From the NCBI GenBank assembly GCA_900659855.1, contig CAACVI010000034.1, positions 62,001-126,000 of the forward strand: a stretch of DNA of 64,000 nt. Reading direction: 5' to 3'. The notes beneath the pieces were generated by a model. It had not been told where the DNA came from, did not search any database, and saw only the letters and a list, made by a program, of their open reading frames with translations. The stretch is from Candidatus Desulfarcum epimagneticum (GTDB lineage Bacteria > Desulfobacterota > Desulfobacteria > Desulfobacterales > CR-1). Both the position numbers and the translations under genes were made by a program. Below, in pieces: positions 1-64,000 of the stretch (its first letter is position 1; every line of letters begins with the position of its first letter).

Positions 1-45
1 CATAGTCGGAATGATCAGCGCCAAGTGTTCAGGCTCGTATTTCAC
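1..45 (-). CDS. Probable family 2 glycosyltransferase, N-terminal 15 codons only
   Basis: A GTG at 45-43 overlaps the TGA stop of the upstream dehydrogenase as GTGA, the arrangement used repeatedly in this locus. The 15 visible codons end in ALIIPTM, which resembles the first beta strand of GT-A family 2 glycosyltransferases (usually VIIPTYN or similar). The rest of the gene lies outside the window. The family call rests on this short stretch and on the polysaccharide context, so it is tentative. Confidence 0.42.
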   Translation of the reverse strand, partial: MKYEPEHLALIIPTM

Positions 46-1004
46 TTTTTAAAATTGATGCCGAAATGTTCAGATGGAAGAATCGCCGAATCCAATCCCG
101 CTATCGCAGACCGCCCCATGGCAAGAATAGCCTCCTCGGAACTTCCTCCTATATGAGGTGTGACAATGACGTTCGGCAGATTTATAAGTTCGTTGTCATC
201 CGGCGGCTCTTGTGCAAAAACATCAAAAGCGGCGCCGCCAAGCCTTTTTTCTTTAAGCATTCCTGTTATTTTTATTTCGTCCAGAAGTCCCCCTCGAGCC
301 AGGTTCATAACGATTGCGCTTGGCTTTAAAAGTTCTAAACGATCGGCGTTGAGAATATTTTTTGTCGTAGGGTCCAAAGGCAGATGCAAGGTCACGATGT
401 CAGATCGTTTCAGCAGCTCCTCCAGGCCAACAGCCTCCACGCCGTATTCCGAATAAAATTCCGGAAAATCCAGAATATCATGGGCAAGAATCTTGCAATG
501 GAAAGCGCGGGACAAGCGGGCCACATCTTTTCCTATATGGCCGCATCCGACTATCCCCAACGTTTTTTCGGTAAATAAATTTCCCTTTATCTGTCGCCAT
601 TTTCCCGCTTTTACTTCTGCGGACGCAACAGGAGCCCGATGCAGCAATGCGATGGCGGACGAAATGACAAGTTCGGAAACCGAGCGCTTATTTACTCCTC
701 CCGTCCATCCCAGCGATACCCCATGACGCTCCATTGCCTCAAGGTCTATCATGTCCATGCCCACGCCGTATTTGCCTATGACTCTTAACTCCGGCAAACT
801 TGAAAACAGCGTTTCATCCAAACTCTCAAGAGCGGTGATCGCTTTGGTGTGCCCGCGTAAAAATTCTATTAGCTCCTTGCCATGCAGGGATTCCCCCTTT
901 TCATTAAAAGTGACGTTCTCATATTTTTTAAGAAGCTCCTCGCGAAGAACAGGGTGTTTGGAGAATGATCTCGAAGCGACTGCCACCGGCGTGTTATTTT
1001 TCAT
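42..1004 (-). CDS. D-isomer-specific 2-hydroxyacid dehydrogenase (SerA-like)
   Basis: This 320-residue protein belongs to the NAD-dependent D-2-hydroxyacid dehydrogenase family, which interconverts 2-hydroxy and 2-oxo acids. The Rossmann motif GIVGCGHIGKD lies at about residues 150-160. The catalytic triad of the family is visible as Arg237 (NLARGG), Glu266 (AQEPP) and His284 (TPHIGG). There is no ACT domain, unlike long SerA proteins, so a housekeeping serine role is less likely. It overlaps the AroB-like gene by 4 bp (ATGA type) and is the last complete gene of a cassette with a KdsB-like enzyme and an HisC-like aminotransferase. I infer that it oxidises or reduces a carboxylated sugar or cyclitol precursor; the substrate cannot be read from sequence. 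Confidence 0.88.
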   Translation of the reverse strand: MKNNTPVAVASRSFSKHPVLREELLKKYENVTFNEKGESLHGKELIEFLRGHTKAITALESLDETLFSSLPELRVIGKYGVGMDMIDLEAMERHGVSLGWTGGVNKRSVSELVISSAIALLHRAPVASAEVKAGKWRQIKGNLFTEKTLGIVGCGHIGKDVARLSRAFHCKILAHDILDFPEFYSEYGVEAVGLEELLKRSDIVTLHLPLDPTTKNILNADRLELLKPSAIVMNLARGGLLDEIKITGMLKEKRLGGAAFDVFAQEPPDDNELINLPNVIVTPHIGGSSEEAILAMGRSAIAGLDSAILPSEHFGINFKK

Positions 1005-2071
1005 TTATAACGGTCCTTTTCCAAATAGTTCGCACAAATTTCAACAAATTTTTGATTATTCTCAAACAAACCCACCGATATTCGCCCTTGAGAGTCAGGA
1101 AGAGCCAGACGAAGTCGCGTGTCAATATTTTTCTTGTCTTTGGATATGGCGTTCAGGAAAGCCGCGGTGTCTATTTCCGTATTGATGAAATCGGAAAAAT
1201 TGGAAGCCAATGCGGTATGCATACGATTATAATGATCAGAATGGGTTAAACCCAAAGCAACGGCGGTGTAATTCGCCATATCCATTCCGATAGTCACCGC
1301 CACGCCGTGTGGAATTCCAAAAGAGGTCGCCGACTCTATGGCATGCCCAAAACTATGTCCATAGTTCATCACATTGCGCGCTCCTTTATCAAATTCGTCT
1401 TCCTCAATGATTCTTTTTTTTATTTCCAGAGAGCGAAAGATATAATCCGTCATAATTTCAGACCCTGTTGAGAGTCTCTCATAATCTTTTGAAATCCGGT
1501 CGAAAGAGTCAGGGCCTTCAATCGCGTGGACTTTCAGCATCTCACCGATTCCGGATTGAATATCCCGTTCTTCCAAGGTGGATAGAAAATCCGTGTCAAT
1601 CGTTATCAGTTCCGGAGGATTAAAAGTGCCAAGAATATTTTTGACTTTTCCAACATTAACAGAACTTTTTGATCCGATACAGGAGTCGGCCTGGGCTAGA
1701 AGGGTTGTGGGATAAAAACTCCACTTAATCCCGCGAAGCAATGTGGAAGCTAAAAAACAGGTGATATCCTGAATAATTCCACCGCCTATGGCGACAAGAG
1801 TATCTTCCCTCCTTATGCCATGCGACACTAAATGTTCAACATATTCGGTGAATTCTTTTAAAGTTTTGTTGTTTTCCGTGGCCTCAATCCGCAAAGTTGA
1901 GGGGGCATCCAGAATATCTCTCAACTTTCGAGAATAAATATCCGCCACTTTTTTATCAATGATGAAACGTTTTTTTTCGAGCGTCTTTTCATTTAAAGAG
2001 TCAAAGGCCCCTTTTCGAAAAGTCGCTTTATAGAACCCTTTATGGCACTGAATGCTCAATTCCCTATACAC
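1001..2071 (-). CDS. AroB-family sugar phosphate cyclase (3-dehydroquinate synthase-like)
   Basis: The protein has the dehydroquinate synthase fold. It shows GGGIIQD (about residues 96-102, NAD-binding), PTTLLAQADSCIGSK (about 121-135, the family's PTTLLAQVDSSVGGK region), and metal-ligand regions GEMLK (Glu177), NYGHSFGHAIE (His239/243) and PHGVAV (His255). The family turns sugar 7-phosphates into cyclic products such as dehydroquinate, valiolones or 2-deoxy-scyllo-inosose. An in-frame reading extends upstream to 2143, but that part overlaps the SDR gene. I chose GTG at 2071, which overlaps the SDR stop by 8 bp and has a G-rich stretch upstream; TTG at 2059 is the alternative. The GSKS in place of GGKT suggests it is not a housekeeping AroB. 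Its neighbours point to an unusual cyclitol or ulosonic sugar. Confidence 0.85.
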   Translation of the reverse strand: MYRELSIQCHKGFYKATFRKGAFDSLNEKTLEKKRFIIDKKVADIYSRKLRDILDAPSTLRIEATENNKTLKEFTEYVEHLVSHGIRREDTLVAIGGGIIQDITCFLASTLLRGIKWSFYPTTLLAQADSCIGSKSSVNVGKVKNILGTFNPPELITIDTDFLSTLEERDIQSGIGEMLKVHAIEGPDSFDRISKDYERLSTGSEIMTDYIFRSLEIKKRIIEEDEFDKGARNVMNYGHSFGHAIESATSFGIPHGVAVTIGMDMANYTAVALGLTHSDHYNRMHTALASNFSDFINTEIDTAAFLNAISKDKKNIDTRLRLALPDSQGRISVGLFENNQKFVEICANYLEKDRYK

Positions 2072-2786
2072 GAGAGAAACCCCCGTCAATAATAATATTT
2101 TGCCCGCTGATGTAAGTGTTTTCAGGTCCGACCAGCCACGCAACCAAAGCGGCTACTTCTTCGGCTTTCCCGAGACGTCCCGCAGGAATTCTCGAAACAA
2201 GATCAGCAATGCCTTCCTTTCCCAAAATAGACCGGGTCAACTCTGTGTTAATAAAGCCGGGCGCAACGCAGTTAGCAAGGATTCCATCACCTGCGACTTC
2301 TGCGGACAAGGCCGCCGTCATGCCATCAACGGCGAACTTACTCGCAGAGTATGACGCCCTGAACTCTTTGCTGATATGACCAAAAATCGAACTTATTGTA
2401 ACGATCCTGCCCCACTTTTTCCGTTTCATTCCAGGCAATACCGAACGGCACAGCAAAAAAGGGGCCCTCACATTGATCCGTTGAATGAAATCAAAATCCT
2501 CCGGGTTGATTTTTTCAAAGGAATCTATTTTATTAATGCCGGCGTTATTTATCAGAATATCCGGCTCAATTTCGGATAACTCTTTGGCAAAGATGGAGGC
2601 ATGATCCAAATCAGAAAAATCAACACAGCGAAACTCACAACCAGTCGGGATTGAACCCTCTGGCCGTGTCCCAGTGCCGATTACATGGGCCCCCTCTTCC
2701 AACAGCCGGCTGGCGATGGCGTATCCTATCCCTCTTGTCGCGCCGGTCACAACCGCAAGTTTTTTCGACAGATTCAAATGAGACAT
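2064..2786 (-). CDS. Short-chain dehydrogenase/reductase (FabG-like)
   Basis: A classical SDR of 240 residues with TGATRGIG at 14-21, NNAG at 80-83, catalytic Ser around 132-133 and Tyr146-x3-Lys150 in YSASK. The C-terminal GQNIIIDGGF is also typical. Such enzymes reduce or oxidise a carbonyl/hydroxyl using NAD(P)H. It sits between the KdsB-like and AroB-like genes, and its stop overlaps the start of the latter, so it probably acts on the same sugar or cyclitol intermediate. FabG-like similarity does not imply fatty acid synthesis here. Confidence 0.9.
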   Translation of the reverse strand: MSHLNLSKKLAVVTGATRGIGYAIASRLLEEGAHVIGTGTRPEGSIPTGCEFRCVDFSDLDHASIFAKELSEIEPDILINNAGINKIDSFEKINPEDFDFIQRINVRAPFLLCRSVLPGMKRKKWGRIVTISSIFGHISKEFRASYSASKFAVDGMTAALSAEVAGDGILANCVAPGFINTELTRSILGKEGIADLVSRIPAGRLGKAEEVAALVAWLVGPENTYISGQNIIIDGGFSRV

Positions 2787-2834
2787 GACTCATTTAACCT
2801 CTTGGAATATATAAAATCAATACTATTCATGCCA

Positions 2835-3602
2835 TTAGTATTTTTCTAAAAACGGATCATTCTTCATATGTTCCTCGACTTTTTCCATATCCTCCGGTGT
2901 GTCAACCGAAAACGATTCTATATAAGGATAAGGGGCGATTCGCTGTTTGAGTCCATTATCACAAATGCGATTGCTGTCACAAGACTCGGCAAGTTCCAGA
3001 GGGGATTCCGGCATGCTGTTAAAAAACCGCAAAAAATGCCAGCGAAACCCGAGTATTCCATATATTCGCCGGGCATCCAGATTTGAAGTTAATTTTTCAC
3101 AATGTGGAACAGGGCTTCGGCTTGTGTAAAGCACATCACCATTCATGTCTTTAATGATTTTGACTGTATTGGGATCGCGAAATTGTTCATCATCAACAAT
3201 CTGCATGGCCAGCACAGCGCAGTCAACCGATGCGTCATCCATAAGAGGCTGTATCACCTTTTCTATCATATCAGGACGAAGCATGGGCTCATCTCCCTGC
3301 ACGCAAACCACTATATCGTTGGGCCCTGCATCTGAGCCTGACTTTTCAACCGCCTCAGCCACCCGGTCCAGACACCGGGTGTGTGAATCGGATGTCATAA
3401 TGACAGGGAAACCTTTGGCTTCACCAAATTCCTTGATTTCCTCATCACAAGTAGCCAGAAAAAGACCATCCCAACGCTCAAAAAATTGAGCGCGTCTGAA
3501 AACATGCTCCACCATTGGCCTGCCGCAGATATGATACAGGGGTTTTCCGGGGAAACGGCTTGAGCCCATTCGAGCGGGAACAATGCCTATTATCTTTTCC
3601 AA
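2835..3602 (-). CDS. KdsB-like CMP-sugar (3-deoxy-manno-octulosonate) cytidylyltransferase
   Basis: 255 residues, the normal KdsB length. The N-terminal PARMGSSRFPGKPL (9-22) is the nucleotide-binding signature, followed by HTRCLDRVAEA and QGDEPM (102-107), the family's QGDEP motif. A VDTPEDMEKV-type motif near the C terminus replaces the usual GVDTPEDLERV. KdsB enzymes join CTP to Kdo or related 2-ulosonic acids. The protein diverges from standard KdsB around the substrate loop (HTRCLDR instead of HPSGTDR). Together with the AroB, aminotransferase and dehydrogenase neighbours, this suggests a modified acidic sugar or carboxylated cyclitol rather than plain Kdo. That substrate assignment is inference. 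Confidence 0.85.
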   Translation of the reverse strand: MEKIIGIVPARMGSSRFPGKPLYHICGRPMVEHVFRRAQFFERWDGLFLATCDEEIKEFGEAKGFPVIMTSDSHTRCLDRVAEAVEKSGSDAGPNDIVVCVQGDEPMLRPDMIEKVIQPLMDDASVDCAVLAMQIVDDEQFRDPNTVKIIKDMNGDVLYTSRSPVPHCEKLTSNLDARRIYGILGFRWHFLRFFNSMPESPLELAESCDSNRICDNGLKQRIAPYPYIESFSVDTPEDMEKVEEHMKNDPFLEKY

Positions 3603-3608
3603 TCTTTT

Positions 3609-4673
3609 TTATCCTTTAAACAGGTCCATATCTGGAAGTTTATCGGTCAAATCCCATTTTTTCCGCCATTCATCATCCGCGCAATAAATCCGATAAACCA
3701 GCTTCATTGTCTCCAAAGCTTCCGAAGATGAGCCATTTACAATTTTTTTATCATGAATAATAGCCGCGGTGAATTCGTCAATCTCGTTCTCCCAGGATGG
3801 ATCTTCAACGTATCTGGTCATCTGCTCTTTGGGATCGCCATGCTCATTTTGACCCGCCCATATAACCGTCATGGTTTCAGCCCCGTAACTTTTTGAGCCT
3901 GAAAGAATTCCGCTCAATATGATAGCTCCTTGAGTCAGCATGATGTCAAGTTGAAATCGATGTCTCCATTGAGTGGCTGATGAATGCAGCATCGCCACTT
4001 TCCCATCATGAGTCCTCATCAAAGCGTAGGCATTGTCTTCAACATCGTGGTTCCAGAAATCATTGGACACAAAACTGTAAACAGCGGGGAAGTCTCCGGC
4101 GAAAAGTCTCATTAAGTCAACCATATGAATCCCCTGATCAAGCAATATGCCTCCGCCTGCGATTGCCCTGTCTGTTCTCCAGTCTGAGTCCTGCCCAAAG
4201 GCGATAAATTTAGACTTGCCGTACACGCCCCTCAAATTAATCACATCCCCCAGCTCTCCTGATTTAACAATGGACAGCGCATCTTGTATGGATTCATGAT
4301 AGCGATGATTAAACCCATATTTTAATTTTAAATGCGGACATCTCCTTTCGCAGTCAATTACGCGGGCAATGTCTGAAAGATCGCGGCCCGGCGGTTTTTC
4401 ACAAAAAACATGCATCCCCTTTTCAAGCCCCGCCATGGTGACTTCCGCCGCGACATCATTAGAAAGGCATACAAACAATACATCCAGTTCCTGTGAGAGC
4501 AGTTCCTGATAGTTTGGGAAAAAAAGCGTTCCATCATCCAAAACGCCCTTTCCCGTAAATATTTTGTCACATGTCGCCACAGTATCCAAGAAAGGATGCG
4601 AATCAATATAAAATCGTCTCCGTTTTCCGACCACTCCATAACCGGCTATTCCAACGCGAAGCTTTTCCGTCAT
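3609..4673 (-). CDS. Gfo/Idh/MocA family oxidoreductase (first of a pair)
   Basis: An NAD(P)-dependent sugar or cyclitol dehydrogenase of 354 residues. The Rossmann motif AGYGVVGKRR is at the N terminus, and the family's EKPP motif with its catalytic lysine is near residues 92-95. GGGILLDQGIHMVDL carries the conserved Asp and His of the active site. I chose ATG 4673, which shares one base with the TGA of the preceding gene (TGATG); a TTG one codon upstream also exists. It is the second of two adjacent but clearly different Gfo/Idh proteins, which probably perform successive oxidation or reduction steps in the same pathway. The substrate is unknown. Confidence 0.88.
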   Translation of the reverse strand: MTEKLRVGIAGYGVVGKRRRFYIDSHPFLDTVATCDKIFTGKGVLDDGTLFFPNYQELLSQELDVLFVCLSNDVAAEVTMAGLEKGMHVFCEKPPGRDLSDIARVIDCERRCPHLKLKYGFNHRYHESIQDALSIVKSGELGDVINLRGVYGKSKFIAFGQDSDWRTDRAIAGGGILLDQGIHMVDLMRLFAGDFPAVYSFVSNDFWNHDVEDNAYALMRTHDGKVAMLHSSATQWRHRFQLDIMLTQGAIILSGILSGSKSYGAETMTVIWAGQNEHGDPKEQMTRYVEDPSWENEIDEFTAAIIHDKKIVNGSSSEALETMKLVYRIYCADDEWRKKWDLTDKLPDMDLFKG

Positions 4674-5779
4674 CAAGTTGATCCTTCATAGGCGGGGGTT
4701 CTGTATAATTTTGACATTTCATCATCAGCTCTGCCAAGACGGGTGGATTCTCCCGTGCTTGATGGTTTAACCCAGTCTCCACATTCATCGGATTGATAAA
4801 AGCTGTGAAGCAGCTTGATGGTATTAAGACAATCGTTACGATTCACAGGATATGGCCTGTTTTCATTAAAAAACGCCTCTATGTCTCTATACATGGCCAT
4901 ATGGCCATTGCCGTAGACACAACTCGAAAAATCTTCGCTTTCTTTTTTGCAGGCTTGCGGGTCCGGCGTAAATATCTGAAGCTCATTCACCGCTATGCCT
5001 CCTATTTGGGCCAGCCCTTTTGATCCGACAATTGAGAGCGAAGCTTCAAAATCATCAGGCCGGGCGGCGGTTGTCACTTCCAAACTGCCAACCGCGCCCG
5101 ATTTATACTTGAATGTGGCCACCACTGTGTCTTCCACCTCGATATTCGCGCCCAAAGTGCGCATAGTCGCATTAACCGAAGAGACTTCGCCGCCGAGATA
5201 GCGCAACAGGTCGACATGATGTATTCCCTGGTTGGTCAGGGCGCCGCCATCATGTGAAAAAGTTCCCCTCCATGGAGCGAGATTGTAATACCTGTCGGAC
5301 CGGCTCCAGCGAACCCTGACGCTCATGATCCTGATCTCGCCCAACTCATGGCATTCTATAGCCTCCCGGACTCGTTGCACCGCCGAGTTATATCGATTCT
5401 GAAAAACCGGAAAAATTTCCAGCCCGAACCGCTCTGCCGTGTCAAAAGCCTCCTCCAGCTGACCCGGTTTTAAAAAGGTGGGTTTTTCTATGATCACATG
5501 TTTCCGGTAACGGCCCAATATGTCCATTCCGTGCTCCCAGTGCATGCCGGATGGCGTGATTACCGCGACTATATCTATCTCCGACACTGACGCAAGCATC
5601 TCATGATAATTGGTAAACCACGGCGCTTTAAACTCCCGACTCCACTCTTTGGCCTTTTCTTTTTCCAGGTCGCATACCGCGACTATGTTCATTGATTTAA
5701 CCGAGGATACGGACCGGCAGTGATGGCCGGCAATCCGTCCACATCCGATAATGGCCACATTATAAACATTTTTTGACAT
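4673..5779 (-). CDS. Gfo/Idh/MocA family oxidoreductase (second of a pair)
   Basis: 368 residues with GCGRIAGHH at 12-20 and IIEKPTFLKP around 96-105, the EKP signature of the family. GGALTNQGIHHVDLLRYLGG carries the conserved His/Asp pair. The family oxidises or reduces hydroxyls on nucleotide sugars, free sugars or inositols with NAD(P). It begins 13 bp after the HisC-like aminotransferase gene, and its stop touches the start of the next dehydrogenase. A dehydrogenase followed by an aminotransferase is the usual way to place an amino group on a sugar or cyclitol ring. I infer that role for this enzyme with the HisC-like neighbour. Confidence 0.88.
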   Translation of the reverse strand: MSKNVYNVAIIGCGRIAGHHCRSVSSVKSMNIVAVCDLEKEKAKEWSREFKAPWFTNYHEMLASVSEIDIVAVITPSGMHWEHGMDILGRYRKHVIIEKPTFLKPGQLEEAFDTAERFGLEIFPVFQNRYNSAVQRVREAIECHELGEIRIMSVRVRWSRSDRYYNLAPWRGTFSHDGGALTNQGIHHVDLLRYLGGEVSSVNATMRTLGANIEVEDTVVATFKYKSGAVGSLEVTTAARPDDFEASLSIVGSKGLAQIGGIAVNELQIFTPDPQACKKESEDFSSCVYGNGHMAMYRDIEAFFNENRPYPVNRNDCLNTIKLLHSFYQSDECGDWVKPSSTGESTRLGRADDEMSKLYRTPAYEGST

Positions 5780-5792
5780 TCAATTCTCCTTA

Positions 5793-6896
5793 TCACCCTC
5801 CCACCGCTTTTCGGATGCGATCTATTACCGGTTTAAATTTTTCAGGGGTTGTTGAAGAAAAACGGCTAAATCCCTTAAGGCAGACATCCCGGAAGTCTCT
5901 CCGATAATAGACCAAATCGGAAAGCGCGTGATGAATCTTTTCAGCATAATCCCCAAAAGCAACGTGGAAAAAATTTCCATGTCCCTCAAGAACCTGAAAT
6001 CCGAGATTCCGCATGGCCTGAAGAAATTCTTTTTTTCCCGCTTCCAACCTTTCGACAGACGCAAGCATCTCCTCATGGCAGTCCAGAAACTGTTCCATCA
6101 TAGAAACCGCGACCGCGCTGATTTCATACATGGATCGGACTTTATGCAAAATTGTCGCCACATCCCGGTTGGCCGCGGCATATCCCAAACGGAATCCGGC
6201 AAGCCCCCATGCTTTGCCTGTGCTTCGAGTCACCATCAAATGCGGATATTTTTTTATCCATGGCAAAACCGTCTCCTGATGGAAAGGATAGTAAGCTTCA
6301 TCAATAAGGGTCAGGGTTCCGGATTTGCCTGCCTCCTCAATAATATCTTTCAGCTCTTTTTGTGAAAAAACAGTGCCCGTCGGACTTCCGGGATTGGGCA
6401 GACATAACATTTTCGGACGTATTTGTTTTACAGCGTTAAGTATTGCTGTGACTGGAAGCTCAGGACCCCTTTCTGACGGACGATATTCCAACGGTCTGGC
6501 ATCAGCGGCATACATCCGGGAATACACCGCATACATAGCAAAAGTCGGTTTAGGGAAAATGACCTTATCGCCAGGAGAAATATATGCCTCAAAAGCAGAC
6601 CGAATAGCGCCGTCAGACCCGTAAGACAACAAAAGATTGGAGGGCTCAACGTCGAGGTGAAGCGCCAGCTTTCGATAAAGGGGAGCGCTTTCAGGATAAC
6701 TCCACAAGGATTTTTCCGGTATTTCAGAAAGAATCCGTCGCGTCGTCTTCAACAGCTCAGGATCGCTGTTTTCGTTTTTATCAAGCCAAAGAAGATTTGG
6801 ATCCCGATTGTTGTCTATAGTCCAATCAGGCCGAACCAAATTTTGATCCGCGACCTCGCGCCGGGGCGCAGGAGCCTGAAAACAATTTGCGCTCAT
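5793..6896 (-). CDS. HisC-like class I/II PLP aminotransferase
   Basis: A fold-type I aminotransferase of 367 residues resembling histidinol-phosphate aminotransferase. Visible landmarks are LDKNEN (about 38-43), SYGSDGAI (91-98), PNPGSPTG (168-175), LIDEAYYPF (PLP Asp region) and RSTGKAWGLAGFRLGY, where Lys228 should bind PLP. It starts the compact downstream cassette after the 635-residue transferase-like gene. No other histidine-biosynthesis gene is present, so histidine synthesis is unlikely. Transamination of a keto-sugar or keto-cyclitol made by the adjacent Gfo/Idh enzymes is the better guess. Confidence 0.85.
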   Translation of the reverse strand: MSANCFQAPAPRREVADQNLVRPDWTIDNNRDPNLLWLDKNENSDPELLKTTRRILSEIPEKSLWSYPESAPLYRKLALHLDVEPSNLLLSYGSDGAIRSAFEAYISPGDKVIFPKPTFAMYAVYSRMYAADARPLEYRPSERGPELPVTAILNAVKQIRPKMLCLPNPGSPTGTVFSQKELKDIIEEAGKSGTLTLIDEAYYPFHQETVLPWIKKYPHLMVTRSTGKAWGLAGFRLGYAAANRDVATILHKVRSMYEISAVAVSMMEQFLDCHEEMLASVERLEAGKKEFLQAMRNLGFQVLEGHGNFFHVAFGDYAEKIHHALSDLVYYRRDFRDVCLKGFSRFSSTTPEKFKPVIDRIRKAVGG

Positions 6897-6920
6897 GGTG
6901 TTATCCTTTAATTTTAAAAG

Positions 6921-8828
6921 TCAATACATCATAAAATGACGCAAAGAATCTTGGGTCACCGGATTGTGATATGACATCACATAACGACGGGCCCGAGACC
7001 TCAAATTTTGAAATTCTTTATCCGGAATCATATGAATTTGATTCATTACATCTGTAATGTCTTCGTTGTCCTTGATCGTCCACTTAAATTCTTTCAACTC
7101 AAACAATGGGTCATAACTAAGAAAATCATCCTGATTAAAATGGATTGCCGGTTTGCCAAGCCTAATCCCCTCAAGAGCCACGCTGCTTCCCCAGTATAAA
7201 ATGGCGTCACATTCTAAAATGTCTTCCTTCAATGTGGAAGAAAACGATATTTCCATATTTTCCGGGACAGCGCCGTTCTTTTCGATAAAAGGTTTAAGCC
7301 TGTCAAAAGGCAAAGCGGGATGGGCGCGCGCAAGGATTTTCAGGGCCGGGTTCGCGAGGGCCTGTTTGATTGCATATCTTGCCAGCGGCAAAGTGTCCAT
7401 CACACCGCACAGGGCGACCAGAATTCGTTCGTTTCCATTGACAGCGCGTTTTTTTTCTCCTGGCTCTATCGCATCCAGATAACTGTATCGGAGGGCGCTT
7501 GAAATATATATCCGCTTTCCAGGGAATGCGCTGTGTTTCCGTAAAATATCAGCGGGCGTCTTGCCTGTTGTCAGGATAGCATCCGGCAAAGGATTTCTTT
7601 TCAGCTCTCTTGAGCTTTGAAACATATTTGCGGCGGCTTGCGGGATAACGGAATGTTGATATCCTATGATTCGCGCCTCAGGATTAACACTTCGAATCCC
7701 TGAGATGAATGCCCGTTCCCATGGATTTCCCTCGCAGGTCATGGCGCACACAGTCATGGAGTATAAGGCGGCCAACCGTTTGCCGGCCGCATAATATATA
7801 TATTGATCAAATGGCACTCTCCATCCCCCTGAGGAGAGGGACTCTCGCAAAAGCGTCGCGATGTCATACCCCAAAAAAACAACCGGGCCTTTAACTTTAA
7901 AAGGTTTGGCAATCAAAAAAAAAGACAGCAGACATACATGCTTAATCACATCCGAATACCGAAGCATGCTTTCAAAAGGAAACGCCACTTGTTTACGCAA
8001 ATGTTTCATCTTGCCATATAAGCGCTTTTTGTCTCCAATCCCTGATCCTATGGTGGCCACATTATTTTTTGGACCCAAATGTTCTGAAATATATTCAGAC
8101 AAATTTCCAAAAAATGGGTCCTGATAACTTCCGTCATTTCTAAAAGAGTCTCGATACACAAAACTTTTTATCAGGTAAACGGTTTTATTGTCTTTAGATG
8201 AAGGAACTTTTCCGCCAAAACTTTTGATTGTCCTGCCAATATCAAGAAAAATAACCACGATGGATTTAAGAATCCCAACCCATGCCTTCGCTTTTCCAAG
8301 CAGTTTCCGGAAAATTTTTGACCATGGCCATGAAAGGATTTTAAAGTTTAGCCCGTGAAGGCAAGCCACATGCCTCAGACCCATCACAGTCGGCCATGAC
8401 GGATTAAGAAGAAATAGAAAGCCATCTGTGTTTTTCATTCTCAAAATGGCATCAATTCCGCGCGTAAATTCACGCAACGGAAGCAACAGGGGACTGCAAT
8501 AAGCATTTTTTGAGGCTATGTCCGTCATCCACCAATGGGGAATATGACCATTCCACTCTCCCAGTTTTCCCACAGCGTCAATATAATCGCGCAATATCTC
8601 TTCCTGGCGTTCCCGTGTTAAAGGAGCGCTGCCAAGCGATTTTATTCCGCAGGTTTTAAGCAGGGATTTTGTGGAAGGACAAAAAACAAAAAAATCAAGA
8701 TAATTTCCTGTCCTGCGTTGATTGATCTTTAAAAATCGTTTTAAAAAAAACAGGCTCTTAACCACAATGATTGAAGGCAAAGCGCTCATTTTGATTAGAG
8801 TTGACGCTCTGTTCTTTTTATTATGCAA
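6921..8828 (-). CDS. Large putative surface-carbohydrate biosynthesis protein
   Basis: 635 residues without a clear textbook motif. The C-terminal half resembles GT-B-like capsule and lipid-linked polymer transferases: a segment with AITCEGN-like context (CAMTCEGNPWERAFISG), GYQHSVIP, ILTTGKTP, then ILARAHPALP and YWGSSVALEGIRLGKPAIHF. The last is typical of the nucleotide-sugar or CDP-polyol binding end of such proteins. I infer a transferase that adds a sugar or polyol phosphate at the cytoplasmic membrane. The first ATG (8828) overlaps the upstream methyltransferase by 34 bp. ATG 8789 just after that stop is an alternative, and neither has a strong ribosome-binding site. Confidence 0.55.
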   Translation of the reverse strand: MHNKKNRASTLIKMSALPSIIVVKSLFFLKRFLKINQRRTGNYLDFFVFCPSTKSLLKTCGIKSLGSAPLTRERQEEILRDYIDAVGKLGEWNGHIPHWWMTDIASKNAYCSPLLLPLREFTRGIDAILRMKNTDGFLFLLNPSWPTVMGLRHVACLHGLNFKILSWPWSKIFRKLLGKAKAWVGILKSIVVIFLDIGRTIKSFGGKVPSSKDNKTVYLIKSFVYRDSFRNDGSYQDPFFGNLSEYISEHLGPKNNVATIGSGIGDKKRLYGKMKHLRKQVAFPFESMLRYSDVIKHVCLLSFFLIAKPFKVKGPVVFLGYDIATLLRESLSSGGWRVPFDQYIYYAAGKRLAALYSMTVCAMTCEGNPWERAFISGIRSVNPEARIIGYQHSVIPQAAANMFQSSRELKRNPLPDAILTTGKTPADILRKHSAFPGKRIYISSALRYSYLDAIEPGEKKRAVNGNERILVALCGVMDTLPLARYAIKQALANPALKILARAHPALPFDRLKPFIEKNGAVPENMEISFSSTLKEDILECDAILYWGSSVALEGIRLGKPAIHFNQDDFLSYDPLFELKEFKWTIKDNEDITDVMNQIHMIPDKEFQNLRSRARRYVMSYHNPVTQDSLRHFMMY

Positions 8829-9544
8829 AAAGAAGTCATTTCAACTTCGGAATAAGGCGATGTGACCGTTTCTGACACCGGACGCGTGTAACTGTATCGC
8901 AATAACCTATCGCGTTTTTTATATATTTTGCTTAAACGGTTTTCTACATCCTGATTATTGAGAATAATGTAGGGGACGTTTAAACATTCTATTTCTTCTC
9001 CAGAGGTCGCCTTATTAAAAGACAAAGTTTGAAATGACTGGTCGATATTCTCTATTGTTGTTTCGCCGGTTATTATCCGGAGATCAAAAATCAAATATTT
9101 TGAAGCAAGATGATAGAGATTGTGAAGAATTTTTTCCCAGTTAAAGGTCATATGAAGAACCCCGAAGCTGAAAACCAGGTCAAACTTCATTTTTTTTTTA
9201 AATATTTCATTCAGGTCTGTTTCAAAATTTGCCCGAGGATATAATTGTCTTGCTGTTTCAATCATTTGAAAAGATTGATCGACTCCCCAATAATTCGAAT
9301 AAGGCAAATGATAGCCGTTTTTCAGGATATTGCAAAAGCCGCCCGCAGCGCATCCATAATCGAGCGCTCTCATTCCAGGTTGTAAATATTCATCCAAAAA
9401 ATATTTCTCTGACGGATATACATCTTCAATATATTTTCTGTTTGAAATAAAAAAATTAACGACCTGCTCATCATTCCAGCATTTTAAATATTTTTTGTCC
9501 ATAACTAATTTTTTATGTCGGAATTTATTCCCGGATATGTACAC
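8795..9544 (-). CDS. SAM-dependent methyltransferase
   Basis: About 249 residues from a GTG start at 9544, or 235 from ATG 9502 (MDKKYLK). ALDYGCAAGGF is motif I of class I methyltransferases, YWGVDQS is motif II, and FDLVFSFGVLHM is the post-motif region. It lies between an FkbM-type methyltransferase and the 635-residue carbohydrate protein, so it probably methylates a sugar of the polymer or its precursor. The substrate is not readable. The C-terminal third (residues about 160-249) is not obviously conserved. Confidence 0.75.
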   Translation of the reverse strand: MYISGNKFRHKKLVMDKKYLKCWNDEQVVNFFISNRKYIEDVYPSEKYFLDEYLQPGMRALDYGCAAGGFCNILKNGYHLPYSNYWGVDQSFQMIETARQLYPRANFETDLNEIFKKKMKFDLVFSFGVLHMTFNWEKILHNLYHLASKYLIFDLRIITGETTIENIDQSFQTLSFNKATSGEEIECLNVPYIILNNQDVENRLSKIYKKRDRLLRYSYTRPVSETVTSPYSEVEMTSFCIIKRTERQL

Positions 9545-9564
9545 AGCTCTTGATTTTTCTGTTT

Positions 9565-10422
9565 TTATTCACGCACAAATATATGGTTATATATAGAAGC
9601 AAAATCTCCATAATCATATGTTCTGTCGTGTCTGTCCAAAGTCAACTTCAAGCCCGCTTCCTCCAGAGATGTAATCACCCTTTCACAATACTCTTCCTCT
9701 TTGGTGTCCAGCTCTATTAAAACTGATTTTAGTTGATGATCCTTTATTGTGTTCGCCGCCCCGGCAATGATTTTATCTTCAATGCTGTCAACATCAATCT
9801 TTAAATAATTGGGAAACGGGGGCGAAAATTTATCAATAAACTCATCAATGGTAAATCCCGTCATAGCCTGCTTAAAAGGGACATCAAACGTTTTCCCACA
9901 AATATGATACGTTTCCTGGGCTTTCCCAAAACAGGAGAGGGCTCCCCCCGGGGTTGTGTTCGACATGTTCAAAAAGCCTAATTCCGACGTGTCGCTGAAT
10001 GCGATGCAAAACCCCGATATCAAGGAGTCCATCTCGTTTATTTCAATATTTTTAGATAGAATATAATAATTCGCGGCTGATGGCTCAAACGCCATCACCT
10101 GGAGCCTATGTCTTTGCGCCGCGTACAGGGAGTAAACCCCCACATTGGCTCCGACATCCCAAAACACTGAATTCGGCTCAAAACCATCGATCCACTCAAT
10201 GGTTTCAGGTTCCTTGGTTAAAAGGGTTTCCGCCCGCCAATGGGGTATTCTTCCCGGGCAGAAGAATTTAATCTCTCCAAAAGGCGTGGCTGAATGCACA
10301 ATTGGCGTGAGTTCCTCCACAAGCTCCGACATGATGAGGTTTTTTCTTGATTCACCCAAAAGACTTGCAATGGACTGAACAGCTTTCACCCCGATACGAA
10401 ACGCGGCGCGTTTTACAGACAT
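9565..10422 (-). CDS. FkbM-family methyltransferase
   Basis: 285 residues. VFWDVGANVGVYSLYAA is motif I of the FkbM family, and FPNYLKIDVDSIEDKIIAGA is the family's diagnostic LKIDVDG-E segment. FkbM proteins O-methylate hydroxyls on polyketides and, in polysaccharide loci, on sugars. It follows the 687-residue gene after 117 bp in which I see no convincing terminator, and it is spaced 20 bp from the next methyltransferase. I infer O-methylation of a surface sugar. Confidence 0.85.
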   Translation of the reverse strand: MSVKRAAFRIGVKAVQSIASLLGESRKNLIMSELVEELTPIVHSATPFGEIKFFCPGRIPHWRAETLLTKEPETIEWIDGFEPNSVFWDVGANVGVYSLYAAQRHRLQVMAFEPSAANYYILSKNIEINEMDSLISGFCIAFSDTSELGFLNMSNTTPGGALSCFGKAQETYHICGKTFDVPFKQAMTGFTIDEFIDKFSPPFPNYLKIDVDSIEDKIIAGAANTIKDHQLKSVLIELDTKEEEYCERVITSLEEAGLKLTLDRHDRTYDYGDFASIYNHIFVRE

Positions 10423-10539
10423 TTTTTTTGACTCCTGTCTTTATTCCTTAAATGCCAGACACTCTGGCTATAAACTCCTGATTTTATTTTAATCACTCAT
10501 TTGATTGGACTGAAGTGGACTATAGACAGTGCGTTTTTT

Positions 10540-12603
10540 TCAAGGGATTGAAACAATTTTATCCTGCCCCCACTCATTGCAATAACGCTCCGCCGCATCG
10601 GCCATAACAGTGTCACGATCAAGCCCCGCCTTAAACCCATCCAGAAGCCATTTCAAATAAGTCCCAATCCGTTCCGACGCCCTTCCATCTCTAAACGGGT
10701 CCAGATCATTGATAATGGGCGACCAGTCGCCAAAACCCTCGATATTATTTTTTCCAAAAAAATAATCCCGGCAGGCATCCCAGACCGACTCCCAGTCTTT
10801 AAAGACCACACGCCCGACTCCCAATTCATATAATTTACTTCCAGGGAACCCCTCAAAGTCCATCAATAACGTGGGAGCGCCAGATAAAGCAGATTCAAAG
10901 CCGGCGGTCCCGGCAGCCAAATTCTCATGAATCGCGATGTCTGCCGCAAGAGCGGCAGCTGCGGGAGGATAACTGCCTTGAACGGCGCCTCCTTCAAACA
11001 AATAACATCTTCCGGTGTCCATCGTTTCTTCCAACAAGTCGGTCACAGGCCCCAATCGTTGACGCAGGGTCGCGGGAGCTTTAGGTTTCAACACAAGTCC
11101 AATATTTTCATTTCGCAAAACCCTTTCCAGCAAAAAAAAATAATTTTTTCTGGCAAAATCATGGCCATGATACCACCGAGGATCATCCACAGTGTTTTCG
11201 TCAAAATAAGCGAGTATATGTTCAGCCCCGTTCTCAAATAAAGATTCTCGAATCTCCATCGCCTGCTCTCTTAAAAGAGGGAAACGGTGATCGCCAATAT
11301 ATCCGGTTGTCACATGATATAAAATTTTGGATTTGTTTTGTTTTTCAAAATCTGCCACCAATCCGGAAAATCCGAATACTATATCAGCCGCGACAGTTAA
11401 CGCCAGTGTCCCCATGGATTCATGCGATCTCTGATAAATAGTCGCGACCCCGCCTAATTCCTTAATCGCATCGGCTATTGCCATGTGGCTTGAATCATTT
11501 TTATACCAATGCGTGTATACTTTGATATTGAATCGCGAAAACAGTTTGAACCAATATAAACGGGTCCAGTGATAATCTTTCTTTTTTTCATTTAACCATT
11601 TAATTTCTGGTCCGCTCCCATCTAACTCATTGATTTTGGGAACTGGAAAAAATTTACAATTATATATAGATGAAAAATCCAATAGAGTCGCATGGGGAGA
11701 AAGCGCTATTGATTCAATCTTATGTTTTTTAAGCTCAACCTGTTTCTTCCCATTAAGCGGATCCATAGGCAAGTTAAACATTAAAAATATGTCCTGCCCA
11801 TGAAGCGCGGATTCCTGCAAAAAAAAAAGATCAGAATAGCATTCCGGTTGATCAAGGTTTAAGTGTCCATAATATTCCGTCGCTATGCGTGGATGGGATT
11901 TTGCGCAAGGTATTGAATAGTTAACTGAATTATTATCTTCTCGCTTATATCGTATAAAATATCGAAGGGCATTCAAAATATAGGAGGGGACAATCCGGAG
12001 AATTTTTTTTTTATAATTAATATTTCTTTTGGACTTCAAATGAATTAGCTCAACCCCGTGTCTCGCGGCTTCTTCTTCAATAATCCAGGACCATATTCGC
12101 TTTCTCATAAAAAGCACAATTTCCCCGTCAAAATTTCCGTTATGGTTAAACGATTTCCAACGCGCTATTTTTATCAATAAAATCGAATTCACCAAATGGT
12201 CGCAAGTTTTTGTGTCCACGATGCTATAAGTAAAAAGCGATTTTGAAAGATAAGATGGAAGTCTTGTTGTCAATGAAATTTCTTCCACAAAATCTTTAAA
12301 AATTGAATGGTTTGTTATTTTAGTATGAATCGTTGAAAAATCCTTATAAAAAGTTTTCAAACGAACAGATACTCCCTCTTCATCACGCACATCTTCCATT
12401 TTATATGTCAGTTTCTTCACTGACACGCCAATTGCATAGGCAGTGAATTTCGCAATCATGAGAGAAAGGATTGCCGCATCCCAATAATAACAAATTTGTT
12501 CCTGAATATCACTGTCTCTTTTCTTTTTTATTAAAACAGGCAAGATAAAAAAAAACCAGGAGCGCAAGGTCAAATGTTCTATAAAGTATACTGGTCGAAT
12601 CAT
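10540..12603 (-). CDS. Large putative polysaccharide glycosyltransferase-like protein
   Basis: 687 residues with no signature I can name firmly. A central segment (YWFKLFSRFNIKVYTHWY, then GGVATIYQRSHES) and a C-terminal segment (GLVLKPKAPATLRQRL, then AAGTAGFESALSGAPTLLMDFEG) look like the two halves of a GT-B glycosyltransferase, with the acceptor-side loop followed by the donor-binding helix. It is AT-rich like most of the locus. Its ATG lies directly against the end of an IS200/IS605-derived repeat, so its native promoter region may have been replaced. It heads the block running to position 1. Confidence 0.5.
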   Translation of the reverse strand: MIRPVYFIEHLTLRSWFFFILPVLIKKKRDSDIQEQICYYWDAAILSLMIAKFTAYAIGVSVKKLTYKMEDVRDEEGVSVRLKTFYKDFSTIHTKITNHSIFKDFVEEISLTTRLPSYLSKSLFTYSIVDTKTCDHLVNSILLIKIARWKSFNHNGNFDGEIVLFMRKRIWSWIIEEEAARHGVELIHLKSKRNINYKKKILRIVPSYILNALRYFIRYKREDNNSVNYSIPCAKSHPRIATEYYGHLNLDQPECYSDLFFLQESALHGQDIFLMFNLPMDPLNGKKQVELKKHKIESIALSPHATLLDFSSIYNCKFFPVPKINELDGSGPEIKWLNEKKKDYHWTRLYWFKLFSRFNIKVYTHWYKNDSSHMAIADAIKELGGVATIYQRSHESMGTLALTVAADIVFGFSGLVADFEKQNKSKILYHVTTGYIGDHRFPLLREQAMEIRESLFENGAEHILAYFDENTVDDPRWYHGHDFARKNYFFLLERVLRNENIGLVLKPKAPATLRQRLGPVTDLLEETMDTGRCYLFEGGAVQGSYPPAAAALAADIAIHENLAAGTAGFESALSGAPTLLMDFEGFPGSKLYELGVGRVVFKDWESVWDACRDYFFGKNNIEGFGDWSPIINDLDPFRDGRASERIGTYLKWLLDGFKAGLDRDTVMADAAERYCNEWGQDKIVSIP

Positions 12604-12611
12604 TTTTTTAT

Positions 12612-12840
12612 TTTTCCATGCGCCAGGTTTGATAAACTCGTAAAAACGCTTGGGATGGCTAAGTTAAAAATTCCATATGCTAAAATTTAAGCCACAAGGC
12701 GTGGTGGTTATTTTTAATTGAGGCAATACATGTAGTATGCCTCAATTAAAAATAAGCGCTGCAATGCAGTAGATCGGATTTTTTACGACGCCATCAGGTT
12801 TAAAACCTTCGCCTTTAGGCGAAAAGCGTTAGCATTATTT
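12612..12840 (-). mobile_element. IS200/IS605-type end, interrupted by a small inverted-repeat element
   Basis: Bases 12612-12630 plus 12802-12840 together match the reverse complement of the right end of the 27.7-27.9 kb element. The shared parts are the start (TTTTTCCATGCGCC), the hairpin CCTTCGCCTTTAGGCGAA and the following AAGCnTTAGCATT. The two parts are separated by the 165-bp repeat at 12631-12795, and AGGTTT is present on both sides of it. Matching stops after about 12840, so only the end is recognisable here, not a whole element. No transposase is associated. Confidence 0.6.
12631..12795. mobile_element. 165-bp inverted-repeat element (MITE-like), copy 1
   Basis: The ends are GATAAACTCGTAAAAA and TTTTTTACGACGCCATC, imperfect inverted repeats sharing the GAT...TCGTAAAAA core. 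AGGTTT flanks it on both sides (12625-12630 and 12796-12801), which looks like a 6-bp target duplication. Inside is a hairpin with 17-bp perfect arms (12708-12724 and 12739-12755). The reverse complement of the same element is found at 57231-57380, and a shortened relative at 58445-58517. It has no coding capacity. Confidence 0.8.
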
Positions 12841-13173
12841 TTTTAGAAGGAATTTTCATAGATACCTGAATCGGTGGCACGGAAATTGCTAAGCCGAAAA
12901 TTGCGCCAATTCTTCACCCGGTTTTTCTTAAGCAATTGGAGGAAATTCAGTCATACCGCAAAAGCGCGGAAAGAGTTGAAAAAAAAGTTCTTTGAAAACA
13001 ATATATTATGGAGACGCCGGCGAACCACTGAGATCATTGTAAGTCCGGGCCAGAAAATCAGCGAGTGGATTGAGTCTCCCAAATGAGATAAAGCATCTAA
13101 AAATCCTGTGATGTTTTTGCTCTAAGTCATATTCAAAATATGCTATCATAGATGCGTAACCGCTAAGCAGACA
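12841..13173. other. Non-coding or relic stretch, nothing firmly identified
   Basis: A plus-strand reading frame of 70 codons (12874-13086) encodes a very basic peptide with no family I recognise, and it lies on the strand opposite to all neighbours. Other frames give short fragments, which suggests a decayed gene rather than a working one. CATATT-CAA-AATATG at 13127-13141 is a weak hairpin. I see no convincing terminator or promoter. Confidence 0.3.
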
Positions 13174-13947
13174 TTATAAAGTCCACCCATCATCGACAAC
13201 AATATTTTGCCCATTTAAATATTTTGATTGGTCCGACAATAAATAAATCAAAGTTCCGGTTAAATCCGAAGCATCCAGCATCCCTTTGCTTGTGCAAGAA
13301 GATTTATACTTCTTTAGAAAGCTTTCAGGTTGATTATCCAGAATGCCACCCGGACTTATACAATTAACTCGAATATTCTCACCTTTGGTATATTTAGCAA
13401 GATATTTCGAAATGGCGATAATCCCTGATTTTATTGCGCTATATTCAATTGGAGAACACATTTTGGTTCCATCGTAGTGTTCAAATTTTGGGGCCGCGAC
13501 TCCCTGAATTGATGATACATGAACGAGATTCCCATGGCCTTGTTCACAAAAAAGCCTGATAGCTTGCTGGGAAAATAATATGGATCCTCCCAACTGTATT
13601 TTTAAGTCTTCAGCCAACAGATCATCCTCTATCTCTTCAAAACGCGTTCCCCATTGTTTCGATCTCGGATAAGAACAATGCACTGCGGCGTCAATTCGAC
13701 CGAATCGCGCAACACCATTATCAAAAAAAGCTTTAATTTCATTTTTTTTTGAAAGATTTGCCAAAAGAAAAACAGACTTTTCCGTCCCCAACACCAATTC
13801 AAGCTTTTTGCCTTCTTTTTCCAGCACATCTCCCAATACTACGCGACCGCTATTCTGAACAACAGCTTCGGCAAAAGCTGAGCCGATTCTACCCGCAGCT
13901 CCTGAAATCGCCACTACCATACCTTTAAGCATCTGCCCCCCCAACAT
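13174..13947 (-). CDS. ptmA: Short-chain dehydrogenase, PtmA-like (legionaminic acid locus)
   Basis: An SDR with SGAAGRIG near residues 15-22 and a catalytic Tyr-x3-Lys in EYSAIKSG; GQNIVVDDGWTL closes the protein. Start ATG 13947 has AGGGA six bases upstream and overlaps the preceding gene by 23 bp; ATG 13932 is an alternative. It is the last gene of the block PtmE-LegB-LegC-LegH-LegG-LegI-PtmF-LegF-PtmA. In Campylobacter jejuni flagellin glycosylation, PtmA is an SDR linked to legionaminic acid formation. The name rests on family plus this gene order; its precise reaction is less settled than those of the Leg enzymes. Confidence 0.72.
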   Translation of the reverse strand: MLGGQMLKGMVVAISGAAGRIGSAFAEAVVQNSGRVVLGDVLEKEGKKLELVLGTEKSVFLLANLSKKNEIKAFFDNGVARFGRIDAAVHCSYPRSKQWGTRFEEIEDDLLAEDLKIQLGGSILFSQQAIRLFCEQGHGNLVHVSSIQGVAAPKFEHYDGTKMCSPIEYSAIKSGIIAISKYLAKYTKGENIRVNCISPGGILDNQPESFLKKYKSSCTSKGMLDASDLTGTLIYLLSDQSKYLNGQNIVVDDGWTL

Positions 13948-14635
13948 ATTGTTCCCTTTTTTCAAAGAGGCATTCAGCAATTACAAAGTCCAATTCGGTG
14001 TCAATATCCAAAGCTCGTTCTTTTGGAATTTTTACAGCTTTCACTCTCCCCTCGAAGATTCCATTTGCCTTCATGATAAAGCCAGGCCATGCCACATAGG
14101 CCACTGTGGTCATATCGTAAGTTTTCGGGGCATCCTGTCTTCTTGTGAATTTCGATTTGCCACTAAAAAGCAGACTTGCCATGCCGGAGTTATTTAATTT
14201 CAACATATTAAACCATGGACTGCGCGAACTCTCAGTCACTGTGACGACAACATCGTTATTTTCAGATAAAGCATCCAGGCAATTCTCTATATCTTCTTCA
14301 TTTCTTAAAGGCGCCGTAGTCGGAATGCTGATAAACTTATCAAAAGTTCTTTCAGCCTTCCTTACATATTCAATGGCATGTTGCCAGGCAAGCCATTCAG
14401 GAGTGTCATCCATAGCAAGTTCCACAGGGCGAGAAATGACTTTTGCGCCAAGTTGGTGAGCGACATTTTGGATTTGCGCATCATCAGTCGAAATAAATAC
14501 GTCATCAATAGACTTTATTCTTTTTGCTATTTCTATGGAATAAGCCAGCAAAGGTTTCCCTGCCATTGGACGAATATTTTTTCCAGGCAACCCTTTTGAT
14601 CCGCCTCTTGCAAAAACAAACGCATAAGTTTTCAT
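13925..14635 (-). CDS. legF: CMP-legionaminic acid / CMP-N-acetylneuraminate synthetase-type cytidylyltransferase
   Basis: 236 residues. FARGGSKGLPGKN (about 8-20) is the CTP-binding signature of CMP-nonulosonate synthetases, SIPTTAPLR follows the central strand, and ALDIDTELDF is the metal-binding C-terminal motif. I chose ATG 14635, which overlaps the upstream TGA as ATGA; the longer frame would run into ptmF. It activates a nonulosonic acid with CTP for transfer. Placement with LegB, C, H, G and I favours legionaminic over neuraminic acid. In Campylobacter the same gene is called ptmB. Confidence 0.85.
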   Translation of the reverse strand: MKTYAFVFARGGSKGLPGKNIRPMAGKPLLAYSIEIAKRIKSIDDVFISTDDAQIQNVAHQLGAKVISRPVELAMDDTPEWLAWQHAIEYVRKAERTFDKFISIPTTAPLRNEEDIENCLDALSENNDVVVTVTESSRSPWFNMLKLNNSGMASLLFSGKSKFTRRQDAPKTYDMTTVAYVAWPGFIMKANGIFEGRVKAVKIPKERALDIDTELDFVIAECLFEKREQYVGGADA

Positions 14636-15624
14636 AACAGATCCACCCGTTTTCCTGTCGTATGCGATATTCTCGCCGCCTCTATCCATTTTAAAACTGT
14701 TTTGCCATCTTCCAATTCAATACATGGTTGAACATTATTTTCAATGCAATCAAAAAAATGAAGGAGCTGCGACTGATAAGCGGCGTCAGATTCCATGGAA
14801 AAAGACCGCTCTTCCACATCTTGATGCGCTGGAGCCCATTTAACCTTCCGTGTTATTACATTCCAGGATAATTGCCCTTCGCTCCCTTCTGCGACACATC
14901 TGCGCTCAGGGTGTCTTCTGTTAAAATCCATATGCAACGATATTGGAACGTCATCCGGCCTTACGAAAAGCAAGTCAGCGCTTTCTTCAACATCAATGCC
15001 TAAAAAACCGCTGTTGTGCAAATAGGCAAATACGGATTGCATCGGTCCAAAAAACCAGTGAATGTAATCCAATTCATGGCTCAATTCAAGGAGAACCCCG
15101 CCCCCCAAATCCGCCGAAGAGGACACACTTTTTAAATAATCACAATTCGGACGCCAGTCTGGCAGAAAAGAGCCGCATTCTACTCGGACCTGCAATAATT
15201 TTCCTGTCAAACCTTCTTTAAGATTTTTTTTGAATTCTTTCGCTGCGGAATCATAACGAAGCGTGTAACCTAAAAGCCCTATGATGCCTGATTTTTGAAC
15301 TGTGCTTATCAGTTCCGCCACATTTTTCATATTATGCGAAAGAGGCTTCTCTATAAGCAAATGCACGCCTTTTTTTGATAGTATTGTCGCCTGTCTTAAA
15401 TGCTCCGGGGCCGGGCTTGAAATAATTGCCGCCTGGATCCCCTCTTCCACAGCCTGTTCCAAATTATTAAAAACATATGAGGCGAGATTCTGTTCTATGC
15501 ATTCAGGTCCATAACCTGATCTGACAACCGATATTTCTATTTCGGGTCTGACTAATTTTAAATTACGGAGATGGCGTCTGCCTATGCTACCAAGCCCTAC
15601 TATTCCGACTTTTTGTATCTTCAT
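14632..15624 (-). CDS. ptmF: Gfo/Idh/MocA oxidoreductase, PtmF-like
   Basis: 330 residues with VGIVGLGSIGRRHLRN at the N terminus (dinucleotide-binding fold) and LLIEKPLSHNMKN, the EKP signature. GGGVLLELSHELDYIHW is the active-site segment, where His replaces or shifts within the usual D-x-x-x-H pattern. It lies between legI and legF, as the Gfo/Idh gene does in the Campylobacter ptm locus. The role in forming the GDP-amino sugar precursor is taken from that comparison and is not proven by sequence. A 157-bp gap with a repeat separates it from legI. Confidence 0.7.
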   Translation of the reverse strand: MKIQKVGIVGLGSIGRRHLRNLKLVRPEIEISVVRSGYGPECIEQNLASYVFNNLEQAVEEGIQAAIISSPAPEHLRQATILSKKGVHLLIEKPLSHNMKNVAELISTVQKSGIIGLLGYTLRYDSAAKEFKKNLKEGLTGKLLQVRVECGSFLPDWRPNCDYLKSVSSSADLGGGVLLELSHELDYIHWFFGPMQSVFAYLHNSGFLGIDVEESADLLFVRPDDVPISLHMDFNRRHPERRCVAEGSEGQLSWNVITRKVKWAPAHQDVEERSFSMESDAAYQSQLLHFFDCIENNVQPCIELEDGKTVLKWIEAARISHTTGKRVDLL

Positions 15625-15654
15625 AAAAATTAGGTGGTTGATGGGCAGATTTAT

Positions 15655-15763
15655 ACTATTGTCGTGTCAAGCGTAAGCTGTTATTCGATTGCATTGCCAA
15701 GACTTTAAGAGACAGGCAATACATAAACACTTAATACGACGGTTCAAGCTTGACGCGACACCA
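15655..15763. repeat. Short inverted-repeat element with IS630-like ends
   Basis: Left end TTGTCGTGTCAAGCGT and the reverse complement of the right end (GTGTCGCGTCAAGCTT) match at most positions. Both resemble the terminus just after the IS630 transposase relic at 28114-28130 (reverse complement AGTGTCATGTCAAGCG). An inner ATTGCC/GGCAAT pair adds a second stem. There is no coding capacity. It may be a small non-autonomous IS630-type element inserted between legI and ptmF; boundaries are approximate. Confidence 0.45.
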
Positions 15764-15781
15764 TGATCCGCTTGAGTATGT

Positions 15782-16786
15782 TTATTGACAAAGCAACTCG
15801 TCTTTATCATAGCTTATCCTGGCTTTGGAGCCGACTATTTCATCCCATCGCATGGGGCTAATTCCACCCCCGGGCCTTTTAACAACAATATTGCCCTCTG
15901 TAAAATGCTCCCCTTTTTTAATTTCTCTATTTGCCACAATGCTTTTTCTCACGATATCAATATTTTTCAATTCGGATTTTGATGGTGTTTTGATTCCGTT
16001 ACCCAAAGCGATCTCGATATTTCTTATGGCGGCAATCATCGTCTTTAATTCATCTGGTTCCAGGCTGGCCTCATGATCAGGACCCTCCATATTTTTATCC
16101 AAGGTAAAATGTTTTTCAATCACACTGGCCCCCATTGCCACAGCAGCTATTGGGGCTTCAATTCCAGGAGTATGATCCGAATACCCCACCGGCAATTTAA
16201 ACGCGTTTCCCATGGTCCGCATCGCGTTCAAATTCACGTCTTCAAAGGGCGTCGGGTATTCGGTGTTGCAGTGCAGTAACGTGATTTTATCCCTGTCTGT
16301 TCCCGAGTCGGTCAAGATGTTCATGGCCGATTCAATCTCTCCCAGGCACGACATGCCAGTTGAAAGAATAATCTTTTTGTTAAATCTCCCGATCTTTCTT
16401 AAATATGGTAGATTCGTGATTTCACCCGAAGGTATTTTAAAAATATTTAATCCCAAAGCATTCAAAAAATCTATGCTCTCCGGATCAAAAGGACTTGATA
16501 AAAAAAGAATCTCTTTTTTCAGGCAATATTGTATCAAATTTTCATGATCGCCAGGCCTCAACTCTAATTTTTGGATCATCTCAAGCTGAGATTCGCTGGT
16601 CGCTGTTTTTTTTTTTTGATAGTCGGCTTTTTCAGCATGCGCGGACACGATGTTTTCAGCTTTAAAAGTCTGAAACTTCACAGCGTCGGCCCCCGCGTCT
16701 TTAGCCGCGTCAATCAGCTGATACGCTTGACCCAAAACGCCGTTATGATTCACTCCGGCTTCGGCTATTATAAAAACTTTTTTCAT
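15782..16786 (-). CDS. legI: N,N'-diacetyllegionaminate synthase (NeuB family)
   Basis: 334 residues with the NeuB architecture. The N-terminal TIM barrel begins IIAEAGVNHNG (about 6-16) and contains DAVKFQTFKAE and HCNTEYPTP. YSDHTPGIEAPIAAVAMGA-EKHFTLDK is the family's metal and PEP region. A C-terminal SAF (antifreeze-like) domain follows (about 275-334, REIKKGEHFTEGNI-VKRPGGG). It condenses PEP with a 6-carbon 2,4-diacetamido-trideoxy sugar to form a nine-carbon acid. The complete SAF domain contrasts with the shorter NeuB protein at 30943-31791. It starts 3 bp after legG. Confidence 0.88.
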   Translation of the reverse strand: MKKVFIIAEAGVNHNGVLGQAYQLIDAAKDAGADAVKFQTFKAENIVSAHAEKADYQKKKTATSESQLEMIQKLELRPGDHENLIQYCLKKEILFLSSPFDPESIDFLNALGLNIFKIPSGEITNLPYLRKIGRFNKKIILSTGMSCLGEIESAMNILTDSGTDRDKITLLHCNTEYPTPFEDVNLNAMRTMGNAFKLPVGYSDHTPGIEAPIAAVAMGASVIEKHFTLDKNMEGPDHEASLEPDELKTMIAAIRNIEIALGNGIKTPSKSELKNIDIVRKSIVANREIKKGEHFTEGNIVVKRPGGGISPMRWDEIVGSKARISYDKDELLCQ

Positions 16787-16789
16787 ATT

Positions 16790-17941
16790 TTACGAAAAAT
16801 CCAATGTCTTTCGCATCAATTTTTCATTTACTTCAATCTCTTTGATAATCGCGACCATTTTTTCCGAAGCGGATCCATCTCCGAATTTATATTCCATATC
16901 CGCAAGCTTTTTTTTAAATTCACAGGAAAGGGCTTTTCTTATTCCGGAGTGAATCGATTCGACCGTGTAATCCGTGTCAATGACACTGTCATGCCTTAAT
17001 CGTCCCTTCTGGCGATCCCCGATATTCACTGTGGGTATCTTAAAAAAAGGGACTTCCAGGATGCCGCTGGAAGAGTTCCCGATCACACATTCGCAATGGG
17101 GAATCAGGCTGTGATAGCGCAAAACGCCCAAGGAATCAAAATAATGAAAGTCACTGTTTGTTTTGGCCTCTTTCTGAAACATCCCGCAGATCATCTCCCG
17201 ATCCACTTCAATATTGGGGGCTGTAAACACAACTTGCAATTTGGCTTTTTTTAACGCAGAAATAAGATTTTTGACCTGCTGTTCTATTCCAATTTTATAT
17301 TCAAGGGTGACCGGATGATACGTGCACAAAGCTGTTTTTTGATCCTGAAGTTTTAACTCGCCAAACAGGCTTTCCCTTGGAATTTTTGGGTTGTTTATCA
17401 TATTATCCACCGCGAGGGCGCCGGTGTTAAAAATTCTCCATTCAGACTCCCCTAAAAGGCGTATATTTTTTTTATATTCATCACATGCGGCAAAATGTAT
17501 ATGAGAGGCCTTTGTGGCTATATGACGGATCTGCTCGTCTATCGCCCCTTCTGTTATTTCTCCGCCATGAATATGGATGATCGGTTTCTTAAAAAGAATG
17601 GAATTGATCATGATGGATAGCAACTCATGCCTATCCCCAAGAAGACAGACCGAATCAAAATCATGGGTTAGAAAAATATGGCTCAATTCGATGACCGCAA
17701 TGCCCGCCGATTTGGCCAAAGCGCTTTTTTTATCATCATTTAACAGGTAATCGAAAGTCGCCGCGGGCTCAAAACCATACTCTCGGATTTCATTAATTGT
17801 TCGGCCATGCTCCCAGGCCAAATGACTCCCTCCGACAAAAAGCAAAAACTCCAGATCCGGGGTGGACTCTATTTTTTTTAACAGCGGCAAAAAAATGCCA
17901 AATTCAGCCCTTGTGGTGGTGAAAACCGCTATTTTTTTCAT
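16790..17941 (-). CDS. legG: Hydrolysing nucleotide-sugar 2-epimerase (LegG/NeuC type)
   Basis: 383 residues of the UDP-GlcNAc 2-epimerase superfamily, hydrolysing branch. Landmarks are FTTTRAEFGIF at the N terminus, GGSHLAWEHGRT, IHIHGGEITEGAIDEQIRH (the characteristic HGGE region), and VIGNSSSGILEVPFFKIPTVNIGDRQKGR. The enzyme inverts C2 and releases the nucleotide, giving the free hexose used by LegI. It fits the Campylobacter PtmD/LegG position exactly, 4 bp after legH and 3 bp before legI. NeuC (sialic acid route) is the alternative, but the LegB/LegC genes argue against it. Confidence 0.85.
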   Translation of the reverse strand: MKKIAVFTTTRAEFGIFLPLLKKIESTPDLEFLLFVGGSHLAWEHGRTINEIREYGFEPAATFDYLLNDDKKSALAKSAGIAVIELSHIFLTHDFDSVCLLGDRHELLSIMINSILFKKPIIHIHGGEITEGAIDEQIRHIATKASHIHFAACDEYKKNIRLLGESEWRIFNTGALAVDNMINNPKIPRESLFGELKLQDQKTALCTYHPVTLEYKIGIEQQVKNLISALKKAKLQVVFTAPNIEVDREMICGMFQKEAKTNSDFHYFDSLGVLRYHSLIPHCECVIGNSSSGILEVPFFKIPTVNIGDRQKGRLRHDSVIDTDYTVESIHSGIRKALSCEFKKKLADMEYKFGDGSASEKMVAIIKEIEVNEKLMRKTLDFS

Positions 17942-17945
17942 TATA

Positions 17946-18533
17946 TTACTTTATTATCGAATGCGCCTTTACAAAAGTCTTGCCTGGAATACTGATATAT
18001 TCCTTGCTCACCGATCCGCTGCCGCAAAATGCCTTGTCGCCTATTTGCGTCCCACCGTTTACAATGGCCCCTGTTGAAATATGGCAATGATCGCCCACAA
18101 CTGCGTCATGCTCTATTAAGCAACATGAATTGATAATATTATTGACTCCTATTTTGGCCCCGGCGTTGACAACCGCATTGTGAAACACCATGGTCCCTTC
18201 CCCGATTTGAGAATGTCTTGAAACATACGCATGGGGAGAAATTATGACAGGAAGACTTGCATTTAACTCTTTGACTCTTTGATAAAGATTAAACCTTAAA
18301 TCCGGAGAACGTATATACCCCACAGTGACCGCAAAATGGTTGTATCTTTTTCTGAGACTGGCCAATTCATCATCGCAGGCGATCACAGGATAGCCCAATA
18401 CTTTTTTTTCAATATTTTCAGGAAGATCAACAATTCCGGCTATTGAAAATCCACCATCCTGCTCAATCACATCAATGCATGATTTACAATGGCCGCCTCC
18501 GCCGATTAAAATAATTTCAATCTTTTTTATCAT
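17946..18533 (-). CDS. legH: NeuD-family N-acetyltransferase (LegH type)
   Basis: 195 residues. The N terminus (ILIGGGGHCKSCIDVIEQ) is the small nucleotide-binding domain of NeuD/PglD proteins. The rest is a left-handed beta helix of hexapeptide repeats (IGEGTMVFHNAVVNAGAKIGVNNIINS...), with the family's CLIEHDAVVGDHCHIS segment containing the catalytic His. It acetylates the 4-amino group made by LegC using acetyl-CoA. It overlaps legC by 17 bp, so the two are translationally coupled. Confidence 0.86.
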   Translation of the reverse strand: MIKKIEIILIGGGGHCKSCIDVIEQDGGFSIAGIVDLPENIEKKVLGYPVIACDDELASLRKRYNHFAVTVGYIRSPDLRFNLYQRVKELNASLPVIISPHAYVSRHSQIGEGTMVFHNAVVNAGAKIGVNNIINSCCLIEHDAVVGDHCHISTGAIVNGGTQIGDKAFCGSGSVSKEYISIPGKTFVKAHSIIK

Positions 18534-19674
18534 TTAAAATGACGCTGCTTGGCAGGTTAACCATTCTGTCTTCCAGGAATTTTGAATTCGCCAAATTATC
18601 TGTCTGGCATTCTTTATACATTTCCAGTCTGTTTAAAAGCCGCCAGGCAGGGCGTGTCATAATTTTTTTTTCATTTGTCGCTTCAAGGAATCTGTCTCTT
18701 TCCGCTATATTTTCCAAAACAATGGCATTCAGCCAGTAATTGGATTTTGCATCCTCCGGTTCTTTTATAAACTCTATTTTCTTATCAGAAAAAAAGTTTT
18801 CATATTTCTTTGCCAATCGTCTTTTATTTTCAAGAAAACCAGGCAAACGTTCCATCTGGGCGCACCCGAGCGCGGCGTTTAAATTGGGGAGTCTGTAATT
18901 ATAGGCGATTTGATCATGAACATATTCCCATTTATGGGGGCGTTTTGCGGTTGTGGTGATATGTTTTGCTTTTTGGGCCAGAGATTTGTCATCTGTCACA
19001 ATCATCCCGCCCCCGCCTGTGGTGACAATCTTATTCCCATTAAAACTAAAAACCCCAAAAGTTCCAAAAGTCCCAGTGTGTCTGTCTTTATAAAAAGAGC
19101 CCAGGGATTCGCTGGCGTCTTCAATCAAAACAATGTGATATGCGTCGCAAATATCTTTAATTTCATCAATTCTGCAGGGGTGGCCAAACGTATGCGTTGG
19201 AACACACGCTTTTATTCTTTTGCCGGTCGATTTATTAACGCAGCAATTATTTTTTTGTCTGGTTTTTTCAGAAAGAAATCTGCTCAAACTTTCAGGGGAC
19301 AGCCCGAGGGCGCCTTGATCCACATCAATAAATACAGGTTTTGCCCCGGTGTAGGATATTGCGTTGGCAGTCGCCACAAAAGTCAACGCCTGCGTGATGA
19401 CTTCATCGTCTTTTTGAACGCCTGAAAGCAGAAGAGAGACATGTAAAGCGGCGGTTCCATTGACGGTCGCTATGGCATATTTTGCTTTTGAATACTCTGC
19501 GGTCATATCTTCGAAACGATCCACATATCTGCCCACCGATGAGACAAATGTTGAATCTATGCAATCCAAAAGATACTTTTTTTCATTTTCAGAAAATATG
19601 GGCTCATGCAACGGCACAGGGCCGGCCTCTTGGTCCATCACCTTCCTGATATAGACAATAAGTTCATCAAACAT
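18517..19674 (-). CDS. legC: DegT/DnrJ/EryC1-family sugar aminotransferase (LegC type)
   Basis: 385 residues of PLP fold type I. VNGTAALHVSLLL, the PLP Asp in LIEDASESLGS and the Lys-containing FSFNGNKIVTTGGGGM segment are visible. It transfers an amino group to C4 of the 4-keto sugar made by LegB. The protein carries a long insertion around residues 140-165 (KTRQKNNCCVNKSTGKR) seen in the LegC/NeuB-cluster branch. It overlaps legB by 8 bp. Confidence 0.86.
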   Translation of the reverse strand: MFDELIVYIRKVMDQEAGPVPLHEPIFSENEKKYLLDCIDSTFVSSVGRYVDRFEDMTAEYSKAKYAIATVNGTAALHVSLLLSGVQKDDEVITQALTFVATANAISYTGAKPVFIDVDQGALGLSPESLSRFLSEKTRQKNNCCVNKSTGKRIKACVPTHTFGHPCRIDEIKDICDAYHIVLIEDASESLGSFYKDRHTGTFGTFGVFSFNGNKIVTTGGGGMIVTDDKSLAQKAKHITTTAKRPHKWEYVHDQIAYNYRLPNLNAALGCAQMERLPGFLENKRRLAKKYENFFSDKKIEFIKEPEDAKSNYWLNAIVLENIAERDRFLEATNEKKIMTRPAWRLLNRLEMYKECQTDNLANSKFLEDRMVNLPSSVILNDKKD

Positions 19675-20665
19675 TATATAAACCGGCTTTATATTTTTTT
19701 AAATTCAGAGGATCGGCAAACCATTCACAGGTTTTTTTCAATCCCTCCTCAAGAGAAAACTCAGGTTTAAAATCGGTCAGAGATTTAATGAGAGAATTGT
19801 CGCCGAAAAGCCTGAAAACCTCGGATTTTTCAGGTCTGATCCTTTGTTTGTCTTCAACAAAGTCAACATTTGAATTCATCATACTTTTGATTAATTCTAA
19901 AACATCCCGCATGGAAATTTCGCTGTTGGAAGAAATATTGACTTCTTTGCCAATGGCGTCATCCGATTTTGCCAAAGCGATGAATCCATTGCAGGTGTCT
20001 TTAACAAAGTTAAAATCCCGGGTCGGGCGAAGATCGCCCAATTTTATTTTTTCAACTCCGCTTGCAATCTGGGTGATGATGGTTGGAATGACCGCGCGCG
20101 CGGATTGACGCGGGCCGTATGTGTTAAACGGACGCGCGATAACCAGGGGCAGGTTAAAAGATTGGCAGAAACTCATTGCCATGGCGTCCGCGCCGATTTT
20201 AGAGGCTGAATATGGCGATTGCGGCTGTTTGGGATGTTTTTCATCAATGGGAACATATTGCGCTGTGCCATAAACTTCCGATGTTGAGGTATGAATCACA
20301 AGCTCACACCCATTTTCTTTTGCCGCCTGACAAATATGCAGGGTTCCCTTTATATTGGTGTCCACATAGCTATCCGGCGCAATGTAAGAATAAGGAATGG
20401 CAATCAACGAGGCAAGATGAAAAACAACATCCATCCCCTTTGCAATTTCTTTGCAAAAATGAGGATCACGAACATCGCCGGACACAACTTCAATGTCATC
20501 CAAACAGTCGATATCTTCCAGCCAACCCCAATAATTAAATGAATTATATTGAGAAAGCGCTTTTACCTTGAAACCTTCCGACACAAGCGCTTCCACAAGG
20601 TGGGATCCTATAAATCCGTCCGCGCCTGTGACCAGAATTTTTTTATTTTTCCCCAACATCTTCAT
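19667..20665 (-). CDS. legB: NAD-dependent 4,6-dehydratase (LegB type)
   Basis: An extended SDR of 332 residues from ATG 20665, which overlaps the ptmE stop as ATGA; a longer frame to 20707 would overlap ptmE by 46 bp. TGADGFIGSHL is the NAD motif, HLASLIAIPYSYIAP the central region, and TSTSEVYGTA with YSASKIGAD the catalytic Ser/Tyr/Lys. The TSTSEVYGT segment is that of 4,6-dehydratases. It converts GDP- (or UDP-) GlcNAc to the 4-keto-6-deoxy sugar that starts the legionaminic route. Confidence 0.86.
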   Translation of the reverse strand: MKMLGKNKKILVTGADGFIGSHLVEALVSEGFKVKALSQYNSFNYWGWLEDIDCLDDIEVVSGDVRDPHFCKEIAKGMDVVFHLASLIAIPYSYIAPDSYVDTNIKGTLHICQAAKENGCELVIHTSTSEVYGTAQYVPIDEKHPKQPQSPYSASKIGADAMAMSFCQSFNLPLVIARPFNTYGPRQSARAVIPTIITQIASGVEKIKLGDLRPTRDFNFVKDTCNGFIALAKSDDAIGKEVNISSNSEISMRDVLELIKSMMNSNVDFVEDKQRIRPEKSEVFRLFGDNSLIKSLTDFKPEFSLEEGLKKTCEWFADPLNLKKYKAGLYNV

Positions 20666-21741
20666 AACAAATTCATTTTTTCTATCGCCGCATGGTATTC
20701 TTTCCATTGCCCGATATCAATCCAGGATTTGTCATCCACCGGAAAAACGCCCACTCTTAAGCCTTTTTTTTGAGCGGTTTTTATCAATTCGGGAATATCA
20801 CAATTCAAATCGTCCGGTATTAAATCCAAAACTTTTCTCCCTATTATATACATGCCCGTGTTAACCAGGAAATCATAGGTTGGCTTTTCAGTTATATTTT
20901 TCAGGACACCGCCGTTTAAAATGGTGCAGACGCCATATGGTATTTGATAGTTCATATGGGAAACGACAAGGGTTAAATCATACCTGTTTTCATCATGATG
21001 AGCGACAATCTCAGCGTGGTCGGTTTCAATGATGATGTCGCAGTTGGTGACAAAAAACTGTTTATGAGGCGTTTTTAGAAGAAATTTCAAGCTTCCTGCT
21101 GTGCCTAAAGGTTTATCCTCTTCAATATATTGAATATTATAACGATCAGTCATCTCTTCCAGGTACGCTTTGATTAAATTTGCCTTGTGATATACGGACA
21201 GATAAAAAGCGCTGACCTGATATTCATAAAAAGAATCCATTATAATTTCCAGAATCGTTCTTTCCCCTATGGGTATCAAAGGTTTTGGAAGAATCCTGGT
21301 AAAGGGATCCAGGCGAATCCCTTTGCCGCCCGCCATAATCACAACCGGTATGGATATTTTTTTTTTGGGCTTGACGATTCCATCTCTAAAAACCTTATCC
21401 CACACAAGAACATCTATGATCACGTTCTCAAAATTTAATACAGGAACACTCTCAATTCTCAAATCAAGCATCAAATTTTTGACAGTTTTAAGCTCATAAT
21501 CTTCGTGCACATACTTTGGGTTTTTATTGCAAATCCTGTCAACAGGGTCATTGAGACTCTGATCAGAGAGTATCCATTTGCGGATATCCCCATCGCTTAT
21601 GGCCCCGATTAAGGTATTCTTATCGTCAATGACAAAAAGAACTTTTTCGCCGATTTTTTTCATTTTCCGGATTGCCTGTTTCACGCTGGCATCCAAGGTA
21701 AGGAAATATTTTTCGATGTTTTTATTGTAAGAATTTTTCAT
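20662..21741 (-). CDS. ptmE: CBS-domain sugar-1-phosphate nucleotidyltransferase, PtmE-like
   Basis: 359 residues: an N-terminal CBS pair (about 1-120, with GAISDGDIRKWIL) followed by a nucleotidyltransferase domain with IMAGGKGIRLDPFTRILPKPLIPI (about 134-157). PtmE of Campylobacter has this architecture and makes GDP-glucosamine from glucosamine-1-phosphate. Its presence upstream of legB indicates the GDP-sugar version of legionaminic synthesis rather than the UDP version. CBS domains suggest nucleotide-sensitive control. It is the first gene of the tightly packed block. Confidence 0.82.
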   Translation of the reverse strand: MKNSYNKNIEKYFLTLDASVKQAIRKMKKIGEKVLFVIDDKNTLIGAISDGDIRKWILSDQSLNDPVDRICNKNPKYVHEDYELKTVKNLMLDLRIESVPVLNFENVIIDVLVWDKVFRDGIVKPKKKISIPVVIMAGGKGIRLDPFTRILPKPLIPIGERTILEIIMDSFYEYQVSAFYLSVYHKANLIKAYLEEMTDRYNIQYIEEDKPLGTAGSLKFLLKTPHKQFFVTNCDIIIETDHAEIVAHHDENRYDLTLVVSHMNYQIPYGVCTILNGGVLKNITEKPTYDFLVNTGMYIIGRKVLDLIPDDLNCDIPELIKTAQKKGLRVGVFPVDDKSWIDIGQWKEYHAAIEKMNLL

Positions 21742-21791
21742 TATGATTTGATTTGGACAAGTAAAAATAGACGTTTTATTTGAGTAATTCC

Positions 21792-22661
21792 CTATTGTTT
21801 AACCGAAAAACTCCCGATAATAGTATCGCATTTTCCAATGGAGCATAGCATTTTTTCATACTGACTGTGGAGCTGAGGGGAATCCAAAAAATGCCATTTT
21901 TGATGTCCGCCCGGTTTTTTATTTGAAAGCCAAAACACATGATTCGCAAGAGAGTATCTTTGTGTTTGTTTTATATAATTAATTTTAAAACCGGAATGTT
22001 TTAGCAGTTTTCCAAGAGTAGAAGTAGTAAATAAAAAAAGATGGCAACTCCAGTATGTAAAATCAGAAAATGCTTTACTGTTATACAAAGTGAGCAAAGC
22101 ATCATTTGCATTCGGAACTTCAACAACGATTTGCCCGTTTTTAGACAAAAGCGGCTTAAGCTGTGTTAAAATATTTTTTGGGTCTGGAATATGTTCCAAT
22201 GTGTGAAACATAGTAATAAGATCATATGATTCATCCTTAGGCAATTCTGATAAATTGTGAACAACATAAAGACGATTTTTATCATAATGATTTCGCAATC
22301 TTTTCTCTAATTCCACCCCTCGAATAAATTTAGTCAGCTTTCTCGCTTTGAGCATAAAGCCTGCTGGACCACATCCAAAATCAAGAACTTTTTTGTTCGG
22401 TAATAAAGATTTTAAAAACTGAAAGCGACGCTCATCATCCCACTCCGTTTCCTTAAGCCATACGTCGATTTCAAGAAGATCGCCATCATGCATTTTGGAA
22501 TTATCATAAAATTTTTCAGTTATATGATCAAAAGAGGAGAGAAAAACCAAGCCACAATCAGAACACTCCAGTACCTTTAATTTATCGTTATCTCGCACAG
22601 AGCCAGAACGCACGACAAATGTATTATTACCACACAAAAAACAAATTTTGTTTAACGCCAT
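21792..22661 (-). CDS. Zinc-ribbon SAM methyltransferase (Methyltransf_23 type)
   Basis: 289 residues. A four-cysteine zinc ribbon (CFLC...CSDC, roughly residues 7-36) precedes a class I methyltransferase domain with VLDFGCGPAGFML (motif I) and MFHTLEHIPDP. This arrangement is frequent in polysaccharide loci. It lies 50 bp upstream of ptmE and downstream of the B12 radical SAM gene. Methylation of a sugar or glycolipid is inferred; the target is not visible. Confidence 0.8.
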   Translation of the reverse strand: MALNKICFLCGNNTFVVRSGSVRDNDKLKVLECSDCGLVFLSSFDHITEKFYDNSKMHDGDLLEIDVWLKETEWDDERRFQFLKSLLPNKKVLDFGCGPAGFMLKARKLTKFIRGVELEKRLRNHYDKNRLYVVHNLSELPKDESYDLITMFHTLEHIPDPKNILTQLKPLLSKNGQIVVEVPNANDALLTLYNSKAFSDFTYWSCHLFLFTTSTLGKLLKHSGFKINYIKQTQRYSLANHVFWLSNKKPGGHQKWHFLDSPQLHSQYEKMLCSIGKCDTIIGSFSVKQ

Positions 22662-22782
22662 AAGAGATTACCTTTAAAAACAGATACATTGATCAAGTTT
22701 TCTTCCACTCCCAAGATGAAGATGCATTCCATATTATCCCTACAGCGGTCAAGCTCAAAAATTTGCAACTCACGTTTCCGGG

Positions 22783-24174
22783 TTAAGTTTGCCTGAATCC
22801 TCTAAAAGAAACATCTTTTTTATCATAGAAATTTTCAAGTTGTTTCATAACCATTCGTTTTCTTTTATGGTAATAATTATTTATTAGAATACTATTAGCC
22901 GTTTTGAGAGCTAAATAGAATTCATCATCAGATAAATCAGTAAAATTTACTGATAGTAAATCAGAGTTTAAATGTTTGTTTTCATAGAAGTCGGCTACTC
23001 CTTCGAGCAGTCCATTATCAATAGCATAATAATATAAAGGAGAGCCTGGGTATGGAGTGACTGGTCTAATAGTTCGCATTTGAGAGCAGTCATCATATTT
23101 AAGCAAAAAATCTACACCTTTCATCAAAGTTTCTTTTGACTCCCCAATATTGCCCCATATTATATTAAAACCGGGGCTGATCCCTGATTCTAAAGTAGCA
23201 ATGATTCCATTCTCAATTTGAGCAGTGGTCAATGCTTTATTCATGTTGCGCAAAACCTTATCATCAAAAGATTCAATACCATAATTTATAAAAACACACC
23301 CTGCTCTTTTCATCATCTTTAACTCTTCAGGCCGGGCATAATTTAGTCTGCCGTTACAATACCATTTAAATTTCAACCCCGATTTTAAAATGGCTTCGCA
23401 AATTTCTATTATTCTTTCCTTAGAAGACATCAACAGCTCATCCATAAATTCGATATGGTTAATCCCGTATTCCTCTTGAAGATATCGAATTTCTTGCATG
23501 ATTAGTCCCGCTTTCCTCGGACGATATCCCTCATCCATGCGATAGCAAAAGTTACATTTAAATTTACATCCCCTAGCAGAAAGAATCGACATCGAAAAAG
23601 CATCATTTGTTGTATTGGGGGATCTCGTTAAACGATAATGGTTAATATCAAACATGTCATATGCCGGCCAAGGGATAGAATCAATATTCTCAATAAGTGG
23701 TTGTCTATGATTAATAACAGTCTTATGATCTTCCTTGAAAGCTATACCTAAGACATCATGGAAAGATTTTTTATTCTCAATAGCTTCGAATAGATTCAAT
23801 ATAACAACTTCCCCTTCACCCATTACAACAATATCGGCCCCTGTTTTATTAAGAAAATATTCCGGGTCAGGCGTTGGGCCATGACCTCCTAAAATATAAT
23901 ATTTGGGCCTGTTAGAAGAAGAGTTGATAGCTTCAGAAATTTTTAAAAGTTTTCCATACTGATAATATCCGGCAATGACACCTATCCCAATAGCATCAAA
24001 ATTATTTTGATCTAGATAGCTCGTTAAATGTTCGTCTTTATAGTGGTGAATATCCTGACTATAAATGACTACATCATGATTATTTTCCCGAATAACGGAA
24101 GATAGGTACGCAATCCCAATAGGAAAACTATGGATATAAGATTCGTTGTCATATACAATTAATAAAACTTTCAT
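22783..24174 (-). CDS. B12-binding-domain radical SAM enzyme
   Basis: 463 residues. The N terminus (about 1-140) is a cobalamin-binding-like domain with PIGIAYLSSVIRENNHDV, IGIGVIAGYYQYG and GGHGPTPDPEYFL. The radical SAM domain follows with SARGCKFKCNFCYRMDEGY, giving the CxxxCxxC cluster motif around residue 200. Such enzymes methylate unactivated carbons or rearrange carbon skeletons. It is the last gene before an IS-relic region, with no visible promoter. In a polysaccharide locus it probably modifies a sugar or lipid carrier; this is inference. Confidence 0.85.
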   Translation of the reverse strand: MKVLLIVYDNESYIHSFPIGIAYLSSVIRENNHDVVIYSQDIHHYKDEHLTSYLDQNNFDAIGIGVIAGYYQYGKLLKISEAINSSSNRPKYYILGGHGPTPDPEYFLNKTGADIVVMGEGEVVILNLFEAIENKKSFHDVLGIAFKEDHKTVINHRQPLIENIDSIPWPAYDMFDINHYRLTRSPNTTNDAFSMSILSARGCKFKCNFCYRMDEGYRPRKAGLIMQEIRYLQEEYGINHIEFMDELLMSSKERIIEICEAILKSGLKFKWYCNGRLNYARPEELKMMKRAGCVFINYGIESFDDKVLRNMNKALTTAQIENGIIATLESGISPGFNIIWGNIGESKETLMKGVDFLLKYDDCSQMRTIRPVTPYPGSPLYYYAIDNGLLEGVADFYENKHLNSDLLSVNFTDLSDDEFYLALKTANSILINNYYHKRKRMVMKQLENFYDKKDVSFRGFRQT

Positions 24175-24239
24175 GGTTCCTCGCTATTTCAACGGGTATC
24201 ATGCTCGCTCCACGTCTTTTTTTCGTGTTATAGGCTATA

Positions 24240-24590
24240 ACACTCCCCAAAAACTGGACAGTGTGTCAAGGCGAATTTACATCTAACTTAACCAGAAGAA
24301 GGGAGGTGAAAATGTGACTATCCGCAGATCTTACTCGTCTACATTTGAAGCAAAGGTCTAAAGGTCGCTCTTAAAGCCGAAAAACAGAAAAAAATAATCT
24401 CATAGCTATTTGGAGTTCATGCCAATACGAAATCTAAATGGAAAAGAGAAATTCTCCAGGGCGCCCGGATATCTTCTCAGGCAAGCATGAAAAAAAATCA
24501 GTATTCAATATGGCTTATCGAAGATATCTAGAAAAAAACGGACAACTGGGAGTAGCGCCGGGCTGACTTAAAATCTATCTTTGATAACCG
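24240..24590 (+). pseudogene. Decayed IS3-family orfA with an inverted-repeat end
   Basis: The plus strand reads IRRSYSSTFEAKV, then VALKAEK, then GVHANTKSKWKREILQGA and DIFSGKHEKK in different frames. These line up in order with OrfA proteins of the IS2/IS3 group (SYSPTFKAKV...FGVHPNQISKWKKE...APDIFSGKHEKK). Several frameshifts and stops break it. CCCCAAAAACTGGACAGTGT at about 24253-24272 is a typical IS3-type terminal repeat. No orfB remains. It fills most of the 437-bp gap between two radical SAM genes. Confidence 0.75.
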
Positions 24591-24611
24591 TAGGCTTAGT
24601 CCAGTTCTACT

Positions 24612-25409
24612 TCAAGAACTTGTTGGAACGCCCCAAAAATCACATTTACTGCATAATGGTATTTCGTCCCTACGCCCCTGCCTGTGATATTCAATCCATT
24701 GTTTTCTTTTTTCTCCATTCCAAATATCCAGGAGAGACTCTTCATTAACATCTCCAATAACACCTAGTCGCTTAGGATCGAATCTCACACAAATTGAAAC
24801 TCTTCCGAATCGATCAATGGCCATATGGTTCAAAATTTCCAAGCATATTCCTATCTCAGGAACAGTGGGAGTCTTTCTATACTCAAAGCTTCCCATTGGA
24901 TTATGTAAGGTTCTTGTTGCAATAATACCACCTAATGCTTTCCATTTCTCTACATCTACATCCCCCAGACATCGAAAGACCAAGTTTGGCCCTCTCCTAC
25001 CCTTGATTTTTATAAAATCTTTTACAAGCTCATACTGATTTTCTCCTTCAGGATCATTTTCAATAACTGATATAGTCAATGTATCCAAATTACCAATAAT
25101 TTGATCTGCTTTTTCTATAATAAGCTTAGCGTTTGTATCCATACATCTAATTTGTTTTTCAAATAAATTGAGAGCCTTACCAAATTTTGAATACATCAAA
25201 GGCTCTCCATTATTATGCAACTGAACAACAATACCTTCGGGCATTTGATTGGCAATTTTTTTTACCAATTCAAAATCCATTTCACCATATTTCATAGCAA
25301 TTTCAGGGTATTCTCTGTCTATTTTTCTTCGACCACACATCCAGCATATCTTATTACATCTACTGGTTAATTCCAGATGAACACAATATAGACCATTTAA
25401 ACATTTCAA
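24612..25409 (-). CDS. Radical SAM/SPASM-domain protein
   Basis: 265 residues. CNKICWMCGRRK gives the CxxxCxxC iron-sulfur motif (about residues 18-25), and LHNNGEPLM is the GGE-like motif. A C-terminal SPASM-like region includes DRFGRVSICVRFD and PLCSKCDFW. SPASM enzymes modify peptides or small molecules by radical chemistry. It overlaps the methyltransferase gene by 4 bp, and the two are isolated between IS relics. The target is unknown. Confidence 0.82.
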   Translation of the reverse strand: MKCLNGLYCVHLELTSRCNKICWMCGRRKIDREYPEIAMKYGEMDFELVKKIANQMPEGIVVQLHNNGEPLMYSKFGKALNLFEKQIRCMDTNAKLIIEKADQIIGNLDTLTISVIENDPEGENQYELVKDFIKIKGRRGPNLVFRCLGDVDVEKWKALGGIIATRTLHNPMGSFEYRKTPTVPEIGICLEILNHMAIDRFGRVSICVRFDPKRLGVIGDVNEESLLDIWNGEKRKQWIEYHRQGRRDEIPLCSKCDFWGVPTSS

Positions 25410-26116
25410 TTTAAAGACTCCTCAACATTATTAATTTTAACAGCCGTTGAAAGCAACATTATTTCTTTCGAAAATTTTATTAACTTACTATACGGCTTAA
25501 GTGATCGCGGAGATATCAACGCTATTAAGGAACAAAGAGAATTCAAAAATGGCAATGACCATAAAAAAGGAAGCTGTCTAAACTTTTCTACTTTTATATT
25601 ACCAAAATTATGAATGTAGAATATTTCTTTTAATGAGATTATTGTAAAAGGTGTTCTGTGTGTATAATCATCATAAAACATCTTATAAATGGACTCCCAA
25701 TCGGGCACCATGGTTATGACTATCCCTCCTGGTTTTAAAATACGATACATCTCATGCACAATTTTTTCTGGATAATAAAAATGCTCAAGAACAGATTTTG
25801 AAAAAACAATATCAAAAAAATCATCCTCATACGGGAATGGCTCATTGGCTAAATCTACCTGTAAGACTTCCGTATCAGGACAAACACTTTTAGATACAAT
25901 CGATTGATCAAGCCCATATCCATCAAGACCACAATCGATAAAACCCTTTAAGAACTCTCCTCTTCCACATCCTACATCCAAAATCTTATTTCCCTTTTTT
26001 AGATCATATCTCGAGAACAAATACCTTGTTAGTTGATCGGGATACTGTGTGAATGGTTTATCTTTTTCATTATACGTTACAGCCACATAATCCCTCTTTG
26101 CATTTTTTGATATCAT
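25406..26116 (-). CDS. SAM-dependent methyltransferase
   Basis: Class I methyltransferase with ILDVGCGRGEFLKG (motif I), YGLDQS, and FDIVFSKSVLEHFYYP. I prefer ATG 26116, with GGGA about eight bases upstream. The frame extends to 26164, but those codons derive from the adjoining transposon end. The C-terminal quarter (about 170-230) is hydrophobic and may associate with the membrane. It is coupled to the downstream radical SAM gene by a 4-bp overlap, so the two probably act on one substrate. Confidence 0.78.
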   Translation of the reverse strand: MISKNAKRDYVAVTYNEKDKPFTQYPDQLTRYLFSRYDLKKGNKILDVGCGRGEFLKGFIDCGLDGYGLDQSIVSKSVCPDTEVLQVDLANEPFPYEDDFFDIVFSKSVLEHFYYPEKIVHEMYRILKPGGIVITMVPDWESIYKMFYDDYTHRTPFTIISLKEIFYIHNFGNIKVEKFRQLPFLWSLPFLNSLCSLIALISPRSLKPYSKLIKFSKEIMLLSTAVKINNVEESLN

Positions 26117-26136
26117 TATAAAATTCCCACTCATTC

Positions 26137-26327
26137 TCAGTGGTGTCCGGTTAGGTTTTTGCATGTAATTTTTGTTTTTTTTTGTTCTTTGGAAAGTTTA
26201 AGATCTGTCGATGCATATGAAAAACGAAGTTCGTTTTGAATTTGTATCCGTAATTCTCTGACTCTTTTGATGCTGACAGATTCACCGAAATTTTTGTGAC
26301 AGTAAATTGCAAGAAGCAGATATGACG
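26137..26327 (-). pseudogene. Truncated C-terminal tail of a probable transposase
   Basis: A reading frame ending KNLTGHH runs into the IS3 element boundary at 26328 and lacks an N terminus. The sequence GGTGTCCGGTTAGG around 26142-26155, just inside its end, resembles terminal repeats of IS4/IS1634-type elements. I cannot name the family from the protein itself. It looks like the tail of an older insertion cut by the IS3 element; the matching front part is not present on the other side. Confidence 0.35.
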
Positions 26328-26353
26328 TGGTCAAGTAAAAACAGACACTTTTT

Positions 26354-27166
26354 TTAGGCTGCTTTTTTCAAGGCCGTCATTTTTTCAAATTCTTTTGGGC
26401 TCAGATAGCCCAAGTAAGAATGACGACGTTTGCTGTTGTAAAACATCTCGATGTAATCAACAATATCTCGCCGGGCTTCTTCCCTTCGGAAATACCTGGA
26501 ATCGAACACACGTTCTGTTTTCAGACTCCCAAAAAAACTTTCAGCCACACTGTTATCCCAGCAGTCGCCCTTTCGACTCATGCTGCTGATGATTCCATTT
26601 ACTTTCAACATTTCCTGAAAATCTTTGCTGCAATACTGACTGCCGCGATCTGAATGAAAAATAAGACCGGGTCCTGACCTCCGACGCCAAATAGCCATAC
26701 GCAGAGAATCCATTACCAATTTTCTGGTTATTCTATCACTCATTGACCACCCTACAACCCGGCGGGAATATAAATCCAGAACAACCGCCAGGTAAAGCCA
26801 GCCCTCATTTGTCCATATATACGTGATATCCGAACAATAGACTCGATCAGGCTCAGGCGAAGAAAACTTTCTTGCCAAAAGGTTCGGCGCCACCGGCAGA
26901 TTGTGCTTGCTATTCGTGGTTGCTTTGAACTTTCTTCTCTGCTTTACCTCGACTCCGGCGAGCTTCATTAAAGTTCCCGCTTTTGCCCTGCCGCAAGACT
27001 CTCCCTGAGCCTCCAATTCCTTCGATATCCGTCGAGTTCCGTATGATGCTCTTGACAGTCGATGAATTTCTTTTACCTTGGGGATTAACCGCTCCCGCTC
27101 CCGATGCATCTGTGACTTTTTCCGGTTTTTCCAGGAATAAAAACCGCTTCGGCTTACGCACATCAC
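26354..27166 (-). CDS. IS3 transposase OrfB (DDE integrase core)
   Basis: 270 residues. An N-terminal HTH_21-like region ([29 protein letters not shown]) precedes an rve integrase core. The core has the first Asp in [11 protein letters not shown], the second in [11 protein letters not shown], and the Glu in [25 protein letters not shown] is near the end. All three catalytic acidic residues are present. The frame stays open upstream of the GTG/ATG pair at 27166/27163 into orfA in the -1 frame, so the working transposase is probably the frameshift fusion OrfAB. Confidence 0.92.
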
Positions 27167-27222
27167 ATAGCACAGGATAGAAACAGAATAGGCCCTCCTT
27201 GCTGTATCAATAAACTGATACC

Positions 27223-27519
27223 TTACCCCAGTTCTTTCGCAAAGAAGGCCGCCGCTTTTTTTAATATTTCACGCTCCAGTCTCAGCCGTTTATTCTCTTT
27301 GCGCAACTGTTTTAATTCGTCCTTTATGGATACTGCGCTGTTATGGGGCGCCCCATCCTGTCCACCGCTCTGGATGTTTCTTTTCCACCGGCCAAGCACA
27401 TTGGCGTGAACCCCAAGGTTTCGACCTGCCTCAGCAAGGGTATATCCTTGTTCGGTGACAAGTTTTACCGCTTCCTCTTTGAATTCCTTTGTGTAACTGC
27501 GTCTTTTCTTTGCCTTCAT
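27223..27519 (-). CDS. IS3 OrfA (helix-turn-helix DNA-binding protein)
   Basis: 98 residues of the HTH_Tnp_1 family: [32 protein letters not shown] is the recognition domain, and the C terminus ([21 protein letters not shown]) is a leucine-zipper coiled coil. ATG 27519 follows GGAGGTGTTTG, a strong ribosome-binding site. It binds the element's ends and supplies the N-terminal part of OrfAB. Confidence 0.92.
27255..27262 (-). other. Programmed -1 frameshift site (A7G) in IS3
   Basis: On the coding strand orfA contains AAAAAAAG near its end (Leu-Lys-Lys-Ala). The orfB frame is open through this point and is offset by -1. A AAA AAG slip sites of this kind produce OrfAB in IS3 elements. I did not fold the downstream stimulatory structure. 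Confidence 0.7.
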
Positions 27520-27594
27520 CAAACACCTCCTGTAAGATTCATACCGCAGCCTTCAGAAAGTGTCCATTAAAACCATACCACATCACTTTAGTCG

Positions 27595-28121
27595 GATGAA
27601 CCAAAATTATGGGACAGATTCGATTTTGTGTATACTCCAAAACACGGCAGTTGGCTAAATATGGCTGAAATAGAATTTAACAACCACCTGCTTAAAGCAG
27701 GTGGATTGTGTTACGACTGAAAGTCGGTCGTTCCGGCTGAAGCCGGGTGGTTAATCCTCAGAAACCTTAAAATTCTTCATAGGAGGTTTTTCTTCCTGAT
27801 TTTCTATAATGGTATATGAACCTTGTCGGTATTGCTCAGGCATGGCTCCCAGCTCCCCTCCAATGAGGTTCTATAACATAAAAAAACAATGCTAAAGCTT
27901 TTCGCCTAAAGGCGAAGGATTTAAACCCGGCGCATGGAAAATTAAATGTTCTCATTGGGCAGTGTTTAAACAGAAGAATTGACGATATTCAAACCGTGAA
28001 AAAGGAAGCGCATGCATGGCAGAAAGCCAGAAACAATAAAAACGCCAAAGTAAATTGGCAATTCACATCTGAAGACGCGCGAATAAAACTGCGTCGGCTT
28101 TATCCGACTTTTAACGCTTGA
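27595..28121 (+). pseudogene. IS630-family transposase C-terminal relic, split by another element
   Basis: Codons 27595-27678 read EPKLWDRFDFVYTPKHG then SWLNMAEIEF, and codons 27945-28118 read NVLIGQCLNRRIDD through KVNWQFTSEDARIKLRRLYP to a TGA at 28119-28121. These match the C-terminal part of IS630 transposases (YTPKHGSWLNMAEIEL-SVL-QCLDRRI...VNWRFTTEDARIKLKRLYP). Joining the two parts across the inserted element gives an unbroken frame. The N-terminal two thirds, including most of the DDE core, is missing. The sequence just after the stop (AACGCTTGACATGACACTA) is probably the IS630 terminal repeat. Confidence 0.85.
27681..27946 (+). mobile_element. 266-bp non-autonomous IS200/IS605-derived element
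   Basis: The left end carries the hairpin CCACCTGC-TTAAA-GCAGGTGG plus a second pair of stems (CGACTGAAAGTCG and CCGGCTGAAGCCGG). The right end carries TTCGCC-TAAA-GGCGAA. Subterminal hairpins with no terminal inverted repeat are typical of the IS200/IS605 group. There is no tnpA or tnpB. Removing it restores the IS630 reading frame (GAATTTAA joined to TGTTCTC), which fixes the ends within two bases. A copy of the right end lies at 12612-12840. Confidence 0.78.
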
Positions 28122-28303
28122 CATGACACTACTGATATCTGCTTAAGATGATTAAAATACAAAGAATTTTCAAAGTAATTTTAATGCGCAGGTGTTTGCG
28201 ACAACAGCCAGATTCTTAAGATACAAAATCTTACAAAAAAGCAATTACCAAATCGGATAAACATTCTGAATTGTTTGGTTTTTAACCAGACACTATCGCT
28301 TCA

Positions 28304-28747
28304 CTATAAACAAGATATTTCCTCAACAAGCTCAATTATTATTCCATCATAGTCGCGAACATACATAACCTTTACCTTCCCGTCTGGCGAAACCAGTGGT
28401 TTGCTATTACAAAAAAGTCCACGATCAGTCAAAGCATGATAAACCTGATCAATAGATTCAACAGTTATAGCTATATGTGAACATCCATGCATATCCGCGT
28501 CGTATATAATATCAACTTTTTTTTGGTGCGGTTTTTTGTATTCCAACAACTCAAGAACACCAGAGCCACCGTCAGTCAGCTTCGCCCATTCGACAATAGC
28601 GCCACTAACACCTGTGAGTTTTTGAATATATCCACTACCATCAACCATTCGTTTCAACAATTTAAATCCAAACACATCCTCATAAAACTCAATTGATTGA
28701 TCAATATCATTAACAACCAATCCTGTATGTCTAATTATGCACGCCAT
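28304..28747 (-). CDS. VOC/glyoxalase-fold protein
   Basis: 147 residues with two beta-alpha-beta-beta-beta modules. IRHTGLVVNDIDQSIEFYEDVFGFKLL opens the first and HIAITVESIDQVYHAL the second. Candidate metal ligands are His7, Glu around 66, His around 92 and Glu around 139 (IIIELVEE). Lyases, epimerases and dioxygenases share this fold. It lies 8 bp after the class III aminotransferase gene in a block with NeuB- and NeuA-like genes, so it may epimerise or rearrange an intermediate of that acidic sugar. That role is a guess. Confidence 0.78.
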   Translation of the reverse strand: MACIIRHTGLVVNDIDQSIEFYEDVFGFKLLKRMVDGSGYIQKLTGVSGAIVEWAKLTDGGSGVLELLEYKKPHQKKVDIIYDADMHGCSHIAITVESIDQVYHALTDRGLFCNSKPLVSPDGKVKVMYVRDYDGIIIELVEEISCL

Positions 28748-28755
28748 CTCAGCAG

Positions 28756-30138
28756 CTACAATCCATCTATAGTTTCTTTGATAGCTTCTTCAAGAACATT
28801 TAATCCTTCGATAAGAGCATCTTCTGTGATGCATAATGGCGGCCCCAATTTTATTGATTCCCTCCCGGTATGAACAACAAGCAACCCTTTCTGCATGGCC
28901 TTTTCGGCGACAGAATCGCATATATGAGAAAGAGGTTTTCTGTTTTTATCATAAAAAATCACTCCAGCGATGAGTCCTTTTCCCAGCACATATGCAATAT
29001 ACTCGGAATACTTGTTTTTAATATCATCAAGTTTTTTATGAAAAATATTTCCCAAATTTTCAGCATTGTCAATAAGACCATCTTCAAGAAGCGCTTCAAG
29101 GTTTGCTTTCCCGGCAGAACATACCATAGGATTTGCAGAATGCGTTGAACTCATTGAGCCAATTTCAGGCAGATCAAGAATATCCTTTCTACCTAATACT
29201 ATAGAAAGTGGAAGACTGGAACTCGCGCCCTTGCCAAGCGCTATTATATCTGGCTCCACATCATAGTGCATATACCCAAAGAGTTTTCCGGTTCTACCAA
29301 AACCAGCCTGCATTTCATCAAAAGCAATCAATATATCATGATCTTTTGCAAACCTATGCACAGCTTTCACAAATTTATTCGGATAAAATACCGCCCCCCA
29401 TCCTTGAAATGTTTCCAGGAAAAAGCCGCAGATATCTTTTCCGATATCGATATTTTGTTCATTAACCAATTTTTCAATATTGTCATAAAAATATTTTTCG
29501 GGATCACCGACCGCATCATTTCTCCATGGATATGGAAAAGGTGAATGGAATATATTTGGATCGTGATATCCTACCCATTCCTTCTGAGATGGATTATGAC
29601 TCATCATTTGAGCCCCTAAAGTTCTGCCATGCCAATTCCCCTCAAAAGTGATAATACCTGGCTTTCTTTTCCCTTTTTTATTTCCATACAGCCTCATGAG
29701 CTTTAATACAGCCTCTGTGGCTTCCGTCCCGGCAGAAAGAAGGTACGCTTTTTCAAAATATGAAGGCGTATTATCTATAAGATACTTTAAATACTCCATC
29801 CTTTCTTCTGAAACATATGTATAGGTATGTATTAACGGTTTGTTCAACAACTTCTTTATTGAATCAATAATCCTACTGTTTGAATGCCCGGAATTGGCAA
29901 CAAATATTGTGCTTGTAAAATCAATCCATTTATTACCCCATTTATCATAAACCTGAAAGCCTTCCGCCGTGTCCCAAAGAACAGGTAGTTGACCATGCAT
30001 AGATATAGATTCATAAAAATCGAGCGCTTCAAAATATTGGATGCTTTCAGGAACAGGAATTTTTGTAACGATGCTTCGATATTTGCTTTTTACCAGCGGA
30101 ACACTTTCAGGGGTTAAGTTGAAATTGAATCCTGACAT
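28756..30138 (-). CDS. Class III PLP aminotransferase (glutamate-1-semialdehyde aminotransferase-like)
   Basis: 460 residues. SAGTEATEAVLKLMR is the phosphate-binding turn, FEGNWHGRTLGAQMMS the conserved HGR segment, IAFDEMQAGFGRTG contains the PLP Asp, and ALGKGASSSLPLS contains the PLP Lys (about residue 310). Class III enzymes act on omega-amino or beta-amino groups. Their use in a nonulosonic-type cassette is unusual, since sugar amination normally uses DegT enzymes. The gene follows the CMP-sugar synthetase-like gene by 10 bp. Confidence 0.87.
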   Translation of the reverse strand: MSGFNFNLTPESVPLVKSKYRSIVTKIPVPESIQYFEALDFYESISMHGQLPVLWDTAEGFQVYDKWGNKWIDFTSTIFVANSGHSNSRIIDSIKKLLNKPLIHTYTYVSEERMEYLKYLIDNTPSYFEKAYLLSAGTEATEAVLKLMRLYGNKKGKRKPGIITFEGNWHGRTLGAQMMSHNPSQKEWVGYHDPNIFHSPFPYPWRNDAVGDPEKYFYDNIEKLVNEQNIDIGKDICGFFLETFQGWGAVFYPNKFVKAVHRFAKDHDILIAFDEMQAGFGRTGKLFGYMHYDVEPDIIALGKGASSSLPLSIVLGRKDILDLPEIGSMSSTHSANPMVCSAGKANLEALLEDGLIDNAENLGNIFHKKLDDIKNKYSEYIAYVLGKGLIAGVIFYDKNRKPLSHICDSVAEKAMQKGLLVVHTGRESIKLGPPLCITEDALIEGLNVLEEAIKETIDGL

Positions 30139-30148
30139 AAAAAATTCC

Positions 30149-30889
30149 TCATACCCTATAGGTTTCGGTTAAATAGTCAAGAAGAGGAGAGCCTTTTTTC
30201 TTTATAAGAAACTCAAGTAAATCAAAGTCGTTTATGGTATCAACCTCGACACAATATGGGGATACAAACCCTGTCATATTGGGACCATGGATCGAACTGG
30301 ACTGTTTTACATATGATGTTCGCAACACATCCACATATCCATCCGGTATATACACGTCTGGAAAATTTTGCCTTGGATCATTCAATTCCTCGTTGGAAAA
30401 CCTGTTCGCCACACCTTCAAAGTTGCCATTCTCATTCATGATAAACCATTTAAAAGGGGATTCAGAAGCTTTATGGGCAGAACGAAGGCAATCCATATCA
30501 CTCGAACCAATTGCCCTTTCTATTGCTTCGTCAACAATTAACGGATCCCTTAATGGTGTTGTTGGCCTTAAATGTGCCCAATAATCTGGAGCAGATCCTT
30601 CATTTTGCTCAAACCACTTTATTGCATGCAACATAAATTCAACATCTTTCGAGTCATCCAAAGATAATGATTCCGGCCTTAAAAAAGGAACTTCAGCTCC
30701 ATAATATTTTGAGATATCCGCTATTTCTCCTGAATCCGTTGAAACCACAACCCTGTCTATCATTCTGGACATCTTTGCGGATGTAATAGAGTAGGCAATT
30801 AATGGGTGCCCTGAAAGCATCTTTATATTCTTTCCCGGAACACCTTTTGAACCACCACGCGCTGGAATAATGGCATAAATACTGTTCAT
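30149..30889 (-). CDS. CMP-nonulosonate synthetase-type cytidylyltransferase (NeuA-like)
   Basis: 246 residues from ATG 30889, which has GAGG just upstream; a TTG three codons earlier is possible. IIPARGGSKGVPGKNI is the CTP-binding signature, HLRPTTPLRDP the central motif, and EVDTINDFDLLEFL the metal-binding motif. It would activate an acidic 2-keto sugar with CTP. It pairs with the NeuB-like gene immediately upstream. It is a different protein from the LegF gene at 13925-14635, so the organism likely makes at least two CMP-activated acids. Confidence 0.85.
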   Translation of the reverse strand: MNSIYAIIPARGGSKGVPGKNIKMLSGHPLIAYSITSAKMSRMIDRVVVSTDSGEIADISKYYGAEVPFLRPESLSLDDSKDVEFMLHAIKWFEQNEGSAPDYWAHLRPTTPLRDPLIVDEAIERAIGSSDMDCLRSAHKASESPFKWFIMNENGNFEGVANRFSNEELNDPRQNFPDVYIPDGYVDVLRTSYVKQSSSIHGPNMTGFVSPYCVEVDTINDFDLLEFLIKKKGSPLLDYLTETYRV

Positions 30890-30942
30890 TAGCCTCAAAT
30901 CTCACATGAGCCCGCATTTTTTACTATTGGCATATCCCTTCT

Positions 30943-31791
30943 CTATCGATTCGCTTCAAATGGAATATGAGCCCTAAGTTTTTTTGCCACTCCTATTTCT
31001 TTTTCATTCATTTTTATACTGCCATCCCCCATAGCCTTTTCAATTTTACGAACAGCCCCTACTAATTGAAACAAGCCCACGGGCTCAACAGAAGCCGCTT
31101 GGTCAGATCCATACATCGCGCGATCAATCGTAATATGTCTCTCAAGAGATGTAACCCCAAGAGCCGCGGCCCCATAAGATACAGCAAGACCTGCTTCATG
31201 CCCACTGTAGCCTACATGACATTTATAACGCTCACGCAAAACTTTTATACGATTCAAATTGGCGTCTTCATCATTCATGGGATAAGTCGAAACACAATGC
31301 ATAAGTTCATATGGACATTCGGCCTTTTTAAAAATTTCTACTGCTTTATCAATTTGATGTTCTTCTGTCATCCCCGTAGAAATAAATGTGTGTTTTCTTT
31401 CAGAAGCCACCTCTTCAAGGAAATCTCTATAAACAGTCATCGCTGAAGCAATCTTATTGTATTTACAATCAAACTTCCGTAAAAATTTCTGACTTTCCAT
31501 ATCCCATGCGGAAGCAAACCATTCTATTCCTTTTTCTCTGCAATAGTCATCAATTTCTTTATACTCCTCAAGACCAAACTCAAGCCCCTCTTTTTGTTCT
31601 CGTTGAGTGGTTCCCCATGGGCTTTCTCGAGGAGAATCTAACATCTCTTTTGTGTAAACCAAATCAATCGTTCTTTTTTGAAACTTAACAGCATCAACGC
31701 CTGCTATCTTAGCAATATCAATCAGCTGCTTTGCAATGCCCAAATCCCCATTGTGATTGATACCTATTTCTGCAATAATAAAAATAGTCAT
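30943..31791 (-). CDS. NeuB-family synthase lacking the SAF domain
   Basis: 282 residues from ATG 31791, which has GGAGA upstream; the frame extends to 31824 without a better start. IIAEIGINHNGDLG, DAVKFQKRTIDLVY, HCVSTYPM and GYSGHEAGLAVSYGAAALG-ERHITIDR are NeuB barrel motifs. The protein stops at KKLRAHIPFEANR, where family members normally continue into a SAF domain of roughly 60 residues. That domain shapes the active site of the partner subunit in sialic acid synthase. NeuB-type PEP condensation is likely, with a different acceptor or assembly. Confidence 0.83.
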   Translation of the reverse strand: MTIFIIAEIGINHNGDLGIAKQLIDIAKIAGVDAVKFQKRTIDLVYTKEMLDSPRESPWGTTQREQKEGLEFGLEEYKEIDDYCREKGIEWFASAWDMESQKFLRKFDCKYNKIASAMTVYRDFLEEVASERKHTFISTGMTEEHQIDKAVEIFKKAECPYELMHCVSTYPMNDEDANLNRIKVLRERYKCHVGYSGHEAGLAVSYGAAALGVTSLERHITIDRAMYGSDQAASVEPVGLFQLVGAVRKIEKAMGDGSIKMNEKEIGVAKKLRAHIPFEANR

Positions 31792-31836
31792 TTCACTTTC
31801 TCCTTTTATTAAATTAAGTCTCAAATCTTTTTTATC

Positions 31837-32598
31837 TCATTGAGAATCCAATTTTTCACACAGATAAATAGTCACAAATGGCTTCTCATTGCTATAAGCT
31901 GTTTTTTTAACTAAAACCCTTAAGCCAAAGCCTTTAAATAATTCAATTCTTTCCTTTTCTGATAAATTACTTTTATCAATAGGTTGATCCTCTGGTAAAT
32001 TTTGTAAATTAAATCCGGAGTCTTCTTCTGAGACCGCGCTCAATTCCAATATCACATATTTACGAGAAACCCTGGAAAATTCTGATATCACTTTTTTCGC
32101 ATCTTGGAATGTCACATGCCCGCCAAAAAACCGAAAACAGACTATTATGTCAAATGAGTTGTCTGGATAAGGTAAATTTCTGGCATCACCCATATCGATC
32201 TTACATTTTTTGAGTAAATCTCCCCGGAGCCTTTTTGCTTCGAGTATCATATCGCGTGAAATATCTAATCCGGTGACATCCATTTTATTTTCGTTATACA
32301 GGGAAAGAAACCTTCCCGTTCCAAATGGAATATCTAAAACACTAATCTTTTTCGGAAGACTTTTCAAAAACTCCCTTAAAATACGATTTTCTTCATGCCA
32401 CCAATCCTGTTTTATCCGCGTCAACTCATATTCTTTCGCTGTTTTTCCATGGTACCAGTCACCGTTAAATTTAAAAAATTTGTTTTTGAATTTGTTCTTC
32501 AAATCTCCAGTTTTATCCATCAAAACAAGCCAAACTTTTTCCAGAAAATCACCCTGTTTTAATGCAGTTATAGTCTTACGTATCAAATTAACAGTCAT
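31837..32598 (-). CDS. SAM-dependent methyltransferase
   Basis: Class I methyltransferase of 253 residues. I chose ATG 32598 because longer starts lie inside the upstream ParB-like gene, and AGAGAG lies upstream of it. Motif I is VLDIPFGTGRFL, motif II VTGLDIS, and FDIIVCFRFFGGHV follows. The IPFGTG in place of the common VGCGTG is mild. It directly precedes the SAF-less NeuB gene, so it may methylate that sugar. Confidence 0.78.
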   Translation of the reverse strand: MTVNLIRKTITALKQGDFLEKVWLVLMDKTGDLKNKFKNKFFKFNGDWYHGKTAKEYELTRIKQDWWHEENRILREFLKSLPKKISVLDIPFGTGRFLSLYNENKMDVTGLDISRDMILEAKRLRGDLLKKCKIDMGDARNLPYPDNSFDIIVCFRFFGGHVTFQDAKKVISEFSRVSRKYVILELSAVSEEDSGFNLQNLPEDQPIDKSNLSEKERIELFKGFGLRVLVKKTAYSNEKPFVTIYLCEKLDSQ

Positions 32599-32602
32599 AA
32601 AT

Positions 32603-33511
32603 TTACTCTCTGAAATCTGGATAAGCAACAGGTTGACCGGCATCAAATAAACGATCAAATATCTTTGTCGCAGAATCCGCGTTGAATAAAAGATTAGTTA
32701 CGTTTGGCCAGGAGAGGACATCCTCCCGACGTATTAACATCGGCCATCTTCTCAGGCAAACAGGAATAGTAGAGCGCCCTAATGCTTTGAGCGCTGCGAA
32801 TCGATGCATTCCATCACAAATAAGGAATCTCCACTCTGTTCCACGCAGTAAAACTTGAGCGGCGATATCTCCATCTATACTATCAACATTCCTTTGATAA
32901 CCATTTTTAATGATCGAATTCACAACCTTTTGATACCTATAGAACTCCATCCGTCCTTTATCCTGCGTTACCGGACCACAGTGCTGCCATCCTTCGTCCC
33001 CGACATGGTTTTGTCGCGCTCGCCTCTCGGGATCATCAAAATCCCATGGCCATACAGTTCCAGGCGGTGACGTTCTCAAGAGCGCCTCACTTGCTTCGTG
33101 CTCACTAAGCCCTAACAATTCCGCTGCGTTATTCGGTTGCCAAAAATGATAATATTTCTCTAAAATTGACCCCTCATAGGTGACACATACTCCATTACGG
33201 TAGTTATTAACTGTTTCGACAAAAGGGTCAGGATATTGACTCTTATCTCCAAATCCCATTGGGCTGCTTATCAACAAAGACATCGGAACGTTTATGATGA
33301 CCCAACTGTTTTGAGCCGATGTCTGGGAGGAACCCGCCCGATAAACCGCATCGATAGGATCAGTGGTTATATCTCTCAAATCGAGTATTTGTTTTCTTCC
33401 ATTTAAAGTTCTTTCATCTACTTTAGATATCCGATAACCGGTCGGTTCTATAATTCTTCTATTGATATATCTCAGTGATTTTTCTATAGTCTTAAATGTT
33501 TTGTTTATCAT
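32603..33511 (-). CDS. ParB/sulfiredoxin-fold domain protein in a glycan locus
   Basis: 302 residues. LICDGMHRFAALKALGRSTIPV near residue 235 is the DGxHR signature of ParB/Srx-fold proteins, and the preceding PVTQDKGRMEFYRYQKVVNSIIKNGY is consistent with the same domain. There is no helix-turn-helix of the chromosome-segregation ParB type and no ParA neighbour. The fold is also used by ATP-dependent small-molecule kinases such as serine kinase. I infer a small-molecule phosphotransferase or nucleotide-dependent role in sugar synthesis, not partitioning. Confidence 0.6.
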   Translation of the reverse strand: MINKTFKTIEKSLRYINRRIIEPTGYRISKVDERTLNGRKQILDLRDITTDPIDAVYRAGSSQTSAQNSWVIINVPMSLLISSPMGFGDKSQYPDPFVETVNNYRNGVCVTYEGSILEKYYHFWQPNNAAELLGLSEHEASEALLRTSPPGTVWPWDFDDPERRARQNHVGDEGWQHCGPVTQDKGRMEFYRYQKVVNSIIKNGYQRNVDSIDGDIAAQVLLRGTEWRFLICDGMHRFAALKALGRSTIPVCLRRWPMLIRREDVLSWPNVTNLLFNADSATKIFDRLFDAGQPVAYPDFRE

Positions 33512-33556
33512 ATTTTTAACAATTACTGACTTGATATTCCAGTCAGAAATTTAATT

Positions 33557-35350
33557 CTATTGAAATAGAACTCTCTCTATCTTTTGGATTAATTTTTCAT
33601 GCCGGCTTAGCTGTCCCATATAGCCATGAATATTTATATTATCCAATTTTGACAGGTGATATCCATAAAAAAAGTTGATTAATGCGCATTCAAAGTGAAG
33701 TTTTGACCTGAATACATCTAATTTATATTTGTAAAGATTTGAAAAAAGTTTCCGGTAGCTCATAGCGTCAGGAGAAGATTCAAGGTAGAAATCAAACCCA
33801 TATACATTAATTTTATCAGCAAAATAAGATAAAGCGCAAATGGAGTTCAACCCCGCTCCCGCCGGTCTCCAGGAAGATGGCAATGGAAGCTTAAACGGGC
33901 GACAAATATTTTCAGCTATTGCTATACGGGTCATATTTGGGTTATCAAACAGCTTTTCATACCAGCGTAATTTTGAGTAACTGTCAGGGGGAAACGTTTC
34001 CCCATTTTCTGCGACTCTATGCACTTCCACATGACATACTGATAAACCAAACTTTAGCATTGCATGTACATTTTCAATGCTTTGTTCCAGGTAGATCACA
34101 TCTCTTTTGATTTCTATCGGATTACTGAAATTGATTAAATAAATCGGACCATTTAAATTCTCTATTTGGGATATGTCAAAGCTTGATCCTCTTAAAACGA
34201 TATTTATCTCGTCAGATCTCGGAATGTCACTGGACCTTTCCTTGATTAATTCAAATGGAATAGAAGGTCTATTATGCCTATTATACCGCTCAAATTTATT
34301 TGGCAGTAATTTTCTTGTAGAAAACCGATATACTTGTTCCGGCCACAGCTCCAGAAAAAGCATCATCATCGAAACATCAAATAACCGCCCGATAGGTTTC
34401 AATCTCCCTAAGAATGGGACACGAGGATTCCTCAAAAAATCAGCAAGAAAGCGACCTAAATAAAAGCGCTTTAAAATACCCTTGTATAGCATACGATAAA
34501 ATCGATTCTTTTCGTTAATTTCGAATGCAAAATGTTCCAAATAAAATAAGCATAAATCAAATATGCCTTTGATTTGAAATTCCGCGATGCGACACTCAAA
34601 CCTTTCACTTTCTTCACTGAGTCGCGATTTATTTAACAACATTATATCATTATCAGGTCGAATTGGCCTCACTTGTTTATTATTACCAATAAGTATTGTC
34701 TTTCTCTTATTGGTTGTATCATTAATAATTGTTGTCATCTCCAAGCCTTGTCTCGCCCAACGAAAACATTTCGATGAAGGGCCGGCTTGCAGTTTAATAA
34801 ATTCAAATTGATCTGTCGCTATTTTTTTGAAATATTTATCAAATGAGATGTGATAATCTGGATGACAACTCGTCATTTTTTTTATATCCACATCTTCCTT
34901 GGCATGCAAGCTTTCTCCATTATGACACATTATAAAAAACGATACCCAGACAAATTGCCGCACACCGCCTGTCTTTGCAATATCAATTATCGACATTAAA
35001 GGTTCATATGTAACTGAATCATCACGCTTTAAATTGATCCCAGAATATTCACTTACATTTGATGTAAGGTAAACAACAGAATAACAATCTGATATTAATT
35101 CCTTTAATTTCGTTTTATTCCCAGGATCATATTCAATTTCAGTAAAATTATTATTCTCTTCTATAACGGTAGCGCCGCTCCAAAAGTCCATTTGCGATAA
35201 AGGCCCTACCAAATTACCGTCTATTTTAGTAGTAAACTTTTCGGGCGCTTTTACACTGAATCCTGCATTTATAAATTTGCATACGATGTCAAATCCTATA
35301 GAATTTGCCACATCGCCGACAACAAGTATGGTTTTCCGCTTATCCATCAT
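33557..35350 (-). CDS. Fusion of an SDR-like Rossmann domain with a glycosyltransferase-like domain
   Basis: 597 residues. The N-terminal part (about 1-170) resembles atypical SDRs: ILVVGDVANSIGFDIVCKFINAG, then VVYLTSNVSEYSG and GGVRQFVWVSFF. The C-terminal part (about 380-597) has INIVLRGSSFD, SSWRPAGAGLNSICALSYFADKINVYGFDFYLE and a helical tail. Its GxxG-type start and xxYGFDFY segment recall sialyltransferase-like GT-A variant enzymes (GT29/GT42-type), but I cannot assign a family. The middle (about 170-380) is unassigned. It may both make and transfer a sugar. Confidence 0.5.
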   Translation of the reverse strand: MMDKRKTILVVGDVANSIGFDIVCKFINAGFSVKAPEKFTTKIDGNLVGPLSQMDFWSGATVIEENNNFTEIEYDPGNKTKLKELISDCYSVVYLTSNVSEYSGINLKRDDSVTYEPLMSIIDIAKTGGVRQFVWVSFFIMCHNGESLHAKEDVDIKKMTSCHPDYHISFDKYFKKIATDQFEFIKLQAGPSSKCFRWARQGLEMTTIINDTTNKRKTILIGNNKQVRPIRPDNDIMLLNKSRLSEESERFECRIAEFQIKGIFDLCLFYLEHFAFEINEKNRFYRMLYKGILKRFYLGRFLADFLRNPRVPFLGRLKPIGRLFDVSMMMLFLELWPEQVYRFSTRKLLPNKFERYNRHNRPSIPFELIKERSSDIPRSDEINIVLRGSSFDISQIENLNGPIYLINFSNPIEIKRDVIYLEQSIENVHAMLKFGLSVCHVEVHRVAENGETFPPDSYSKLRWYEKLFDNPNMTRIAIAENICRPFKLPLPSSWRPAGAGLNSICALSYFADKINVYGFDFYLESSPDAMSYRKLFSNLYKYKLDVFRSKLHFECALINFFYGYHLSKLDNINIHGYMGQLSRHEKLIQKIERVLFQ

Positions 35351-35465
35351 CTCCTCATATAACGTTTTTGGAAATATCTTGATTGTTTTGCATAAGCTTG
35401 ACCATACTTTCGGATTGCATCAGTAATCATATCAAGTATAAGATCAGGAGATCACAAGCACAAGA

Positions 35466-37292
35466 CTACACATTAAGCGCATCTTCATATTCACTAAGCG
35501 CTCTGTCTGGCGCATCAAACATTCTTATTCTTCCATCCTCGATCCAAACGATCAAATCACAGTCCACCACTGTGGTTAAACGATGGGCAATGATAACCAA
35601 TGTCTGTTTACCCCTAAGACTATAAATTGTTTTCTGGATTCCTTTCTCACTTCTTGAATCAAGGGAACTGGTCGCCTCATCAAAAATAATCACTTCCGGC
35701 TTCGTATAAAGGGCTCTGGCAACAACCACTCTCTGTTTTTGTCCTCCTGATAGACGCACGCCCCTTTCTCCAACAGGCGTATCTATCCCTTGGGGCAGAT
35801 CATCCAGAAAATCATTCATGGAAGCCGCTTTGCAACATTCAAGCGCCAAATCTCGGTCAACTTCCGAATCATGAAGGCCAAAGGCAACATTTCCCAATAA
35901 TGTCCCATCATATATATATGGAGATTGTGGAACATAACCCACTCTTTTCATCCAGGCATGGCGCCTCTCTGCATTCAACTCATCATCATCAACCACTATT
36001 TTCCCACTACTTGGCTCCAAAAGACCTATAAAAATATCAATCAAAGTGCTTTTACCTGCCCCAGAGAAACCTATAATCCCAATTGTTTGACCCTTTTTTA
36101 TATTGAAATTTATATCCTTTAAAACATATCTGCGACTGCCTTCATACAGATATGAAACATTTTCAAAACGAATTTCATTTTCAAACTTAAAGTTTGCCAA
36201 TACTTTATCATCCACTATGTCATCGGTTTTCTCATTTAATTCAATTTGCTCAATATACTGGATCACCCATTGAATAAAGGGCAATGAATTGTTAAATGAA
36301 CTAAGCGCCCCCATAACCTTTGTGATACTTCCCAAAACCTTCCATGCCGTTACTACAAGCAGACTAAGAACGCCGGTTATCTGCGCCACCGAAGAACCTG
36401 TCATAGCGGCCATAAAACAAACAGCGCCCGCAAGCATAGCAAGGCTTAATATTTCCATTAACACCACCGGATAATCCCGGTATAAGTTTCTTAACCCCAC
36501 TGTTCTGGCATAAGAATATACATTGTTTCTGATATCCTCAGTAAAAGACTTTTGACCAGAAATTTTTACATCTTTGATTCCATGAATCCCTTTAGTAACA
36601 TTTTTATTAATTAATAACTCTATGTCAAGACAACGTTTTGCATGCTTTCTTTGTAAATGAAGAGTCATTCTAAAAATAAGAAAAGCTCCCCCCATGCCCA
36701 ATAGCAGTAGCGCAAATGATATGTATGGCTGGAAAAAGATCAAAGATCCCAACAAAAAAATAACAAGAGTGATATCACTCATTATTTTCAAAGAAGAATC
36801 TATAAAATTGAAGCCAATATGATTACGCCCCTGCATCGCTTTAACAAGATCAGCTGAATTTTGTAAAATATGCCATCTATAGGGCATATTAATAAAACCT
36901 TTGAAAAGCGCATCGCCAAAAAAAGCATCCACATCAGCGCAAAATCTGGTTGACTTGTACAGTTTTAAAGTATAAAGTCCGTTTTTCAGCGCTACCAATA
37001 CAATCATCAGCACACTCATGGCTATAATAATTCCATGAGTGGTATATATGTAGTCAACCTGCAAAATTTCCCTTAGAAAAGGAATATACTTGGATTGCAA
37101 AAACTCTTCGGAAGATGCGATTACTGAAGCAAATAAAGCTATTGAGCCGACACTTACCATTTCGAAAAACGAAACCAATACTATCAGACCGAACATTACC
37201 CAGAACTTTCTCTGATATTTTTTGGAAAGACGCCGATAAATATCAAGGAAAACATTTAGAAAAGATGTTGATTTTGATGATTTTATATTCAT
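35466..37292 (-). CDS. ABC transporter, fused permease and ATPase (MsbA/PglK-like flippase)
   Basis: 608 residues. About six membrane-spanning helices occupy residues 30-320, for example MFGLIVLVSFFEMVSVGSIALFA. The ATPase has GFSGAGKST (Walker A), LSGGQKQRVVVARAL (signature) and VIIFDEATSSLDS (Walker B). Half-size exporters of this type flip lipid-linked oligosaccharides (PglK) or lipid A (MsbA) across the inner membrane. It is the only transporter in the window, so it is the best candidate for export of the glycan. Wzx and Wzm/Wzt genes are absent. Confidence 0.9.
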   Translation of the reverse strand: MNIKSSKSTSFLNVFLDIYRRLSKKYQRKFWVMFGLIVLVSFFEMVSVGSIALFASVIASSEEFLQSKYIPFLREILQVDYIYTTHGIIIAMSVLMIVLVALKNGLYTLKLYKSTRFCADVDAFFGDALFKGFINMPYRWHILQNSADLVKAMQGRNHIGFNFIDSSLKIMSDITLVIFLLGSLIFFQPYISFALLLLGMGGAFLIFRMTLHLQRKHAKRCLDIELLINKNVTKGIHGIKDVKISGQKSFTEDIRNNVYSYARTVGLRNLYRDYPVVLMEILSLAMLAGAVCFMAAMTGSSVAQITGVLSLLVVTAWKVLGSITKVMGALSSFNNSLPFIQWVIQYIEQIELNEKTDDIVDDKVLANFKFENEIRFENVSYLYEGSRRYVLKDINFNIKKGQTIGIIGFSGAGKSTLIDIFIGLLEPSSGKIVVDDDELNAERRHAWMKRVGYVPQSPYIYDGTLLGNVAFGLHDSEVDRDLALECCKAASMNDFLDDLPQGIDTPVGERGVRLSGGQKQRVVVARALYTKPEVIIFDEATSSLDSRSEKGIQKTIYSLRGKQTLVIIAHRLTTVVDCDLIVWIEDGRIRMFDAPDRALSEYEDALNV

Positions 37293-37396
37293 GTTTTACG
37301 CGCTCTTATATGCATAATGAAAATCCATTCAACACTTTTTGGTAAGTTACAGCTACGCGCACTTTTCGCGACACAGAAACAGGATTGAGGTTAATA

Positions 37397-38632
37397 CTAC
37401 AAGAATATCTTTCGATGCTTTTTTAAAAAATTCAATCCGATTGGGGTTTCTACTTGAAATGACCAATGGTCTTCGGGAAAGGCTTGAAAGTATTTTTCTA
37501 AAAGTTTTTGATCTTCTATTGTAGGTTTCCATTTGCCCTCCAAACGGGCAAACATTTCTTGGGTTGCTTCTAAAATTTCTTGTTCTGTATTGTCTTCGTA
37601 TTCATATCCGTTTTCATATAATAACTTCCCATCAAACAGTAAAGTATTCTCCCTCTTTTTTGTTTGATGAAGAAATTTTTTAAATGAAACAAATTGTTTG
37701 GAATTTCTATTTTTTAGTTTTTTTGGAATATATAGACTGTTTTTTCCTATGGGCGCGCACCCATACGGAACCCAATTTACACCTATTTTAGGACGATCAA
37801 AAATTACAGGAACATCTGTAATGCCGGAAGGTGACCCTATAACAAACCTGCACTTCGCCATTAAATATATATCCATAAAGTCATCACGCAAAGACACGGC
37901 ATAATCAATAAATCTTTCATGTTGAAAATTTACTGGTTTATTGACCTTATATCCCATTCGAAAAACGTAGCCACCCTTATCAATTATATATTTTATAGCG
38001 GGTATAAAACTGTCTATATCAGCATTCCGATCATCATGATATTTCCAATCATATTCAGGGCGCAAAGTATCTAAATAAACGCTGTCGCGAGAGAATATAC
38101 AAACAAACCAGTCTTTGTCCGGGGCAATTCTCATTTTATGCAAGAACTCTTCGCCTTTTTCTTCTTCTTCAAGTGTAAAATGCAAAGCAGGTCGTCCTTC
38201 CTGAAATATTTGGTATTCATTTGACAACACTTGAAGAGGTTCAAAAAATCTTGTTTTTTCCCAGAGCCACACACAATAAGGATAGTTAAGGCCCGCGTAT
38301 AGGATGTTGCTTTCAACAATAAAAAGATATCTCCTCCACATTTTTAACAGTTGAACGTTTGCAGATTTTCCTGCAAAGAAAATATGTTTGATTCCTCTTG
38401 CATATCCTAATTGTCTTTTACGAAGAAATATTTCCGTATTTAGCGCAAGGTGGCCAATTCGATCTGTCTGGAGTTTGGCTATTTTAATGCGACAAACAGG
38501 AGATAATATATAGAATAATAAAATCGTTGGAAATGAAAATATTATCATGGGATAAAATACAAATATTCTTCGAAAAAAAGCCTTAATGATATCTAATGAA
38601 GATTTTCGATGAATTTTTTTAAAAAATTGCAT
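37397..38632 (-). CDS. TIGR04372-like glycosyltransferase
   Basis: 411 residues. An N-terminal hydrophobic helix (about 18-50, ending FYILSPVCRIKIAKLQ) is followed by DRIGHLALNTEIFLRKRQ, the diagnostic RIGHLA-NTE segment of this family. The C-terminal half contains FVIGSPSGITDVPVIFDRPKIGVN, typical of a donor-binding GT-B domain. It probably transfers a sugar on the cytoplasmic face of the inner membrane. It lies just upstream of the flippase gene in transcription order (the flippase is next downstream after about 100 bp). Confidence 0.7.
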   Translation of the reverse strand: MQFFKKIHRKSSLDIIKAFFRRIFVFYPMIIFSFPTILLFYILSPVCRIKIAKLQTDRIGHLALNTEIFLRKRQLGYARGIKHIFFAGKSANVQLLKMWRRYLFIVESNILYAGLNYPYCVWLWEKTRFFEPLQVLSNEYQIFQEGRPALHFTLEEEEKGEEFLHKMRIAPDKDWFVCIFSRDSVYLDTLRPEYDWKYHDDRNADIDSFIPAIKYIIDKGGYVFRMGYKVNKPVNFQHERFIDYAVSLRDDFMDIYLMAKCRFVIGSPSGITDVPVIFDRPKIGVNWVPYGCAPIGKNSLYIPKKLKNRNSKQFVSFKKFLHQTKKRENTLLFDGKLLYENGYEYEDNTEQEILEATQEMFARLEGKWKPTIEDQKLLEKYFQAFPEDHWSFQVETPIGLNFLKKHRKIFL

Positions 38633-38660
38633 AAAGCATAATTTTCAGCTCAATCTGAAT

Positions 38661-39854
38661 TTAGGCGCTGTTTTTTTGAAACACGGAGAAATGTGTGGGC
38701 ATACCCCACATATTGATAAAAATTTTATTGCTGTTGCAGAAATGTATAATTTTTTTTATATCGCCTTCATTTAGTAATTTTAGAATTTCTTTTATTATTT
38801 CTGTAATTTGAAACAGATATTTGACATTATCAGAGTCAGTTAACAAAAAGGATTTATCATTAACCGTGTTTTCAATCTTTTTCAATACATCTCGACACTC
38901 ATTTATTGATTCTCTATCGAAACCATCTATAGACTTATCTATTAGTTTTATAAATTTATTAAGAAGAGTCTGGAATTTATCGGTTTTTTTTGAAAAAACG
39001 AAAAGCTTTTTCCCAAAAATAAAACTCAGTCTGCTGCGTTTTATAAAGTCAATCTGCTGCTTTAGCTTTTTCTTTAAATCCTGTTCTTTTTTATGCCAAT
39101 ATATATCCATGCATTCCTGATAACGAGGCCATGATGAATATAGCGTAAAATTATTTTCAAAACATTTTTTGCACAAATCAGTTGCATCAAGAAAATATTT
39201 ATATCTTACAAATGGGTTTTCCAAAACATCCATGACCCATGAGTCAAAAGAACGAGTATGAGGAATAGACAACCATTTTTTTTTGAACAATTTCCACGCA
39301 ATCTCTTTCGTCTTAGACTTTGTAATGTTCTTGGCGGAATTATAGATTAATTTTAAAATAAGCTCAAAAACGGCCCCGTATCTTTCATAATATGAAACAA
39401 TAAAAAACCCATTTTTTTTTAACGCATTATTAAACAGCTTAATCCAAAGATCGTCCGGCTTTATTGTATAAATAAAACCTTCAGCATCAATAAAATCATA
39501 TTTTTTTGTTGGCGTAAAATTCTCGAGCTCTATTTTTTCTAATGATCGTAATCTATCCTCTAATTCATATCTGGAAAAATATTCGGTTATATTGTGCCAC
39601 GCATTCCGATTGGGTTCAACAAGAGTAATATCCGCTCCCCATTTTGCAAACACTAAAGAATTTTCACCGGAGTCGGGTCCAAATTCAATCAGATCGCGCG
39701 CTTTAAAAATTTGAGGTGGGATTGAAAGTTTATTAAGAAGAAAAGAATATCTATAAGCTTCATATTTTTCCAGGTCATCTTTTGAAGAAAATCCTGCGGC
39801 AGTGGGCAATAAATTTGTTTTTTGATAATATGAATATAATTTTTCATAAGTCAT
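38661..39854 (-). CDS. SAM-dependent methyltransferase with long C-terminal region
   Basis: 397 residues. LIEFGPDSGENSLVFAKWGADITLVEPN is motif I/II of a class I methyltransferase, and YDFIDAEGFIYTI follows. The second half (about 200-397) is lysine-rich and helical with no family I recognise; it may be a binding or oligomerisation region. It overlaps the upstream C-methyltransferase-type gene by 4 bp. AT content is high, as in its neighbours. Confidence 0.68.
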   Translation of the reverse strand: MTYEKLYSYYQKTNLLPTAAGFSSKDDLEKYEAYRYSFLLNKLSIPPQIFKARDLIEFGPDSGENSLVFAKWGADITLVEPNRNAWHNITEYFSRYELEDRLRSLEKIELENFTPTKKYDFIDAEGFIYTIKPDDLWIKLFNNALKKNGFFIVSYYERYGAVFELILKLIYNSAKNITKSKTKEIAWKLFKKKWLSIPHTRSFDSWVMDVLENPFVRYKYFLDATDLCKKCFENNFTLYSSWPRYQECMDIYWHKKEQDLKKKLKQQIDFIKRSRLSFIFGKKLFVFSKKTDKFQTLLNKFIKLIDKSIDGFDRESINECRDVLKKIENTVNDKSFLLTDSDNVKYLFQITEIIKEILKLLNEGDIKKIIHFCNSNKIFINMWGMPTHFSVFQKNSA

Positions 39855-41077
39855 AATGAAAGTCTTTCCTTCAAATATCTGAGTTCTCTTGATATATCAG
39901 TTGGCGAAAGCAACGATACAAAATGAATTTTTTTATATTTCTTTATAAATTTCTTTTTAACTGTATTTTCGTTTTCCTGGTTAACAGCGAGTAGACATAT
40001 CACCGGTGATGAAACTTTTTTGATCACATCCGACGATAAAATTTCTAATCTGCTCCCTGGCATAAATTTATGTTGACGCTCTTTCTGATCATCTATTGCG
40101 AAGTCAATATAATTTTCTAGTTTTAAAGAATTAACAACAGTGCATGCTCTACAGCCCACTCCATAAAGAATATTTTTAAATCCCTTTTTATGAGATTTTT
40201 CTAATATTTCTTGAAGTTTTTTCCCATAGTTCATCACTTTATCATTAAAACCCAATGCCCTATCATGTAAATCATGGGGGTGCAACATATTCGTTTTTAT
40301 GTCAGGTTGACGTCTTGTTAAAAATGCCAAAGCGCCGCCGCTGAAATTATATTTTTTCACACTCACAGGGGTAAAACCATATCTGGACAAAAGATTTTCC
40401 ATAACTGATTTTGTGAAGTAACTTACGTGTTCTTCCCATAAAATAGAGCAATCTCCCATATCGAGCCCTGTCTCAATGTCGGGTATATCCAAAAACAAAA
40501 AACCGTTTTCATCCAATACAGTTCTAACACATAAAAAAAAAATTTCTAAATCTAAAATATGCTCCAATGCTTGTCTGGCTACAACAAGCTGAAACGTTCC
40601 GAACTTGTTGGTTATCCTTTTACATAAATCAAGATTAATCATTTCAGAATATATGCATAAATCTTTATTTTTTGCCAACTTGCTTGCAAACTGATTCGGT
40701 TCAACGCCTACTAATTTTGAAATATTTTTCTTCCTTAATAACTCTAAAAATGTTCCATCATTAGCGCCAATCTCAAGAACTGATTCAGGATGAACTTTGC
40801 TGATAATCGTATCGACTTCATCATCAATATGTGGCTCAGGTTTCCAGCTGCTAAAACAAAAATTATAATCCAAGTATAACTCTTTAGGATCAATGGGATC
40901 GCATATTTGTATTAATCCGCATTTTTCACAAAAATGAAAGACAAAAGGATATTGTTTTTCAATATCATTACGATTTGACAAAAACCGATGAGCAATAGGT
41001 TGATTCCCCAAGTTTATGATTTCAATCAAATCTTCACTGCTCGAACATAGTCGACAATTGTTTTTTTTGCTTTCCAT
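39851..41077 (-). CDS. TylCIII/NovU-type sugar C-methyltransferase
   Basis: 408 residues with three parts. A zinc-binding region (CRLCSS...CEKCGLIQ) is followed by a SAM domain with VLEIGANDGTFLELL and VVARQALEHI, and by a C-terminal Rossmann-like domain (Methyltransf_14). This order is that of NDP-4-keto-sugar C3-methyltransferases, which make branched sugars such as mycarose precursors. A second member of the family lies at 41640-42887, with the WbuC cupin between. Two such enzymes in series suggest two branched or methylated sugars. Confidence 0.83.
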   Translation of the reverse strand: MESKKNNCRLCSSSEDLIEIINLGNQPIAHRFLSNRNDIEKQYPFVFHFCEKCGLIQICDPIDPKELYLDYNFCFSSWKPEPHIDDEVDTIISKVHPESVLEIGANDGTFLELLRKKNISKLVGVEPNQFASKLAKNKDLCIYSEMINLDLCKRITNKFGTFQLVVARQALEHILDLEIFFLCVRTVLDENGFLFLDIPDIETGLDMGDCSILWEEHVSYFTKSVMENLLSRYGFTPVSVKKYNFSGGALAFLTRRQPDIKTNMLHPHDLHDRALGFNDKVMNYGKKLQEILEKSHKKGFKNILYGVGCRACTVVNSLKLENYIDFAIDDQKERQHKFMPGSRLEILSSDVIKKVSSPVICLLAVNQENENTVKKKFIKKYKKIHFVSLLSPTDISRELRYLKERLSL

Positions 41078-41111
41078 ATCTTTGAATTCTCTTTAGAGTT
41101 TTTTAAATGAT

Positions 41112-41630
41112 TCACTTAATTCTATTGTGAAGTTCTGAGACAAATTTACGAACCATATTGGTATCGTTTTCTTTCGGAGCCCATGGCGCAAAAACAGTAT
41201 CTTCTTTCTTAAAAGGGCCTTTAGTCGTTTCAAGAAAAACAAGCCAGTCTGATTTAATCAACATTGAATGGTATAAGCCTGAAGGCATTCTGCAATAAAA
41301 ATTGTCTCCTGATGAGCAATCATTCATCTTTATCGTATTACTAATATCCCCAGTCTCAGTAAAAATCAGCACATTTATGGAACCCTCTATAATATGTGCG
41401 GACTCCGTCTTACCGATATGCTTATGAGGACGAATATATGCATTTTGGGGATGCACGATAATCATCTCGTGTATACTTTCTGAAATGTCTGAATGCGCAC
41501 ACAAGCGGATTCTTCCGCGTTTGGTTCTTTTAGCTCTTTCCTTTAAAAAAGAAATGTCTTTTTGGCAGATATTTATCACAGGTTCTTTTACAAAAAGAAC
41601 TTCTTCATTATATTCCAATATGTTCAACAT
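41112..41630 (-). CDS. wbuC: WbuC-family cupin metalloprotein
   Basis: 172 residues. GRIRLCAHSD, EMIIVHPQNAYIRPHKHIGKTESAHIIEGSI and a C-terminal cupin strand give the WbuC pattern (RxRxC-H, HEMxI, PHxH...E). The His pair and Glu are the likely metal ligands. WbuC proteins occur in O-antigen loci, including those with fucosamine-type sugars, but have no firmly established reaction. It sits between two C-methyltransferase genes. Confidence 0.82.
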   Translation of the reverse strand: MLNILEYNEEVLFVKEPVINICQKDISFLKERAKRTKRGRIRLCAHSDISESIHEMIIVHPQNAYIRPHKHIGKTESAHIIEGSINVLIFTETGDISNTIKMNDCSSGDNFYCRMPSGLYHSMLIKSDWLVFLETTKGPFKKEDTVFAPWAPKENDTNMVRKFVSELHNRIK

Positions 41631-41639
41631 ATCAATATT

Positions 41640-42887
41640 TTAGAAAACCTTAATCTCAGGCAGCGGTATGATAAAATGACCGCCATTTGTTAAAAAATCT
41701 TGATGCTGCTTTATAATAGGCTCAGCATACCGCCATGCCAGTATTAAAACATAATCAGGTTTTTTTTGTTCATATAATGTTTTAGGCGAAACGACGGGAA
41801 TATGGCATCCCGGGCTGTATAGACCTTGCCTTTGAGGGTTATCATCCACTATGAAATTTAATTTATCAATCAGATCAAAAGAATATAGTAAAGTGGTCGT
41901 AGTTGCTGATGCCCCATAGCCAGCAATTGTTTTTTTATTTTTTTGCAAGTCGCGAATTATATTAAGCAGACTATTTTTGGCATATTTGATTTGTTTTGAA
42001 AAAGTTTTAAAAATTTTTGATTCATGTATACCAAAAGAAGTCTCACGTTTTATATATTTGGCAATATTAGGGGATATGGAACGGCGCCCTTGAGCGTGTT
42101 TCACTATATAGCGCAGCGAGCCGCCTTTTGTAGAAATATGCTGGACATCAATTAATTCCATATTTTGACTTTTAAAAAAAATCTGCAAAGGTTTGACAGA
42201 AAAGCATGATAAGTGTTCGTGATAAATAAAATCAAAAACCATGTTTTTTATTAAATCATACAGATAAAAGCTTTCGATGACAAACACACCTTCTGGCGCC
42301 ATCAGTCTACGAACCCCTTTTACAGCGCCAATTAAATCATCGATATTTGCAAATAAGTTATTCATTGTAATGACTTCTGCAAAGCCGTGCTTCTCTTTTA
42401 TTTTATCCGCAACCCCAACATTAAATAATAAAGGCAAAGTTTCTATCCCGGATTCTGTCGCCTTTTTCGCGATATCTCTGGCAGGATCAATCCCGAGCGC
42501 TTTCATGCCTTTTTTTTTAAACGCTTTTAATAATGAGCCATCATTGCTTCCAATATCAACCACCAAAGAGCCTTTTGGAGAATTGCTGATTTTCAACACT
42601 TCTTCGGCATAGCTCTGGAAATGATTCACTAACCCTAAAGAGGTCTTAGTTTCATATAAATAATCAAAATATATGTCCTGCGGTTGAACGACATCAAGTA
42701 ATTGAGACAGTCCACATTTTTTGCACAAAAAAAGATTTAAAGGATAAATTTTCTGTTCTTTATTAATATACTCCTTTGGTATATATTCATCGGCGAGCGG
42801 TGTTGGATTATATTTTAGAACAATATCCAATTTATTGCTATTGCATAAACGGCACCTGTTGCGATGAATAATATTGTTATTTGTCAT
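41640..42887 (-). CDS. TylCIII/NovU-type sugar C-methyltransferase (second copy)
   Basis: 415 residues with CRLCNS...CKKCGLSQL at the N terminus, LVVDIGSNDGSLLKAFKKKG (motif I), FIYHEHLSCFSVKPLQ, and a C-terminal Methyltransf_14 domain with GYGASATTTTLLYSF. The YHEHL segment is a family hallmark; the other copy has EEHVSYF at the same place. It overlaps the upstream SDR gene by 11 bp. Probable C-methylation of a 4-keto-6-deoxy sugar, or a related methyl transfer to a branched sugar. Confidence 0.85.
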   Translation of the reverse strand: MTNNNIIHRNRCRLCNSNKLDIVLKYNPTPLADEYIPKEYINKEQKIYPLNLFLCKKCGLSQLLDVVQPQDIYFDYLYETKTSLGLVNHFQSYAEEVLKISNSPKGSLVVDIGSNDGSLLKAFKKKGMKALGIDPARDIAKKATESGIETLPLLFNVGVADKIKEKHGFAEVITMNNLFANIDDLIGAVKGVRRLMAPEGVFVIESFYLYDLIKNMVFDFIYHEHLSCFSVKPLQIFFKSQNMELIDVQHISTKGGSLRYIVKHAQGRRSISPNIAKYIKRETSFGIHESKIFKTFSKQIKYAKNSLLNIIRDLQKNKKTIAGYGASATTTTLLYSFDLIDKLNFIVDDNPQRQGLYSPGCHIPVVSPKTLYEQKKPDYVLILAWRYAEPIIKQHQDFLTNGGHFIIPLPEIKVF

Positions 42888-43644
42888 CCTTATTCCCTTC
42901 AGCTACCCTTCGAGATAATGATTCTTGCCATTGTAAAGAAAGTCCACCGTCAACAACTATATCTTGCCCCGTTATAAACGCAGCTTTAGAACTGCACAAA
43001 AAATCCACCACATTTGCAATATCTTGAGGCGTTCCCATACGCCCTATAGGTGTAATGTTTTTATATAAATTAACAATATGCTGATTATTAAGATAAAATT
43101 CTTTTGATTCATCCTTTAAAACCGTGCCTGGAGAAACAGCATTCACCCTTATATTTTTTGACCCAAGACTGACGGCATAATAGCGAACCAATTGTTTAAG
43201 ACCCGCTTTCGCAACATGATAGCTTAAAGGCTGCTCATCGGCTATCAGATAGCTGGCATTTGAACTAATAACTACAATTGCATTTATATTCGCTGTTAGT
43301 TTCTTTAAAGGGTCTGTAAAATATTCGATTGTATTTTTTGTTGCTGTAAGACTAGCCTCAATTTCACCTTCCCAATCGTTTTTTTTACCACGAAATCTTT
43401 GGAAAAATATAAGATTGTTTATATAACCATTTCGATTAATTATCGATTCACACACATCAAATAAACATAGCTCATCCGTGATGTCAACTTCCCAGAAGGT
43501 CGTGGTTTTATTGTGGTTAAAACTATTTGGAGGTTTTTTTCGCCCCATAATCGATAAAAGATGTTTTTTGTCTTCCAAAAACTTAACTAAGGCATAACCA
43601 CTGCCTTTAGTGCCTCCCACAATTAATGTTTTTTTTTGTTTCAT
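42877..43644 (-). CDS. Short-chain dehydrogenase/reductase
   Basis: 255 residues. TLIVGGTKGSGYALVKFL is a modified TGxxxGxG motif, VVISSNAS holds the catalytic Ser and YHVAKAGLKQ the Tyr-x3-Lys. GQDIVVDGGLSLQW closes the protein. It overlaps the C-methyltransferase gene and probably reduces the branched keto-sugar made with it. The substrate is inferred from context only. Confidence 0.83.
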   Translation of the reverse strand: MKQKKTLIVGGTKGSGYALVKFLEDKKHLLSIMGRKKPPNSFNHNKTTTFWEVDITDELCLFDVCESIINRNGYINNLIFFQRFRGKKNDWEGEIEASLTATKNTIEYFTDPLKKLTANINAIVVISSNASYLIADEQPLSYHVAKAGLKQLVRYYAVSLGSKNIRVNAVSPGTVLKDESKEFYLNNQHIVNLYKNITPIGRMGTPQDIANVVDFLCSSKAAFITGQDIVVDGGLSLQWQESLSRRVAEGNKDDK

Positions 43645-43676
43645 AGTTTCAAATCAGAGCTTCTTAAAATATAGAG

Positions 43677-44747
43677 TTAAACAAACTCCAAATGTTCTTG
43701 ATCCACATTCAAATATTCCATAATCATTTCATTTTTGTTGTTTGCCACGCAGTGATGATTACATACTGTGGAGGGATTAATTTTGTAAAATTTACAATTG
43801 CCATCCATCCAGAAATCTTTAAACCTTCTATCTTTTATGGAGCCAATTACGCCTGTTTCCAGATTATAGGCTTTATCCTGACAAGAATAGACATTTAAAT
43901 CCGCCCCAATCACAGGATTTGTCTGAAGAGACGGGCACCAGGAATAATCTTTTTGAAAGGCATCCAGTTGCATATGATATGAATCGAATATTTCAAGCCC
44001 CTGTTTTTCAAATTTTTCTTTTGCCCTGTTTATCTGATCTTTAGTCTCATCAAAAATCGGCTTGTGATAAACATTATTTTCTTTTCCATTATTACTTATA
44101 ATACAAGGGGCTACTTTTATGCTTTTTACTCCGCTATCGCGCAATTTTTCTATTAATTTATAAATATGTGAATAATTTTTCTTATCCGTATTGATGCAAA
44201 CCCCGAGGTGACATTTCCCGGAAAGTTTTTCAAAATCAATGATGTTATTGATTATCTTGGAAAACTCTCCGGGTTTCACTCCACGGTACTCGGAATAACT
44301 TTCATCGTCCCATCCATCCATTGAAATTCGAAGCCAGGTGGCATTATAAGAAAATATTTCAGCTATTTCTCCAGTAAGCCTCGAACCATTTGTCAAAGAC
44401 GCGAACTTAATTTCGCTGTCCGATAATTTTTCTACAGCCTTAAGAAAATACGGATAGCAGAAAGGTTCTCCTCCTCCGCTGAATGTCACGGCTTTCACAT
44501 CCATGCCAATAAGATCGTCGATTATCTCCATCATCTTTTCTTGCGGGATGTAATCATCTCTGCGCATATCCTGGCCTAACTGCAATGCTTCGGCGGTATA
44601 TGCGCAGTATGAACAATTGTGGTTGCAGACATTTGTCGGCTTTATCCGGATATGAATCGGCGGCAGTATTTTATCCTGATTTTCAGGAAGCGAATCCAGT
44701 TTCTCTTTAAAATGAAAGGCCTTAAATCTTGTATACAATAACCCCAT
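43677..44747 (-). CDS. Radical SAM/SPASM-like protein
   Basis: 356 residues. CNHNCSYCAYTAE gives CxxxCxxC near residue 37, FSGGGEPFCYP the GGE motif, and the C-terminal CPSLQ...CQDKAYN...CKFYKINPSTVCNHHC a cysteine-rich SPASM-type region for extra clusters. It lies between an SDR and a methyltransferase gene and is the third radical SAM enzyme of the locus. Its target may be a sugar, lipid or peptide. Confidence 0.84.
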   Translation of the reverse strand: MGLLYTRFKAFHFKEKLDSLPENQDKILPPIHIRIKPTNVCNHNCSYCAYTAEALQLGQDMRRDDYIPQEKMMEIIDDLIGMDVKAVTFSGGGEPFCYPYFLKAVEKLSDSEIKFASLTNGSRLTGEIAEIFSYNATWLRISMDGWDDESYSEYRGVKPGEFSKIINNIIDFEKLSGKCHLGVCINTDKKNYSHIYKLIEKLRDSGVKSIKVAPCIISNNGKENNVYHKPIFDETKDQINRAKEKFEKQGLEIFDSYHMQLDAFQKDYSWCPSLQTNPVIGADLNVYSCQDKAYNLETGVIGSIKDRRFKDFWMDGNCKFYKINPSTVCNHHCVANNKNEMIMEYLNVDQEHLEFV

Positions 44748-44772
44748 ATAATATCCTGTTTATATAAAAAAA

Positions 44773-45438
44773 TCATTCAAAATAGATAAACTCATAGTCC
44801 CCGGTATATCCGAAATGATTATAAAGCCATATCCATTCAGCTGTGTCAAAAAACGATTCCGCAGTCAAAGCCCAGCATTGGAGATTAAACTGTTCCAGCT
44901 CATTGCGGTAACTTTCCACCATTATGTACTTGTTTTTTCCCACCCGCTCAATCTCTTTTACAGCATTTTCAAGTTCAAAAATACGGAGATTATGGACACA
45001 GCCAATAGAAACAACAAGATCAAAATAATGATCTCCCCACGGATATTTGTCCTGCGCTTTATATAAAAACAGATTCTCTTTTATCTCTTTTTTCGCGTCA
45101 TTAATTCCGTGCCTGGATATATCAAATCCGACTGTCTCGGCGTCCGGAAAAAGCTGTTTTAATTCATAAAGCAGATAAGCCTTACCGCAACCGACGTCAA
45201 GAATTTTCGAACCCGGCTTAAGGTCATAAATATCAATCAAAGGCTGTGCCACTTTTTTCCATCTGTCATCAATGTATTGGTAACCGCCATAGCCAAAACG
45301 ACGATCCCCATCCCAATAATCGAATTCGTATTCTTTTGCTTTACGCATACATTCGACTTTTTCATCCATCATACGATCAATATAACGGCGCGTTGTCATC
45401 TTATGCAGCGGCGTCATGATATTGAGCAGGCGTCCCAT
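44773..45438 (-). CDS. SAM-dependent methyltransferase
   Basis: 221 residues. ILDVGCGKAYLLYEL (motif I), VGFDIS and FDLVVSIGCVHNL (post-motif) mark a class I methyltransferase. It is placed between the split transketolase and the radical SAM gene. I see no targeting signal. It may methylate a product of the radical enzyme next to it. Confidence 0.8.
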   Translation of the reverse strand: MGRLLNIMTPLHKMTTRRYIDRMMDEKVECMRKAKEYEFDYWDGDRRFGYGGYQYIDDRWKKVAQPLIDIYDLKPGSKILDVGCGKAYLLYELKQLFPDAETVGFDISRHGINDAKKEIKENLFLYKAQDKYPWGDHYFDLVVSIGCVHNLRIFELENAVKEIERVGKNKYIMVESYRNELEQFNLQCWALTAESFFDTAEWIWLYNHFGYTGDYEFIYFE

Positions 45439-45468
45439 TATCTCTCCCCGGAATCCATTGTCCCTTAT

Positions 45469-46389
45469 TTAGAAAAAATTCTTAATCGTCGATATAATGG
45501 CGTCCGACGTGATTCCATATCTCTCCATCAAGCTGTTCTGGCTCCCATACCCATCAGGAAAAACATCCGGAATTCCGATACGCTTGAATTTTTTGGTTTC
45601 ATTAAAATTTGCTTCGAACAAAATTTCCGCGACAGCGCTTCCCAGTCCCCCGATAATGGTATGCTCTTCCACGCTGACAATCGCCTTAACAGGCGCCGCC
45701 ATTTCTAAAAGCCTATCCGTATCCAAAGGTTTTACGGTGGGCAAATGAAGTATGCCGACGTCAATTCCTTTTGTTTTTAAATTTTCAGCGGCAGCCAGGG
45801 ATAGTTTTAAAGTGATTCCCGTGGTCACAATAAGCGCGTCTTTACCGTGCCTGACAGGCAAACCCCTTCCTATTTCAAAAGGAATTTCATCAGTGGTCAC
45901 AATCGGATCATAGCCCTTTCCAAGTCGTATGTATAAAGGACCCGCATGATCAACAGTGAGCGGCATAACCCTTCTCATTTCATCGGCATCCGCAGGCGCC
46001 ACGATTGTCATGTTTGGAATGGCCCGCATAATGGCGATATCTTCTATCGCTTCATGTGTGGGGCCGAGAGGCGCATATACCATGCCTCCCCCATTCCCTA
46101 TGAGACGAACATTGACATTGTGCAGACATAAATCAAGCGCAACCTGTTCAAAACATCGTCTTGTAATAAAAGTGGCTATGGTGTTAAAATATACGATTTT
46201 GCCTTCCAAAGCCAAGCCTGCGGCCATGCCGGCCAGATTGGCTTCATAAACACCTTCCATAAAAAACCTGTCAGGCATTTCGGTTTTAAATTCAGAAAGA
46301 GCGCCGAAACCGAGATCAGAACCGATAAAAACAATTCGAGGGTCTTCTTTGGCAAGTTTATAAACCATTTCAAGGCAAGTTTTACGCAT
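45469..46389 (-). CDS. Transketolase C-terminal subunit
   Basis: 306 residues. The Pyr domain has the catalytic Glu in EGVYEANLAGMAAGLALEGK, and the transketolase C domain follows (GIDVGILHLPTVKPLD, SVEEHTIIGGLGSA). ATG 46389 has GAGGAAA upstream and overlaps the N-subunit stop by 8 bp. It works with the next gene as a two-subunit enzyme using thiamine diphosphate to move a two-carbon ketol unit. Split transketolases occur in polysaccharide loci; here sedoheptulose-7-phosphate supply is plausible. Confidence 0.88.
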   Translation of the reverse strand: MRKTCLEMVYKLAKEDPRIVFIGSDLGFGALSEFKTEMPDRFFMEGVYEANLAGMAAGLALEGKIVYFNTIATFITRRCFEQVALDLCLHNVNVRLIGNGGGMVYAPLGPTHEAIEDIAIMRAIPNMTIVAPADADEMRRVMPLTVDHAGPLYIRLGKGYDPIVTTDEIPFEIGRGLPVRHGKDALIVTTGITLKLSLAAAENLKTKGIDVGILHLPTVKPLDTDRLLEMAAPVKAIVSVEEHTIIGGLGSAVAEILFEANFNETKKFKRIGIPDVFPDGYGSQNSLMERYGITSDAIISTIKNFF

Positions 46390-47203
46390 TATGAATTTCC
46401 TCAAGCTGTTTATAAAGATTTGCAAGTTCATTTTTAGTCAGTTTGCTTTTATGGTGCCATTGGCAGTTATTCTCCATAAAATCAAATCCTTTCCCCTTGA
46501 CCGTGTGGCATATTACCACACTTGGTTTATTGGATTGAATTGGCAAACCTGAAAAAACGTTTCTCAATGCGTCAACATCATGCCCGTCAACCTCTGACAC
46601 TCCAAACCCGAAAGCTTTCCATTTCTCAGTTAAAGGCTCCAGGGGCTGCACTTCAGCTGTCTCTCCATATGATTGTCTTTTATTGTAATCAACAATCACC
46701 GCAAGATTGCTTAGTCCATGTTTGCCGGCGCACAAAGCCGCTTCCCATATTGAGCCCTCATTTGATTCCCCGTCGCCTAAAATCACAAATATTTTGTGGG
46801 ATTCTTTATCAATACGGGCGTTCAAAGCAAACCCCAGCCCAATAGACAAACCATGTCCCAGACTGCCGGTTGAGGCTTCGACTCCGGGAATCTTGCCATA
46901 CTCAGGATGTCCTCCCAATATGCCGTCGCTTTTACAAAATTTCCAGAGTTCTTCCACAGGAAAAAATCCTTTTTCAGCCAAAATAGGATAAAGAGCCAGG
47001 CAACCATGTCCTTTGCTGAGAATACAACGATCTCTATTTTTCCAATATGGATTTTTCGGATCATAACGAAGAATGTCATCATAAAGGGTTCGCAAAATCT
47101 CCACTAAAGACATCGCGGCCCCGGGATGACCTCTTCCCGCCACTTCCATTATCTTAATAATGGTTTTTCGCAACTCAAGGGATCTGGAATCTAATTTTAC
47201 CAT
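46382..47203 (-). CDS. Transketolase N-terminal (thiamine-diphosphate-binding) subunit
   Basis: 273 residues from ATG 47203; the frame extends to 47251 but overlaps the kinase gene. GRGHPGAAMSLVEIL, LSKGHGCLALYPIL and GDGESNEGSIWEAALCAGK...VDYNKRQ are the TPP-binding motifs (GDG...N). It forms the other half of the transketolase with the preceding entry. It lies 13 bp after the kinase gene. Confidence 0.88.
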   Translation of the reverse strand: MVKLDSRSLELRKTIIKIMEVAGRGHPGAAMSLVEILRTLYDDILRYDPKNPYWKNRDRCILSKGHGCLALYPILAEKGFFPVEELWKFCKSDGILGGHPEYGKIPGVEASTGSLGHGLSIGLGFALNARIDKESHKIFVILGDGESNEGSIWEAALCAGKHGLSNLAVIVDYNKRQSYGETAEVQPLEPLTEKWKAFGFGVSEVDGHDVDALRNVFSGLPIQSNKPSVVICHTVKGKGFDFMENNCQWHHKSKLTKNELANLYKQLEEIHNA

Positions 47204-47216
47204 ATTTTTACTTTCG

Positions 47217-48266
47217 TTATCTGCTATAAGGAAACTTTCCATGCTCTTCAATAACTTTTTTTAGCATTTTTTTGGTTTTGTTTAACTGAATCATCTGTTG
47301 CTCTTCAAGGTTATATGCCTTTCCAGCGAAATTTCTCCTTAGTATATCATCTTGCACAAATTCATTTAAAAGAATTAAACACCATTTAAGACCAAACAGA
47401 GGATAAACAGCCTCTGTGCGATCCCGTATTAATTCGACGCCCTCGCTGAAGCAAAAAAAAACTTCATCAGCAAAATAACGTTTTACGTCATTATTCAAGC
47501 TCATACCCGGATGCAACAAGAAGTCGGAAATCATTTTTGCGGGATCATCCCACCCAAAATATTCAAAATCAAGAAAAATCAATTCACCTTCGCCGTCCAG
47601 CAAAGCGTTATGAAACCCGAAGTCGGAGGGGCTGAGAGTCTGGGCACATCGATTGATCGGTTCATCCATTCCCCTTTTTTTACAAAATTCCACGCTCCAT
47701 TTAACTATCTCTCGATAAGAAGGAATAAAAGAATTCCTCAAAAAATCATGGAGTTCTTTGCTTATCGTGGAAATTTTAGGGACGCCAATCAATCTCTCCA
47801 ACCTGAATTCAAGATTATCTAAAATATCCTTTAGGGAAAAACATGCTTCCGATGCGTCGCCTATGGTTTCACTTTCTTTTACCCTGCTTACCTTTTTCAG
47901 TTTTTTTAAAAAACCGACAGCGCTGTCAATTTCTTTTTTTCCAATTTTACGAAAAGGAATCTTAACCCCATGAATAAATTCATAAACCGCGCAGCGCATA
48001 GCGTTATTTGACTTTACAGGAACAGGGATATTTCTTACTCCATTCCTCCGCAAAAACGTCACCCCCCCGAATTCCGTTTCTAAACGGTTACGGAAATCCT
48101 CGGGGCTTCTGAAATACATTTTTCCCGCATATACTGTTCCATCTCGACAGGTAAGCTTAAAAACTTTGCTGTTACTCCCGCCTCCTATTATTTTTTTAGA
48201 AACAACTCTGTCATGAAGCATTTCTGAAAAAATTTTCTCTTCTCTGGCGGAGGTTGTATTATTCAC
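47217..48266 (-). CDS. APH-family (choline/aminoglycoside-type) phosphotransferase
   Basis: 349 residues from GTG 48266. GGSNSKVFKLTCRDGTVYAGKMYF is the glycine-rich loop with its Lys. SPSDFGFHNALLDGEGELIFLDFEYFGWDDPAKMISDF gives the catalytic loop (Asp, Asn) and the metal-binding Asp of DFEY. Such kinases in glycan loci phosphorylate sugars, choline or nucleosides. The usual H-G-D-x-x-x-x-N is altered to S-P-S-D-F-G-F-H-N. It overlaps the HAD gene by 8 bp. Confidence 0.78.
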   Translation of the reverse strand: MNNTTSAREEKIFSEMLHDRVVSKKIIGGGSNSKVFKLTCRDGTVYAGKMYFRSPEDFRNRLETEFGGVTFLRRNGVRNIPVPVKSNNAMRCAVYEFIHGVKIPFRKIGKKEIDSAVGFLKKLKKVSRVKESETIGDASEACFSLKDILDNLEFRLERLIGVPKISTISKELHDFLRNSFIPSYREIVKWSVEFCKKRGMDEPINRCAQTLSPSDFGFHNALLDGEGELIFLDFEYFGWDDPAKMISDFLLHPGMSLNNDVKRYFADEVFFCFSEGVELIRDRTEAVYPLFGLKWCLILLNEFVQDDILRRNFAGKAYNLEEQQMIQLNKTKKMLKKVIEEHGKFPYSR

Positions 48267-48897
48267 TTGAAAAGTAATCTTTTATAGCGTTCCAGGATTT
48301 AAGAATAACAAGACCCGGAGCAGATATGATCGTTCCTTGGGGCGCGTAAAGAATTTTTCCTGTGTTTCCGGGAAATTTGGGTTCGAGAAATATTTCTTCG
48401 AGATCATCAATAAAATGCCCGCATTTTAATTGAACAATCCGCATAATTTTTTTTTCTCTCGTTGATTCAAAAAAAACATTGTTTCTGGAGATTCCGAAAC
48501 CGTCCGAGTCAAAAAAACCACGTCTCTCCATCCAACCAAGAGCGCATTTTCGCAAATTATCTCTTGAAATTGACTGACTGGCAAATTTTGTTTTGTGGCT
48601 GACTATATAAATCTTAATTCCTTTTTCTTTGCAGAAACCAAAGAAGTCGACAAGTCCCTCCGGCAAAAATGCGTCTTCTATCTCAGGCCCATATGCCAAA
48701 GCCTGCAACCGTTGCCATTTAGTCTCTCCATCAGGCAGGGCGCGGACAAAATCTCTGATCGCGGTTTTATCTTTTGGAAATTCTCCTGAAATAAATTCTT
48801 TTTGGGCAGCCAGTTTATAAAAAAGCGAGTCGTACCTGATGAGTGTATTGTCAAAATCAATGCCAATGATTAAACGCTTTCCTAAATTAAAAGGCAC
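48259..48897 (-). CDS. HAD-superfamily phosphatase
   Basis: 212 residues. IGIDFDNTLIRYD (Asp14/Asp16, motif I), IYIVSHKTK (motif II) and GHFIDDLEEIF (motif IV) are all present. It probably removes a phosphate from a sugar phosphate. GmhB does this in heptose synthesis, but this protein does not show enough of that subfamily to call it gmhB. The kinase next to it, with overlapping genes, could be its partner. Confidence 0.78.
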   Translation of the reverse strand: MPFNLGKRLIIGIDFDNTLIRYDSLFYKLAAQKEFISGEFPKDKTAIRDFVRALPDGETKWQRLQALAYGPEIEDAFLPEGLVDFFGFCKEKGIKIYIVSHKTKFASQSISRDNLRKCALGWMERRGFFDSDGFGISRNNVFFESTREKKIMRIVQLKCGHFIDDLEEIFLEPKFPGNTGKILYAPQGTIISAPGLVILKSWNAIKDYFSSE

Positions 48898-48912
48898 TTT
48901 TATGTATCCTCA

Positions 48913-50025
48913 TCATGAATAAAAGCGCCGTAATAATGAAACAACGTACTCAACTTGGTCATCAGTGAGAAACTGATGGATAGGCAGAGAAATTATTTCT
49001 TTGCTTTGCGCTTCACAGACCGGAAAATCGCCTTTTTTATATCCCATATCCATACACGGCTTTTGCAGATGAATAGGCAGTAAATAATGCACCTTTGTTC
49101 TAACCCCTTTATCTGCCAGATATATTGCAAGTTTATCCCGCCGTTTAACCTGTATAATATAGGTATGAAAGACATGAGAGAAATTCTTTTCGCGAGGAGA
49201 AATAATTACTTCGGGCGCAAGTTCATGCAATCCTTTCTCATAACGCGCGGCATTTCCACATCGTTTCTGAATGACATCCGGCAGAGATTTCATCACATGC
49301 AGAGCCACAATTGCCTGAACAGTGTCCATTCTGCTGTTATACCCAAAAAATTCTATCTCATCCCTGTTCTTTAGCCCATGATTCCTTAACATTTTGAGTT
49401 TGTGATAAATCTCTTCAGATTTTGTGGTCAACGCCCCTGCGTCTCCGCAAGCATTCAGATTCTTCAATGGATGCAGGCTGAAGCATCCGATATCTCCAAA
49501 AGATCCCACAGGTTTACCTTGTATGGAAGCAGAAACCGCTTGAGCCGCATCCTCCACCACATACAGGCCTCTCTTTTTAGCGATATCCATGATCGCGGGC
49601 ATGTCTGCGGGATAGCCAGTAAGATGAACAGGGATAATGGCTTTTGTTCGGGAGGTGATCGCCGGTTCGATCAGATTCACATCCATATTATAATCCTGCC
49701 CCACATCCACAAAAACAGGTCTGGCGCCTGACGCCACGATAGCCCCGGTTGTGGCGATAAAACTATTGGGCGCTGTTATGACTTCATCCCCGTCGCCGAT
49801 TCCCAGGGCTTTCAAAGCCAAAAACAGGGCGTCCGTGCCCGAATTAACCCCCAAAGCATATGGGACTCCGCAAAGTCTCGCAAAAGAAGTCTCAAACGCC
49901 TCAACTTCAGGCCCCATAATAAATTGGCAGGTTGAGAATACGTCTTTGATTTTGCTCCACAGCTCATCATCATTGAACTGCTTGCAAAGCTCCAGGTATT
50001 GGACTTCCATAACGCTGTTATCCAT
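48913..50025 (-). CDS. DegT-family sugar aminotransferase (first of two paralogues)
   Basis: About 370 residues. GVNSGTDALFLALKALGIGDGDEVI, the PLP Asp in VVEDAAQAVSA and the PLP Lys in CFSLHPLKNLNACGDAG are visible. ATG 50025 overlaps the upstream stop (ATGGATAA); ATG 50010 (MEVQYLEL) matches the paralogue's start and is also plausible. It converts a keto-sugar to an amino-sugar. The motif order matches the next gene closely. Confidence 0.86.
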   Translation of the reverse strand: MDNSVMEVQYLELCKQFNDDELWSKIKDVFSTCQFIMGPEVEAFETSFARLCGVPYALGVNSGTDALFLALKALGIGDGDEVITAPNSFIATTGAIVASGARPVFVDVGQDYNMDVNLIEPAITSRTKAIIPVHLTGYPADMPAIMDIAKKRGLYVVEDAAQAVSASIQGKPVGSFGDIGCFSLHPLKNLNACGDAGALTTKSEEIYHKLKMLRNHGLKNRDEIEFFGYNSRMDTVQAIVALHVMKSLPDVIQKRCGNAARYEKGLHELAPEVIISPREKNFSHVFHTYIIQVKRRDKLAIYLADKGVRTKVHYLLPIHLQKPCMDMGYKKGDFPVCEAQSKEIISLPIHQFLTDDQVEYVVSLLRRFYS

Positions 50026-51118
50026 AAAATGCTTTAATGGTCTCAATCATATAGTCGATTTGAACTTCATCGAGATGCTGATGCGACGGCAGGGTGATAA
50101 TAGCTTTTGCCTGGGCTTCGGCCACTGGAAAATCCCCCTTTTTGTATCCAAGATGGGCGGAGCAACGCTGTAAATGCAAGGGAATGGGGTAATGAATCTT
50201 CGCATCAATTTCATGATCAATCAAATGCGCCAGAAGCTCATCCCTTTGTTTTGCCATTATAATATATAAATGATGGACATAGCGTTTGTTGGGGCGACGT
50301 TTTGGCACAGTCACATCATCCGCCAATTCAGATAATGCCGCGTCGAGTTTTTGAGCCCACTTGATTCGCGTGTCTGTGATCCATTGCGCATCCTCTATGA
50401 GATGGCTGCCCACCACCGCCTGGATAGAATCAAGGCGGGTGTTGTATCCAAAACAATCAACCTCATTCCGGTTGCGCAGACCGTGATTGCGCAACGACCT
50501 CAATTTTTCATTCATTTTGTCACTATCGGTTATGATCATTCCTGAATCGCCCCAGACATTCAGGTTTTTAAGTGGATGAAGACTGAAGGCCCCGGTCACC
50601 CCGAAAGCGCCGACGCATTTGCCATTGAACATCGCGCTGATCGCCTGACAGGAATCTTCAACCACCGGCAAAGCGTGGCTATGGGCAATGTCCATTATTT
50701 TATCCATATCCGCCGCGACGCCGGCATAATGAACCGGAAGAAGAGCTTTGGTTTGGGACGTAATGGCTTTGTCAATCAGATTCGGATCAATCACATATTC
50801 ATCTGTAACATCCACATACACAGGTCGAGCGCCTGTGGCGGCGATGGCTCCGGCTGTGGCGATAAACGTGTTGACCGCCGTGATCACTTCATCCCCGGGG
50901 CCGATTCCCAATGCCTTGAGTGAAAGAAACAGAGCGTCAGTTCCAGAATTAACTCCTATGGCATATTTGCTTCCAAGCAGAGCGGCAAACTTCTCTTCAA
51001 AGTCCCAAACCGCTTTCCCAAGGGTATAATCACCGGTTTTTATGACGTCGGAGATCTTTTCAAAGATAACTTTATAATCCTTAAATTGTTCCTGGAGGTA
51101 AGAGTATTGAACTTTCAT
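50018..51118 (-). CDS. DegT-family sugar aminotransferase (second of two paralogues)
   Basis: 366 residues from ATG 51118, with AGGA upstream. GVNSGTDALFLSLKALGIGPGDEVI, VVEDSCQAISAMF and AFSLHPLKNLNVWGDSG (PLP Lys) are nearly identical in placement to the neighbour. The pair probably arose by duplication; residues around the motifs differ (CGDAG against WGDSG), so the two may act on different keto-sugars or positions. Confidence 0.86.
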   Translation of the reverse strand: MKVQYSYLQEQFKDYKVIFEKISDVIKTGDYTLGKAVWDFEEKFAALLGSKYAIGVNSGTDALFLSLKALGIGPGDEVITAVNTFIATAGAIAATGARPVYVDVTDEYVIDPNLIDKAITSQTKALLPVHYAGVAADMDKIMDIAHSHALPVVEDSCQAISAMFNGKCVGAFGVTGAFSLHPLKNLNVWGDSGMIITDSDKMNEKLRSLRNHGLRNRNEVDCFGYNTRLDSIQAVVGSHLIEDAQWITDTRIKWAQKLDAALSELADDVTVPKRRPNKRYVHHLYIIMAKQRDELLAHLIDHEIDAKIHYPIPLHLQRCSAHLGYKKGDFPVAEAQAKAIITLPSHQHLDEVQIDYMIETIKAFYG

Positions 51119-51139
51119 GCAAATTTTCCTTGTCATTTT

Positions 51140-52138
51140 TTATACGAGATCTATCGCCTGCATCGTCCGAATATTATAATACCTGATATCCTCCATGGGA
51201 TTTTTGACTTTCCCGGCGCGAAAAGCCTCCGCCAAATCCTGTATGGCATCTTCCACAGAATGCTTCGATTCAAAACCGAGTTCTTCTTTGATCTTCTTTG
51301 AAGAGACATGGTAAGATCGAATATCATCGGAGGGTGTGGTCTTAACAGGGATATCGCCGCCGAGAGTGGCTTTAACCATTTGGGCAATCTCTTTGACTTT
51401 ATAATTCTCATATCCCACATTATAAATTTTCTTATGAATTTTTCCCGACGACTGGGCTAAAAGAAAAAGATACACATCGGTCATATCTTCGATGTGCAAA
51501 TTGGGACGCTTCTGATCGCCACCGAAAACGGTGATTTTTCCATTATTGATGGCGTGATTCGTCAGGATATTCACCGTCAAATCAAGGCGCAAACGAGGCG
51601 AGTAACCGCAAACCGTTGAAGGGCGAATGGTCGTGACCACAAAATCGTCTGTCGCCGCGTCCCGAAGATATTCTTCGCACAGCGCCTTGTATTTTGAATA
51701 ATCCGTCAACGGCTCAAGGGAAAGATCCTCGGTCACTTCAGGCTCATCTTTTATTCCATAAACGCTTGAGCTGGAAGCATAAATAAACCGTTTAATTCCA
51801 GACGCCTTTGAAATATCAACCAGAGATAAAAATGCGTCATAATTGATTGATTTTCCCAAATCCGGATTAAGCTCGTAACTCGGATCATTTGAAATGCAGG
51901 CAAGATGAATCACCGCGTCGCATCCGGAAACCGCCTTTTGGAGAACATCTTTATCCCTTATATCGCCTCTGATTTCCGTTAAATCAGGATTGTTTTTTAC
52001 AGCGTCAAAGACATCGTCGCCGTAAATATATAAATCCAGAACCCGCGCCGCATATCCTTCTTTCAAAAGTTTGGGAACCAGCGCAGAACCCACATATCCC
52101 GCTCCGCCGGTTACCAATATAGTTTTTAACTGGGTCAT
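51140..52138 (-). CDS. NAD-dependent epimerase/dehydratase (extended SDR)
   Basis: 332 residues. TILVTGGAGYVGSALVPKLL is the NAD motif, IHLACISNDPSYELNP the central segment, and YASSSSVYG and YSKYK carry the catalytic Ser/Tyr/Lys. The LACISNDP segment occurs in many LPS-locus epimerases of unsettled specificity. It sits upstream of the two aminotransferases and may supply their keto-sugar. Confidence 0.86.
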   Translation of the reverse strand: MTQLKTILVTGGAGYVGSALVPKLLKEGYAARVLDLYIYGDDVFDAVKNNPDLTEIRGDIRDKDVLQKAVSGCDAVIHLACISNDPSYELNPDLGKSINYDAFLSLVDISKASGIKRFIYASSSSVYGIKDEPEVTEDLSLEPLTDYSKYKALCEEYLRDAATDDFVVTTIRPSTVCGYSPRLRLDLTVNILTNHAINNGKITVFGGDQKRPNLHIEDMTDVYLFLLAQSSGKIHKKIYNVGYENYKVKEIAQMVKATLGGDIPVKTTPSDDIRSYHVSSKKIKEELGFESKHSVEDAIQDLAEAFRAGKVKNPMEDIRYYNIRTMQAIDLV

Positions 52139-52152
52139 TTATCAAGCGCTCC

Positions 52153-53100
52153 CTATGTGTTTAAAGCGTTCCATATGCCTGGAATGGATTCAGCATGACT
52201 GGCTTGCGCATAATAACTTCTTCCTCCGTCTGAAATCGTTCTCGCCAGCATTGTTTTCCATGGACGAAAATAATAGTCAGGCGATTCTTTTGAAGGCTCT
52301 AAATGGCAATTTTCAGGCAAAGGTTTAAGATCGCAAACCAGTGTGGTGAAATTGGAGATTTTTTGTCCATCCCGCTTTTTTACATTGCGCGCCATGGCAA
52401 GAGCCTTTAGATATACTTCCGGCCCCATGACCGCGCTACCGAAATTCATGACAACCCCGCCACCCAGATTGCTCAGCACATGAGCGAACCTTAAAAAATC
52501 CGTGTAACTGGTCTGCCCCCAGGCGGCTCCGTCGCAATTGGGATGTTCATAAACAATATCATAGCCGATACCGACATGAACAGTGATCGGAATCTTAAGT
52601 TTATACGCGGCGGCGAAGACGCTTATCTCCCGATGCGGAAAAGGATTCTCCGCAATCGTTTTTCCTATGGCTTCGCCGGCTCCCATTTTGTTAGCCGCTC
52701 CGAAACTGATGATATCATTAATGCGCCCCACTTCTTCCCATAATCCGAACCGGCCCTGGGTGATATACTTTTCAACGCTTTCGGTTGTTTTACCGATTAA
52801 CGCAAATTCAAAATCGTGTATGATACAGGCTCCATTTACAGCCAGACATGAAATATATCCATTTTCCATAAGATCGATTAAATATCTCTGAACACCGGAA
52901 CGGAGCACATGAGCGCCCATCATCAGAACAACAGAGGCCCCTCTTTTTTTTGACTCCTGAATGTTTTGCGCCACACTGAAAAATTTTGGATCAACGTTTT
53001 TCTTCACTTCCAGCGATTTGATGATGGACAAATCAAGATTGTGTTTTCGTTTGGAAAGAGGAATGATATCAAGCTCGGAAGTGTCGAATTCTTTAAACAT
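52153..53100 (-). CDS. Deoxyhypusine-synthase-like protein of unknown role
   Basis: 315 residues. PITVHVGIGYDIVYEHPNCDGAAWG and LGGGVVMNFGSAVMGPEVYLKAL resemble the deoxyhypusine synthase fold, which binds NAD and a polyamine. The catalytic lysine pattern of true deoxyhypusine synthases is not seen at the GGGV segment. Bacteria lack the eIF5A target. The gene is flanked by an epimerase and the heptose-type kinase/nucleotidyltransferase, so a sugar-related NAD-dependent reaction is possible. Confidence 0.55.
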   Translation of the reverse strand: MFKEFDTSELDIIPLSKRKHNLDLSIIKSLEVKKNVDPKFFSVAQNIQESKKRGASVVLMMGAHVLRSGVQRYLIDLMENGYISCLAVNGACIIHDFEFALIGKTTESVEKYITQGRFGLWEEVGRINDIISFGAANKMGAGEAIGKTIAENPFPHREISVFAAAYKLKIPITVHVGIGYDIVYEHPNCDGAAWGQTSYTDFLRFAHVLSNLGGGVVMNFGSAVMGPEVYLKALAMARNVKKRDGQKISNFTTLVCDLKPLPENCHLEPSKESPDYYFRPWKTMLARTISDGGRSYYAQASHAESIPGIWNALNT

Positions 53101-53108
53101 ACCGCCTG

Positions 53109-54638
53109 TTATTTTAAGATGGAGGTTATATATTTTTCGAGACTGTCTTTTTGAACTGACTTCTGGTTTCCAATTATTTCCACTGCAAGAGAGCCCACAA
53201 GATTTCCAATAAAACCAGTCATTTCAGGAGAAGCATTTAAATAAGCCGCCAGAGCGCTGATGGCAAAAAAAGCGTCTCCTGAACCGACGCGATCCACCAC
53301 TTTACTTGCAAAAGCCGGAATTAAAACAAAAGAGCCATCAAGGGTCGCCACACATGATCCCCGTTTGCCACATGTCACAACAAATTGTTTGCACCCCAAC
53401 CTGCGACAGGCATCAATCGTCAGAGGGCGAATGTCCGTTTTTAAATTGCGGGCATCCAGTCTTAATTCCGGCTCTGCGATACTCGCATAATCGGCTCGTT
53501 TATAACTGCTTATAGTGTGCATTCTTTTATTTCCGGCGTTAGCCTGTGTGTTTACAGCGAGAAAGGGCGCATGCTCAATCAGAGTTTCGCGGACATTTTC
53601 ACTGATGGCTCCATGCCCAAAGTCAGCGGAAATCACAATGTCATAGTCAGGAATCGTCTCTTTCAAAAATTCGCACAACTCCAAATCCTTTTCTCTGGAG
53701 AGGCCGGAATCATCCATTACATAAATTTCAAGCAGCTTGGTCATGGAATACCCGTCGACATATCTTCTTTTAATAAGGGTCGGAGCGTTTTCCTGTATGA
53801 AAAAATGAGGTTTGACCCCGGAAGAAAGATGATCTCTGATGAATGATTCATGACTGTCCTTTTCGCCTATGACAGTGGCCAATCGCACTGATTTCGCAAA
53901 ATTACCCGCATGGTTTGCCACTGCAAGAACCCCGCCGGCAAACATATCATGAGAGTCATATTGAACCGCCAGGAGAGGATCTTTTGAAGATGCCCCGAGA
54001 GAATGGCAATACCTGTATTCATCGAGTATGGAATCCCCTATGACAAAGACCTTCAGTTCCGACATTCGGTGGATAAAATTCAGCACATCGTCAATTGAAT
54101 ATCGTTTTCTGAACACATTGAGATATGACTGAACTTCCTCGGGAAAAGATGAAAAGAATCTGTTTATCAGGTTAGTGGAGCTGAATACAATGTCCCTGGT
54201 AAAAGCAAGTTCAGCCCCTATCTCTTTGCAAACCTTTTCTTCGAGAGCCAGCTTGCCTGTGCTGTCGGCCTCGACATTTTTAAAGTCTGAGCCCTTCACA
54301 TAAACATGAGGCTGAAGAATGCGCAATGTCTCTTCTGCGGTTTCCCATTGATTTATGGCGACAAAATCAACGCTGTCAAGGGAGGAGATCGCTTCCGCGC
54401 GAAGGTTGTCTGTAAACTTAGGTCTGCCCGGGCCTTTATCCACAAAACAATCAGGAGAAAGAGTGACCACAAGAATGTCTCCCATCTGTTTTGCCTGCTT
54501 AAAGTAACGGATATGCCCGATATGCAAAAGATCGAAACAACCGTGGCATAACACTACTTTTTTTTTACCATCGGCTTTCAGCTTGTCGCATATTGCGGTT
54601 AAATCCTCAAAAGACACTATTTTTTTATTATTATGCAT
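53109..54638 (-). CDS. HldE-like bifunctional protein, domains in reversed order
   Basis: About 509 residues. The N-terminal cytidylyltransferase fold (about 1-160) has CHGCFDLLHIGHIRYF with HIGH at 39-42 and VYVKGSDFKN. The C-terminal PfkB/ribokinase-type domain (about 190-509) has GGVLAVANHAGNFA and DRVGSGDAFFAISALAAYL. HldE of E. coli has the kinase first. Together these would phosphorylate a heptose-7-phosphate at C1 and then add a nucleotide. ATG 54638 is preferred over the codon six residues upstream. Confidence 0.82.
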   Translation of the reverse strand: MHNNKKIVSFEDLTAICDKLKADGKKKVVLCHGCFDLLHIGHIRYFKQAKQMGDILVVTLSPDCFVDKGPGRPKFTDNLRAEAISSLDSVDFVAINQWETAEETLRILQPHVYVKGSDFKNVEADSTGKLALEEKVCKEIGAELAFTRDIVFSSTNLINRFFSSFPEEVQSYLNVFRKRYSIDDVLNFIHRMSELKVFVIGDSILDEYRYCHSLGASSKDPLLAVQYDSHDMFAGGVLAVANHAGNFAKSVRLATVIGEKDSHESFIRDHLSSGVKPHFFIQENAPTLIKRRYVDGYSMTKLLEIYVMDDSGLSREKDLELCEFLKETIPDYDIVISADFGHGAISENVRETLIEHAPFLAVNTQANAGNKRMHTISSYKRADYASIAEPELRLDARNLKTDIRPLTIDACRRLGCKQFVVTCGKRGSCVATLDGSFVLIPAFASKVVDRVGSGDAFFAISALAAYLNASPEMTGFIGNLVGSLAVEIIGNQKSVQKDSLEKYITSILK

Positions 54639-54674
54639 CACAGGTTTCCATTCCAAATTACAGAGGCAAGGAAT

Positions 54675-55574
54675 TCAAAGTGTTTCTGCAAAATCTTCAT
54701 AAAATGCCCTGATGGACTCATCAATTGAAGGCATTTTCATGTCTAACGCCCTTTGAATCTTATCCACATTCATAGAAAGGTCTTTCCCTCGTTTTGCGTT
54801 TAAAGGAAAATAATCAATTGATATCGGAATAATCTTTTCTTGATCCATCAAAAAAATTTCCGCGATTTTTTTTGCGAACTCAAGTTTTGAGCATGAATCA
54901 CGGCTTCCACAATTATATACCCCCATCAAATCTTTTTTCATGGCGACATCAATAATTCGAGCAAACTGCATTATATAAATCGCTGAAAAATAAGCGTCTT
55001 TAAAACCATTTATCGTTTTCCCGGCTTTAAGCTCTTTTAATATCCACTCCGCCAGGCTGTTTTTGTTTTTCTGTATGTTGCGACCAAAAAAATTGGTTCT
55101 TAAAATCAAAGATTTCCCATGACTCAAAGCCTCTTTTTCACCTTCATGTTTTGACAAGCCATAATAATTTTGGGGGTCCACATCATCTTCCGCGTTCTTG
55201 CCTCTCTCTCCATTATAAACGGAATCCGATGATATATATATAATCTTGACATCTTTATCCAATATCGCGTCAATTAAATCTTTTGTCGCCTCCACATTGA
55301 TTTTCTTTGCTTTTTTCTTTTTAATTTCACACTCATCAACATTGGCTAAAGAAGCGCAGTGAATAATAATATTCGGCTCAAACTCACTGAGAATTTTTCT
55401 TATATTCCTCGGTTTGGAAAGATCAGATTTTTGAGCGTATATGCCTTTGATTGCCACCCGATGCGCATTATATAATCCCAATATTTCATATTTATCTCTA
55501 AAATAGTATGCCAGATTGCTACCCAGCAAACCGCTCACACCGGTTATCAGCATTTTTTTATTATCTTTTGCCAT
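54675..55574 (-). CDS. RmlD-like NDP-sugar reductase (SDR)
   Basis: 299 residues. MLITGVSGLLGSNLAYYF is the NAD(P) motif, HCASLANVDECE matches the RmlD family region, and YISSDSVYNGERG and YYGLSKHEGE supply Ser/Tyr/Lys. RmlD-type enzymes reduce a 4-keto sugar at the end of deoxysugar synthesis. No rmlA, rmlB or rmlC is in the window, so it may act on the heptose intermediate rather than on rhamnose. Confidence 0.83.
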   Translation of the reverse strand: MAKDNKKMLITGVSGLLGSNLAYYFRDKYEILGLYNAHRVAIKGIYAQKSDLSKPRNIRKILSEFEPNIIIHCASLANVDECEIKKKKAKKINVEATKDLIDAILDKDVKIIYISSDSVYNGERGKNAEDDVDPQNYYGLSKHEGEKEALSHGKSLILRTNFFGRNIQKNKNSLAEWILKELKAGKTINGFKDAYFSAIYIMQFARIIDVAMKKDLMGVYNCGSRDSCSKLEFAKKIAEIFLMDQEKIIPISIDYFPLNAKRGKDLSMNVDKIQRALDMKMPSIDESIRAFYEDFAETL

Positions 55575-55594
55575 ATTTTTGACAACCAGCCCTA

Positions 55595-56236
55595 CTATTT
55601 ACAACCCTGCCCAAAAAGCTCGCTCTCAATCTGACTGCATATGCAATGATAAATCGGGAGATGAAACTCCTGAATTTCAGCGACATCATCAGCCGGCGCC
55701 TTGATACATATATCCGTGAATCCAGACAATTCCCCTCCGGATCTCCCGGTCAATCCAATAATATGAACCCCTTTGACCTTCGCCACCTTTGCCGCATTGA
55801 TGATATTGACGGAATTTCCGGAAGTTGAGATGGCGATCAAAACATCTCCTTTATTTCCAAGGCCATACAGTTGCTGGGCAAAAACATAATCCCCATTGAG
55901 ATCATTGGAAAAAGCGGTGGGCAAGGCAACGCCGCTCACAAGGGATATGGCGGGAATCGCCTGTTGAAGATTGCCCGCGATTTCATCCGTTTCATCCGGG
56001 CACAGTCGTCTGATATCCTGTTTTTGTAAATCGGTCAGTTCCCTTTTAAGGCGAAAACCCTTCATCAATTCGCCGACAATATGCTCCGCATCTGAGGCGC
56101 TCCCTCCATTTCCTGCCGTGAGAACCTTTCCTCCATTTAACAGGTTGTCTTTCAACAATAAAACAGCGGCCTCTATGTTTTTAGCCATCGGTTCTAAAGA
56201 AGGATATTGACTTGTCAATTTTTTACAGTATTTCAT
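55595..56236 (-). CDS. gmhA: Phosphoheptose isomerase (SIS domain)
   Basis: 213 residues, close to the family size. AGNGGSASDAEHIVGELMKGF is the GmhA signature, and IAISTSGNSVNIINAAKVAK the SIS domain's phosphate-binding loop. EFHLPIYHCICSQIE carries the C-terminal His residues. It isomerises sedoheptulose-7-phosphate to a heptose-7-phosphate. With the HldE-like gene close downstream in transcription order, this gives the first steps of nucleotide-heptose synthesis. A 22-codon frame just upstream overlaps its start. Confidence 0.87.
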   Translation of the reverse strand: MKYCKKLTSQYPSLEPMAKNIEAAVLLLKDNLLNGGKVLTAGNGGSASDAEHIVGELMKGFRLKRELTDLQKQDIRRLCPDETDEIAGNLQQAIPAISLVSGVALPTAFSNDLNGDYVFAQQLYGLGNKGDVLIAISTSGNSVNIINAAKVAKVKGVHIIGLTGRSGGELSGFTDICIKAPADDVAEIQEFHLPIYHCICSQIESELFGQGCK

Positions 56237-56339
56237 CGCCCAGCCAATCTATACAGTCACCGCGTTTGAATTTTTTAAAATCATCATACATGCTTTTAGT
56301 AATGATCGCTTTTTTGATTAAATTGTTTCTCCTGCCAGA

Positions 56340-56783
56340 TTAGCGCCCTTTAATATCGTAAAATTTGATTCTGCGATAAATTTCGCCCATATCATCAAAA
56401 GCGTTCAGCGCGAGTTTAATCCCGTCAATGATATCTTCATAGCTGCCTGGATACTCATGGGTGATGCTATTTCTGATTTCTCTGTAATTCATCCATTCCT
56501 GTGATGATGATATTATTTCAAGTCTTTCAAGCGTTGTGAGAATGTCTCTGAAAGGCATTGAGCGCTTATACTCTCCAAGCCTGTCCAAAAAGGCCGGGAA
56601 TAATTTTTCTCCCATGTAATCCTGAATTTTGGAAAACCGATAAATAAAAGTGTCAAATGTTTTAACAACCTCAAAATTATCAAAACGAATAGAATTAAAA
56701 TCAAATTCTCTGATTTCCAGGACAGCCTGGTCAGCCCTGCTGAAATGCATATTCAGGACATCATAAATATCCGTTTCAATCAT
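56340..56783 (-). CDS. HEPN-domain protein (toxin-type partner of MNT)
   Basis: 147 residues. MNYREIRNSITHEYP holds the R-x4-H motif (Arg-Asn-Ser-Ile-Thr-His) of HEPN ribonuclease-like proteins. It overlaps the nucleotidyltransferase gene by 4 bp. In MNT-HEPN pairs, the HEPN protein is the toxin and the nucleotidyltransferase neutralises it by modifying it. This gene marks the edge of the sugar locus. Confidence 0.8.
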   Translation of the reverse strand: MIETDIYDVLNMHFSRADQAVLEIREFDFNSIRFDNFEVVKTFDTFIYRFSKIQDYMGEKLFPAFLDRLGEYKRSMPFRDILTTLERLEIISSSQEWMNYREIRNSITHEYPGSYEDIIDGIKLALNAFDDMGEIYRRIKFYDIKGR

Positions 56784-57082
56784 ATCTCAATTCCGGTTTC
56801 TCTTGCTGTTTTGTAAATACTTTTTTCCCTGTTATCTTTTGAATCAATCAGGACATCAATCTTTTGATCGCCCAGCTTCCACTTCAGAGTGGACAGAAAC
56901 TTAATCTTGTCCTGTAAAACAACTTTTCGCCGCGGTTCAATATATAAATCAATATCGCCGCCCTTTAAAGCGTCATTCAGCCGACTGCCAAATAAAAACA
57001 CTTTTGTCTCCAACCCAAAAACTGCGGACGCTGTGCTTTGAATGGTCTTTTTTTCAAAATCCGTCAGTCTCAAATGATTCAT
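56780..57082 (-). CDS. MNT-type minimal nucleotidyltransferase (antitoxin-type)
   Basis: 100 residues. VFLFGSRLNDALKGGDIDLYIE gives the GS...DxD nucleotidyltransferase motif, with a further acidic residue near VLIDS. It matches small MNT antitoxins that modify their HEPN partner. It begins immediately before the HEPN gene in transcription, so the pair is co-expressed. Confidence 0.82.
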   Translation of the reverse strand: MNHLRLTDFEKKTIQSTASAVFGLETKVFLFGSRLNDALKGGDIDLYIEPRRKVVLQDKIKFLSTLKWKLGDQKIDVLIDSKDNREKSIYKTARETGIEI

Positions 57083-57116
57083 CCACTTTCATTCCGTGAG
57101 GAATTTTCGCGCCCCA

Positions 57117-57533
57117 TCAAAATAACACCTGTCTGACATACCGGTATTTTTCTTTTAATTCCCTGGGATATAATCCGGCCGGCACATCGTCTTCCAAAAC
57201 GTCTCTGAGCGTTTTTTCAGGAACAAGTTTGATGGCGTCGTAAAAAATCCGATCTACTGCGTTGCAACGCTTATTTTTAATTGAGGCATACTACATGTAT
57301 TGCCTCAATTAAAAATAACCACTACGCCTTGTATATCGAATTTTTAACTTAGCCATCCCAAGCTTTTTTACGAGTTTATCAAGTTTCAGAAGCGTATACC
57401 AGTCGTATGTGGACAGCAGTCTTCGGAAAAACAATTTCCGGTCGGGCTCCGGCCACTCTTCCACTTTGCCGTTTATAAAGTCATCCAGGCGACTGTCATC
57501 CAGATTTTGATCCCAAAAGGCTCTGGATAACAT
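57117..57533 (-). pseudogene. Small protein gene split by a 150-bp inverted-repeat element
   Basis: The front codes MLSRAFWDQNLDDSRL... up to TLLKL, then the frame enters the repeat at 57380. After the repeat, the other part reads VPEKTLRDVLEDDVPAGLYP...RYVRQVLF and ends at TGA 57119-57117. Removing the repeat and one AAGTTT duplication joins the parts in frame as LLKL-VPEKT, giving an 86-residue protein. The joined protein somewhat resembles small DUF6922-like proteins found next to nucleotidyltransferase systems, but this is a weak match. Confidence 0.75.
57231..57380. mobile_element. 150-bp inverted-repeat element (MITE-like), copy 2
   Basis: It runs from GATGGCGTCGTAAAAAAT to AGCTTTTTTACGAGTTTATC, flanked by AAGTTT on both sides (57225-57230 and 57381-57386). 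A hairpin with 17-bp arms (57271-57287 and 57302-57318) matches copy 1. Compared with copy 1 it lacks about 15 bases in one arm region. It interrupts a small gene. Confidence 0.85.
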
Positions 57534-57577
57534 TTTTTTTTATCTTGAGATGTGAATGTCGATTTCATGTTAAAAAT

Positions 57578-58156
57578 TTAAAACAGCGCCACCTGATCCC
57601 GAGAAACCCCGGCCCGCTCAATCTCATCCAGAATCTCTTTCCCGGGATCCATCACGGTCACCAGGAGCGCGTCAAATGGAATCTCGTCCAGTCTCTCAGC
57701 CGGGACGATCCTGTCGTTGAAAAAAAAGTTCCGGCTCTCAGGCCCTCCCACAACGGCGACCAGTTCCATGGAGGTCTCGTGCAGGCACATATAGGCGATC
57801 TCTGCGATGTCGGAGACCCCGTAAAACGCGATTTGGCGGACCCCCTTTTCTTCAAGCCCTTTTAAAAGAGACGAAAGTCTCTGCCGGGCGTCCTGGTAGA
57901 ATCCAAATGAGTATTTGATGTATTCGTAGGTCAGCCGGGTCTTTTCAGCCGCGCCTTGGGGGGTCAGGATGTACTTGATGCGATTTCTGGGGATATGGGT
58001 GGCTTTGAAATACCCCTTGCTCACCAGACGTTTGATAAAGGAGTTGACCAGGCCCAGCGACACGTTGAGGCTCTCGGCCAGCGCCCGCTGACTGGGCGGA
58101 TGCCCGGCGTCCATCTGCTCGAGAATTTTAAGGGTTCTGATTTCCTGCTGGTCCAT
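57578..58156 (-). CDS. Winged-helix transcriptional regulator with Rossmann-like C-terminal domain
   Basis: 192 residues from ATG 58156; a TTG ten codons upstream also fits. SQRALAESLNVSLGLVNSFIKRLVSKGYFKAT (about 22-53) is a winged helix-turn-helix of the MarR/ArsR-like type found in EPS-locus regulators. The C-terminal half has RQIAFYGVSDIAEIAYMCLHETSMELVAVV, a CoA/nucleotide-binding-like Rossmann fold that may sense a ligand. No strong ribosome-binding site is visible. It probably controls this locus or itself; the palindrome at 58349-58367 is a candidate target. Confidence 0.75.
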   Translation of the reverse strand: MDQQEIRTLKILEQMDAGHPPSQRALAESLNVSLGLVNSFIKRLVSKGYFKATHIPRNRIKYILTPQGAAEKTRLTYEYIKYSFGFYQDARQRLSSLLKGLEEKGVRQIAFYGVSDIAEIAYMCLHETSMELVAVVGGPESRNFFFNDRIVPAERLDEIPFDALLVTVMDPGKEILDEIERAGVSRDQVALF

Positions 58157-58515
58157 GGGTTTAAACGGGGGGTTAAACGATTTCAAACATGAGGCTTTAA
58201 ATGCTTAGGCGCGAAGCATGGGTTTGGCGCGAAAAAGAGATTCCGGCGGGCATGGGCATAGCTCCGCTTGGCGGGTCACATAGAATTTTTCGATGCAACC
58301 TTTTGATTTAACTAAAAATAGCGTTTAGAGAAACTATTTCTGAAAAAGATGTTCAAATATTGAACATATTAGAGAAAAAATGTCAAGGGAAATGTGAGAA
58401 AAACACGGGAAAATCAGTAATGATAACCTCGGAAAAAATCACGGGACAGCGTCGTAAAAAATTCCATATAATAAAATTTAAGCCACAAGGCGTGGCGCTT
58501 ATTTTTACGATGCTG
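58157..58515. other. Intergenic region upstream of the regulator
   Basis: About 360 bp with no convincing gene. It holds a perfect 8-bp-arm inverted repeat (58349-58367), an AT-rich tract around 58300-58440 that could carry a minus-strand promoter, and most of a short repeat at 58445-58517. I cannot pick a -35/-10 pair with confidence. Confidence 0.5.
58349..58367. promoter_or_regulatory. Candidate operator: ATGTTCAA-ATA-TTGAACAT
   Basis: A perfect inverted repeat with 8-bp arms and a 3-bp spacer lies in the AT-rich region upstream of the winged-helix regulator gene, about 190 bp from its chosen start. The size and symmetry fit a dimeric winged-helix protein, so autoregulation is plausible but not shown. 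Confidence 0.45.
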
Positions 58516-58517
58516 TC
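58445..58517. repeat. 73-bp shortened inverted-repeat element, copy 3
   Basis: The ends GACAGCGTCGTAAAAA and TTTTTACGATGCTGTC are inverted repeats. Its middle (ATTTAAGCCACAAGGCGTGG) matches copy 1 but the long hairpin is absent. Its right end touches the stop codon of the small gene at 58516-58773. No target duplication is seen. Confidence 0.7.
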
Positions 58518-58773
58518 AATGATGATGGTCGTCTTTTAAGAAAAGCGAATGATACTCCTGATCATTTAAATGCTTTTTTAAAAACCGGTTGACCATGTCA
58601 AACAGCTCCTCAAGCTCCTCGTCGGACATTTTTTTCACCAGGCGTTTCATCAAAGTGTCGTCGGAAAACTTTTGAAGATAATAAATCACCGTTCGCTCAT
58701 CGGTTTCTCGATCAAATCCAAAGGCCGCAAGGCCGTCGTACTCTTCCACGAATTGATGCGAATGAAGGGGCAT
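58516..58773 (-). CDS. Small conserved-looking hypothetical protein
   Basis: 85 residues, acidic and helical with a DDHHH end. It has a strong ribosome-binding site (GAGGAGAACA before ATG 58773) that overlaps the recC stop, so it is translationally coupled to recC. I recognise no domain. Its last codons and stop abut a repeat element, so its native end might have been altered. Confidence 0.6.
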   Translation of the reverse strand: MPLHSHQFVEEYDGLAAFGFDRETDERTVIYYLQKFSDDTLMKRLVKKMSDEELEELFDMVNRFLKKHLNDQEYHSLFLKDDHHH

Positions 58774-58782
58774 TGTTCTCCT

Positions 58783-61700
58783 CTACTGATTGGGTTTGAA
58801 TGAAAATACTTCCCGGCAATGCCGGAGCATGGGCTCAAAGACGTTTTGGGCCATCTCCATAAACGCCTCGTCCATCACAGATCGGACAGGTCGCCCGGAA
58901 AAACAGCGCTCGTAATATAAATCCTCTTTTTCTCCTCTGAAAAAAGAGCCCTCCCATGTCGCCTCCGCCGCCTTTATGGCCCGGGACCGGGATTTTTTTT
59001 CCCAAAGGGCTTTTGCGAAGGCGTGGGAAGACTCGGGGAAAAACCGAAGGGGCTCGCAAAGACCCCGCTCAAAAAGGCCCAGCAGGTATTCCAGGCGCGA
59101 TCCGGCGTTGGGGACATCCCCAAACTCCCAGGCCGAATCGGCGCATACCAGAAGGGCGCGGCCCGGGACGTCTTTTTTTCCGCAGGCGCCAAGGGCCAGG
59201 TGGAAAATCCACGCCCGCAGCATGTCTCTGGCTTTTTTTTTGGCAAACCGAAACTGGATCACGCCGCCCGGCCCCATATGGGGAATTTTCCCAAACACCC
59301 AAAAACCGTTTTTCGTCTCAAAGGAAATCTCAATGGGCTCCCCGGACTCCCCGCCTCCTTTAAGGCCGGACAGCTCCAGCGCCCGCGCGGAAAAGGCCAG
59401 CGCCCGGGACTCCGTTTGCCGGTAAACCGCCTCCCCGGCCGATCCGTGGGGCAGACGCCCCTCGGCCTTTTCCACCGGGAAAAAGTCCTCCGATCCCTTT
59501 CCTTCCATAAATCTTTCAGCCAGGCTCCCGCCCATCAAATAGGCCGAAAGGGGGTCCGGCCCGAAACTCTCCCTGTCCTCCATTTCCCCGGCCGGATCCC
59601 TTAAAAACAATTGAAGCCGGTTTTGCAAGAAAAACCTCGCCGGATGGGCGAAAAACAGGGCCAGCTGATCCAGGTCTATTTTCCTCCATTCAGATGAGGG
59701 AGGTGAAAAACTCCCGGACATAAAGGGCCGGGGCTCCTTATGGGGTGAGGAAAGGGCTTTCGCGCCGGCGAAATTTTCCCCGGAAAAGCTGATCCGCCGG
59801 GAATCGTGGCTGAAACAGTCCGGGGAAAAGGCCTGAAGACTGTGGAGGACGGTCACATGGTCCAGGATGTCCCGGCCGGGAATCTCGCATGTGTCTTTGA
59901 TGACGTCCAGAAGGGAGGAGACGAGCACTGAGGGAGGAATGGGCGAGTTGTCCTGGACGCTCTGGCCGACATGGCTGATGAAAAGAGCCTTTTCGGCGGA
60001 CAAAATGGCCTCCAGAAACAGGTATTTGTCGTCATCGCGCCTGGAGCGGTCCCCCGGCCTGGGATGGGCCGCCGCCAGGTCAAAACCCGGCGACGGGGAG
60101 CGCCTGGGGAAGGCGTCGGCGTCCATGCCCGCCAGGCAGATGACCGGGGCCGGGACGCTTCGCATGGGAAGCATGGCGCAAAAGGTCACGCCGCCTGAAA
60201 TAAAACCAAAGCCGGGGCGCGCGTCCTTCAAACGGTCCGAGATGTATGAAACCGCCGCGTCCAGCGGCATTTCCCCCTCAAAACCGGACAGCCGCCCCAG
60301 GTCCCTCAAATCGGAGAAAATGTTTTTTAAAAGCCGGAATTCCCCCTCCAGGCGGTCATGGGGTTTGAAAAAACGCCGGAGTATACGCTCAAAAAAATCC
60401 GCCCAGCCGGCCGGGCTTTTGAACGCGTCAAAGGAGTCGGAGATGGAAAAAAGAGATTCCAGAAATTCCAGAAACCGCCCCATGCCCAGGGCCTCCTCCC
60501 CCTCCATGCCCTCCCAGGGCAAAACGCCGGCGAACAGGCGTCCGTCTTCCCCGGCCCCCTCCCCTCCCGGGATGGCGTATCCCAAAAGAAGACGGCGGAT
60601 TCCGGATTTCCAGGTGTTTTCGGGAAAACCGGGGAGCCCCAGCGCCTTTCTGTGGCCCTCGTCCCTGCCCCAGCGAATCCGGGCGCCCTCAATCCATCGG
60701 GCCGCTTTTTCCACATCCCGGGGCTCAAGACCAAATTTTTCCTTAATTCCCGGGTATTCCAGAATGTCCATCACATGCCATGCCTCGAACCGGGAGCGCC
60801 TCAAATCCAGAATGCTCAAAAAACCCTGGATGAGCCCGTTTCGCCGGGCCGGTCCCTGGTCCGCCACGCTGTAGGGAAGAGGCGGCCTTCCCCCCCGGTC
60901 TCCGCCGAACACCGCGTGGATGAAAGGCGCGTATTTTTCGATGTCCGGGGTCATCACAATGAAATCCCGGGGCGAAAGACCGGGGTCCTGCTCCATCACG
61001 GAAAGGATATAATCATAAAGGACCTCCATTTCCCGCATGGGGCTGTGGCAGGAATGGAGCTGGATGGAGCGGTCGTCTTCGGAGACCATGCCCCTTTCAT
61101 GTCTCAAATTTAAAATGTCGCGCTGAATCCGGCCCAGCAGGGTCCGGCTTTCGGGCTCGTCAAAGCGCTCATCCGAAACACATTCAAAACCGTAAACGAT
61201 TTCAAGAAAATCCCGGCCCTGCTTTCCCAGCTCTCCCAAAAGACGGTTGCCGGGCTCCAGATGCAGGTCGTCCGCGTCTGGAACAGACGACGCCCCGCCA
61301 TGTTTTTCCTCAGCCCGGGCCCTTTCCCGGTCCCGAATTCGGGCCTCCCGGCGCCGCGACACAATGTCCGCCCAGTATTCCCGGCAGGGATTTTTAAAAA
61401 AAAGGCTCACGGGAATGAGCCGGGACAGCATGTCGAACATTTCCAGGAAAAAAGGGGGCAGGTAGGAGATTCCGAACACCGACACCCGCTCGCGCAGATC
61501 CCGGGGATCAATTTCGCCCCTTTGAAGTTTTTCAAAAAACGCCCGCCGAAGCGCGGCCGGATGAAGGTCCCCGGGCCGGTCGGCCTGGATTTGGGACACC
61601 ATATCCCGCCACAGCCGGGCCTGCCAATCCTCCCCCTCGCCCCGCTCCCATTTCAGGAGCATGTCGGGTCTGAAAACCAAATACTGATCAAACACCCCCG

Positions 61701-62175
61701 CCGTCTTTCGGGAAAGCTGAAACAGTTTCAGCCCCCGGTCGTCATCCGCCCGGTCTTCATGAGCCCGGTCATCCGACCGGGCATCATTAAAAAGATAGCG
61801 TTTTAAGCTTTCAAACCCCGGCTCATCCAAATGCCTGGGAATCCGCTCCATTAGCCGAAAGGCCATGGCCTCCGGGTCAAAGGCCGATCGTTCCGGAAGT
61901 CCGGGAAGGGTTCTTCGGAACACCTCGTTTAAAAAAGCCCGGGGGAGAAAAAATGACAAACGGGCCGCGATCCCCTCCCTTTGGGCCAGGGACATGGCGA
62001 TCCACCTTTCCATCCCCCGGCTCTGGGCCACGATGATCTCGGGCGCGGCCGGGGATGAAAGCGGGGGCCTCAGCGTCTCGGCCAGGCGGTCGGCCAGCGT
62101 CTCCAGACGGTTTCCGGAAAACAAAAAAAGGCCGGGCCCCCGGTCGGACGCCGCGTTTGCCGGACAAAGGCTCAC
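58783..62175 (-). CDS. recC: Exodeoxyribonuclease V gamma subunit (RecC)
   Basis: 1130 residues, like E. coli RecC (about 1120). The N terminus LFLFSGNRLETLADRLAETL, QSRGMERWIAMSLAQREGIAARLSFFLPRAF, FGISYLPPFFLEMFDML, HSCHSPMREMEVLYDYIL and CLAGMDADAFPRRSP are all RecC landmarks. It recognises Chi and holds the helicase-nuclease complex together during break repair. GTG 62175 overlaps the FecR gene's TGA as GTGA. The recB and recD genes are not next to it in this window. Confidence 0.92.
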   Translation of the reverse strand: MSLCPANAASDRGPGLFLFSGNRLETLADRLAETLRPPLSSPAAPEIIVAQSRGMERWIAMSLAQREGIAARLSFFLPRAFLNEVFRRTLPGLPERSAFDPEAMAFRLMERIPRHLDEPGFESLKRYLFNDARSDDRAHEDRADDDRGLKLFQLSRKTAGVFDQYLVFRPDMLLKWERGEGEDWQARLWRDMVSQIQADRPGDLHPAALRRAFFEKLQRGEIDPRDLRERVSVFGISYLPPFFLEMFDMLSRLIPVSLFFKNPCREYWADIVSRRREARIRDRERARAEEKHGGASSVPDADDLHLEPGNRLLGELGKQGRDFLEIVYGFECVSDERFDEPESRTLLGRIQRDILNLRHERGMVSEDDRSIQLHSCHSPMREMEVLYDYILSVMEQDPGLSPRDFIVMTPDIEKYAPFIHAVFGGDRGGRPPLPYSVADQGPARRNGLIQGFLSILDLRRSRFEAWHVMDILEYPGIKEKFGLEPRDVEKAARWIEGARIRWGRDEGHRKALGLPGFPENTWKSGIRRLLLGYAIPGGEGAGEDGRLFAGVLPWEGMEGEEALGMGRFLEFLESLFSISDSFDAFKSPAGWADFFERILRRFFKPHDRLEGEFRLLKNIFSDLRDLGRLSGFEGEMPLDAAVSYISDRLKDARPGFGFISGGVTFCAMLPMRSVPAPVICLAGMDADAFPRRSPSPGFDLAAAHPRPGDRSRRDDDKYLFLEAILSAEKALFISHVGQSVQDNSPIPPSVLVSSLLDVIKDTCEIPGRDILDHVTVLHSLQAFSPDCFSHDSRRISFSGENFAGAKALSSPHKEPRPFMSGSFSPPSSEWRKIDLDQLALFFAHPARFFLQNRLQLFLRDPAGEMEDRESFGPDPLSAYLMGGSLAERFMEGKGSEDFFPVEKAEGRLPHGSAGEAVYRQTESRALAFSARALELSGLKGGGESGEPIEISFETKNGFWVFGKIPHMGPGGVIQFRFAKKKARDMLRAWIFHLALGACGKKDVPGRALLVCADSAWEFGDVPNAGSRLEYLLGLFERGLCEPLRFFPESSHAFAKALWEKKSRSRAIKAAEATWEGSFFRGEKEDLYYERCFSGRPVRSVMDEAFMEMAQNVFEPMLRHCREVFSFKPNQ

Positions 62176-63227
62176 TTGGGCTCAGGCTTGGGCTCTTTGA
62201 TTTTAACCGGCAGGGACTGCTTCACAGACGGCGCTTTGGCCGCCGAGGGTTTGTTTCCCGTGGACTTCATATGGCTCTTAATGCCGCTCATGCCTCCCTG
62301 GTTCACGTTCATCGAAGGCGGCATGGAGCCCGGCATGTCCCCCGGGAAAGGCGGGCCGGACGCGCCTTTTCCCTTGTCCCCGAACGAAAGGCCGGGGCCC
62401 TTCAAACCGTCTTTGCCCCCGGAGCCGCCGCCTTGTCCCCGTCCTCCGGACGGCCCCGTTCCCCCACGAGAAGGCCCCTGTCCCCGGCCGGACGAAGGCC
62501 CCATGTCAAAGCCTTTGGCAAGCAGGCGCGCCCGGTCCCGGGCCACGGCGGCCGGGGCCGAGGGCGGCCCGTTCCAGGGAACCCCGGTCTCCTGGTAATC
62601 TTTTAAAATCGCGGGGCCGGCCCCGGGATCGCTTAAGCTGAACACCTTCAGCGTGGTATTTTCCAGGGCCACCACCCGGGTTCCGGTCTCATCCACATCC
62701 AGGATAAACTCAGACCCCGTCACCTTGATCAGCGCGGCGCCGGTCTTGATTTTAAAGGCGGTCGGATCAAACCGGGCCAGCCGGGTCACATGGACCCGGG
62801 CCTTTCCCCGCTTCATGCTCAAAAGAAACGAGCGCTTCTTTCTTTCCGGCATATACACGCTTTGATCGATTTTCAGCGAACTCAGCGACGTCAGGGTCAG
62901 CAGGCTGCCGTCGTTGAATTTCAAACGGATCCGCCCGCCTTTCATGGCGATGACCTGGTCTCCCTTGTAAACCGGGAACCCCTTCCGGATGACATAGGCG
63001 ACGTCGGCGCCCGCATGGACGGCCAGCGCCTGTCCCAGAACCTGCTCCGATTTTCCCACGGACGCGCCCGGCCCGGGCTTGAATCGTTTCTCCACCCGGA
63101 CGCCTTTGGGCAAAAGCGAATCGGACGAATTCCCTTCCAGGGCCGCGGCGTCCGGAACACGCGAAAAAACCGCCAGGCAGACCCCGGCCAGAAAAATCGT
63201 CGCTTTTCCTTTCAATCGATTCATCAT
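62172..63227 (-). CDS. Exported FecR-domain protein with Gly/Pro-rich tail
   Basis: About 351 residues. A signal peptide (KATIFLAGVCLAVFSRVPDAAA) is followed by a FecR-type beta domain (about 70-190, with VYKGDQVIAMKGGRIRLKFNDGSLLTL). A low-complexity region rich in Gly, Pro, Ser and Lys follows (about 240-351). ATG 63227 (or 63224) follows a G-rich tract. It probably acts in the periplasm or at the envelope; the upstream barrel gene may be its partner. Confidence 0.75.
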   Translation of the reverse strand: MMNRLKGKATIFLAGVCLAVFSRVPDAAALEGNSSDSLLPKGVRVEKRFKPGPGASVGKSEQVLGQALAVHAGADVAYVIRKGFPVYKGDQVIAMKGGRIRLKFNDGSLLTLTSLSSLKIDQSVYMPERKKRSFLLSMKRGKARVHVTRLARFDPTAFKIKTGAALIKVTGSEFILDVDETGTRVVALENTTLKVFSLSDPGAGPAILKDYQETGVPWNGPPSAPAAVARDRARLLAKGFDMGPSSGRGQGPSRGGTGPSGGRGQGGGSGGKDGLKGPGLSFGDKGKGASGPPFPGDMPGSMPPSMNVNQGGMSGIKSHMKSTGNKPSAAKAPSVKQSLPVKIKEPKPEPK

Positions 63228-63239
63228 TCCCCCCCCCAA

Positions 63240-64000
63240 TCACCGCTCAAAGGACAAATGCAGAGCCCCTGTCCTTTGCCGGTAGTCATAGTCATCGTCT
63301 GTGGAGTGATTCTCCAGATACGTCCATTCCGTCGAAAGGCGCAGACCCTCAAGCCACAAAGGCATGGAGACAGAGGCGGTTCCGTAATACTGCTCGTCCC
63401 GCCGTCTGGACCCGTCATCGGCGCGCTCATACTCATCCCAGGAATATGTCTGGTAAAACCCCAGCCTCCAGTCCCCGGGCAGGGTCAGGGTCAGGCCCGC
63501 GCCCGCCTGTTTTTCCAGGTATGTGTAATCGGCGGACGCCTTTGACGAACGGCTCACCCCCCCGCTGAGGCTGAGGTTGGCCCTGTTTTTGAAAAATCCC
63601 GAGTAAAGGGCGATTTCCGCCCCCGATTCGTAGCCGTCCTGGTCCTCGTCCGTAATGTGGTCCTCGGCGGAATAAGAATACGTCACGTTGACCAGGTGGT
63701 TTTGGAACGCCCGCCAGGTGAGGCCCGGCTTGATCTGGCGGGCCCGAAGGTAAGGCTCGTTTCCCAGGCGGGTCCCGGAGTGGAGATATTGAAAATGAAA
63801 GGCCAGGGACTCCATGTAATGCGCGGCGTAAAGCCCGCCTTCGCTGATGAGGTACTGGTAATCCGCCAGCTTCTGATTCAGGGTCTGGTAATGGTTGTAG
63901 CCCACGCTGATTTCCTGCCGGGGCTTTTTTAAAAGATCATACTTGACCGACAGGTAGCCGGTCCCCAGGAGATCATCGTCGCTTCCCCGGCTGTAAGTGG
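63240..64000 (-). CDS. Outer-membrane-type beta-barrel protein, C-terminal part
   Basis: The frame is open to the window edge, so the gene starts beyond 64000. The visible part has alternating strands rich in Tyr, Ser and Gly (LVNVTYSYSAEDH, GGVSRSSKASADY, GAGLTLTLPGDWRLGFYQTYSW, YGTASVSMPLWLEG), as in outer-membrane barrels. It ends HLSFER 12 bp before the FecR gene. Barrels of this kind paired with FecR proteins are common in Desulfobacterota; the substrate is unknown. Confidence 0.65.
   Translation of the reverse strand, partial: TYSRGSDDDLLGTGYLSVKYDLLKKPRQEISVGYNHYQTLNQKLADYQYLISEGGLYAAHYMESLAFHFQYLHSGTRLGNEPYLRARQIKPGLTWRAFQNHLVNVTYSYSAEDHITDEDQDGYESGAEIALYSGFFKNRANLSLSGGVSRSSKASADYTYLEKQAGAGLTLTLPGDWRLGFYQTYSWDEYERADDGSRRRDEQYYGTASVSMPLWLEGLRLSTEWTYLENHSTDDDYDYRQRTGALHLSFER

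Follow-up and report, generated by a model that had tools for sequence, protein, structure and literature searches.

MITEs are non-autonomous derivatives of insertion sequences (IS), and examples have been catalogued (PMC3852290). The element that we describe here is like MITEs in general in that it is short, has no ORF, has inverted ends and target duplications, reaches a high copy number and has an interior unrelated to the partner IS. Unlike them, it has end sequences of its own, its ends are asymmetric, a 23-bp unit being present there once or in tandem up to four times, and it prefers AANNTT targets. Correia, ERIC and similar bacterial MITEs duplicate TA, and our element is comparable to them in scale, intergenic position and fold-back structure, but it makes a 6-bp AANNTT duplication and its ends are unrelated to theirs. 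With the REPIN/RAYT system it shares hundreds of intergenic palindromic copies and the occurrence of single ends; the 6-bp duplications set it apart. Within the IS1182 family (NF033551), some members, such as IS1272, replace inverted repeats without making a duplication (PMC5678879). A literature search returned no described family with the ends reported here. The element forms a real and abundant family of MITEs, apparently undescribed in the papers searched; its asymmetric end structure is unusual, and its partner probably belongs to the IS1182 group.

Anatomy of the element

The stretch of DNA analyzed (the window) is 64,000 nucleotides long and spans positions 62001-126000 of contig C34 of a 3.26-Mb genome in 52 contigs (G000, hereafter the own genome). 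A preliminary description of the window placed copies of a small inverted-repeat element at 12631-12795 and 57231-57380 in opposite orientation, flanked by the duplications AGGTTT and AAGTTT, and the sequence confirms these coordinates as well as the duplications, which are exact on both sides. Copy A (165 bp, forward strand, GATAAACTCG...GACGCCATC, with a two-unit left end first) lies between AGGTTT at 12625-12630 and AGGTTT at 12796-12801, and copy B (150 bp, reverse strand) lies between AAGTTT at 57225-57230 and AAGTTT at 57381-57386. The two copies are 88% identical in alignment, with one 15-bp indel, and no ORF of 100 aa overlaps either of them. The central hairpin noted earlier is present in both copies, at 12708-12755 (forward strand) in A and 57271-57318 (reverse strand) in B, but its arms, given as 17 bp, measure 18 bp; they are fully complementary and separated by 12 nt in both copies (12708-12725 and 12738-12755 in A).

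Copy A starts with an outer 23-bp unit, GATAAACTCGTAAAAACGCTTGG (12631-12653), continues with a diverged inner unit, GATGGCTAAGTTAAAAATTCCAT (12654-12676), both on the forward strand, and finishes with a single unit on the reverse strand, GATGGCGTCGTAAAAA (12780-12795). A third, shortened copy (C) had been placed at 58445-58517. This copy is real, but it begins 23 bp further to the left, since two units stand in tandem at the left end, and it spans 58422-58517 on the forward strand (96 bp). It is internally deleted, starts with a degenerate outer unit, GATAACCTCGGAAAAAATCACGG (58422-58444), and is flanked by a decayed duplication, AGTAAT/AATGAT. Intact copies of 96-97 bp with AATATT duplications are found at G000:C4:33126-33221 and C34:167441-167537.

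Across the family, the right end is one unit, GATGGCGTCGTAAAAAATCCGATC. At the left end, GATAAACTCGTAAAAA plus 7 nt comes first, and the second unit is either diverged (GATGGCTAAGT, n=25) or conserved (GACAGCGTCGTAAA, n=9). The tandem units of the left end usually number two, and arrays of three and four at the 23-bp spacing are also present. Lengths in the own genome are 96-196 bp, below the ~600-bp limit taken here for a MITE. In the four-unit copy at C23:92851-93046 (196 bp), the duplication GGGTTT/AGGTTT is located at the outermost unit, and because duplications sit at the outer unit, this unit is the working end. The terminal inverted repeats, GATAAACTCGTAAAAA and GATGGCGTCGTAAAAA, match imperfectly: in copy B, complementarity is 79% over a span of 19 bp. 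In the fold-back structure of the complete element, the inner left unit is paired with the right end, as in copy A, and the outer unit stays free; the hairpin is stable, with DNA-folding z of -6 to -8.5. At four loci in other genomes (L139, L123, L202, L392), REP-like palindromes of an unrelated kind (GTCATTCCSGCG...) lie between some of these ends; the interior of the element thus varies and the ends are constant.

Insertion, abundance and spread

Three lines of evidence show insertion of the element. Copy B lies within an 86-aa gene without a Pfam match (57120-57533, reverse strand), which it interrupts after codon 51, leaving 51 + 35 codons, and counting AAGTTT once restores a continuous 86-aa frame; homologues of this gene occur in 24 other genomes of the order, and all of the aligned same-order homologues (7/7) are gapless over all 86 residues, including the insertion point. 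For copy A, the paralogous sequence at C23:366426-366493, CCATGCGCCGGGTTTAAATCC, is empty and has a single GGGTTT. Lastly, the copy at C23:257212-257376 sits inside a second dispersed repeat, and the other aligned copies of that repeat (10/10) have no insert, nine of them with AAAATT once and one with AAAATC.

Around 35 distinct copies in the own genome have 6-bp duplications (≤1 mismatch) with the consensus AANNTT; by position, over 35 copies, this is A (32/35), A (25), R, W, T (29) and T (33). Counting all loci, 105 end pairs have an exact 6-bp duplication, versus 7 with a reversed 6-mer control. In the own genome, GAYRRCRTCGTAAAAA has 276 exact occurrences versus 0 for the reversed pattern, and GATGGCGTCGTAAAAA, allowing ≤2 mismatches, has 249 versus 2. 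Chance can be excluded because both the motif counts (249 vs 2) and the duplication pairs far exceed their reversed controls. The earlier reading of the element as mobile and non-coding, with inverted repeats and 6-bp target duplications, for which many copies with matching duplications would count as support, is thus borne out, empty sites and split gene included.

At least 40 scored matches in the own genome span the full element or almost its full length. Within the 1.2 Mb of own sequence sampled, 88 similar stretches make up 9,962 bp, or about 0.8% of the sample. Nearly all copies of at least 100 bp are in non-coding locations (25/26; expected 3.5), and the 149-150 bp class is on average 96% alike. 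At L378, L392, L173 and G000:C52:36820-36991, adjoining elements are separated by a single 6-bp duplication that both share, which is what repeated use of one preferred AANNTT site for insertion would produce. Solo ends with no partner were seen some tens of bases or less upstream of genes at G000:C34:263550 and L163:7804, and we read them as remnants or captured promoter parts. A 1.3-kb segment of contig C1, which by our reading of the sequence would encode a 3-hydroxyacyl-CoA dehydrogenase-like protein, is duplicated (197632-198938 and 203970-205274), and the similarity stops where a MITE starts (205273). Outside the window, a second dispersed repeat, which is about 158 bp long, has the inverted ends AGGGYTCGCTCAAAAAT and contains an inner palindrome, occurs at G000:C23:86522-86676, C34:215475-215632, C1:281757-281914 and other places; this is probably another MITE family.

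The element occurs in well over 100 copies in its own genome and in many related sulfate-reducer-type bacteria. The ends were present in 16/58 genomes in a search of relatives (own genome counted) and in 19/295 genomes of the phylum, across which the distribution is high in number and patchy. They were also found in 55 GTDB stretches, which by their record titles come from Desulfobulbaceae, Desulforhopalus, Candidatus Tharpella and unclassified Deltaproteobacteria, and in all of the genomes behind those stretches, which were reached by independent loci (14/14), with up to 267 end motifs per genome. One of the phylum genomes, G294, has match coordinates identical to those of G058 (record JACRCD), which puts the window in the phylum of that Deltaproteobacteria MAG. 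From the names of the carriers, we read the phylum as Desulfobacterota. One Deltaproteobacteria MAG (G058, record JACRCD) has 16 complete 161-bp copies that are 97% alike, which argues for recent activity in that genome. A scan of contigs with a gene neighboring the element returned no relatives.

Candidate transposase and rival explanations

Given the duplications, the three proofs of insertion and the recurrence of the ends in high number, we regard the element as a MITE. We think it probable that the family is non-autonomous and moved in trans by a DDE transposase, and that the supplier is a divergent IS1182-group IS of the kind seen at locus L465. The preliminary description had named a transposase element with the same ends as possible support, and L465 (G176:C267) is such an element, in a relative that carries the MITE. 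It is 1905 bp long, with an intact transposase ORF and the ends GATGCCCTCGTAAAAA and GATGGACTCGTAAAAA, the second of which is also a MITE left end in other carriers. It was found as one copy in one genome, and its flanks, ATATTT and AATAGT, are not a matching duplication. The ORF matches the IS1182 model with an E-value of 1.7e-47 and 162 bits, below the curated cut-off of 270, and the protein matches PF01609 (DDE_Tnp_1), PF13751 (DDE_Tnp_1_6) and DUF772. The candidate residues D152, D362 and E487 are invariant in four sequences.

The nearest relative in the plasmid collection, a transposase of Microvirga sp. VF16 that is 36% identical to that of L465, belongs to an element with perfect ends, GACGGGGCGGTAAAAAGT. 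The Microvirga element has no duplication and sits within an inverted repeat, which recalls the inverted-repeat-replacing IS1272 (PMC5678879). Four remoter IS1182 elements begin with GAT or GAC and have duplications of 7 bp (L480, L481) or 6 bp (L483, L484), and the GAY ends and 6-bp duplication of the MITE agree with these. The ends here, GAY-N5-CGTAAAAA, nevertheless differ from the GAYNCTGYTGGCGAA of the IS1182 family. Because of the ends of L465 and the perfect ends of its Microvirga relative, the partner is probably a divergent IS1182-group IS; from these sequence comparisons, we consider the link to be likely rather than proven.

A DDE transposase of another family could instead move the MITEs, with the end match of L465 being coincidental or an IS1182-like gene having been captured. 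The missing duplication at L465 would fit this explanation, as would the carriers G058, G062 and G067, in which PF00872 has no match and PF01609 a marginal one at best; in G058 the searchable contigs have no PF01609 match at all, though PF01609 does match the L465 candidate. Nor did the long repeats of the own genome, over the 1.44 Mb covered and with contigs under ~3 kb masked, include an IS with these ends. However, the ends match on both sides of L465 and again in the Microvirga relative, and the further IS1182 elements share the GAY start and the 6-7 bp duplication. When we searched PF01609, PF00872, rve, ISNCY and Y1 in up to 16 carriers, the matches to PF01609, PF00872 and ISNCY (11-16 genomes) and to rve (10 genomes) had no proper end pair except at L465. 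We therefore think another DDE family rather improbable, though worth keeping in mind because the true partner may sit in masked or missing contigs. In viral contigs, phages and plasmids, 16-mer matches gave no element pair with a matching duplication, and there was no near relative of the L465 transposase except that of Microvirga.

Two further elements were rejected as partners: an IS of the own genome, about 1474 bp long and with PF01609 in four copies, whose ends, CAATGTCATTAACTTAAGC, are unrelated, and an ISNCY element, whose ends, TTAGTGCCTGAACG, are also unrelated. The window itself has an IS3-family transposase gene at 26354-27166, with three equal-scoring copies in the genome (C7, C12, C34).

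It is very unlikely that a RAYT (Y1) transposase moves these sequences as repeats of the REP/REPIN type, as might be supposed from the high number of intergenic copies, the inverted pairs, the strong fold-back and the solo ends. Y1_Tnp is found in all carriers tested, and a MITE end lies within about 1 kb of 5/8 related RAYT genes, but exact 6-bp duplications and empty sites are unexpected for Y1 enzymes, and a RAYT cannot explain the duplications. In addition, most resident RAYT copies (the main group) bear a repeat of their own, ATTATTTGCCTGTCCCC, that is unrelated to the MITE ends. The multicopy RAYT family of the own genome, ~329 aa, is found on contigs C12, C49, C18, C1, C23, C45 and C4 (L247-L256), most copies with the repeat ATTATT(T/G)GCCTGTCCCC. 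The weakest alternative, an immobile but conserved attachment site or RNA element, regulatory or structured, would suit the stable hairpin and its folding z, but an Rfam search gave no match, there are insertions with duplications in a gene and in other repeats, and the empty sites refute it.

Proposed mechanism and significance

On the preferred explanation of a MITE mobilized by an IS1182-group enzyme, a DDE transposase provided in trans would bind the GAY-N5-CGTAAAAA ends, of which the right side has one and the left side usually two, as tandem 23-bp units. It would then move the element and insert it at AANNTT-like sites cut with a 6-bp stagger, producing the duplications. The ends, duplications, target consensus, empty sites and broken gene are direct observations; beyond these, we infer that a divergent IS of the IS1182 group, sharing these ends as L465 does, supplies or once supplied the transposase, for which the 23-bp units would be binding sites. 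A more speculative possibility, which we hold only tentatively, is that a branch of the IS1182 group uses asymmetric, iterated 23-bp binding sites together with ordinary 6-bp insertion at AANNTT, unlike the hairpin-replacing IS1272, and that one MITE lineage has spread through much of Desulfobacterota.

The element is a very abundant repeat in some Desulfobacterota, is located at several contig ends of these assemblies, and inactivates genes. The asymmetry of its ends raises a testable question about transposase binding, and the presence of the same ends across distant genera gives a handle on transposase exchange in uncultured bacteria of the sulfur cycle.
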